From positions 1 through 33,748 of the forward strand of contig SJBG01000013.1 of the NCBI GenBank assembly GCA_004332195.1: a stretch of 33,748 nt of DNA, given 5' to 3'. Source of the DNA: Desulfobulbaceae bacterium (GTDB taxonomy: Bacteria; Desulfobacterota; Desulfobulbia; Desulfobulbales; Desulfurivibrionaceae). This document shows, one piece after another, positions 1 to 33,748 of the stretch. Both the position numbers and the translations under genes were made by a program. The notes below the pieces were generated by a model that saw only the letters and a program-made list of their open reading frames with translations, searched no databases and was not told where the DNA came from. Every line of letters starts with the position of its first letter. Position 1 is the stretch's first letter.

Positions 1-11
1 ATGATAGAAAA

Positions 12-23
12 AGTGGACACCAA
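12..23 (+). repeat. left terminal inverted repeat of the IS3-family element
   Basis: AGTGGACACCAA is the exact reverse complement of 1239-1250. It lies 36 bases upstream of orfA and marks the left transposase-binding end. Confidence 0.85.
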
Positions 24-58
24 AAGAAAGGTTAAAATAACTAACTGGAGGTGTCAAG

Positions 59-373
59 ATGGAAAGGTTACCGTATGGAAGGTACACAAGGGAATTTAGG
101 CAGGAGGCAGTAAAGCTTGTGATTGATGAGGGGCTGTCGGTGCATGAGGCGGCCAAGCGGCTGTCATTGGCATCAACAACCTTAAGCAACTGGATGAAGG
201 CATGTAAGGCAGGCAAACTTGGAGAAGTAGGGAAAAACCACAGACCGCTGACGGATGTAGAGATAGAAAACTACAGGCTCAAAAAAGAGTTGGCTGAAGC
301 GAGGATGGAGCGAGACATATTAAAAAAAGCGGCAGCGTACTTTGCAAAGGAGTCGCAGAGAGGTGCGCGATGA
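59..373 (+). CDS. IS3-family transposase OrfA (helix-turn-helix subunit)
   Basis: This 104-residue protein is the DNA-binding part of an IS3-family transposase. Residues about 10-50 form the helix-turn-helix (it includes SVHEAAKRL and STTLSNWMK). Residues about 70-100 form the leucine-zipper-like tail ending in the family signature ERDILKKAAAYFAKE. A strong ribosome binding site, GGAGG at 47-51, lies seven bases before the ATG. Its stop overlaps the start of orfB as ATGA. A run of seven A followed by G at 322-329, in the LKK codons, is the usual type of site for the -1 frameshift that makes the OrfAB fusion transposase in this family. I infer the frameshift and have not seen it tested. Confidence 0.93.
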   Translation: MERLPYGRYTREFRQEAVKLVIDEGLSVHEAAKRLSLASTTLSNWMKACKAGKLGEVGKNHRPLTDVEIENYRLKKELAEARMERDILKKAAAYFAKESQRGAR

Positions 374-1233
374 TAAAAGATATGCGGCTCAAATATTTCA
401 CATCATCTCTATGTAAAATGCTCAAGGTATCAGAAAGCGGATATTACGCACAGATTAACAGAAAGCCTTCTAAAAGAGAGCAGGAGGATATCCGGTTGAC
501 AATAGAGATAAAAGCAGCACACAAGCGAAACAGAAGGGTATGCGGAGCAGAGAAGCTTCAGAAAGAGCTGGCAGAGGGCGGCAGATATGTCGGCATATGC
601 CGCATAAAGCGGACAAAAAGAGAGCACGGACTTTATTGCAAGCAGACAAAGAAATACAAGGCAACAACTGACTCAAAGCATACATTGCCGGTGGCAGAGA
701 ACTTATTACAGCAAGAATTCAAAGCAGAGGCTCCGAATAAGGTATGGGTAACAGATATAACCTATATACCTACGGAAGAAGGCTGGCTATATCTTGCCGG
801 ACATAAAGACATCTTTAACGGAGAGATAGTGGGATATGCAATGGGAGAAAGAATAACAAAGAACCTTGTCAGCGAATCATTGTTTCGGGCAGTGGCATCC
901 AAGAGACCTGCGAGGGGGCTGATACATCACTCTGACAGGGGGAGTCAATATTGTTCCGGCAATTACGGCAAGTTACTTGAGCAATTTGGGATGACCGCAT
1001 CAATGAGCAGAAAAGGCAACTGTTATGACAATGCTCCTATGGAAAGCTTTTGGGGAACACTTAAGCAGGAGCTTGTGCATCACAGGAAATACAGAACAAG
1101 ACAAGAGGCAACGCAGGAGATCAGAGAGTATATAGAAGTTTTTTACAATCGGCAGAGGAGGCAGGCACGGCTAGGGTATCTATCCCCGGTTGCTTATGAG
1201 AAGAAGTTTTATGGAAACTGGATGGCGGCATGA
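370..1233 (+). CDS. IS3-family transposase OrfB (DDE integrase catalytic subunit)
   Basis: This 287-residue protein has the retroviral-integrase-type fold that catalyses strand transfer. The N-terminal third (about 1-110) is the HTH_21-like region. The rve catalytic domain follows, with D129 in WVTDITYI, D189 in HHSDRGSQYC and E225 in APMESFWGTLK. The D-to-E spacing of 35 residues is the IS3-family D,D(35)E arrangement. The C-terminal part has the usual YNRQRRQARLGYLSPV motif. No internal stops are seen. It is translated from the ATGA overlap with orfA or as an OrfAB fusion after a -1 frameshift. The right inverted repeat begins a few bases past its stop codon. Confidence 0.95.
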   Translation: MIKDMRLKYFTSSLCKMLKVSESGYYAQINRKPSKREQEDIRLTIEIKAAHKRNRRVCGAEKLQKELAEGGRYVGICRIKRTKREHGLYCKQTKKYKATTDSKHTLPVAENLLQQEFKAEAPNKVWVTDITYIPTEEGWLYLAGHKDIFNGEIVGYAMGERITKNLVSESLFRAVASKRPARGLIHHSDRGSQYCSGNYGKLLEQFGMTASMSRKGNCYDNAPMESFWGTLKQELVHHRKYRTRQEATQEIREYIEVFYNRQRRQARLGYLSPVAYEKKFYGNWMAA

Positions 1234-1238
1234 GCCAA

Positions 1239-1250
1239 TTGGTGTCCACT
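1239..1250 (-). repeat. right terminal inverted repeat of the IS3-family element
   Basis: TTGGTGTCCACT pairs perfectly with 12-23. The 234 bases that follow (1251-1484) contain no gene I can support. They hold the upstream region of the next gene. Confidence 0.85.
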
Positions 1251-1484
1251 ATTGACATCCGAGGTCAAACATCCTCAGCCAGCGACGGCAAGGCTGGTTA
1301 AAAAATATCCAAATTCGCCCGACCTGGATAATAAATACTCAGGTGGCGACCCCTAAATTCGTTAGTGCCCCATTTTGAATAGAGTCTGACGCTAGCAGTA
1401 AAGCTCGCAATTACAGCATGATACAAAAGTGCGCATTATTTGGCACGCTTATTAAAAAACCATTTCAAACAAAGGAGAACGAAC

Positions 1485-1748
1485 ATGAAAAAGACACTTT
1501 TAATCCTCGCGATGTTGTTGGTCGTAGGGAGCGCTGGTTATCAAATGGCAGAGGCTCGTGGCGGTGGCGGTCAGTATGGCCCCGGCTACGACGGCGGCTT
1601 CGGTCAGCATGGCCCCGGCCACGACCACGGCAGTGGCTTCGATCATCCCGGCCGCGGCCACGGACCTGGTCACGGTTGCGGTCGCAATGGTGGGCACGGT
1701 CGCTGCTTCGGGCCACATTGCGCCGCTCTGGACAAGGAAACCCTTTAG
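1485..1748 (+). CDS. Spy/CpxP/ZraP-like periplasmic protein, N-terminal part ending at an in-frame TAG
   Basis: The reading frame opens with AAGGAG at 1472-1477 and an ATG at 1485. Residues 1-24 form a signal peptide (lysines, then a leucine-rich core, ending near MAEA), so the product is exported. The mature part is extremely Gly/His-rich (HGPGHDHGSG and similar runs) with two Cys near its end, which suggests binding of soft or transition metals. After 87 residues the frame meets TAG at 1746-1748. The same frame then continues for 69 more codons that look like the rest of a ZraP/Spy-type protein (see next entry). As it stands, translation would release a truncated, helix-less fragment unless the amber codon is read through. 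Function in metal or envelope stress is inferred from family resemblance only. Confidence 0.7.
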   Translation: MKKTLLILAMLLVVGSAGYQMAEARGGGGQYGPGYDGGFGQHGPGHDHGSGFDHPGRGHGPGHGCGRNGGHGRCFGPHCAALDKETL

Positions 1749-1958
1749 GCCCGGGAGGCATTCTATCAGGAAACCACTGATTTACGCAAACAAATCGCGG
1801 TTAAGCGCTCTCAGCTACAGGCCGTACTCAACAACGCCACCCTCAATGAAGCTCGGGTGGGCGCTCTCACCGAAGAACTTTTTGACCTGCGCACCCAGAT
1901 GCGAAGCAAGGCGCAAGAAGCCGGGATTAAGCACCGTGGCCGGGGGCAGTCGCGATAA
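1749..1958 (+). pseudogene. C-terminal half of the same ZraP/Spy-like protein, in frame after TAG
   Basis: Reading on from the TAG without any frame change gives AREAFYQETTDLRKQ, then a long charged helix with repeated Leu-Arg/Gln patterns (LRKQIAVKRSQL, ELFDLRTQMRSKA). It ends in a basic tail and stops at TAA 1956-1958. This is the helical hairpin (LTxxQ-like) core of CpxP/Spy/ZraP proteins, and it is needed for a functional product. The complete frame 1485-1958 would encode 158 codons, close to the normal family size. The TAG sits where relatives usually have a Lys or Gln, so one base change from CAG or AAG explains it. A rho-independent terminator follows. Confidence 0.6.
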
Positions 1959-2010
1959 ACACGACCAGCCATTCCCGTTCTTGATTTTACTGTAATTTTA
2001 TGGTCTTCTG

Positions 2011-2054
2011 GCGGCATGGTTATCCTTAGCCGGGATTGCCCTGCCGCTTTTTTT
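2011..2054 (+). terminator. rho-independent terminator after the ZraP-like gene
   Basis: GCGGCATGG at 2011-2019 pairs, with one mismatch, with CCCTGCCGC ending at 2047, and seven T follow at 2048-2054. It lies about 50 bases after the TAA at 1958. It would end the transcript of the ZraP-like gene before the hydrolase gene. Confidence 0.6.
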
Positions 2055-2103
2055 GATACCGTTTCCTTAACTATTTCAACATGAAGTTTATAGCGATCAA
2101 CTT

Positions 2104-2162
2104 TTAGCTGTTAACTTAAAGAAATCAAACAAGAAAACATCTTAAAGCTAATCGCTGACAGC
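2104..2162. repeat. REP-like AGCTGTTAGC repeat remnant
   Basis: TTAGCTGTTA at 2104-2113 also occurs at 9281-9290. GCTAATCGCTGACAGC at 2147-2162 matches 14 of 16 bases of 9298-9313. The two pieces face each other in inverted orientation upstream of the hydrolase gene. This looks like a second, looser copy of the palindromic repeat at 9280-9314. Confidence 0.45.
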
Positions 2163-2180
2163 TTTTTCAAAACCTTCGTC

Positions 2181-3035
2181 ATGAAGAATAGGCTGAAACT
2201 CCTGTCAAGCCTGGGTTTAGCACTTTCCGTTCGGACACTAATCATGGACAACCAACCCAAAAGGCATCCCGATGACGAAAAAAACCAGCCGGCGGTGGTC
2301 CTGGTCCACGGAATCTGGATGACCGGCTTCGAGATGGGGCCACTGGCCTGGCGGTTGCGAGCCGCAAACTTTATTTGCCACCGCTTTCCTTACTCCTCCC
2401 TGCGCCAAAGCCCAACCAACAACGCCGATGCCTTGGCCGATTTTGTCGGTCGCTTGCCTAATCCGGTGGTCCATCTGTTGGGCCACAGCCTCGGCGGACT
2501 GGTAATCGAACTGATGCTCTGCCGCCATCTGCTGTCGGCTCCGGGCCGAGTCCTGGCTCTGGGCACCCCGTTTGCCGGCAGTTATATCGCCCACAATCTG
2601 GCTCGTCGCCCCTGGAGTCGAGCGCTTTTGGGAGCAGCGGCTCCGTTGCTGCTGACCAATATCCCCCGCTGGCGCCATCAACGCCCCTTGGGCATAATTG
2701 CCGGAGATCAAGGCGTAGGTCTCGGCGTTTTTTTTCCGCGCCTGCCCAAGCCCCACGACGGCACTGTAGCTTTGGCGGAGACCGTGATTCGTGGAGCTGC
2801 CGCCCGTTTCACGGTTCATCACGCTCACCTGCCCATGCTTTTCAGTCGGGAGGTGGCGACTCTGACCTGCGCTTTTTTTCAAACCGGGGCATTCATCACC
2901 ACCCGACAAATAGGTCGGCAGGAGGCGGTCAAGCCAGCTCCCCAAGCGGCTGCTCGCCAACCAAGGGCTCACGCAGAAATAAATTTACATTTTGAGGGAT
3001 CGAGGCACCCGCATGACCAGGCACGAGGAGGTTAA
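2181..3035 (+). CDS. alpha/beta hydrolase, lipase/PGAP1-like
   Basis: This 284-residue protein has the alpha/beta-hydrolase core. The oxyanion-side strand is VVLVHGIW (about 39-46). The nucleophile elbow GHSLGG has the catalytic Ser at 103. A likely acid is D193 in PHDGTV, and a likely His is H216 in HHAHLPML. The HxGxSLGG style and the VLALGTPFAGS loop resemble lipase or esterase members that act on lipid esters or acyl groups. The substrate cannot be read from the sequence. The start is uncertain. The ATG at 2181 and a downstream ATG at 2244 (MDNQPKRH) both lack a good ribosome binding site, and the first 20 residues are only weakly signal-like. The last 40 residues are basic and low in complexity. 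It stands alone between the upstream terminator and htpG. Confidence 0.8.
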   Translation: MKNRLKLLSSLGLALSVRTLIMDNQPKRHPDDEKNQPAVVLVHGIWMTGFEMGPLAWRLRAANFICHRFPYSSLRQSPTNNADALADFVGRLPNPVVHLLGHSLGGLVIELMLCRHLLSAPGRVLALGTPFAGSYIAHNLARRPWSRALLGAAAPLLLTNIPRWRHQRPLGIIAGDQGVGLGVFFPRLPKPHDGTVALAETVIRGAAARFTVHHAHLPMLFSREVATLTCAFFQTGAFITTRQIGRQEAVKPAPQAAARQPRAHAEINLHFEGSRHPHDQARGG

Positions 3036-3133
3036 GTAGCAAGGCTATTGAACTTTTACGGTCCGCAGCACAATCCGTCTGGTCACTCCACCCCCATTCT
3101 GTTTTGCCTCAAATCAAGCCATCAACGCGTACC

Positions 3134-3161
3134 TTGACAGCCGGGGGATGATGATTATCGT
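3134..3161 (+). promoter_or_regulatory. putative sigma-70-type promoter of htpG
   Basis: TTGACA at 3134-3139 is a perfect -35 hexamer. TATCGT at 3156-3161 follows after 16 bases as a -10 matching four of six consensus positions. The pair lies about 70 bases before the htpG start. I do not see a sigma-32 heat-shock pattern (CTTGAA with CCCCAT). Confidence 0.4.
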
Positions 3162-3228
3162 GGTTCGGTAGCTATTTCCGTCGAGATTTTTCCCATTCCA
3201 TCAGCCTTTTATAAGGAGCAGACTTGCG

Positions 3229-5163
3229 ATGAGCGTTGAAAATGTCGCCCCCGTCACGGAAACCCGTGAATTCCAAACCGAAGTCAAGCAAATGCTGAAT
3301 ATCGTTATTCACTCGCTCTATACCGAGCGAGAGATTTTTCTCCGTGAACTTATTTCCAACGCCGCCGATGCCCTGGAACAATTCCGGCACCAGAATTTGT
3401 TGGTGGAAAAAGTTTTCGACGATCATCTATCACTGGAAATCAGGATCAACCCCGACCAAGAAAAAAACACCTTGACCATCACCGACACCGGAATCGGCAT
3501 GAACCGAGGGGAGATGGAAAACAACCTCGGCACTATCGCCCATTCCGGTTCCCGGACCTTTTGGAGCAACCTGGCCGAAAATCAACGCCAGGACATCAGC
3601 CTGATCGGCCAGTTTGGAGTTGGTTTTTACGCGTCCTTCATGGTGGCGGCCAGGGTCCGAGTCCAGTCGCGCAGCTACCGGCCCGAAGACCACGGTCATG
3701 AATGGGTTTCCGACGGCATCGGCACCTACACCATCACGCCCTGCCCCGGAATTCACCGGGGAACCAGAATCATCCTGGAATTAAAAGAAGACGCCAAAGA
3801 ATTTGCCACTGAAGAGCGGATAAAACAGATTATTCGTCGCTATTCCAGCTTTGTGCCCTTTCCGATCAAAGTGGCGGAGGAAACCGTTAACACCGTTCAG
3901 GCCATCTGGACCCGAAATAAAAACGAAATAAAGGAAGAAGAATATCAGGAGTTTTACAAATATATTGCCAACGCCTTTGACCAACCATTAGCCCATCTCC
4001 ATTTCAGCGCTGACGCCCCGATGGCGCTCAAGGCCCTGATTTTTCTGCCCCGGGAAAATATCGAACGTTTGGGCTTTGGTCGGCTGGACCCCGGAGTCAA
4101 CCTTTACTGCCAGCGGGTTTTGATCGAGCAGCACAGCAAAAGCATTCTCCCGGAATGGCTGCGTTTCGTCAAAGGGGTTATTGACAGCGAGGATCTACCT
4201 CTTAATATTTCTCGTCAAGCCCTCCAGGACAGCGCACTGGTGGCCAAGATCAACCGGGTAATCAGTAAACGCCTGCTCAAGTTTTTTGCTCAACTGGCCA
4301 AGGACGATCCGACAACTTATGAAAAATTTTGGAACACTTTCGGGATGTTTCTTAAGGAAGGGGCCATCTCCGATTTCAACTATCGTAAGGAACTGGCGGA
4401 ATTGTTGCGTTTTGAGTCCTCAAAAACCGAGCCGGGCAAGCTGACCTCGCTGGCCGACTACGTTGCCGGCATGGCCCCGGGACAAAAAGATATCTACTAC
4501 ATCGGCGGCCCAAACCGCGAGGCGGTGGAAACCGGACCCTATATCGAGGCCTTCCGCAAGCGCGAGCTTGAAGTGCTCTACACTTTGGATCCGATGGATG
4601 ATTTCGCCCTCAGCCACATCGGCGAATTTGCTGAACATAAACTACTTTCCGCTGACCGAGGCGATCTTGCGTTGGGCGATTTGGGTAAAACGGCGGAACA
4701 TCAAGAGGTCACAAAAGATGAAGAGAAAAAGGCGGCGAAAGGGGAAAAAACTGCGGTCAGCCTGACTCCAGAGGAAACCAGCTCGCTGCTTTCCTGGCTC
4801 AAGGAGGTGCTGGGAGCCAAGATCAAGGAGGTCAAGGAATCCAAGCGGCTCACCACCAGCCCGGCCATAGTGGTTAATCCCGATGGATTTCTCACCAGTA
4901 GCATGGAACGAGTGATGCGAGCCTCCGGACAGAACACCCCCGATTTTGGCGGCAAAAATCTTGAAATTAACTTAGACCACGTTTTGATCGGCGGCCTCAA
5001 TCATCTGCGCCGTAACGACGATGAACTGGCCCGCAAGGTCGCCGAACAAATTTACGACAACGCCATGATTCAAGCGGGCTTAATGACCGAACCCCGAACC
5101 ATGGTGGGGCGTAACTACGAGATCCTGACCCGGCTGGTCGGCGGCCAATCGCCTGATGCCTGA
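3229..5163 (+). CDS. htpG: molecular chaperone HtpG (Hsp90 family)
   Basis: HtpG is the bacterial Hsp90, an ATP-dependent cytoplasmic dimer that helps client proteins mature and survive stress. The 644 residues match the normal length. The N-terminal GHKL ATPase domain carries E40 and N44 in LRELISNAADAL, D86 in TDTGIGM, and the lid loop GQFGVGFYASFMVA (127-140). The middle domain follows, with SEDLPLNISRQALQ, a signature segment. The C-terminal dimerisation domain holds LTTSPAIVV and MERVMRA. An acidic/Lys-rich linker lies near residues 490-510. The ribosome binding site AAGGAG sits upstream of the ATG. The gene is transcribed alone and is followed by a small inverted-repeat element. Confidence 0.97.
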   Translation: MSVENVAPVTETREFQTEVKQMLNIVIHSLYTEREIFLRELISNAADALEQFRHQNLLVEKVFDDHLSLEIRINPDQEKNTLTITDTGIGMNRGEMENNLGTIAHSGSRTFWSNLAENQRQDISLIGQFGVGFYASFMVAARVRVQSRSYRPEDHGHEWVSDGIGTYTITPCPGIHRGTRIILELKEDAKEFATEERIKQIIRRYSSFVPFPIKVAEETVNTVQAIWTRNKNEIKEEEYQEFYKYIANAFDQPLAHLHFSADAPMALKALIFLPRENIERLGFGRLDPGVNLYCQRVLIEQHSKSILPEWLRFVKGVIDSEDLPLNISRQALQDSALVAKINRVISKRLLKFFAQLAKDDPTTYEKFWNTFGMFLKEGAISDFNYRKELAELLRFESSKTEPGKLTSLADYVAGMAPGQKDIYYIGGPNREAVETGPYIEAFRKRELEVLYTLDPMDDFALSHIGEFAEHKLLSADRGDLALGDLGKTAEHQEVTKDEEKKAAKGEKTAVSLTPEETSSLLSWLKEVLGAKIKEVKESKRLTTSPAIVVNPDGFLTSSMERVMRASGQNTPDFGGKNLEINLDHVLIGGLNHLRRNDDELARKVAEQIYDNAMIQAGLMTEPRTMVGRNYEILTRLVGGQSPDA

Positions 5164-5180
5164 AGGCCGTCCCAGTCCCG

Positions 5181-5295
5181 CCAGTAAATGATGGTCTCGT
5201 AAAAAGCCAAAACCTCTGAAATCGATGACGCTAATTCAACGAGTTACGATGAGAAAATTCATATTTTTGGAGTTTTTGCGAGGCCACCAGTAAAT
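5181..5295. repeat. small inverted-repeat (MITE-like) element flanked by a 9-base direct repeat
   Basis: TGGTCTCGTAAAAA at 5192-5205 is repeated in inverted form as TTTTTGCGAGGCCA at 5273-5286 (12 of 14 pair). Outside these arms CCAGTAAAT occurs directly repeated at 5181-5189 and 5287-5295, as a target-site duplication would. The interior has no reading frame. The same 9-mer is also seen at 20361-20369, so the direct repeat may be part of the element rather than a duplication. It sits between the convergent htpG and phoB genes and could also form a bidirectional hairpin. Confidence 0.5.
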
Positions 5296-5316
5296 CGTTA
5301 CTCTACCCAAAAACCA

Positions 5317-6057
5317 TCAAGGTCGCATTCGATAGCCTACCCCGCGGACGGTCTCAATAAAATCCCCGGCCGCGCCTAGTTTTTTGCGCAGACCGAAAAC
5401 CTGGACATCCATGGCCCGGGGGGTGATGGCGTAGTCATAGCCCCGGACCGCATCAATGATCTGCTGGCGGCTGAAAACCCAGCCAGGACGGCGGGCCAAC
5501 AATTCGAGAATAGAGTATTCAGAAAGAGTCAGGGCCACCTCCGCACCCTGAGCCAGGACCTCGTAGCGGCGAAGGTCGATTACAATGTTGTGAACCCGTA
5601 AGATCCCTTCTGATTCTCCATCAAGTCCATTATCATCACGCTCCTGAACCCGACGCAAGGCAGACTTGACTCGAGAGATTAAGATCTTAGGACTGAAGGG
5701 CTTAGTGATGTAGTCGTCAGCGCCCAGGTCCAGGCCGGTGCTGACATCGTTTTCGTCGGTGCGGGCGGTGAGCATGATAATCGGCAGGCGACGGCTGCGA
5801 GGGTCGCGGCGCAGGGTTTTGCAAACCTCGTAGCCATCCAGACCCGGCAGCATGATGTCGAGCACTATCAAGTCAGGGTTTTCTTGCCGAACCAGGGTTA
5901 AGGCTTGTTCACCGTTATCGGCGTACAGTACCTGAAAACCCGCTTTGGCCAGATTGTAGCCAACCAGTTGTTGAATATTTTCGTCATCCTCAACAATGAG
6001 GATGGTCGCTTTGCTCTTTACCCCACCTCGGTCGTTCGCCGGCGCCATCATCTTCAT
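5317..6057 (-). CDS. phoB: phosphate regulon response regulator PhoB (OmpR family)
   Basis: PhoB is a DNA-binding response regulator that turns on phosphate-scavenging genes when phosphorylated by PhoR. The receiver domain (about 17-135) has acidic residues EDD at 23-25, the phospho-acceptor D67 in VLDIMLPGLDG, T97 and K119 (ITKP). A short linker leads to the OmpR-type winged helix (about 150-245) with LTLSEYSILELLA, the recognition-helix region AITPRAMDVQVFGLRKKLG and the ending ETVRGVGYR. The start ATG overlaps the phoU stop as ATGA, so the two are translationally coupled. The order phoR, DsrE-like, phoU, phoB suggests one transcription unit. A few extra N-terminal residues (MKMMAPANDRGG) precede the domain. 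Confidence 0.9.
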   Translation of the reverse strand: MKMMAPANDRGGVKSKATILIVEDDENIQQLVGYNLAKAGFQVLYADNGEQALTLVRQENPDLIVLDIMLPGLDGYEVCKTLRRDPRSRRLPIIMLTARTDENDVSTGLDLGADDYITKPFSPKILISRVKSALRRVQERDDNGLDGESEGILRVHNIVIDLRRYEVLAQGAEVALTLSEYSILELLARRPGWVFSRQQIIDAVRGYDYAITPRAMDVQVFGLRKKLGAAGDFIETVRGVGYRMRP

Positions 6058-6734
6058 CCCAGTTTGTGTCGAACTATTTTACCCCGAGCCACGAAAATCA
6101 CATCCTCACAGATATTGGTGCAGTGATCAGCAATGCGCTCCAGGGAGCGGGCCACCCCCAACAGCTTGGTCAGGTAAATATGCTGATCAGGGTTGCGGGT
6201 GATGATTTCTTCCAGTTCCATGCGGATTGCCCGCTTGTCGCTATCAACCTCATCGTCGGTAAGACAAACCTTGTAAGCCAGGTCAGTATCTTCATGATGG
6301 AAGGCCTCCATAGTTTGGCGCAGCATGATAATGGTTTTTTCATACATGGCTTGAAACATTTCCGGGATCATGATTTCTTCCCCGGCAAAAACTTTGGGAT
6401 CCAAAGTTTTAATTTGGATAACCTTGTCGGCGATCTTGGCCGCCAAATCGCCGATTCTTTCCAGATCACCACTAAGTTTCAGCACTGCAACCAGAAAACG
6501 CAAATCGCCGGCCACCGGGTGATAGAGGGCCATGATCCGCAGACACTCTTCTTCGATGACGATCTCCAGCGGATTAATTTCCTCTTGATCGAAGCAGATC
6601 ACCTGCCGAGCCAAATCGACATCCCCGGTCAACAGGGACTTGAACGCCCGCTGTATATTTTCCTCAATCAGGGTGCCTATCTCCCCGATTCGATTCTTGA
6701 TTTTTTCGATTTCCTGCTGAACGGGATGAATCAT
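6054..6734 (-). CDS. phoU: phosphate signalling protein PhoU
   Basis: PhoU is a cytoplasmic all-helical protein that damps PhoR signalling, usually by linking it to the Pst phosphate transporter. The 226-residue length is typical. Two three-helix repeats are visible. The first contains IVIEEECLRIMALYHPVAGD and the metal-binding helix LSGDLERIGDLAAKIAD. The second contains LLGVARSLERIADHCTNICED, the matching ExxxD-type motif. The gene overlaps phoB by four bases. No pst transporter genes are in this window, so the usual partner must be elsewhere. Confidence 0.95.
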   Translation of the reverse strand: MIHPVQQEIEKIKNRIGEIGTLIEENIQRAFKSLLTGDVDLARQVICFDQEEINPLEIVIEEECLRIMALYHPVAGDLRFLVAVLKLSGDLERIGDLAAKIADKVIQIKTLDPKVFAGEEIMIPEMFQAMYEKTIIMLRQTMEAFHHEDTDLAYKVCLTDDEVDSDKRAIRMELEEIITRNPDQHIYLTKLLGVARSLERIADHCTNICEDVIFVARGKIVRHKLG

Positions 6735-6808
6735 GCGATCACCATATCCGGGGAGTTCAATGGGTCAGAAGACAGCATACCGAGGTGACAATAACACAAA
6801 AATAAGAC

Positions 6809-7156
6809 CTAAAATGTAAGGATTTGATATTCTTGATCAATATAGTCCGAGATAGCTGGATGACCCATCATTGCACCTATCAAGGGGATACCTTCACCCT
6901 GAATGATATCACTCACCTCAAGTTTGCTGGAACAGGCCTTGCAGGCACCAATAATAAGATTTTGCTCTTTGACTTTTGCGTATAGTTTGTTGAGGAAATG
7001 ATCAGGGTTAATCATCTCAGGGACAAGTTTTACCGCCTCACCTTCAAAAATAATTTTCCCACCCATTCTTTTTTTGTTTAAATCCAGACTGTTTAGTAAT
7101 ACATGGACAAAACACATCGGATCGCCACGAAAGGCAAAAAAAACATGTTGTTTCAA
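6809..7156 (-). CDS. DsrE-family protein in the pho cluster
   Basis: This 115-residue cytoplasmic protein resembles the DsrE/DsrF-like sulfur-relay fold. It has an FAFRGDPMCFVHVLLNSLD N-terminal strand and helix, a GGKIIFEGEAVKLV strand, and the pair of Cys in GACKACSSKL followed by GEGIPLIGAMMGHPAI. The Cys of such proteins can carry persulfide in sulfur metabolism. I chose the TTG at 7154-7156 because GAGG lies seven bases before it. The next ATG at 7146 is too far from that site. It lies between phoR and phoU on the same strand, an unusual position. A direct link to phosphate sensing is not established. It ends with TAG. Confidence 0.72.
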   Translation of the reverse strand: MKQHVFFAFRGDPMCFVHVLLNSLDLNKKRMGGKIIFEGEAVKLVPEMINPDHFLNKLYAKVKEQNLIIGACKACSSKLEVSDIIQGEGIPLIGAMMGHPAISDYIDQEYQILTF

Positions 7157-7200
7157 AGGGACATCCTCTTAATTAAATTGACTGTTTGCTTTATGGCATT

Positions 7201-7260
7201 GTTAAGTAAGTATAGATTGATGGATAGTTTGTTGCGTGTTTTAAATAGGTTATACTTAAC
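7201..7260. repeat. short inverted repeat upstream of the DsrE-like gene
   Basis: GTTAAGTA at 7201-7208 is exactly inverted as TACTTAAC at 7253-7260, in an A+T-rich stretch directly upstream of the DsrE-like gene. It could be an operator for a local promoter or a hairpin in the phoR to DsrE transcript. AACCGGG at 7279-7285 and CCCGGTT at 7313-7319 form another weak stem just after phoR. Confidence 0.3.
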
Positions 7261-7329
7261 ATGGGGCACAGAGCCGAGAACCGGGCTTTGAATCTGTCTC
7301 GCCAATATTAATCCCCGGTTAGGTTTTTG

Positions 7330-9189
7330 TTAAGAGTAAAGTAAGCGATCACTCATAACCTTCGGCAGGTGAACAGTAAAAGTACTGCCCCGCCCCACCT
7401 GGCTGGTTACGCTGATGTGCCCACGGTGGGCCTCAACAATGTGTTTGACGATGGCCAAACCCAGACCGGTGCCACCCAGGCTGGCACTGCGAGCCTTGTC
7501 CACCCGATAGAAACGTTCGAAGATCCGGGGTAGGGACGCGGCCGGAATTCCCGGCCCCTGGTCGCGGACCTCAATGATGATTTCCTTATCTGTAGCCTCA
7601 GCCGCAATTACAATAGGGCTGCCGGTGGGGGCATACTTGACGGCGTTATCCACCAGATTGATCAAGGCCTGTTCCATCAGGGCCGGATTGAGCCAAGCCC
7701 GCAAATTTTCCGCCCCCAACAGTTGCAGAGACATATTACGGGCCTCAGCCCGCTGCGTACAGCTCTGGATTGCCGCCCTAATAGTTGCCAGCAGCGGCAA
7801 CTCTTGCAGGGGTACGGCCTGGCGTAGCCCTTCCTGCTCGATTCGGGACAGGGTCAGCAGATCTTCGACAATAGCATGGAGTCGACATGACTGCTGAAAG
7901 ATAATGCTGACAAAACGACAGGCCTCCTCAGGTTCAGCCAGGGCTCCATCGAGCAGAGTTTCGGCAAAGCCCACGATAGAAGTGATCGGGGTCTTTAACT
8001 CGTGGGAGACATTGGCCACAAAGTCGCGACGCATGCTTTCCAGACGACGCAGCTTGGTAACATCGCTGATCACCAGCACCGCGCCGCTGCCTTCGCCGGT
8101 AAGGTTGGGCAACCGGGACCCCTGGGCCCGAAAGAAACGTTCCCGACCCCGTTCATCAAGTAAGGTAAATTCGCCTTCCCTGGGTTCAGAGTTGGCCAGA
8201 GTTTCACGAATCAACTTCAACAGGCCACTGTTGCGAATGGCCACCTGAATATTTTGGCCCTTAGTCCGCTGAGGGCGAACGTCCAGCATTTCGGCGGAGG
8301 CATGGTTTAAGTCCAGAATCAACTCATCGGCGCTTACCGTAAGCACCCCTTCCACCATCCCAGTGAAAACCGCTTGCAACTGATTACGCTGACGATCAAT
8401 GATCCGCAGACGTTGATCAAGTTGCTCGGCCATTCTATTCATCGCCCGGGCCAGCCCCACCAGTTCCTCCGCCCCTCCTTCGGCAATCCGACCGCCAAAT
8501 TCGCCGGCGGCGAAACGCTCGGCCCCCAGCCTCATCTCTTCCAGGGGACGGCTCAGCCGACGGGCGATGAACCAGGTGACCACTACGACCAGCATCGCAA
8601 TCAATAGGCCGCTGATCGCGATGCGGCGATGGATTTCGACCAAGGCTTCATCAATCGCAATCAGGGGAACAGCGGTGCGCAACGCCCCAATAACATCCCC
8701 TTCCCGGACCAAAGGGATGGCCACGTACATTAGTTTTAGTTCATGATGAATTGAAGGGCCGAAACGGACATCCCGGCCGATCCGACCCATCAGAGCAGCC
8801 ATAATTTCCGGCCTATTGCCGTGATTTTCCATCCTTCTCGGCTCCTGCTCCGAATCGGCCAGGACCAGACCATTTAAGGCAACCACAGTAATCCGGGTGG
8901 AGGATGCCGCTCCCGCGCTCCGGCAATGATCCTGAAGCAGGGCCAATTGCCGGACAAAAGGGGGGTCCGCTAACGCAAAAAAATCAGGGGCGGCAGCCAG
9001 CGGCAACAGCTCGATGATCGCCTCATGGAGCAAATGGGCTCGGGCACCCAGATCAACCTCCAGTTGATCCATGTAAAAATTGCGGGCGGAAGTTCCGGCC
9101 AACCAGGAAACCGCCAATAAAACGGCCAGCGCCACCAGCAACTGGCTAGGGTAAAGGTACCAGATCAGACGTCGATAACCATTGGCCAT
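7330..9189 (-). CDS. phoR: phosphate regulon sensor histidine kinase PhoR
   Basis: PhoR is a membrane sensor kinase that phosphorylates PhoB when phosphate is scarce. I start at the ATG 9187-9189 (619 residues) because GGAG lies six bases upstream of it. A GTG at 9213 would add eight residues. The domain order is TM1 (about 14-32), a periplasmic loop of about 155 residues, TM2 (about 191-208) and HAMP (about 208-260). A PAS domain (about 265-375) follows. HisKA comes next with phospho-acceptor H396 in NVSHELKTPI, then HATPase_c with the N box at about 511 (NLVDNAVKY), G1 DQGPGIP at 543-549 and G2 GGTGLGLAI at 572-580. The large periplasmic loop is longer than in E. coli PhoR and resembles the Gram-positive or deltaproteobacterial form. 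Confidence 0.9.
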   Translation of the reverse strand: MANGYRRLIWYLYPSQLLVALAVLLAVSWLAGTSARNFYMDQLEVDLGARAHLLHEAIIELLPLAAAPDFFALADPPFVRQLALLQDHCRSAGAASSTRITVVALNGLVLADSEQEPRRMENHGNRPEIMAALMGRIGRDVRFGPSIHHELKLMYVAIPLVREGDVIGALRTAVPLIAIDEALVEIHRRIAISGLLIAMLVVVVTWFIARRLSRPLEEMRLGAERFAAGEFGGRIAEGGAEELVGLARAMNRMAEQLDQRLRIIDRQRNQLQAVFTGMVEGVLTVSADELILDLNHASAEMLDVRPQRTKGQNIQVAIRNSGLLKLIRETLANSEPREGEFTLLDERGRERFFRAQGSRLPNLTGEGSGAVLVISDVTKLRRLESMRRDFVANVSHELKTPITSIVGFAETLLDGALAEPEEACRFVSIIFQQSCRLHAIVEDLLTLSRIEQEGLRQAVPLQELPLLATIRAAIQSCTQRAEARNMSLQLLGAENLRAWLNPALMEQALINLVDNAVKYAPTGSPIVIAAEATDKEIIIEVRDQGPGIPAASLPRIFERFYRVDKARSASLGGTGLGLAIVKHIVEAHRGHISVTSQVGRGSTFTVHLPKVMSDRLLYS

Positions 9190-9279
9190 AAAATCTCCGG
9201 AACATGTGCCCACGGGCAGTAGCGAAACCTTGTCTTTTCCGACCCATTCAAATGTTCACTGACGGTCTCGCAAAGAGTG

Positions 9280-9314
9280 ATTAGCTGTTAGCTGTTAGCT
9301 AATAGCTAACAGCT
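9280..9314. repeat. near-perfect palindrome AGCTGTTAGCTA-TAGCTAACAGCT with a preceding direct repeat
   Basis: The arms AGCTGTTAGCTA (9290-9301) and TAGCTAACAGCT (9303-9314) are perfect reverse complements around a single central base. A further TTAGCTGTTA precedes the left arm. It lies between the recD2 end and the phoR start, both on the minus strand, and no T-run follows it. A related, looser copy is at 2104-2162. This looks like a REP-type intergenic palindrome rather than a simple terminator. Confidence 0.6.
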
Positions 9315-9368
9315 CAAACGCTGTCCTATGTCGGCTTGTCCCTTAAAAGCAAGGGCAAAAGAGAAAGA

Positions 9369-11945
9369 TCAGGACCGCAACAGCTCCACCAAGGCGGCCT
9401 GGCGAACCGCGATATCTTGATTCTTGATCGCCAGGGCCAGGGCTCGACGGCTGCCGACCAAAATCGCCAGTTGGCGAGCCCGGGTCAGGCCGGTGTAAAT
9501 CAGGTTGCGGAAAAGCATCCGATAATGTTGGGTTAGCACCGGGATGATCACCACCGCAAATTCACTGCCTTGGGACTTGTGGATGGTGATGGCGTAAGCC
9601 AGATCCAGCTCCGAGAGTTGATCACGGCGATAGAGAACCCGGCGCTCATCCGGGGAAAATGTGACCTCGCAGGTCTGGTTTTCGTGGTCGATGGCGCTGA
9701 TAATACCGATATCGCCGTTGAAGACTCCGAGATCATAATTGTTGCGGGTGTGGATCACCCGATCGTCCCGGCGCAAAATCCGCGCACCAAACCGAATCTC
9801 AGGAAGACCTACCCTCGGCGGATTGACCTCTTCCTGGAGAACTGCGTTAAGGTTGCGAGTGCCCAGCGTGCCCCTGGTCATTGGGGTTAAAAGCTGAATT
9901 TCCACGCCTGCCGCAGATTTGCCTTTAGAGCCAACCTCAGCTCTAGCCCCTGAGCCTGGCCTTGATTCCGACTCTGGCCCTGATTCCGGCTCCGGCCTTT
10001 GGCCTGACCATTGACCTTGCTTTTGCCTTTGCCGTTGCCCTCGATACTTGGGAATCCATTGAGAGTAGAGTTGTTTGACTACTTCCACCGCCGCCAGCCC
10101 GTAGTGCAAGGAAGACCAGGGATGCACCCGTTTGAGCAGCGCCTTCAACTCCTCGGCCCTGGTCTCAGCTTGCAGCAGTTCCTCTATTTTGACGTGGCGA
10201 AATTTTGCCGGCGGAATCAGCTCACTCTCGTGAGGCGCCAGGGCATCCTGCAGACGGAATTCGCAGGGATCGACGGAGGCTCGGAACTGGGCGTGGTCCT
10301 CGGCAAAGCGGCGTCGAACCCGACCTAAAAACTCGAGTTGTTCTTGGGATGCCTCATCGGAATCCATAAACAGACAGTCGGTCCCGTCGCGCCAGCGTTC
10401 CGGGTACTGGAAGGGCGAGGCGATCTGGGGAATTACTCCCCGGTTGATCTGATGGGCAAAACGGATGATGGCCGAGGCCGCCGCCTGACGAAATACTTTG
10501 GTCAAACAAAAACAGGGAACCAAACCAGTGGCCATCAGGTCGCGCAGAACGTTGCCGGCCCCAACCGGCGGCAACTGGTCGGGATCGCCAATAAAAAGCA
10601 ATTGGCCATCCGGTGGAACGGCTCGCAACAGGGCGGCGCTAAGGCTGATATCTAGCATCGAGCATTCATCGATGATCAGAAAATCACAGTCCAGCGGATT
10701 ACTTTCGTGCCGCTTAAAGCCACGACCTTGCCATTCGAGCAGACGGTGGATAGTCCGGGCCTCCCGCCCCACCACCTCGCCTAAGCGCTGGGCGGCCCGA
10801 CCGGTGGGGGCGGCCAGCAGCACCCTTTGGTCCATGGCCTCCAGTAAACGAACCAGAACCTTGGTAGCCGTGGTCTTGCCGCAACCCGGCCCGCCGGTGA
10901 GAATGGCAAAACGCTGGGCGGCGATCCCGGCCACCGCTTCAAGCTGTTCTGGGGAAAGTTCCAGGGCCTGGGCTCGGCAGTGGCGAGTCAGCCAACTGGT
11001 TACTCGTTTGGGGTCAAGGGTAAGAAGCGCAGGGCCAAGCAGAGCTTTAACCCTGCGCGCCACCAAATCTTCTTCAAAGTAAATGGTCTTAGCGTAATAG
11101 CAGGCCTGAACGGCCCCCTGAGCATCGGGGAGCATCCGGACCATCAGCTTGCCCTCCGTCGCCATTCGTTGCAGGAGTCCGACCACCCGGTCGTCGATAT
11201 TCAGCTTAAGCAACCGGTTCACGCCCTCGGCCACCTGGGCCCGCGTGAGATAGCAGTGGCCCATCTCCCGACCAGCGGCCAGAACGTGGCGAATGGCGGC
11301 CATCAATCGAGGGTCGCCATCTCCGGCAAAACCCAGACTTAAGGCCACCCGGTCGGCGGAGAAAAACCCGATGCCATAAATATCCTCGGCCAATCGATAG
11401 GGCTCGGCCCCAACCACGACGATGGCCTGATCGCCGTATTCCTGATAAATTCGCACCGCAAAGAGAGTGCTGATGCCGTGCCCCTGCAGGAAAAGCATGA
11501 CATCGCGAATCGCCCGATGCTCCCGCCAGGCGGTGCTGATGCTTTGTAGCTTGATCGCGGCAATTCCCGAAACCTCGGTGAGACGTTCGATCTCCTTTTC
11601 AAAAACATCCAGGGTTCCATCGCCGAAATGGCGAACGATCTTCTTGGCGGTCTTGGGACCGACTCCCTTAATCAGCCCGGAGCCAAGATATTTTTCCAAG
11701 GCCGCGGCGGTGGCCGGCTTCAACTCCAAAGCCGCCGAAGCCTTGAACTGACGGCCAAATCGCGGATGCTCGCTCCACTGACCCAAAAAGCGCATGGTGG
11801 CCCCGGCAAAAACCGTAACCTGATGGACCAGCACCCCCACCACCGCTAAACTCCGGTCCAGGGGCTGCACCCGCAACACCGACCAGCCATTGCTCTGGTT
11901 ATGATAAGTGACCCGCTCAACGATCCCTTTCAGTTCTTCTTCCAT
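9369..11945 (-). CDS. recD2: RecD2-type ATP-dependent DNA helicase (RecD/TraA family)
   Basis: RecD2 is a 5'-3' superfamily-1B DNA helicase without RecB or RecC, involved in DNA repair or replication stress. The 858 residues start with an OB-like region (1-75) and helix-hairpin-helix motifs (LIKGVGPKTAKKIV at 91-104). The helicase core has Walker A GGPGCGKT at 351-358, motif II DECS at 426-429, motif III GDPDQLPPVGAG at 453-464 and a motif V/VI region with TIHKSQGSEF (787-796) and YTGLTRARQ. Compared with family members there is extra sequence of roughly 95-150 residues between about 530 and 680. It includes a low-complexity Gln/Arg then Pro/Glu/Ser/Gly stretch at about 636-676. The frame stays open through this insert. 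The SD-like AGGAG directly abuts the ATG, so translation start strength is unclear. Confidence 0.9.
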   Translation of the reverse strand: MEEELKGIVERVTYHNQSNGWSVLRVQPLDRSLAVVGVLVHQVTVFAGATMRFLGQWSEHPRFGRQFKASAALELKPATAAALEKYLGSGLIKGVGPKTAKKIVRHFGDGTLDVFEKEIERLTEVSGIAAIKLQSISTAWREHRAIRDVMLFLQGHGISTLFAVRIYQEYGDQAIVVVGAEPYRLAEDIYGIGFFSADRVALSLGFAGDGDPRLMAAIRHVLAAGREMGHCYLTRAQVAEGVNRLLKLNIDDRVVGLLQRMATEGKLMVRMLPDAQGAVQACYYAKTIYFEEDLVARRVKALLGPALLTLDPKRVTSWLTRHCRAQALELSPEQLEAVAGIAAQRFAILTGGPGCGKTTATKVLVRLLEAMDQRVLLAAPTGRAAQRLGEVVGREARTIHRLLEWQGRGFKRHESNPLDCDFLIIDECSMLDISLSAALLRAVPPDGQLLFIGDPDQLPPVGAGNVLRDLMATGLVPCFCLTKVFRQAAASAIIRFAHQINRGVIPQIASPFQYPERWRDGTDCLFMDSDEASQEQLEFLGRVRRRFAEDHAQFRASVDPCEFRLQDALAPHESELIPPAKFRHVKIEELLQAETRAEELKALLKRVHPWSSLHYGLAAVEVVKQLYSQWIPKYRGQRQRQKQGQWSGQRPEPESGPESESRPGSGARAEVGSKGKSAAGVEIQLLTPMTRGTLGTRNLNAVLQEEVNPPRVGLPEIRFGARILRRDDRVIHTRNNYDLGVFNGDIGIISAIDHENQTCEVTFSPDERRVLYRRDQLSELDLAYAITIHKSQGSEFAVVIIPVLTQHYRMLFRNLIYTGLTRARQLAILVGSRRALALAIKNQDIAVRQAALVELLRS

Positions 11946-11972
11946 CTCCTGATTATTAATCTCGGCTAAGGT

Positions 11973-11996
11973 TAAAAACCCCGTCTTTGCGGCGGG
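11973..11996 (-). terminator. possible rho-independent terminator after uup
   Basis: On the minus strand CCCG and CGGG (11980-11983 and 11993-11996) form a short GC stem with extra weak pairs. It is followed by a run of five T (the A run at 11974-11978). It lies between uup and recD2, so the two are probably not a simple operon. The stem is short. Confidence 0.35.
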
Positions 11997-12045
11997 CAGC
12001 TTTAACTTTGATTTTTACCTGCTCGTACTCATGCTGCCACCGCAA

Positions 12046-12069
12046 CCAAATTGTGCACCAAATTGTGCA
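12046..12069. repeat. tandem 12-base direct repeat
   Basis: CCAAATTGTGCA occurs twice back to back (12046-12057 and 12058-12069), just past the 3' end of uup. It might be a protein-binding site or a slippage product. I see no further copy in the window. Confidence 0.6.
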
Positions 12070-12083
12070 ACGTTCATCCGGTA

Positions 12084-13910
12084 TTAGCCCCTGGCCGCCC
12101 TGGCCTCCAGCTCTTCCCAGCGAAGATAGGTTTGAGCCTGTTTTTTTTCAAGGGCAATGAGCCGCTCCTGATGGCTGCTAATCGCAGCGGGTGACTCGCG
12201 GTAGAAATCCGGCGCCGCCATTAACGCCAGCATTGCGGTCTGCTCCGCCTCTAACGCCTCGATAATCGCCGGCAAGTCGGCCAATTCGTGCTTTTCGATA
12301 AAGCTCAGTGGGCAACGGGCCGACTTTAGCCTGGCCTGGTCTGACCTAAGCCCAGACTCAAGCGCCATGTCCAGCCCGGGGTCAGACTTAAGCGCCATTT
12401 CCACTTGCCTCTCTCCCGGTTCAGTCCCCAGATCAGAGCTTGCACTCTGGCGCCGCCAGTCGTCATAACCGCCGACGTATCCGGCCACTCGCCCTTCACC
12501 CTCAAAGACCAGGGTGCTGGTAACCACATTGTTAAGGAAGGCCCGGTCATGGCTGACCAAAAGCAGGGTGCCAGTGAAGTCAAGAAGTAGTTCTTCCAAT
12601 AATTCCAGGGTTTCCACATCCAGATCGTTGGTCGGCTCATCCATAACCAGAACGTTGCAGGGTCGGGTGAAAAGCCGGGCCAGTAACAAACGGTTCTTTT
12701 CCCCACCGGAGAGAATGGCCACCGGAGAACGAGCCCGCTCCGGGACAAAGAGAAAATCTCGCAGATAGCCCATGATATGGCGGGGCTGACCGTTAATCAA
12801 CACGGTATCCCGGCCATCAGCCAGGTTTTCAGCCACGCTGCGGGTCGGATCAAGCTGCTCCCGGTGTTGATCGAAATAGCAGACTTCCAGGTTGGCACCC
12901 AGGCGTATATGACCGCCGGTGGGGGCCAGTTTTCCCAACAGCAACTGCAGCAAGGTACTCTTGCCAACCCCGTTGGGACCGATGATCCCCACCCGATCGC
13001 CGCGCATGATGGTGGTGTTCAGGTCGCAGACCATCGAACAGCCGTCGTAGCCAAAGGAAACGTCCTGAGCTTGGGCCACCAGGCGACCGGAACGTAGACC
13101 TTCGTGAATCTGCATCTTCACCTTGCCACCTTGTTCCCGGCGGCCAGCCCGCTCCTGGCGCATTTTGCCCAAGGCCTCCACCCGACCCTGGTTACGGGTA
13201 CGACGGGCCTTGACCCCCTGGCGAATCCAGGCCTCCTCTTCGGCCAGCTTGCGATCAAACTTCAAGTTTTCACGATTTTCGACGGCCAGCATTTCTGCTT
13301 GCCGACGAAAATAGTTGTCTAAATCCCCCGGCCAACTGGTGAGCCGACCCCGATCCAGCTCGATGATTCGGGTAGCCAGGCGACGAACCAACTGGCGATC
13401 ATGAGTGACAAAGAGCAGGGCCCCCCGAAAAGCCAGGAGAAACTCCTCCAGGTGCTTGATGGCGCTTATGTCAAGATGATTGGTAGGTTCGTCGAGCAGC
13501 AACAATTCCGGGTCGTTGGCCAGCGCCCGGGCCAGTAGCGCCCGTCGTTTGAGACCGCCGGAAAGCGAGGCAAACTCCCGCTCCACCGGTAGTTTAAGCC
13601 GACTAAGTATCTTTTCCAGATGAGAATAATCGACATCGTTGACGCCTGACGCCACCTCGTAGACGCTGCCGCTCAATCCCGCCGGGACCTCCTGCTCCAA
13701 AAGGGCGCAACGCAACCCGGGGCTACGGATAATTTCACCCCCGTCGATTTCCATCTCGTTATTGATCAATCGCATCAAGGTGGATTTGCCCTCGCCGTTG
13801 CGGCCCAGCAGACAAAGGCGCTCACCCGCCGCGATTTGGAGGTTAACCTGATCCAGCAAGGGGCGACCGCCAAAAGCCAGACTTACCTGTTGTAAAGTGA
13901 TCAGAGTCAT
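12084..13910 (-). CDS. uup: ABC-F family ATPase Uup
   Basis: Uup is a soluble ABC-F protein with two ATPase domains and no membrane part. It acts on ribosomes and in DNA transactions such as precise excision of transposons. I start at the ATG at 13908-13910 (608 residues), with GGAGA ten bases upstream. Domain 1 has Walker A GRNGEGKST, signature LSGGLKRR and Walker B LLLLDEPTNHLD. The basic linker follows (about residues 235-280). Domain 2 has GPNGVGKST, LSGGEKNR and LVMDEPTNDLD. The C-terminal coiled-coil typical of Uup (LADLPAIIEALEAEQ and onward) closes the protein. Before it lies a low-complexity segment with the tandem pattern MALKSDPGLD/MALESGLRSD, not usual for the family. Confidence 0.92.
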   Translation of the reverse strand: MTLITLQQVSLAFGGRPLLDQVNLQIAAGERLCLLGRNGEGKSTLMRLINNEMEIDGGEIIRSPGLRCALLEQEVPAGLSGSVYEVASGVNDVDYSHLEKILSRLKLPVEREFASLSGGLKRRALLARALANDPELLLLDEPTNHLDISAIKHLEEFLLAFRGALLFVTHDRQLVRRLATRIIELDRGRLTSWPGDLDNYFRRQAEMLAVENRENLKFDRKLAEEEAWIRQGVKARRTRNQGRVEALGKMRQERAGRREQGGKVKMQIHEGLRSGRLVAQAQDVSFGYDGCSMVCDLNTTIMRGDRVGIIGPNGVGKSTLLQLLLGKLAPTGGHIRLGANLEVCYFDQHREQLDPTRSVAENLADGRDTVLINGQPRHIMGYLRDFLFVPERARSPVAILSGGEKNRLLLARLFTRPCNVLVMDEPTNDLDVETLELLEELLLDFTGTLLLVSHDRAFLNNVVTSTLVFEGEGRVAGYVGGYDDWRRQSASSDLGTEPGERQVEMALKSDPGLDMALESGLRSDQARLKSARCPLSFIEKHELADLPAIIEALEAEQTAMLALMAAPDFYRESPAAISSHQERLIALEKKQAQTYLRWEELEARAARG

Positions 13911-14072
13911 AAAAATTAAATCTCCGAAACAAATGGCTATAAACTGCATCTTGCATCAACAAGCAACTACCTACCCCGTTCATCCCGGTTTTGTCAAAAA
14001 AATCGACCCTACCCTCTCTCTGTTTATCAGCCCGTCGGCGATCGGGAAAGTTTGTTTTTTCGTAACTATTTA

Positions 14073-14213
14073 TACCACCATGAAAATTGCTCTTTCGCCC
14101 GATTTCTGCGTTATGCTCAAAAAATTATCCTCGGAATATCAACCATATGCCTGCGGTATTTTTTTTTACGTGTCTTGAACTCGAACAAAATAGCTAATTT
14201 TTCAAGATAGCCT
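14073..14213. repeat. MITE-like intergenic repeat, copy 1
   Basis: About 141 bases that align almost end to end with 22321-22454. The shared core runs from TTGCTCTTTCGCCCGATTTC through CTCGGAATATC and CATATGCCTGCGGTATTTTT to TCGAACAAAATAGCT. The ends are imperfect inverted copies of each other (ACCACCATGAAAA on the left against TTTTCAAGATAGCC on the right). This copy is more decayed than copy 2, with a several-base insertion near 14165-14180. There is no coding capacity. It lies between uup and the tRNA terminator. Confidence 0.8.
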
Positions 14214-14239
14214 AGTGTCGTAAACCCACTGACTGGCAA

Positions 14240-14278
14240 AAACAAAAAAGGACTTACCGCAAAAAGCGGTAAGTCCTT
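14240..14278 (-). terminator. rho-independent terminator of the tRNA gene
   Basis: AAGGACTTACCGC (14248-14260) and GCGGTAAGTCCTT (14266-14278) form a perfect 13-base stem with a five-base loop. On the minus strand the stem is followed directly by a run of T broken by one G. It sits nine bases after the tRNA 3' end. Confidence 0.9.
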
Positions 14279-14287
14279 GATTTTACT

Positions 14288-14364
14288 TGGTAGCGGGGGC
14301 AGGATTTGAACCTGCGACCTTCGGGTTATGAGCCCGACGAGCTGCCAGACTGCTCCACCCCGCA
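14288..14364 (-). tRNA. initiator tRNA-Met (anticodon CAT)
   Basis: The 77-base gene folds into a normal cloverleaf with an encoded 3' CCA, anticodon loop CTCATAA and T-arm GGTTCAAATCC. Two initiator features are visible. The anticodon stem has three consecutive G:C pairs (GGG/CCC). Position 1 does not pair with position 72 (here U against U, where E. coli has C against A). The initiator form binds IF2 and starts translation. It has its own promoter upstream and a strong terminator downstream. An open frame crossing it on the minus strand (14117-14518) is an artefact. Confidence 0.95.
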
Positions 14365-14376
14365 TCGCACCCGCAG

Positions 14377-14404
14377 ACAATACTCCTTTTTCGGTAAAAG
14401 TCAA
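14377..14404 (-). promoter_or_regulatory. sigma-70-type promoter of the tRNA-Met gene
   Basis: On the minus strand TTGACT (14399-14404) and TATTGT (14377-14382) are separated by 16 bases. They lie 13 bases before the tRNA 5' end. Spacing, hexamers and position all fit a stable-RNA promoter. Confidence 0.6.
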
Positions 14405-14517
14405 GGAGTGAATCAGAAAGGTTTTTACCGTCTGGCGACAATCAAGGTAAAATATTGGTTCTGATCCTGTGCCCGTAGTACTCCGGTGACAAAGGCCGCC
14501 AAAAAACCCAGCGCTCA

Positions 14518-14967
14518 TCAGAATGCCGGAGACTGAGGGACAACGAGAGATTTAAGCCCGGAAAGAGTTGCACTGGGAAGACCAGTCAGCTTGCCCCGTC
14601 GATCTACTGAGGCGTGGATTGTGTAGGCCAAGGCCAGGAGTCTCCCATCCTCGTTGCTAATTCGGTAGTTGAAACGACAGGATACCGCCTTAGCGGCGAC
14701 CAGGGAGGTTTCTATGATCAACAAGTCATCGTAACGAGCCGAGGCTTTATAGCGTACCCGGCAATCGACCACCGGCAACAGCAAACCATCCTCCTCCAAG
14801 CTGCGGTAAGAGCAAACCAGCTCCCGCATGAATTCGGTCCGCCCGGCTTCACAAAAGCGAAGATAATTGGCGTAATAAACCACCCCGCCAGCATCGGTGT
14901 CGCCATAAAGCACCCGACAGCCATGGCGATGCACGGGCTCGTATAATTTGAAGTCGTTGTTGTTCAT
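14518..14967 (-). CDS. acyl-CoA thioesterase, YbgC/4-hydroxybenzoyl-CoA thioesterase family
   Basis: This is a 149-residue hot-dog-fold thioesterase, cytoplasmic, hydrolysing acyl-CoA (YbgC members act on short-chain acyl-CoA). The active-site motif YGDTDAGGVVYYANYLRF lies at 21-38, with the catalytic Asp in its first half. The fold's long central helix follows directly (CEAGRTEFMRE). I start at the ATG 14965-14967 because GGTGG lies four bases before it. A TTG three bases upstream is an alternative. No tol-pal genes are next to it, so the tol-associated role of E. coli YbgC is not supported here. The exact substrate is unknown. Confidence 0.85.
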   Translation of the reverse strand: MNNNDFKLYEPVHRHGCRVLYGDTDAGGVVYYANYLRFCEAGRTEFMRELVCSYRSLEEDGLLLPVVDCRVRYKASARYDDLLIIETSLVAAKAVSCRFNYRISNEDGRLLALAYTIHASVDRRGKLTGLPSATLSGLKSLVVPQSPAF

Positions 14968-15041
14968 CAAACCACCGCAGGCGCCTGAGGGCGCACTCAG
15001 AAATAACCTCCCGTTTTGAGACGCCGATTCATCTTCCCCAT

Positions 15042-16298
15042 TTAATCGCCGCTTAAGAGCAGCTTAATAAAGTCGTAACCATCATCGAGCAGCGGCGCCG
15101 ACTGGGCCTGGCGCTCACTGTAAGATCCACCGGCCGCCTCCTGCCAGCAGGAGCCATCGGCACAGGCTGGATCACGGGTATCCCGCCGTGAATCAAAAAG
15201 AATGAAGGGCACCGGCAAATCAACGTGAGTCCGAAGAGACAATGGGGTGTAATGATCCATAGTCACCGCCATCCGAAAATGCTCCCCGCGACGTTGCAGG
15301 CCCGCCAACATCGGACCGACTACCTGAAGGTCAAAGTCAGCGATGGCCCTGAGCTTGTTGGGCAAATCGCCCTGATGGGAAACCTCGTCCGGGGCGGCGA
15401 TATGGACAAAAACCAGGTCATGTCGTTCAAGGGCATCCAGGGCGGCGGATACCGCGCCGACGTAATTGTTGTCCAAATAGTCGGTAGCCCCAGGGACATT
15501 GATAATCTCCATCCCCGCACAGACGCCAATTCCCTTCAGGAGATCAACCGCGGAAATAATGGCGCCGGTAATCTTAAAACGCTCCCGAAGGGTAGCCATA
15601 CTCGGGGAGGTACCCTCGCCCCAGAGCCAGATGGCGTTGGCCGGATTCTGCCCGGCCGCCCGGCGGCGACTGTTTTCCGGAGCCACGGCTAACAACTGGG
15701 AGGCCCGGCTCATAACCTCGCCTAAGCCGGGGATCTGCAAATAATGCCGCCACAATTCACTGACATCCTGGCCACTGTAGTCATGCGGAGGAACCGTTTG
15801 CAATCCGGCGTAGTCCCGCCGCCAAACCAAAAGATGGCGATAACTCAGCCCGGGATAAAATCGGCAGTAATCGTCGCCCAACTCTTTTTCCAACATGGCG
15901 ATCAATCGACCCGCAGTTGCCGTATCGATATGACCGGCGCTGTAGTCCAGCATTCGGAGCTGCTGCTCACCAAAGCTCTCCAAGGTGACCAGATTACAAC
16001 GAAAGGCAACGGCATCATCAGGCAGACTGACCCCCAAACTGGCGGCCTCCAGCGGAGCCCGACCACGGTAACACTCGGCTGGTCGGTAACCCAGCAAAGA
16101 CAGATTAGCCACATCACTGCCGGGGGCAAAACCTGGCGGTATGGTTTGCAAACGAAAAAGCCGACCACGTCCGGCGAGAAAATCCATCACCGGGGTTTCA
16201 GCGGCTTCCAAGGGAGTTCGTCCGCTCAGGGATTCAATGGGTAAATCTCCCATTCCATCTCCCACCAAAATAACGTATTTCATTTTGCTGGTCGCCAT
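15042..16298 (-). CDS. apgM: cofactor-independent phosphoglycerate mutase, archaeal (ApgM) type
   Basis: The 418-residue protein belongs to the alkaline-phosphatase superfamily group that interconverts 2- and 3-phosphoglycerate. Some members of this group have been proposed to act as homoserine kinases, so the true substrate should be held open. Visible features are the metal-binding ILVGDGMGDLP near the N-terminus, the catalytic Ser (S61) in APGSDVANLSLLGY, the RAPLEAASLGV segment, HIAAPDEVSHQGD with metal-binding Asp/His, and the late VTMDHYTP motif. There is an ATG at 16298 and another at 16283 (MKYVILVGDG). Neither has a clear ribosome binding site. It is about 75 bases upstream of the thioesterase on the same strand. 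Confidence 0.85.
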   Translation of the reverse strand: MATSKMKYVILVGDGMGDLPIESLSGRTPLEAAETPVMDFLAGRGRLFRLQTIPPGFAPGSDVANLSLLGYRPAECYRGRAPLEAASLGVSLPDDAVAFRCNLVTLESFGEQQLRMLDYSAGHIDTATAGRLIAMLEKELGDDYCRFYPGLSYRHLLVWRRDYAGLQTVPPHDYSGQDVSELWRHYLQIPGLGEVMSRASQLLAVAPENSRRRAAGQNPANAIWLWGEGTSPSMATLRERFKITGAIISAVDLLKGIGVCAGMEIINVPGATDYLDNNYVGAVSAALDALERHDLVFVHIAAPDEVSHQGDLPNKLRAIADFDLQVVGPMLAGLQRRGEHFRMAVTMDHYTPLSLRTHVDLPVPFILFDSRRDTRDPACADGSCWQEAAGGSYSERQAQSAPLLDDGYDFIKLLLSGD

Positions 16299-16632
16299 TG
16301 TCGCAGATTGGTGTCGCAGATTAGTTTTTATGGCGCTTAAATATTGCAGGCAGTTGACAAACAGTCATGAAAAGGCAATATCATCAATATGTTATCATTA
16401 CAAAATTCAAAACCAGCAGCCACTTTTTTCATAATTGAGAGGGACGATACCACAAGCAAGGCGCGGACGTCATCCAGAAAAATAACCCCCGGAAAGATAA
16501 CCACTGACAAAGGTTTACGGTTGGTCTACAAAATGGTATCGTGATGGAATCTCTTGAGATTTTGGGACTTCGAAACATACTTGTGCTACGTAAGAAGGCC
16601 AAAATGAAATAAGGTGGGGTGCGCCTGAACAG
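16299..16632. other. gene-free stretch with a long-range inverted repeat
   Basis: No supportable gene lies in these 334 bases. GTCGCAGATT is present twice near 16310-16322, just upstream of apgM. ACGATACCA (16444-16452) and TGGTATCGT (16534-16542) are a perfect 9-base inverted pair about 80 bases apart. I see no terminator for the gene at 16633. The stretch should include the apgM promoter, which I cannot place. Confidence 0.5.
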
Positions 16633-18558
16633 TTACGTTGTAAGGAGTTTTTCGCTTACCGTGGGAAACAGGCTTATATCGGTATGGGGCAGAAAAAGGG
16701 CGGCCATGTAGCGATCCATAAAGCTGACGTTTTCCGCCAGCTCCAGGTTGGTGATCAGGCTGCTTACCATCACCCTCTCTTGTGAACGCCGGTTATCGAT
16801 GATGCTGATCCGGCAGCCCCACAGCGAACCGTTACCCAAGTAATAAAAGCATTCTCGCGCTATATCCGGTAACAACCCGATAGTAATGGCCCGCTCAAGA
16901 TCGATATAGGACCCGAAGTTGCCGGCCAAGATCACTCGATCAAGATCGGCAAAACTCATCCCCACCGACTCCAGCAAAGTAAGGTAACCCGCGTACATCG
17001 CGGCCTTGGCCCGGATCAGATTGTCCAAATCAACTTCGCTGATCACAATATCCTCGCCCAGCAAGGCATCTTTAGCCCAGGCCAGGACATATTCATAACC
17101 GTCCTCACCTTCCCGCAGGCGAGGATGTGAAATTTTGCGATTAAATTTGCCCTGCCGATCGATAACCCCGGCGATCAACAACTCGGCGACGATGGCAATC
17201 AGACCCGAACCACAGATCCCGCTGGGTTTGATCCGGTCGATGGTGATGATCATCGGCTCCAAAGTTTCGGGATGGATCTGGAAATTCTCAATGGCCCCGG
17301 AGTTGGCTCGCATCCCGTGACGAATTCCGCCTCCTTCAAAAGCCGGGCCGGCGGAACAGGCGGCACAGACCAGCCACTCCTGATTGCCCACCACGATTTC
17401 ACCATTGGTGCCAATGTCGATAAACAGAGTAAGCTCCGGACTTTTGTATATTCGGCAGGCATGAACTCCGGCAACAATATCCCCGCCGACATAGCTGGCC
17501 ACCGCCGGATAGAGAAAAAGCCGAACCGAGGGGTGAGCGTAAATTCCCAGCTCGGCCGCCTGGATCATGGGAAAGTTGCTGCAGGTCGGGACGTAGGGTG
17601 CCTCCCGGATAAATTTGGGGTCCAAGCCCAGCAACAGGTGGCTCATCACGGTGTTGCCGGCGGCCATGATATAGCTGATATCGCTGGGGCTGATCACCAC
17701 CGTCCGACAAAGAGTCTCGATAATGGTATTGATGGTCTTTACCAGTTTTTCCTGGAGGGTTTGCAGGCCACCGGGCCGCTGAGAATAAACGATCCGGGAG
17801 ATCACGTCTTCGCCGTAGGCGATCTGGCCGTTATACGCGGTGGCCTCGGCGAGCGTTACGCCGGAGTTGAGATCAATCAGCATCCCACAGACCGTGGTGG
17901 TGCCGATATCCATCGCCAGGCCGTAAAGTTGGCCGGAGGTATCCCCCGGCTCCACGGCGACGATGCGGTCAGCCTCTTCGGCCCGTCGCCTCTTGAGCAG
18001 TGTCACCGTGACGCGCCAGTTGGCCTCCCGCAAAGTGAAGGGTAAATCCCTGAGCAACTCAGGGTGATCGTAGGTGGGGTTAATGCAGTCATGACAGCGC
18101 TGGTGAATGGCGCGCATCAGGCGCGAGAGGTCAGGGACATTATCCTCCATTGTGGGCGGGTCCAGTTCAAGAAAACGCTTTTCCACCGGCGGGTTCAGCT
18201 CCCAGAGGCCGACCAGTTTTTCCAGGGAGCGGGCGGAGATGGTGCGGGCAATTACGGGTTTGCGCTTCAGGGCCTTGCCATCCTTGCCGGTGGCCTCCGG
18301 GATCTGCACCACCAGGTCGCCTTTAACCGTGCTTTGGCAGGCCAGACGGATTCCCGCGGCGTAATCCTCATTCTTGAGGCGAGCTTGGTCGGATTCAACT
18401 GACCCGGATGCTATCTTGACCTTGCACTTGCCACAGACTCCGTCCCCACCACAAACGGCATTGAGATAGACCCCGGCTTTGGCGGCAGCGGCCAGCAGGT
18501 TTTCCCCCTCATCCACCTCGATCTTGACTTTATCCGGCAAAAATTGAATAGTTTTCAT
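16633..18558 (-). CDS. 2Fe-2S/ASKHA reductive activator of corrinoid proteins (RACo-like, DUF4445)
   Basis: The 641-residue protein combines an N-terminal plant-type ferredoxin with a large ASKHA ATPase domain. This is the layout of RACo, which uses ATP to return an inactive Co(II) corrinoid protein to Co(I). Cluster ligands are C36, C42, C45 and C74. The ASKHA fold shows the phosphate-1 motif AMDIGTTTVCG at about 215-225 and a second DIGTNGEIVVG loop, then GNFGSYIDLERA near the end. I start at the ATG 18556-18558. A TTG at 18570 would add MPKT. The presence of this protein suggests a corrinoid methyltransferase system or the acetyl-CoA (Wood-Ljungdahl) pathway, but no such partner is in the window. 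An inverted repeat lies right upstream. Confidence 0.85.
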   Translation of the reverse strand: MKTIQFLPDKVKIEVDEGENLLAAAAKAGVYLNAVCGGDGVCGKCKVKIASGSVESDQARLKNEDYAAGIRLACQSTVKGDLVVQIPEATGKDGKALKRKPVIARTISARSLEKLVGLWELNPPVEKRFLELDPPTMEDNVPDLSRLMRAIHQRCHDCINPTYDHPELLRDLPFTLREANWRVTVTLLKRRRAEEADRIVAVEPGDTSGQLYGLAMDIGTTTVCGMLIDLNSGVTLAEATAYNGQIAYGEDVISRIVYSQRPGGLQTLQEKLVKTINTIIETLCRTVVISPSDISYIMAAGNTVMSHLLLGLDPKFIREAPYVPTCSNFPMIQAAELGIYAHPSVRLFLYPAVASYVGGDIVAGVHACRIYKSPELTLFIDIGTNGEIVVGNQEWLVCAACSAGPAFEGGGIRHGMRANSGAIENFQIHPETLEPMIITIDRIKPSGICGSGLIAIVAELLIAGVIDRQGKFNRKISHPRLREGEDGYEYVLAWAKDALLGEDIVISEVDLDNLIRAKAAMYAGYLTLLESVGMSFADLDRVILAGNFGSYIDLERAITIGLLPDIARECFYYLGNGSLWGCRISIIDNRRSQERVMVSSLITNLELAENVSFMDRYMAALFLPHTDISLFPTVSEKLLTT

Positions 18559-18571
18559 AGTCTTGGGCAAA

Positions 18572-18635
18572 ATAGCAAGAATGTGATAACTGTCAAGCGA
18601 GTAAAGCGGTCGGCGGTCTTATCACTTTTTGCTAT
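18572..18635. promoter_or_regulatory. inverted repeat in the divergent region upstream of the RACo-like gene
   Basis: ATAGCAA (18572-18578) with GTGATAA (18583-18589) is mirrored as TTATCAC (18619-18625) with TTGCTAT (18629-18635). The inner spacers are four and three bases. It starts 14 bases before the RACo-like start codon, in the 276-base gap between divergent genes. It could be an operator or a leader hairpin. Confidence 0.45.
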
Positions 18636-18834
18636 AACATCCGTCCTTGGTTGGGCTAGGGGTGTTCTCAGGAATGATCTTTTAAATTACCCATTTAATT
18701 ACGGCTGGCGCGCTGTTCCTATTTAAAATCATTTAAGAAAATCACGGCATCAACCGATAACAAGGACAGACTCAGGCAACGGTTTAATTCTCGAAGATCA
18801 AAAGATATTTGCCATGCCAAACTGGAGGTTTTGC

Positions 18835-19617
18835 ATGCCGGGTTTTTTTTGCTTGACCCAAAGTAACTCAGTTCGGCCCACTGGCGGCAGCCTGTTGGCC
18901 CTGTTGGCCCTGTTTATGTTACTGGTCTGTTTGTTTTTTCCCGCTCCGGCCGCAGCTTTCTGGCCCTTTACGGCTCGGGAAAAAGACCGGGCCATTGGTG
19001 AATTGACGCAAGACCAGGAATTCAAGGGGGCAATTGTCGACACAACTTCAAGCCTCGCCGGCCTGGCTGGTCCAGCCGGTTCGGCGGATTCAGCCGACAA
19101 CCAGGCGCTTGCGCTTCGTTGGGAGATCGCCGCCATAGGTAATGACCTCTTGGCCTCGTTGGCCGATTCCGACCCGAAGTACGGCGACTTGAGCGGTGGA
19201 GTGATCGTGCTTTCTTTTGTCGATCAAAGAAATCTCTCCCGAACCACTTCCCTGGGCCGCTATCTGGCCGAACAGTTAATGCATGAGTTGCAGCAACACC
19301 GGGTGGCGGTGCTTGAGTTACGCAAGAGCACGGAGGTGCGGGTTCAGGAACGGGGCGGCGAATTCGGCCTCTCCCGTAATCCAGCGGAAATCCGCAATGA
19401 AACCGCGGCCGCCGCCATACTTACCGGAACTTATACCGTCACTGCCGCCCAAATCATTGTCAATGCCCGAATCATCGACCATCGTACGACGGTGCTGTTG
19501 GCTTCCGCCACCGCCGTAATTGCCCGGACCTCCGTGGTCAACGCCTTACTGGCTGATCCAGTCAGCAGTCCCAGGGTGCGGCCCGAACCTATGTACATGC
19601 AACGCTTGGAACTTTAA
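18835..19617 (+). CDS. exported FlgO-like protein, first of a tandem pair
   Basis: The protein has 260 residues. I start at the ATG at 18835 because GGAGG lies six bases before it. The ATG at 18814 has no such site. A clear signal peptide (LLALLALFMLLVCLFFPAPA) leads to export. The C-terminal half (about 110-250) is FlgO-like. It includes VIVLSFVDQRNLSRTTSLGR, YLAEQLMHELQQHRVAVLEL, GEFGLSRNP, ILTGTYTVTAAQIIVNARI. FlgO proteins are outer-membrane-associated and needed for flagellar stability in Vibrio. There is a low-complexity LAGLAGPAGSADSAD segment between signal and domain. The next gene begins one base after its stop and is a paralogue, so they are co-translated. Confidence 0.7.
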   Translation: MPGFFCLTQSNSVRPTGGSLLALLALFMLLVCLFFPAPAAAFWPFTAREKDRAIGELTQDQEFKGAIVDTTSSLAGLAGPAGSADSADNQALALRWEIAAIGNDLLASLADSDPKYGDLSGGVIVLSFVDQRNLSRTTSLGRYLAEQLMHELQQHRVAVLELRKSTEVRVQERGGEFGLSRNPAEIRNETAAAAILTGTYTVTAAQIIVNARIIDHRTTVLLASATAVIARTSVVNALLADPVSSPRVRPEPMYMQRLEL

Positions 19618-19618
19618 A

Positions 19619-20338
19619 ATGAACAGCTATCGGTCGTTTTGGCAACTTCTCTGTCCGGCTTTGCTTATCTTGGCCGGCATCGCCCCCGCGCCGCTTGGCG
19701 CGGCCGCGGCCGCGCCTATGGTCAAATCCTTCACAGTCAACACCGCCACAAGCGAGCCCCCCCCGCCGCTTATTGTTGTCGACGGCCTCGCCCCGACTGC
19801 TCAACCGGCTTTTAACGACATGGCTGCTGCCCGGCAATCCCGCAGTCCGACCATTATCTTATCGGCAGTTTCCCGGGAAATTGCCGATAAGGTATTCTAC
19901 CAACTGCGTATAGCAGGAGAAAACAACTTTGACTCCCGGATAGCGGTGACGGTGGCCGTGCCTCTGGCCGATCTCAAGAGAGAAACTGAATTTGGTCGGG
20001 TACTGGCCGAATATCTACTGACCGACCTTGCCGACCGCGGCCTGCGGGTCACCGAATTACGATTGGGGCGGGATCTGCACATTTTGCCCCAGGCCGGCGA
20101 ATTCATCCTTTCTCGCAATATCGGCGAGTTGGCCAACCATGCCCCGAATCTTGATTATGTGGTGGTCAGCACCTTTGCCAATACCCGCAACACCCTGATG
20201 TTGTATGGCCGCCTGATTGACCTCAAGGATGGTCTGATTAAGACCAGTTGGCGTCATACCTTGCCCTTAAATCGCGAGTTGCTCGGTTTGTTCCAGCCGG
20301 TAGAGACGCCCAAAATTCCGGTGCGGGGGGTTCGCTAA
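19619..20338 (+). CDS. exported FlgO-like protein, second of the tandem pair
   Basis: This 239-residue protein starts at an ATG one base after the previous stop. It has a signal peptide (LLCPALLILAGIAPAPLGA) and a Pro-rich stretch. It then carries a diverged FlgO-like domain that aligns with its neighbour: GRVLAEYLLTDL against GRYLAEQLMHEL, EFILSRN against EFGLSRN, and YGRLID against NARIID. The two clearly come from one duplication. It likely acts in the periplasm or at the outer membrane with its partner. The substrate or partner is not known. It has a weak ribosome binding site and probably depends on coupling. Confidence 0.65.
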   Translation: MNSYRSFWQLLCPALLILAGIAPAPLGAAAAAPMVKSFTVNTATSEPPPPLIVVDGLAPTAQPAFNDMAAARQSRSPTIILSAVSREIADKVFYQLRIAGENNFDSRIAVTVAVPLADLKRETEFGRVLAEYLLTDLADRGLRVTELRLGRDLHILPQAGEFILSRNIGELANHAPNLDYVVVSTFANTRNTLMLYGRLIDLKDGLIKTSWRHTLPLNRELLGLFQPVETPKIPVRGVR

Positions 20339-20381
20339 AACCGTAAAGCCGTTTAGGCGGCCAGTAAATGGATTACTCACC

Positions 20382-22286
20382 ATGGCAGACGAAGACGAAA
20401 AGGCAAATTCGGAATTAGGTGATGTCGACGATTGGCTGGCCGATCTTGATGACGACCAAAAGGAAAGCCCGGTAGCGGGTGATGCCAAAACCCCAATGGC
20501 CTCCGACGACTTCGAAATTAACCAACCCAACAGTGACAAAATGCTGAAAGCGGATGACGAGCCGTCCGCAGGCTCTGATGATGCTGATGATCTTGGTAGT
20601 GCCGGTGGGCTCGATGGTATTGATAATGCCGTTGAACCGCCGGAACTCAACCAGAATCGGATTGATTCGCTGTTCAACGAGAAAATTTCGACAACCGAGG
20701 GAAAACCGGCAAAGGGCAAAGGCGATACAGAAGATGATTTTGCCGAGATCTTCGGGGATGCTGCCTCGGGAGATTCCCTTTCCGCTGAGCTCGAAGTGCC
20801 CGAAACGCCACCAAATGGATCACCACCACCCAAGCAGGAGGCCAAAAAAGAAGTCGAGGATGCTTTCAGCTTTGACCATGATGAGTTTGACCTTGAGGGT
20901 TTAGATTTTGACGACAGTATTCCCGACATCCCGGATGAATTCACGATGGGCTCCGTTGAGGGGCAACAAGATGCTGATTCCGCCAGTTACTCTGACTCTC
21001 AGGATGCTTTGGCCGGTTCCTTTGATGCCGTCAAATCCGCAAAATTCACTTTGCCCGATAATCAGCAGCAGCCCGATCAAGGAAAAAAGTTTTTTACCCG
21101 GCCACCATCCATCAACCCAAAAATCATCGGAGCCGCCACTTTTGCCCTATTGGCGCTGGCTGGAATCATTTACCTCCTGCTAGGGCAAGAAGATCAGATG
21201 GAAACGGCGATCTCGCCCATGGTGCGCGAACAAGCAGTGCAGCCTGTAGAGCCGGAAAGACTGAAGGTTGTTTCACCTCCCCCCGTGGCCCATGGCAAGT
21301 TATACCACATGGAGGAGCCCGGGGCGGCAATTGTCATGGAACTTCGAGCTGACTCCGCTGACCAGGCCACCTTGAGCTTCGAGATTGTCACTCCGCCTCG
21401 CCATGGCCGTCTTGTCGGTAAGCCGCCGCTGGTTGCTTATTTACCGGATCGGGATTTCCCCGGGGAGGACGGTTTTGTTTTTCTGGCCACCGATGGCCAT
21501 CTTATGAGCAATCACGCCGAAGTAATAATTATCGACCGCAGTTTACCGGCGGTAATGGATGAAAAAGCCCCGAAAGAGGTGATGGTGGCCCTGCCCGTGC
21601 TGACGCCGTCACGGCCTTTGCTCCGGGCTCGCGACTTTATCCTGCAAACCAGCAGTATTGACCCCCTGCTCATTGACTGGGCGGTCATTTGGCGGCGGGA
21701 CAACGCTATCCCTTTTAGTCCCAGGGTAAAAGTGGAAATTATTGAACAAGACCTGAAGGGCAAACTAATCAGGCTAAGTGCCGCCGCTCACCGTTACGAA
21801 TCCAATCCCTATTTTTATGGCGCCGAGCGTTTGCTTTACCGCTTTCACTACGCCGGAGTGAGATCCCGACTACGACAGTTGACAATTGAAGTAGGCATGG
21901 GAGATCCTCCGCCCATGGTGCGAATCAGGCCCGTGGCCGCGACTTATGTGGTTGGGGAGACGGTGGTGATCGATGCCCGAGATACCTTGGCCGCCCGACC
22001 GCAGGATCTGCGTTTTGCGTGGAAACAGTTGAGTGGAACCCCCGTTTTGCTGGAGACTTCGGCGGACAACGCCGTGGTTCGTTTTATCGCCCCGTCGGCC
22101 TTCAGCTCCGTCGAAACCCCTCGGGTACTCTTGCAGGTGACCGCCATCGACCCCGCTGGCCGACAGGACGTCAAAACGGTGGAAATCACTACCACCTCCC
22201 GCCGCCACGGGGCCTTGTGGCAAGGGGAAGAGCGCGATAAGGATCCGAAGAACGTCGGCAGAGCCAGCCCGCTGTGGGGGTTCTAG
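20382..22286 (+). CDS. large acidic single-pass membrane protein with periplasmic beta-domains, function unknown
   Basis: The protein has 634 residues. The first 240 or so are acidic, low in complexity and predicted cytoplasmic, with Asp-rich patches (DVDDWLADLDDD, EFDLEGLDFDD). A short motif NQNRIDSLFNE at 90-100 resembles the N-terminal EIDALL-type peptide of FliM/FliN. A single transmembrane helix lies at about 248-267. The rest is predicted periplasmic, with a cadherin/Ig-like repeat (VTPPRHGRLVGKPPLVAYLP, DRDFPGEDGFVFLATDG) and, near 520-610, a PKD-like segment (RIRPVAATYVVGETVVIDA, FAWKQLSG). It is 43 bases after the FlgO-like pair on the same strand, so likely one operon. It ends with TAG. 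I do not recognise a named family for the whole. Confidence 0.65.
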   Translation: MADEDEKANSELGDVDDWLADLDDDQKESPVAGDAKTPMASDDFEINQPNSDKMLKADDEPSAGSDDADDLGSAGGLDGIDNAVEPPELNQNRIDSLFNEKISTTEGKPAKGKGDTEDDFAEIFGDAASGDSLSAELEVPETPPNGSPPPKQEAKKEVEDAFSFDHDEFDLEGLDFDDSIPDIPDEFTMGSVEGQQDADSASYSDSQDALAGSFDAVKSAKFTLPDNQQQPDQGKKFFTRPPSINPKIIGAATFALLALAGIIYLLLGQEDQMETAISPMVREQAVQPVEPERLKVVSPPPVAHGKLYHMEEPGAAIVMELRADSADQATLSFEIVTPPRHGRLVGKPPLVAYLPDRDFPGEDGFVFLATDGHLMSNHAEVIIIDRSLPAVMDEKAPKEVMVALPVLTPSRPLLRARDFILQTSSIDPLLIDWAVIWRRDNAIPFSPRVKVEIIEQDLKGKLIRLSAAAHRYESNPYFYGAERLLYRFHYAGVRSRLRQLTIEVGMGDPPPMVRIRPVAATYVVGETVVIDARDTLAARPQDLRFAWKQLSGTPVLLETSADNAVVRFIAPSAFSSVETPRVLLQVTAIDPAGRQDVKTVEITTTSRRHGALWQGEERDKDPKNVGRASPLWGF

Positions 22287-22320
22287 TATCGAGAAAGCAA
22301 CAGTTCATCCAAACTTTTAC

Positions 22321-22454
22321 GGCCACCTTGAAAAATTGCTCTTTCGCCCGATTTCTGCGTTGTGCTCAAAAAAATATCCTCGGAATATCAGCCATATGCC
22401 TGCGGTATTTTTTTCGCAGGCCTCGAACAAAATAGCTGATTTTTCAAGGTGGCC
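22321..22454. repeat. MITE-like intergenic repeat, copy 2
   Basis: GGCCACCTTGAAAAAT at 22321-22336 is a perfect 16-base inverted repeat of 22439-22454. The 134-base unit matches copy 1 (14073-14213) in nearly all of its core. It includes CTCGGAATATC and CATATGCCTGCGG, which can form an internal hairpin with GCAGGCC. There is no protein-coding potential, so any movement would depend on a transposase acting in trans. I see no clear target duplication. Confidence 0.85.
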
Positions 22455-22746
22455 TTAAGCTGGAGAATTCTATTTTATTTTAAGCCAGAAATGATCGAGA
22501 CGCTCATGTCGGGCAAGCTTAATCTGCAGCTCCGCCCCAACACAACAGTGGCAGGAAACGCAAGAACGCAAGGATCATGGCGGATAACGCGGAGCATCGT
22601 ACAATTTTTTCGCCGCAAAGTCCAGACAAGTCTTTAATCGCGCCAAATATTCGACGTTGGATGGCCAACGTAGGCCTTTAGGCCTTGATACAAATTTTGC
22701 CCATAGGCCCGAGAACGGTCGGAAAAAGCTTGCGGGGAGGCATTAA
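22455..22746. other. leader region of leuCD without a supported gene
   Basis: These 292 bases follow the repeat and carry no reading frame I can support. GGCCTTTAGGCC and the AGGCCT/GGCC pairs near 22670-22710 can form small hairpins. I found no T-box or leucine-codon-rich attenuator peptide. The promoter for leuCD should be here but I cannot place it. Confidence 0.4.
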
Positions 22747-22791
22747 ATGGAGAAATTACGTGAGGGAATCAATGGGACGGACCATCGTTGA
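22747..22791 (+). CDS. possible 14-codon upstream reading frame overlapping the leuC start
   Basis: ATG at 22747 is preceded by the strong site GGGGAGG with six bases of spacing. It opens a 14-residue frame (MEKLREGINGTDHR) that stops at 22789-22791, inside leuC and in another frame. It could be a translated leader that couples to leuC, or simply chance. It contains only one Leu codon, so classical leucine attenuation is not supported. Confidence 0.25.
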   Translation: MEKLREGINGTDHR

Positions 22792-24070
22792 GAAAATTTT
22801 CACCGGCCACTGTCGCGACACTCCGACCTTGGTAAACACGATCCTGAGCCTGGACGTGGTGATGTGTCATGAAATCACTACTCCTATCGCCATTACCGAT
22901 CTTGTCGCCCGGGGGATGGATCGGGTGTTTGATCCGGAAAAAATCAAGGTGGTAATTGATCATGTTACTCCGGCTAAAGATTCCAAAACCGCCACTCAGG
23001 GCAAGATTTTGCGGGATTGGGCCCGGCGTCATAATATCCGTGATTTTTTTGATATCGGGCGCAATGGGGTTTGCCACGCCTTGTTTCCCGAAAAGGGCTT
23101 TATTCGCCCCGGCTACACGGTGATCATGGGGGATTCCCACACCTGCACGCACGGCGCCTTTGGGGCTTTTGCCGCCGGGGTGGGCACCACTGATCTGGAG
23201 GTCGGAATTTTGAAGGGGGTCTGCTCCTTTCGCCTGCCCAAAACCATTAAAGTCGACATAGCCGGTCCTCTGCCCCGTGGGGTTTATGCCAAGGATGTGA
23301 TTCTCCATATAATCAAACACCTTACGGTCAACGGGGCCACCGATCGGGTCATGGAGTTTGGCGGGTCGGCGGTGGCGGCCATGAGCATGGAAGCCCGAAT
23401 GACTCTGTGCAATATGGCCATCGAAGCCGGGGCCACCTGCGGCATCTGTCTGCCTGACCGGACCACGGCTGAATATCTCTGGCCCTTTATTCAGGAGGAT
23501 TATGCATCTATTGACGCGGCGATCGCCACTTTCAAGCAGTGGCACTCCGATCCTGATGCGGTTTACGAACAGGAGCTGCATTTTGATGTCAGCGACCTGG
23601 CTCCCCAGGTTACTTACGGTTTCAAGCCCGATGAGGTTAAGGATATCTCCGAGATGGAAGGAGTGCGGGTGGACCAGGTGTACATTGGCTCTTGCACCAA
23701 CGGTCGGATCGAAGATTTACGGGAGGCTGCGCGGGTGCTCAAGGGGCGGAAGATCGCGGATCAGGTCCGGGCTATTCTCTCTCCGGCCACCCCCAAAGTT
23801 TATTCCCAGGCCTTAGAAGAGGGGATAATAAAAATTTTCCAGGATGCCGGTTTTTGCGTTACCAATCCCACCTGCGGGGCCTGCCTTGGCATGAGCAACG
23901 GGGTATTGGCCGAAGGTGAGATTTGTGCCTCCACCACCAATCGCAACTTCAACGGCCGCATGGGCAAGGGCGGGATCGTGCATCTGATGAGCCCCCTAAC
24001 TGCCGCCGCCACCGCCGTGGCTGGCCGAATCACCGACCCCCGCCCCTGGTTGATCCGGGGCACAACCTAA
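22772..24070 (+). CDS. leuC: 3-isopropylmalate dehydratase large subunit LeuC
   Basis: LeuC with LeuD isomerises 2-isopropylmalate to 3-isopropylmalate, the second step of leucine synthesis, using a [4Fe-4S] cluster. From the ATG at 22772 (GAGGG five bases upstream) the protein has 432 residues, in the range of the compact archaeal/deltaproteobacterial type. Aconitase-superfamily motifs are visible: VMGDSHTCTHGAFGAFAAGV, the first cluster Cys in GSCTNGRIEDL, and the Cys pair in NPTCGACLGMSNGVL. It also has RNFNGRMGKGG. The related homoaconitase cannot be excluded by sequence reading. leuD follows 22 bases later. The frame is open further upstream (to 22685), but no better start exists there. 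Confidence 0.93.
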   Translation: MGRTIVEKIFTGHCRDTPTLVNTILSLDVVMCHEITTPIAITDLVARGMDRVFDPEKIKVVIDHVTPAKDSKTATQGKILRDWARRHNIRDFFDIGRNGVCHALFPEKGFIRPGYTVIMGDSHTCTHGAFGAFAAGVGTTDLEVGILKGVCSFRLPKTIKVDIAGPLPRGVYAKDVILHIIKHLTVNGATDRVMEFGGSAVAAMSMEARMTLCNMAIEAGATCGICLPDRTTAEYLWPFIQEDYASIDAAIATFKQWHSDPDAVYEQELHFDVSDLAPQVTYGFKPDEVKDISEMEGVRVDQVYIGSCTNGRIEDLREAARVLKGRKIADQVRAILSPATPKVYSQALEEGIIKIFQDAGFCVTNPTCGACLGMSNGVLAEGEICASTTNRNFNGRMGKGGIVHLMSPLTAAATAVAGRITDPRPWLIRGTT

Positions 24071-24092
24071 AGTTAAGCCGGGAGCGCAAGCA

Positions 24093-24608
24093 ATGAAGCA
24101 GTTCGGAGGACGAGCTCTCTTTCTCGATCGCAACGATATCAACACCGATGAAATAATCCCCGCGAAGTATCTTACCGAAAACACCAAGATGGCGCTCAAG
24201 CCCTACGTGTTAGAGGATCTCAAACTAGAAGGTTTTGATCCAGCTCGGGATCTGGTCGACAAAAACGTCATCGTCAGTCGGGCCAACTTTGGTTGTGGCT
24301 CCTCGCGGGAGCATGCGGTCTGGGTTTTTGAGGTCAATGAAATCAACACCGTAATCGCTCAGAGCTTCGCCCGAATTTTTCGACAAAACATGTATAATTG
24401 TGGGATGCTGGCCATTGAGCTGTCGGCTGCCGATCTCAATCTCCTGTTTACCCTCGGCGGCGAAGTAAGCGTTGAGGTGGATTTGGTCGGCGGTAAGATC
24501 AAGGCTCGGGGTGAACGGGATGCCGAATTTTCGTTCACCTTGAACGAGTTTGATCGCCTCCTGGTGGAGGCTGGTGGCTGGCTTAATTATGCCGAGCAAC
24601 ATTATTAA
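24093..24608 (+). CDS. leuD: 3-isopropylmalate dehydratase small subunit LeuD
   Basis: This is the small swivelling subunit that completes LeuC's active site in the cytoplasm. The 171 residues show the family signatures DRNDINTDEIIPAKYLT at the N-terminus, NVIVSRANFGCGSSREHAVW (substrate-binding GCGSSRE loop) and SFARIFRQNMYNCGML. The ribosome binding site GGGAG lies eight bases before the ATG. It is co-transcribed with leuC and ends just four bases before the remnant transposase frame on the opposite strand. Confidence 0.95.
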   Translation: MKQFGGRALFLDRNDINTDEIIPAKYLTENTKMALKPYVLEDLKLEGFDPARDLVDKNVIVSRANFGCGSSREHAVWVFEVNEINTVIAQSFARIFRQNMYNCGMLAIELSAADLNLLFTLGGEVSVEVDLVGGKIKARGERDAEFSFTLNEFDRLLVEAGGWLNYAEQHY

Positions 24609-24611
24609 AAC

Positions 24612-24790
24612 TCAGCGAACAACCGTCTTGTCCTCGCCCGATATAGAAATTGGCAACACGACGCCGGTTATGACCTCGGCCAACCGGCGGAATCCTTTGA
24701 TTTTTTTCCATCTTTTTTCAGCAACCTGCAGCAGCTTGAAAACCATGGTCAAGGTTGTATCCCGTTTCCAAAGTCTGCAGCGTCTTCTGC
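24612..24790 (-). pseudogene. C-terminal remnant of an IS256/Mutator-family-like transposase
   Basis: On the minus strand about 55 residues read KRDTTLTMVFKLLQVAEKRW, then KKIKGFRRLAEVITGV and a short tail. To my recollection this is the closing helix of a Mutator-type transposase group (the pattern is S..T.L.MVFKL...A.K.WR...G...L..VI.GV.F.DG). Only the tail is left, and upstream of it the frame carries no recognisable transposase. It lies between leuD and a uvrC fragment, so an element entered here and was mostly deleted. I base this on remembered family patterns, not on a search. Confidence 0.4.
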
Positions 24791-24859
24791 TCCCCTTCAT
24801 CGCTGTGGGGCCGGGCTCCTCGACCATGGGATCGTCCATGGCACCCAGATCGTCGTCCC

Positions 24860-25166
24860 GTGTCGCATCATCATCTGCTTCAGACTTGAAATCAGCTCCC
24901 TGGATCGTCCGCCCAGAAACATCCGCACCCGCCGGACCATGTCTGCGTAGTCGCTTGGGGAAACATCCAGCACGCACGGGCCGAGGCATTGGCCGATGTG
25001 ATGAAACAGACACGGCCTGATCCGGTTGCGAAACACCGTGTCCTTGCAGCGGCGCAGCTTAAACAGCCGCTGCAAGGCCTTGAGGGTTTGCCGGGCCGCC
25101 TGGGCTGAGTTGAACGGACCCATAATACAGGGCCCCGTCCTTGAGCACCCGCACATATCGAGACAT
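24860..25166 (-). pseudogene. uvrC: frameshifted internal fragment of uvrC
   Basis: UvrC is the nuclease subunit of nucleotide excision repair. Only about 100 of its roughly 600 residues remain. SRYVRVLKDGALYYG reads from 25166, then a frameshift near 25113-25123. The other frame continues GPFNSAQAARQTLKALQRLF, KLRRCKDTVFRNRIRPCL, then GQCLGPCVLDVSPSDYADMV and ends near SRELISSLKQMM. This is the segment after the GIY-YIG domain. The GIY-YIG start, the UVR motif and the endonuclease V-like half are missing, so it cannot be functional. A complete uvrC should be elsewhere in the genome. Confidence 0.75.
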
Positions 25167-25274
25167 CAGCCCGGCGAGGACCCCCTGTCTAGAGGCGCCC
25201 AAAATCGTCGCGCACCCAGTTCGGACCTAAATTCACAAGGTTGGAACAATAACAAAAAAAATCATAATTTATCC

Positions 25275-25303
25275 TTGACACATGTCTGTCTAGTTGACTA
25301 AAT
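25275..25303 (+). promoter_or_regulatory. possible sigma-70-type promoter of the antiporter operon
   Basis: TTGACA at 25275-25280 is a perfect -35 hexamer. CTAAAT at 25298-25303 after 17 bases is a weak -10. It lies 65-95 bases before the first gene of the Mrp-type operon and just after the decayed junction region. Confidence 0.35.
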
Positions 25304-25368
25304 GGTCGCCATCTTGTTCTAAAAAGTGCAAAGTTGTCGTTTCACCATACATGCTTCAACGTCTAAAC

Positions 25369-25950
25369 ATGTCGGGACAAAACGTTATGCAGGCAGAATC
25401 TTTCTGGCTTCGCCATCGGGGCCTCATCCTTCAGGCCTTGATACTCACGGCCGTCTGGTTTATTCTCAGCGGTAGGCTTGACCTCATTTATCTCTTCTGG
25501 GGATTCATCTCCATCGCCTTCACCATGTGGTTGTTCAACCGTCTCCGCTCTATTCCCCTCGCCGACCACGAACCCTATGGTTCGACCCGAATCATCATTC
25601 CGCGATTGATTGTCTATCTGGTATGGCTCGTGGGGGAAATCATCAAGTCCGGGGTTTACGTTACCTATGTTATTCTGCACCCCAAAATGCCCATTCAACC
25701 AATGCTTGTCCGTTTCACTTCGAAACAACCCAACGTTCTGGCCAGAGTCATCCTCGGCAATTCCATAACTTTAACACCTGGAACAATCACGCTGGACATT
25801 CAAGGCGATCGGTTCGTCGTGCATGCATTGACTAGAGACACGGAAGAAGGGCTGGTGAGCGGCGATATGGAAAGCAGGGTTGCTCAACTGTATGTGCAGG
25901 TTTGTAAAGCAGAGGACATGTGTTACGATATCGACCTGACCACTTCTTAG
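25369..25950 (+). CDS. mrpE: Mrp/Mnh-type antiporter subunit E
   Basis: MrpE is a small membrane subunit of the multi-subunit cation/proton antiporter and corresponds to MbhA. The protein is about 193 residues from the ATG at 25369. ATGs at 25351 and 25387 are also possible, and no start has a strong ribosome binding site. Two hydrophobic helices near the N-terminus (LILQALILTAVWFILSG and LIYLFWGFISIAFTMWLF) precede a helix IIKSGVYVTYVIL. The soluble C-terminal domain has the family motif NSITLTPGTITLDIQGDRF and VHALTRDTEEG. It is the first gene of a ten-gene operon and ends with TAG. Confidence 0.9.
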   Translation: MSGQNVMQAESFWLRHRGLILQALILTAVWFILSGRLDLIYLFWGFISIAFTMWLFNRLRSIPLADHEPYGSTRIIIPRLIVYLVWLVGEIIKSGVYVTYVILHPKMPIQPMLVRFTSKQPNVLARVILGNSITLTPGTITLDIQGDRFVVHALTRDTEEGLVSGDMESRVAQLYVQVCKAEDMCYDIDLTTS

Positions 25951-25963
25951 ACGGGGCAAATAG

Positions 25964-26236
25964 ATGGACCTTTTTTTTGTATCCATAGGCTTGGTGCTGG
26001 GACTGGTATTGTTACTTCCTTTGTACAGGGTATTCAACGGACCGACCGTATTCGACCGGATCCTTGGGGCCGCCGCGATCGGCGCAAAGACGCTAACCCT
26101 GATCCTGTTGTTCGGGTTGATATATGATCGCTTAGACATGTTCGTCGACATTTCCCTGGGATATGCAATTCTGAACTTTATAGGCGTCGTAGCCATGGCA
26201 AAATACTTTCGCAAAGAGAGGGGGTCCACGCAATGA
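25964..26236 (+). CDS. mrpF: Mrp/Mnh-type antiporter subunit F
   Basis: This 90-residue protein has three membrane helices. It has the MrpF/MbhB signature LYRVFNGPTVFDRILGAAAIGAKT. It then continues with a second helix (LTLILLFGLIYD) and an ISLGYAILNFIGVVAMAKYF ending typical of the family. Its stop overlaps the start of the next gene by four bases (ATGA), so it is translationally coupled. Confidence 0.92.
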   Translation: MDLFFVSIGLVLGLVLLLPLYRVFNGPTVFDRILGAAAIGAKTLTLILLFGLIYDRLDMFVDISLGYAILNFIGVVAMAKYFRKERGSTQ

Positions 26237-26562
26237 CTACTCTGGCAAATGGCTTAGCCATTCTTTTAGTGCTTGGCGGCACGTTTTTCATGCTCGTGGG
26301 AAGCATTGGTCTTTTGCGATTGCCTGACTTCTACACGCGCGCCCATGCCTCCGGAAAAGTGGACACCCTGGGCATTTTGATGTTTCTCGCGGGGCTGGCT
26401 GTTTTTGAAGGATTTTCATTAACCGCCGCGAAGCTCCTGCTCATCATCTTCTTTGTCGCCTTCACCAGCCCGGTGGCCACACATGCACTGGCGCGAAGGG
26501 CTTTGCTTTTCGGAGTGAAGCCCTGGTATGGAACCAGTCAAGAACATAAGGGAAATCGGTAA
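26233..26562 (+). CDS. mrpG: Mrp/Mnh-type antiporter subunit G
   Basis: This 109-residue membrane protein has the MrpG/MbhC signature GTFFMLVGSIGLLRLPDFYT followed by RAHASGKVDTLGI. Three hydrophobic segments span the membrane, with KLLLIIFFVAFTSPVATHAL as the third. It overlaps mrpF by four bases. The conserved RLPDFYTRxHA motif lies at the membrane surface in related complexes. Confidence 0.93.
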   Translation: MTTLANGLAILLVLGGTFFMLVGSIGLLRLPDFYTRAHASGKVDTLGILMFLAGLAVFEGFSLTAAKLLLIIFFVAFTSPVATHALARRALLFGVKPWYGTSQEHKGNR

Positions 26563-26567
26563 GAAAA

Positions 26568-26813
26568 ATGCATTGGCTTATTGAGTTCATCCTTTTCTTC
26601 ATTCTTGTCGTGACCGCCTTGACTGCGTTGAACGTGCGCAATTTGTTGGCGGCCGTCGTTGCGATGAATGTCTTCAGTTTCATGGCCGCCATCATAATGG
26701 TGTCGCTCGGGGCCGTCGACGTCGCGTTCGTTGAAGCAGTGGCCGGGGCCGGTGTCATCGGAGTGTACAGTGTTGTCGCCATCCGCTTAACATCAAGGAA
26801 GAGTCAAGATTGA
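26568..26813 (+). CDS. MbhD/DUF4040-like antiporter subunit (split MrpA C-terminal part)
   Basis: This 81-residue protein has two or three helices and matches the MbhD/DUF4040 pattern (ALNVRNLLAAVVAMNVFSF and VDVAFVEAVAGAGVIGVYSV). In Bacillus-type Mrp this segment is the C-terminal part of MrpA. In archaeal Mbh it is a separate subunit (MbhD), as here. The stop TGA overlaps the following TTG start. It is predicted to sit between the antiporter-like subunits and the E-F-G module. Confidence 0.8.
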   Translation: MHWLIEFILFFILVVTALTALNVRNLLAAVVAMNVFSFMAAIIMVSLGAVDVAFVEAVAGAGVIGVYSVVAIRLTSRKSQD

Positions 26814-27112
26814 AAACACTTCAGTATTTCCTGCTCCTTGCTTTTTTGGGCATTCTAGTCGGTACGGTGATCCACCTGCCGCCCCGGGGCGACATCGACT
26901 CTCCCGTTCACCAAACGGTCAATCCGGCGGGCACTCTCGTGGCAGGCACGTATTACATTCAACATGCCTACAAAGATACCAAGACTCCAAACATGGTCGT
27001 GGCCGTTTTAGCTGACTATCGGGCATACGACACACTGGGCGAAGTCGTCATCGTTTTCGTTGGTGGAATCGCCTGCTTTTTTATTCTGAATCTACGCAGG
27101 AGAAAGCCATGA
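26810..27112 (+). CDS. MbhE-like antiporter subunit
   Basis: This 100-residue membrane protein starts at TTG 26810-26812, overlapping the previous stop (TTGA), with AAGGAAGAG upstream. It has a helix at residues 5-22, then an exposed segment rich in polar residues. A conserved NMVVAVLADYRAYDTLGEVV part follows, leading into a second helix (VIVFVGGIACFFILNL). DYRAYDTLGE is the MbhE-type signature (in MrpA: DFRGFDTLGE). It overlaps the next gene by ATGA. Confidence 0.8.
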   Translation: MKTLQYFLLLAFLGILVGTVIHLPPRGDIDSPVHQTVNPAGTLVAGTYYIQHAYKDTKTPNMVVAVLADYRAYDTLGEVVIVFVGGIACFFILNLRRRKP

Positions 27113-27591
27113 GCGACAAACCACTTACCGAAAAGATTCCTCGCTACTGTAAAGGTACGGGCATGATGGCACCGACGGACAGTCCGATCGTCCATATCGC
27201 CTGTCGCGGGATTTCTCCTTTCATTTTCCTGATCGGCCTGTACGTCTTTTTTCATGGCCACTATAGTCCTGGTGGAGGTTTTCAGGGCGGCGTGCTCATG
27301 GCGGCCACCATCCTTCTGCTTCGCCTCTCTCTTGGAACAGGACTGAGTCAGGTCGTCATGCCAGCCAGTATTACGTTGCGCCTGAGTGCCGTCGGAGTAT
27401 TGATCTTTGCCGGAACGGGCGTGATCACCATGATTTTTGGAGGCGACTTTTTAGACTACCACTTTTTACCGTTGCCCTGGCTTGACCCGGCATATCTTCG
27501 ATATTATGGAATCTTACTGATTGAGGTGGGCGTGGTACTGACCGTAATGACAACACTCATCGCCATTTACGACGACCTTCTGGGATATTGA
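27109..27591 (+). CDS. mrpB: Mrp/Mnh-type antiporter subunit B
   Basis: This 160-residue membrane protein has the MnhB/MbhF signature FIFLIGLYVFFHGHYSPGGG followed by FQGGVLMAA, and four hydrophobic stretches. The HGHxSPGGGFQGG motif is conserved in all MrpB proteins and is important for cation/proton exchange. The first 30 residues are cytoplasmic. It overlaps the MbhE-like gene by four bases and ends about where mrpC starts. Confidence 0.93.
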   Translation: MSDKPLTEKIPRYCKGTGMMAPTDSPIVHIACRGISPFIFLIGLYVFFHGHYSPGGGFQGGVLMAATILLLRLSLGTGLSQVVMPASITLRLSAVGVLIFAGTGVITMIFGGDFLDYHFLPLPWLDPAYLRYYGILLIEVGVVLTVMTTLIAIYDDLLGY

Positions 27592-27593
27592 TC

Positions 27594-27968
27594 ATGCTTG
27601 AATTCATTCAGGACTACTACGCGTTCATCTTTCTGGCCCTGTTGTTTACTATTGGCTTGTACGGCATGATGGTCAAACAGAACTTGGTAAAGAAAGCTCT
27701 GGGTATGGCCATCGTACAGGCTACGGTCATCATGTTCTGGATAGTCTCCGCATACAAGGATGGCGCTGGTATTCCTATCTTTGACAAACGTTACGGCGTC
27801 GAGAATCCGGAAATGTATATTAATCCTCTTCCGCATGCCATGATGCTCACCGCCGTTGTCGTGGCCATCATCACATTCGGCCTTTCCCTGGCATTGATTA
27901 TTGCCATCTATCGTGAATACAACACGCTGCACGAACCAGAACTTTTGGACCAGATGAAAGATATATGA
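27594..27968 (+). CDS. mrpC: Mrp/Mnh-type antiporter subunit C (NuoK-like)
   Basis: This subunit is homologous to the NuoK proton-channel subunit of complex I. I start at the ATG 27594 (124 residues), with GGGA eight bases upstream. A TTG at 27588 is a close alternative that overlaps the mrpB stop. Three helices are seen. The family segment LVKKALGMAIVQATVIMFWI is followed by PLPHAMMLTAVVVAIITFGL (the PLPQALVLTAIVI-type motif, here with His for Gln). It overlaps mrpD by ATGA. Confidence 0.9.
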   Translation: MLEFIQDYYAFIFLALLFTIGLYGMMVKQNLVKKALGMAIVQATVIMFWIVSAYKDGAGIPIFDKRYGVENPEMYINPLPHAMMLTAVVVAIITFGLSLALIIAIYREYNTLHEPELLDQMKDI

Positions 27969-29494
27969 TTACCCAAAATATTCCAATTCTCGTTCCGGTC
28001 ATTTATCTCATTGCCGCCGCAGCAGTTCCCCTTCTGGGCTACAAAAGAACACTTTTCGCCTTCTGCACGGCACTTTTTGGTTCCGCAGCGGCCTTCTGTG
28101 TTGGCATTATCGGTCTCATTTCGGTAATTACCAACGGTCCTATCAGCTATCATATATCTGGCTGGATGCCACCGATTGGCATCGAACTGGTTCTTGATCC
28201 CCTGTCCGCGTTCATTATCGTGGTCATTTCCGGCAGTACCTTAATGGTCATGATGTATTCCATGAACAGCTTGGCTCAGGAAATACCGGACAAAATTGTT
28301 CCGTTCTATTCTTTGAGCATGCTGTTTCTTTTTGGTCTGTCCGGAATGACGGTTACAGGCGATCTCTTCAACTTTTTCGTCTTCCTTGAAATCTCCGCCG
28401 TGGCTGGCTATGGTCTCCTAGCCATCGGAGATAGGCGAGCTCCCTTCTTCGCTTTCCGGTATCTCACGCTAGGAACAGCCGCTGCTGCCTTTTATCTGCT
28501 CGGCGTCGCTTTTATATTTATGAGCACCGGCACCCTGAACATCGCTGACATTGCCCAGGTACTGCCCGAGGTCAAAGATCATCCACCTGTCATAATCGCC
28601 TTGATCCTGATCATCCTCAGCATCAGTATAAAAATGGGACTGTTTCCAGTGCATCAATGGTTGCCTGACACTTATACGTCAGCCTCTTCCACGGCCACGG
28701 CACTGATCGCTCCCATCGGTACCAAGGTCGCCGCTTACTTCCTGATCCGAATTTTCACTCTTTACGAATATCCGCCCATTATCGACATCCTGAGCATCGT
28801 TGCCGCCGCGAGCATTATCGCTGGCTCCCTCCTGGCTATTGTCCAGCCGAACCTGAAACGCATGTTGGCCTATTCCTCTGTGGCCAACATCGGCTACATC
28901 ATGCTGGGCATCACCCTGGCCACCCCCATGGCCTACATCGGCGCACTGTTGCATATCCTCAACCATACCATGATGAAGTTTGTTCTCTTCGCGTCAGCCG
29001 GCGGGATTATGAACAATATGAAAACCCTTGACATAACGAAACTCATCGGCTTTCCCACCGTCATGCCGCTTACAGCGGTAGCCTTTCTGATTGCGTTGTT
29101 TTCCATGGTCGGCATCCCACCAACAGTTGGCTTCTTCAGCAAGATCTACTTGTTGTTGGGAGCAATTGAAGCACAAGAATGGTTCTATGTCGCTGCTATT
29201 GTACTTAGCTCTTTATTAGCTCTTGTTTATTTATTTCGATTCATCAGTATAGCATTTTTTCGCCCTTACAACAAATCTGACGACAAAAAAATTGTGCAAG
29301 TTGACGGGCCGCCCCTTCCGTATACTGATTTGAGTGAAAACAATACAAATAAACACTTTGAAGCTATGAAGAAGAACGATATGTCTCCAAGTATGTTGTT
29401 CCCTGTATTGCTTGTTGCTGTTGGTATATTGATTTTTGGCATCTTCAATGGATATATTGTCAGCATAATTTCTAAGTCCATGCCAGTTTTCTAG
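27965..29494 (+). CDS. mrpD: Mrp/Mnh-type antiporter subunit D, first antiporter-like subunit
   Basis: This 509-residue, roughly 14-helix protein is related to NuoN/NuoM/NuoL and MbhH. It carries the functional helix residues. The TM5 Glu is E142 in FVFLEISAVAGYG, and a TM7-type Lys lies in SIKMGLFPVHQWLPDTYTSA. Later come LKRMLAYSSVANIGYIMLG and HILNHTMMKFVLFASAGGI with a conserved His and Lys. It ends with a hydrophilic stretch (about 433-470) before the last helix and stops with TAG. As in other Mrp complexes it should take part in proton or Na+ translocation. Confidence 0.93.
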   Translation: MITQNIPILVPVIYLIAAAAVPLLGYKRTLFAFCTALFGSAAAFCVGIIGLISVITNGPISYHISGWMPPIGIELVLDPLSAFIIVVISGSTLMVMMYSMNSLAQEIPDKIVPFYSLSMLFLFGLSGMTVTGDLFNFFVFLEISAVAGYGLLAIGDRRAPFFAFRYLTLGTAAAAFYLLGVAFIFMSTGTLNIADIAQVLPEVKDHPPVIIALILIILSISIKMGLFPVHQWLPDTYTSASSTATALIAPIGTKVAAYFLIRIFTLYEYPPIIDILSIVAAASIIAGSLLAIVQPNLKRMLAYSSVANIGYIMLGITLATPMAYIGALLHILNHTMMKFVLFASAGGIMNNMKTLDITKLIGFPTVMPLTAVAFLIALFSMVGIPPTVGFFSKIYLLLGAIEAQEWFYVAAIVLSSLLALVYLFRFISIAFFRPYNKSDDKKIVQVDGPPLPYTDLSENNTNKHFEAMKKNDMSPSMLFPVLLVAVGILIFGIFNGYIVSIISKSMPVF

Positions 29495-29511
29495 TCCCTT
29501 GAGAGGATAAA

Positions 29512-31629
29512 TTGGATATGCTATTCGCTTGGCTCTGTTTACTTTTTCCATTGATTGGAGTGTTGTTGACTCCGGTTTTTGCAAGCCTTCATCCGACACT
29601 GAGGGACTATGGCCCTGTATTCTTTTCGTTCTTGACCGCAGTGTCCGCATTGATGTTACTGCCATTCCTTTTCCATGATCCGACGCAGCTCCCCATGGAA
29701 GAGATGTATGTATGGCTAAGCACCCCAATGCAGCTCAGCTTCGGCATCCTCTTGGATCCATTAAGTATCGTAGTTACAAATGTAGTTGCCGTAATCAGCT
29801 TTTTCATCATGGTATATTGCCTTGGATACATGAAAGGCAATCCATCGATCATGCGCTTCTGGATGCTTATGAACGCATTCATCGGCAGTATGCTTCTGCT
29901 GGTCCTGGCCAATAACCTGATCATCGTCTTTATTGGATGGAAGCTGGTTGGAGTATGCAGCTACGGACTTATCAGCTTCTATTTCCGCGACGAAAAGAAG
30001 TATTGGATCGGAGGACCGGAGCCTTACGAATTCGATAAGCCGACGGTTTGCGGCTACAAGGCCTTGGTGACTACGAGCGTCGGGGACATGCTCATGCTCG
30101 GTGGTCTGCTGATCATGTATCACTACTCAGGGACATTGAATGTTCTTGAGCTTTACCAGACCGCACCCGAGTGGATTCCCGTCATGGCGGCGACCCCTGG
30201 CATGATCATCCTTGTCAGCGTGCTGTTGATCGCGGGGCCAGTCGGCAAGTCTGCCCAGTTCCCCCTTCATGAGTGGCTTCCCGAGGCCATGTCCGGCCCA
30301 GGTCCTGTTTCAGCACTCATTCATGCCGCGACCATGGTCAAGAGCGGTGTCTTTTTCATCGCCAGGCTCATTCCAATCTTTTACTACGGATATTGGACGG
30401 CTGGTGTTGCCGACGCTATGTATTTTTTCTACATCGTGGCCTGGATCGGCGCGATTACGGCTTTTCTAGCCGCCAGTCAGGGTTTGGTCGCTTTGGAATT
30501 GAAAAAGGTTCTGGCCTATTCGACAGTCAGTCAGATCGGACTCATGATGCTGGCCCTGGGAGTTTCCGGATTTAGCCAGGACCTGCTGGTCAAAGGTTAC
30601 ACGGCAGGCATATTCCATCTCGTAAGTCACGCCATGTTCAAGGCTTGTCTCTTTTTGTGCGCAGGAACCGTTATTCATGCGGCGCACTCCATCTATATCC
30701 ATGAGATGGGCGCAATGCGCAAATACTTGCCCTATACATGGATTTTCATGGGACTAGCAGCCCTTTCTTTGATAGGCGTACCTCCACTTCCTGGATTTTG
30801 GAGCAAGGAAGCTGTGCTCATCGCCACGTTGGAATCTGAACACTATGCACTTTTTGCGTTGGCTATCGCTACAGTTGTGTTCACAGCCTTTTACACCATG
30901 CGTTTTCTCGGGATGGTTTTCCACGGTTCAGCCAGCGGACATATCTTAAAGCAAGGACAAAAAACCGGGCATCACATTGGCGAAGGATATCGAACGCAGA
31001 CTTTTGCATGCGGCATACTTGCCGTCGGCATAGTCGCTTTGGGAATTATGGGTCTTAATGCCCAACACCTCCTGCACGACTTGTTCGAAATGCAATTAGT
31101 ACAGGATTTGGCCATGCCCGCAATCGACCTCGTCCCCAAATACCCAATAATACTTGTTATCGCATTCTCCATCGGCGGAGTTGTCCTCGGTGTCCTTCCA
31201 GCGTACTTTTTCTTTGTTAACAACAAATGGAGCATCGACTCCGTCTTCAGTCGCCACACCATTCTCTCTAAGGTTCATACCTTTCTGTGGGAACGCTGGT
31301 ATATCAACAAGTTTTACAACTGGTTCTTTGTAAGCGGAACTGTTCGCATCTCATCAGTAGTGGCTCCAAAGGAGGTCAGGTATGACATCATTGTGAATCG
31401 ACAATTCCCAGAAGGAGTCAAAGCCTTTTCATCTTCAGTTGTCGCAGATAAACTCGAACGTGATTTCGACATAACGGTACACAGACACTTACCAGAAGCA
31501 ATTAGCCGCAAAGGCAATGCACTCATCAATTTCATCCGAGCTGACGCAAAAGATTTGTCGAGTAACATTGCTTATATACTTGCATTGACCATTATTCTCA
31601 CCATTTTAGCCGTGATAAGGATGATATAA
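29512..31629 (+). CDS. NuoL/MrpA-N-like antiporter subunit with Lys replacing the TM5 Glu
   Basis: This 705-residue, about 16-helix protein resembles NuoL or the N-terminal part of MrpA. Shared motifs are VGKSAQFPLHEWLPEAM (Lys at 246), GPGPVSALIHAATMVKSGVF, LELKKVLAYSTVSQIGLM and HLVSHAMFKACLFLCAGTVI. The TM5 Glu of the family (E144 in E. coli NuoL) is replaced by K144 in FIGWKLVGVCSYG. The codon is AAG at 29941-29943. TTG at 29512 is the likely start (AGAGG five bases upstream), and an ATG at 29518 is possible. The C-terminal arm contains a short repeated motif, VNRQFPEGV and VHRHLPEAI. Its stop overlaps the next start by one base. It may pump differently from other members or be structural. 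Confidence 0.88.
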   Translation: MDMLFAWLCLLFPLIGVLLTPVFASLHPTLRDYGPVFFSFLTAVSALMLLPFLFHDPTQLPMEEMYVWLSTPMQLSFGILLDPLSIVVTNVVAVISFFIMVYCLGYMKGNPSIMRFWMLMNAFIGSMLLLVLANNLIIVFIGWKLVGVCSYGLISFYFRDEKKYWIGGPEPYEFDKPTVCGYKALVTTSVGDMLMLGGLLIMYHYSGTLNVLELYQTAPEWIPVMAATPGMIILVSVLLIAGPVGKSAQFPLHEWLPEAMSGPGPVSALIHAATMVKSGVFFIARLIPIFYYGYWTAGVADAMYFFYIVAWIGAITAFLAASQGLVALELKKVLAYSTVSQIGLMMLALGVSGFSQDLLVKGYTAGIFHLVSHAMFKACLFLCAGTVIHAAHSIYIHEMGAMRKYLPYTWIFMGLAALSLIGVPPLPGFWSKEAVLIATLESEHYALFALAIATVVFTAFYTMRFLGMVFHGSASGHILKQGQKTGHHIGEGYRTQTFACGILAVGIVALGIMGLNAQHLLHDLFEMQLVQDLAMPAIDLVPKYPIILVIAFSIGGVVLGVLPAYFFFVNNKWSIDSVFSRHTILSKVHTFLWERWYINKFYNWFFVSGTVRISSVVAPKEVRYDIIVNRQFPEGVKAFSSSVVADKLERDFDITVHRHLPEAISRKGNALINFIRADAKDLSSNIAYILALTIILTILAVIRMI

Positions 31630-33137
31630 TGATACCTGCGATTCTTCTTCAAATAGTCTTCGTCCCAGTAGCTTTCTCTCTGTTCATCTTTTTGTTCAGG
31701 TTTCAACTAGGTAAAAAAGCTGGCTGGGTCGCCGCATCTGGCTTGGTCTATACGACCGCCTTGCTGATCATAGCATTGATAAAAGTGTACAATGGATCAC
31801 CTATTTATGAAGAATATCCCATCGTTATTAATCCTGACATAAGAATGGCTTTGCTTGGCGATGGGCTGAGCATTGCCATTGCCTTAATATGCAATATTTT
31901 GTGTTTGGCACTCTCAATATATTCAATTAAATACGTAGATCATCGTATTGAGTTGATCTATGCTGGCATAGATCAACGTGGTGAAATCAGCTACTATACC
32001 CGCTTTTTCTATCTCTTCCTGTTGTTTCCCATGGGCTTCATGGGCGTCAGCTTCGCTGCCGACCTGATTGTTCTCTATTTTTTCATGGAAACCCTGACAA
32101 TCGTCTTGTACTTCCTCATGGCATATTTTGGTTACTATGAGCGTGTCAGAGTTGCCACAATGTGTTTGATCTGGGGTATATTCTCGGCCATACTTTTCTT
32201 GGCTGGAGTTTTGATCATTTATTCCCAGATCGGCTCATTCCAGATCGACCAGATTCACCATATGAGCGGCAACCCCATGGCATTCTGGGTAATCGCCATC
32301 ATCCTCGTCGGCATGTTCGCCAAGCTGGCGATTATACCACTGCACGTATGGATGCCTTGGGTGCATGCCGAGCACCCAACCTGCATAGCGGGTCTTTTGG
32401 CTGTTTACGCCAATATTGCTGCCTACATCATCGTTCGCGTTCTGGTCCTGCCATTGTGGGACGACTTTCAATGGTTCGGACCTCCAATCATGGTCTTATC
32501 CGCTATCACCATGGTTTACGGATCTCTTCTCACATTGGGCCAAACAGACATGAAGCGTATTCCAGCATGCTCGACAATCAGTCAAAGCGCCTATTCCATG
32601 CTGGGCATCGGCGCTTTAACCGCCGCGAGTATTGAAGGCGGACTATTTTTTTTCCTCAGCCACGTCATGGCCAAAACGGTTTTCTTCTCCACTTGTGGAA
32701 TAGTCGTCTACACGACACACATTCGGAATATCGATCACTTAAGTGGGCTCGGCAGCAAGATGCCCATCACGGCACTCTTGTTTTTGTGTGGTGGAATGAT
32801 GCTCTCTGGCATCCCCCCATTCAGCACCTTTCCGGCTGAAGTCATCATGTTCACCGGAATTTTTGCTCGCGCCGATACCTTTGGGATCGTCATCGGCCTC
32901 ATCGGCCTCATGGCGATACTCCTGACTGTTAGTTACGCATTCTATTTCGCCATGCGGATCTTTTTCGGCCAACTGCCTGAAGCCTTGGCCAACAATGACC
33001 ACATCAAGGACCCACCGTTGACGATGACTGTGCCGCTTATCGCCATAGTCTTGCTTTCAGCCGCACTGGGATTGTATCCGTCGCTGATCATGACTTTATT
33101 TGAACCTGTAATCAGTAGCGTCATCGTCAACATGTAG
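31629..33137 (+). CDS. NuoM/MrpD-like antiporter subunit, third antiporter-like subunit
   Basis: This 502-residue, about 14-helix protein is closest in style to NuoM/MrpD. It shows TM5 E154 in YFFMETLTIVLYF and AKLAIIPLHVWMPWVHAEHP (NuoM has HAEAPT at this place). TDMKRIPACSTISQSAYSML and HVMAKTVFFSTCGIVVY carry the usual Lys/His residues. It closes the operon and ends with TAG. The IS256-family element begins about 60 bases later. With mrpD and the NuoL-like protein it gives the complex three antiporter modules, one more than the MrpA/MrpD pair. Confidence 0.9.
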   Translation: MIPAILLQIVFVPVAFSLFIFLFRFQLGKKAGWVAASGLVYTTALLIIALIKVYNGSPIYEEYPIVINPDIRMALLGDGLSIAIALICNILCLALSIYSIKYVDHRIELIYAGIDQRGEISYYTRFFYLFLLFPMGFMGVSFAADLIVLYFFMETLTIVLYFLMAYFGYYERVRVATMCLIWGIFSAILFLAGVLIIYSQIGSFQIDQIHHMSGNPMAFWVIAIILVGMFAKLAIIPLHVWMPWVHAEHPTCIAGLLAVYANIAAYIIVRVLVLPLWDDFQWFGPPIMVLSAITMVYGSLLTLGQTDMKRIPACSTISQSAYSMLGIGALTAASIEGGLFFFLSHVMAKTVFFSTCGIVVYTTHIRNIDHLSGLGSKMPITALLFLCGGMMLSGIPPFSTFPAEVIMFTGIFARADTFGIVIGLIGLMAILLTVSYAFYFAMRIFFGQLPEALANNDHIKDPPLTMTVPLIAIVLLSAALGLYPSLIMTLFEPVISSVIVNM

Positions 33138-33193
33138 CATCCCATTTCCAAACCAACCATCGCCCGCAGTATTTTTCGCACATTTGAATAAAG

Positions 33194-33267
33194 CATGGTG
33201 GCCTCGTTATGGTTAATTGGTAAACGCCAATCCACCAAAACCATAACAGAACAAGGAGGCCACCATG
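33194..33267 (+). promoter_or_regulatory. hairpin covering the ribosome binding site and start codon of the IS256-family transposase
   Basis: CATGGTGGCCTC (33194-33205) pairs perfectly with GAGGCCACCATG (33256-33267), which includes the last bases of the AAGGAGG site and the entire ATG. GTTATGGTT (33206-33214) also pairs with AACCATAAC (33239-33247), separated from the first stem by an eight-base bulge on the right side only. In transcripts starting upstream of this region the structure would hide the start codon, as known for IS10 and IS50. This role is inferred. Confidence 0.6.
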
Positions 33268-33748
33268 GAAAAAAATTATAGCAAGAATTTCAAGGATTTA
33301 CATAAAGTCATCCGATTGATGAGGCTCAAATTAGGGACCGCCTTGGAGAACTTGTTCGAGGTTCCGTAGAAGAAACCTTGAACAACCTGCTTGATACCGA
33401 GGCAGATCAATTGTGCAATGCGGCTCGTTACGAACGATCAAAAGCCAGAGAAAACACCCGAGCTGGTTATTATGAGCGAGGACTGCATACTAAGGCTGGT
33501 GAAGTGAAGTTGATGGTGCCGAAGTTGCGTCAGCAGAAATTTGAGACAGCGATAATTGAGCGTTATAAACGCCGAGAATCTTCTGTTGAAGAAGCATTGA
33601 TAGAGATGTACCTGGCAGGTGTGTCGGTTCGGCGAGTAGAGGATATCACCGAGGCTCTCTGGGGCACAAAAGTCAGCCCAGGAACGGTCAGCAATCTTAA
33701 CAAGAAGATTTACACGCGCATAGAAAAATGGCGAAATCGCCCGATAGA
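33265..33748 (+). pseudogene. IS256-family transposase, N-terminal part, frameshifted and truncated by the window edge
   Basis: AAGGAGG and an ATG at 33265 open a 34-residue frame (MEKNYSKNFKDLHKV and onward) that stops at TAG 33367-33369. The frame one base back, open from about 33309, carries the rest. It reads DEAQIRDRLGELVRGSVEET, then ADQLCNAARYERSKARENTRAGYY, VKLMVPKLRQQKFETAIIERYK and EEALIEMYLAGVSVRRVEDI, and finally VSNLNKKIYTRIEKWRNRPI. This is the IS256/Mutator transposase N-terminal half. The expected protein would fuse both pieces after a shift near 33305-33320. I see no obvious slippery site, so a deletion or sequencing error is likelier than programmed frameshifting. Confidence 0.7.

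Follow-up and report, generated by a model that had tools for sequence, protein, structure and literature searches.

In Vibrio, FlgO is described as a motor-ring protein of the H-ring (PMC6375700), and in Arcobacter a tandem pair, flgO-flgO', has been tied by its authors to concentric outer-membrane rings (PMC9321776). The peptide EIDALL is a documented site for phosphorylated CheY (CheY-P) in FliM and FliY, and the archaeal adaptor CheF, which connects CheY to the archaellum, is reported to bind CheY-P for a motility motor without belonging to the FliM family (both PMC9126983). In Caulobacter, altering an I-D pair of FliM is described as leaving the CheY-like Cle proteins unable to bind or localise (PMC5677366); as we read the name of the mutant, this is the pair inside the EIDALL motif. 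Central to the study of chemotaxis is the question of how the motor senses a CheY-P pool that is small and diffusing. In this study, we have explored an operon in which two FlgO-like genes (FlgO1 and FlgO2) precede a membrane-protein gene (P3; Table 1), located in the window, the whole stretch of 33,748 nucleotides that was analysed. In relatives, FlgO2 and P3 are separated by a further gene, F3, which the window lacks at this place. Based on our results, we hold at a probability of roughly 60% that this is a FliA-controlled motor accessory operon, combining a FlgO ring with a membrane-spanning protein on which CheY-P docks close to the motor. The operon's link to the flagellum is strong.

There are clear likenesses and differences between the described systems and our data. 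FlgO1 and FlgO2, like the Vibrio protein, are unambiguous FlgO-family members, but here two tandem paralogues are joined by a transmembrane protein, and in relatives by a third protein of predicted LpoB-like fold, while neither FlgP nor FlgT was identified within the operon. In Arcobacter, too, FlgO paralogues stand in tandem, probably within a single operon; that organism belongs to a different phylum, and the text of PMC9321776 available to us mentions neither a P3-like nor an F3-like gene. The repeats in the P3 tail share L-x-Q-x-(D/E/N)-(I/V)-D-A-L-L-x-G with the local FliM and thus with the docking peptide of FliM and FliY (as presented in PMC9126983), but FliM has one copy, whereas P3 has up to eight in relatives, borne by a membrane-anchored protein that lacks a FliM domain. 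The likeness to CheF rests on the CheY-P docking that we propose for P3; in the available account (PMC9126983), CheF binds CheY in another mode and has no transmembrane array. Among open-licence papers, we found no description of the order FlgO1-FlgO2-F3-P3 or of a membrane protein bearing an array of FliM-like motifs.

Table 1. Positions in the window of the operon's genes and of the elements discussed in the text.
Feature	Position	Strand	Description	Basis
Sigma-28 (FliA)-type element TTAAG-N16-CCGATA	18733..18759	+	81 bases 5' of FlgO1 ATG	
FlgO1	18814..19617	+	FlgO-domain exported protein, 267 aa	PF17680 E 2.5e-33
FlgO2	19619..20338	+	Second FlgO-domain paralogue	PF17680 E 4.8e-25
P3	20382..22286	+	Single-pass membrane protein, 634 aa	ORF, profile, AlphaFold2 model
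Conserved N-terminal DDW-L element of P3	20427..20447	+		Motif comparison with relatives
Eroded first FliM-like site of P3, NQPNSDKML	20520..20546	+	Q and D kept	
Remaining FliM-like site of P3, NQNRIDSLF	20649..20675	+	Residues 90-98	Motif comparison, model
P3 membrane helix	21117..21182	+	Residues 246-267	AlphaFold2 model
P3 periplasmic part	21279..22196	+	Tandem Ig/cadherin-like beta-sandwich domains, residues 300-605	Big_9, model, cadherin matches

An earlier note on this DNA had described an adjoining FlgO-like pair one base apart followed by a 634-residue protein, and the ORF coordinates agree: the FlgO2 ORF spans 19520-20338, with its ATG start one base past the FlgO1 stop. The note began FlgO1 at 18835; this is indeed an in-frame ATG, the next one inside the ORF, which itself begins at 18814. 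Both proteins belong to the Pfam FlgO family PF17680 (115.1 and 88.3 bits, curated cut-off 22.6). Furthermore, the FlgO1 profile matches the FlgO-domain protein of PDB 9yfg (E 2.8e-20), of which there are 58 chains per PDB entry, together with the flagellar P-ring protein in the same entries. FlgO2, whose alignment shows 49-58% identity with relatives, matches the ring protein more weakly (1e-6). F3 gave no Pfam match above cut-off in the two members scanned, and its profile aligned to those of FlgO1 and FlgO2 (hhalign) with probabilities of only 5% and 22%. Its predicted model (pLDDT 82, from a 45-row alignment, fewer than all loci) finds its best fold matches in LpoB (Foldseek E 8e-4; Z 7.5, rmsd 3.2 over 93 aligned residues). 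Lipobox-like signals, by a loose pattern, occur in only 5/17 FlgO1, 6/17 FlgO2 and 7/45 F3 sequences, so we do not call these proteins lipoproteins. The homology to the 58-copy protein is an indirect sign of a ring; as in Vibrio, FlgO1 and FlgO2, with F3 in relatives, probably encircle the motor as a ring in the outer membrane or the periplasm.

The architecture of P3 is largely as previously proposed. The acidic cytoplasmic part of about 240 residues and the one membrane helix are seen both in the composition (about 247 residues before the helix, 26% D/E and 8% K/R) and in the AlphaFold2 model, in which residues 1-240 are disordered and a single helix spans 246-267. From about residue 300 to 605 the model, built on a 43-row alignment (fewer than all loci), is confident and beta-rich, with pLDDT mostly >90. 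Of the periplasmic cadherin/PKD-like domains claimed earlier, the cadherin part stands, with matches to cadherin ectodomains (best E 2.6e-13) and to Big_9 (PF17963, residues 300-383, E 1.6e-7), while the PKD-like match is below cut-off (E 0.15). Pfam and NCBIfam yield only this generic Ig domain above cut-off and no unrelated known family; the PKD and M36-peptidase C-terminal families fall far below their cut-offs. P3 has no FliM domain by the Pfam profile (PF02154) and is not a FliM.

What sets P3 apart is its tail. In relatives, the repeat ELDQS(D/N)ID(A/S)L(L/F)GG (consensus ELDQSDIDALLGGG) occurs 195 times across 55 proteins, where shuffled sequences give 0.085, with up to eight copies per P3 by strict count. 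It resembles the N-terminus of FliM of the CheY-binding type from the same genomes. Among close relatives, the motif residues are 96.6% identical, the linkers 72.7% and the periplasmic part 81.0%. A search of eight genomes with a FliM-type pattern returned hits in FliM and P3 (30 of 41 hits were examined as loci), hits being set aside where they looked like short frames or like segments of a folded protein. The peptide NQNRIDSLFNE, which the earlier note had compared with FliM, is present in the window P3 with the core NQNRIDSLF, and the comparison holds as a weak single copy there and a strongly conserved array in relatives. This site is only an approximate EIDALL-type peptide, with R where the consensus has an acidic residue or N, and the model places a short helix (92-98) on it. 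By the strict definition the window P3 has zero motifs, as has one relative with a shorter ORF, and its first site is eroded where two Desulfurivibrio relatives read ELDQ(A/S)DIDQLL. Judging from these sequences, the array of the window species is decayed to one imperfect copy. Since F3 is also missing beside it, this species may have a weak docking part or none.

Our findings suggest how such a protein could work. FlgO1, FlgO2 and, in relatives, F3 are exported and would encircle the motor, like FlgO of the Vibrio ring. P3 would sit in the inner membrane beside this ring, its Ig/cadherin-like domains facing it, and its disordered acidic tail would reach into the cytoplasm beside the C-ring, where the FliM-type peptides could hold CheY-P near the switch or buffer it. 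Four of these points are inferred: that a ring forms here, that P3 touches it, that CheY binds and that switching is affected. More tentatively, and at somewhat less than even odds, P3 could be a new motor part, a multivalent transmembrane CheY-P scaffold fixed to the FlgO ring that gathers the signal beside the switch, the number of peptide copies (1 to 8) tuning sensitivity in evolution and the window species losing the array. If true, a local reservoir, buffer or second receiver of CheY-P can evolve outside the C-ring, and periplasmic FlgO rings are tied to cytoplasmic signalling; the natural variation in array length makes the idea directly testable.

The repeats could instead bind FliN, the FliH/export complex or another response regulator, with P3 as a scaffold or assembly anchor of a flagellar accessory module. 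The N-terminal DDW-L element ([DE][DEN]W[LMIV] within the first 40 residues in 52/54 relatives) is somewhat like GDDWTTAL at the N-terminus of a FliN-like protein of the window genome (named by sight), and at the place of E-V-D in the local FliM the repeat reads D/N-I-D. Nevertheless, we regard this as unlikely, considering the role documented for EIDALL (in the available text of PMC9126983) and the Cle phenotype (in that of PMC5677366), and that I and D are near-invariant in the repeats (186 and 193 of 195, among the most fixed positions).

The promoter argues for regulation with the flagellum. T[ACT]AAG-N16-CCGAT lies upstream of FlgO1 in 50/52 regions, window included (shuffle mean 0.06, maximum 2), after 8 of the 58 named loci were dropped for a cut FlgO1 or fewer than 330 bases to the contig end. 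A first sigma-28 pattern with spacing off by one base had given a slight excess only, and the final one was set after a recurring AAAG...CCGAT was seen by eye, then retested; the FliA-type consensus given for Bdellovibrio, TTAAG-N16-CCGATA (PMC3627812, as available), is identical and thus an independent check. Sigma-54 and sigma-70 consensus sequences showed no excess before FlgO1. Upstream of flagellin, a similar element occurs in 9/12 regions (spacer 15 or 16, about -190 to -250), most of which, taken singly, fail to beat 100 shuffles; three regions (L207, L215, L216) have none, and the window genome showed none in front of cheA or cheW. FliA itself is above cut-off there (8.8e-77), and control of the operon by FliA, as part of the whole explanation, is probable from these sequence patterns.

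P3 follows the flagellar switch. It is present in 42 of the 58 relatives' genomes (46 matched; matches confined to the Big_9 stretch were excluded), every one with FliM or FliG, and was not found among these 58 in any genome lacking a switch gene. FliM is in 41/42 of them, the exception (G053) having FliG and FliA; FliA is above cut-off in 50/58 genomes and in 41/42 with P3, the remaining one (G057) giving a partial match. At family level the association has a Fisher p of 0.011 with kinship ignored, counting as canonical FliM genomes G021 (FliM split over two contigs) and G022 (partial match). Three genomes (G031, G035, G041) have the same FliM type and no P3, so P3 is inessential for having flagella. 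In 395 genomes of the phylum, strong matches to the P3 profile were confined to this order (G000, the window genome, and G002, G003, G007, G009, G028), the others covering the profile partially at generic PKD/Ig level (best E 1.5e-11); a single-sequence P3 query against genome contigs found nothing. The window genome encodes FliM, FlgI and flagellin, and CheA, CheW, CheR, CheD, CheX, CheB and a CheY-like response regulator. The idea of an envelope module that connects a FlgO-like layer with a flagellar or chemotaxis partner in the cytoplasm thus draws support from co-occurrence, array and promoter element as well as from gene order.

Less probable than another binding partner for the repeats is a role in adhesion or pole organisation, for envelope proteins that FliA regulates and that share only this regulation with flagella. 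Many non-flagellar genes are reported under FliA in Bdellovibrio (PMC3627812, as available), the Ig/cadherin folds are adhesion-like and the operon's neighbours do not look flagellar by sight; against this stand the homology of FlgO to a protein of motor-ring PDB entries, the FliM-like array and the finding that, among the 58 genomes, none lacking switch genes has P3.

The operon sits outside the main flagellar cluster, and by sight its flanking genes are not flagellar-looking. The three-gene neighbourhood is conserved in relatives, where 20/20 loci of a smaller set and 58/58 named loci, as far as contigs reach, show the order FlgO1-FlgO2-F3-P3 (two of the named loci, L164 and L169, being contigs of the same assembly). 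Functionally unlinked chance neighbours, which the distance from the main flagellar genes might suggest, are ruled out by this order, which spans several families of the order Desulfobulbales. Across the 58 loci, FlgO1 and FlgO2 are each counted 58 times, F3 56 and P3 54, the missing copies falling past contig ends.

The best account of this locus is a motor-accessory operon that FliA would control. Both proteins of the adjacent FlgO-like pair described in the earlier note (here FlgO1 and FlgO2) match PF17680 well over cut-off, and the three-gene neighbourhood that they form with P3, a 634-residue single-pass membrane protein, is conserved. The order FlgO1, FlgO2, P3 is common to the P3 regions from 20/20 relatives, where F3, a fourth gene with a product of about 176 residues, sits between FlgO2 and P3, and it is kept up to the contig ends in a second set of 58 loci, obtained by scanning named genomes with the FlgO2 alignment. 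Detection at these loci was 58/58 for FlgO1, 58/58 for FlgO2, 56/58 for F3 and 54/58 for P3, and wherever F3 or P3 is lacking the contig ends first. The records are labelled Desulfobulbaceae, Desulfurivibrio (e.g. Desulfurivibrio sp. AMeS2, L158), Desulfobacterales, or just Deltaproteobacteria/Proteobacteria; from these labels and general taxonomy we take the loci to belong to the Desulfobulbales, and P3 was not found elsewhere in the phylum outside this order. In the window the FlgO2-P3 gap is just 43 bases, and no F3 was found among the window ORFs. By sight, we take the upstream neighbour to resemble a corrinoid-activation-type ASKHA protein and the downstream one LeuC.

Features of the window at and around the FlgO pair
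Feature	Position	Strand	Description
Upstream neighbour	16633-18570	opposite strand	ORF
TTAAG-N16-CCGATA	18733-18759		FliA-type element upstream of FlgO1
FlgO1	18814-19617	+	ORF; PF17680 match well over cut-off
FlgO2	19619-20338	+	ORF; PF17680 match well over cut-off
P3	20382-22286	+	ORF; single Big_9 domain match
Downstream neighbour	22685-24070		ORF, 461 aa

A flagellar link, which had been thought possible from the window alone, is supported by co-occurrence. P3, counted without matches confined to the Big_9 stretch, was found in 42/58 relatives and FliM in 50/58; FliM is present in 41/42 P3 genomes, and the one without it (G053, 86% complete) carries FliG as well as FliA. FliA is above cut-off in 50/58 relatives and 41/42 P3 carriers, the remaining carrier (G057) having a partial match. 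Among the 16 genomes without P3, 7 have no FliM, 6 have a divergent FliM and 3 (G031, G035, G041) have the FliM type of P3 genomes. The divergent N-terminus, readable in four (L173, L174, L176, L177), has other letters, reading PILSKDEIADLL or similar and not ILSQDEVDALL. The association of P3 with this FliM type gives a Fisher p of 2.3e-9, uncorrected for relatedness, and 0.011 when counted by family. CheA is present in 51/58 relatives, including G001 and G004, both less than 80% complete, which are missing FliM, FlgO2 and P3; G004 has FliG. In the window organism CheA, CheW, CheR, CheD, a CheY-like response regulator, CheX and CheB form one cluster, and FliM, FlgI, flagellin and FliA are also present; therefore both motor and signal exist there.

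The promoter region points in the same direction. The pattern T[ACT]AAG-N16-CCGAT precedes FlgO1 in 50/52 upstream regions (composition shuffles: mean 0.06, maximum 2), with a spacer of 16 in 42/42 AAAG-bearing sites, and the whole loci yielded only 55 matches in 1.26 million bases with both strands counted. Because the pattern was refined after inspection of the sequences, the shuffle figure should not be taken as a clean p-value. TTAAG-N16-CCGATA is the consensus ascribed to FliA in the Bdellovibrio promoter map described in PMC3627812, and the agreement with it is independent support. Similar elements, mostly weak individually, with a spacer of 15 or 16, lie in 9/12 flagellin upstream regions of the same genomes.

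The FlgO1 profile matched the FlgO-domain protein of PDB 9yfg, 9yh6 and 9yh7 (E 2.8e-20), as did FlgO2 (1e-6); this protein makes up 174 chains across the three entries, which also contain the flagellar P-ring protein. FlgO is described as one of the proteins that make up the H-ring of Vibrio (PMC6375700), and an Arcobacter study describes flgO-flgO' in a likely operon and links FlgO to concentric outer-membrane rings (PMC9321776). The F3 model (mean pLDDT 82) has LpoB as its top fold match (Foldseek E 8e-4; VIA Z 7.5, rmsd 3.2, 93 residues aligned), a similarity which, with Z under 8, may reflect a common arrangement and nothing more; profile comparison of F3 with FlgO1 and FlgO2 gave no match. 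The P3 model, predicted from an alignment of 43 rows (mean pLDDT 68, pTM 0.41), runs from a disordered tail through a helix at 246-267 to confident beta-sandwich domains, whose best fold matches, cadherin ectodomains, signify predicted Ig-like repeats, no more.

The cytoplasmic tail of P3 in relatives repeats the unit ELDQS(D/N)ID(A/S)L(L/F)GG. A strict pattern found 195 copies among 55 P3 proteins, 53 of which hold 1 to 8 each (shuffled tails: 0.085 on average, maximum 2). Between close relatives (43 non-independent pairs), identity is 96.6% in motif residues, 72.7% in linkers and 81.0% in the periplasmic part, and the motif I and D are retained in 186/195 and 193/195 copies, respectively. 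The FliM N-terminus in the same genomes is a nearly invariant MEQILSQDEVDALLKGISGG. EIDALL is described as the CheY-P (phosphorylated CheY) binding site of FliM and FliY (PMC9126983), and in Caulobacter a change of an I-D pair in FliM is reported to block binding or localisation of the CheY-like Cle proteins (PMC5677366). The simplest reading of the array is a multivalent version of FliM's docking site, at which CheY-P would bind. Searching Qxx(D/E)(I/V)Dx(L/F)(L/F) as a DNA pattern over 8 genomes gave 41 matches; 30 of them, read as loci, fell in FliM, in P3, inside apparently folded proteins (among them a helicase-like and a response-regulator-like ORF) or in short and spurious frames.

In the proposed arrangement, FlgO1 and FlgO2, with F3 in relatives, would lie outside the inner membrane and P3 would span it. 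That the operon has a flagellar link is very probable; to the whole model, including CheY docking, we assign a probability of about 0.6.

The window shows that its species carries a decayed version of the system: the first site in P3 is eroded to NQPNSDKML, and the second is NQNRIDSLF, with a short helix at residues 92-98 in the model. With an estimated completeness of 100%, its assembly measures 1.66 Mb, against 3.1 Mb and 2.8 Mb for same-genus G002 and G003; this small size, the lack of F3 beside P3 and the eroded array together suggest genome reduction.

At the P3 N-terminus (window 20427-20447) a conserved DDW-L element resembles the N-terminus, GDDWTTAL, of a protein of the same genome identified by sight as FliN-like (L170 18656-19042), a resemblance that may be due to chance in acidic sequence. 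Another two exported proteins, one of them FlgO-like, are encoded in tandem at L170 2553-3912 (contig C3 of the window's genome) and L171 15557-16914 (G002), next to a purA-like gene (by sight) and with fliM about 14 to 15 kb away; FlgO2 profile matches there are confined to one gene of the pair. A different protein, about 200 residues long, occurs outside this order in genus g35 (L184, L185 and L186, from G062, G133 and G098). It starts MSEILDQNDIDSLFG or MSEILDQSDIDSLFG, in L186 as well, and its second site, LDQGDIDSLF, is followed by a Pro-rich linker. Yet another protein there (L187, L188) carries DQSDIDALF, and the FliM-like peptide seems, from such sequences, to be reused in unrelated proteins.
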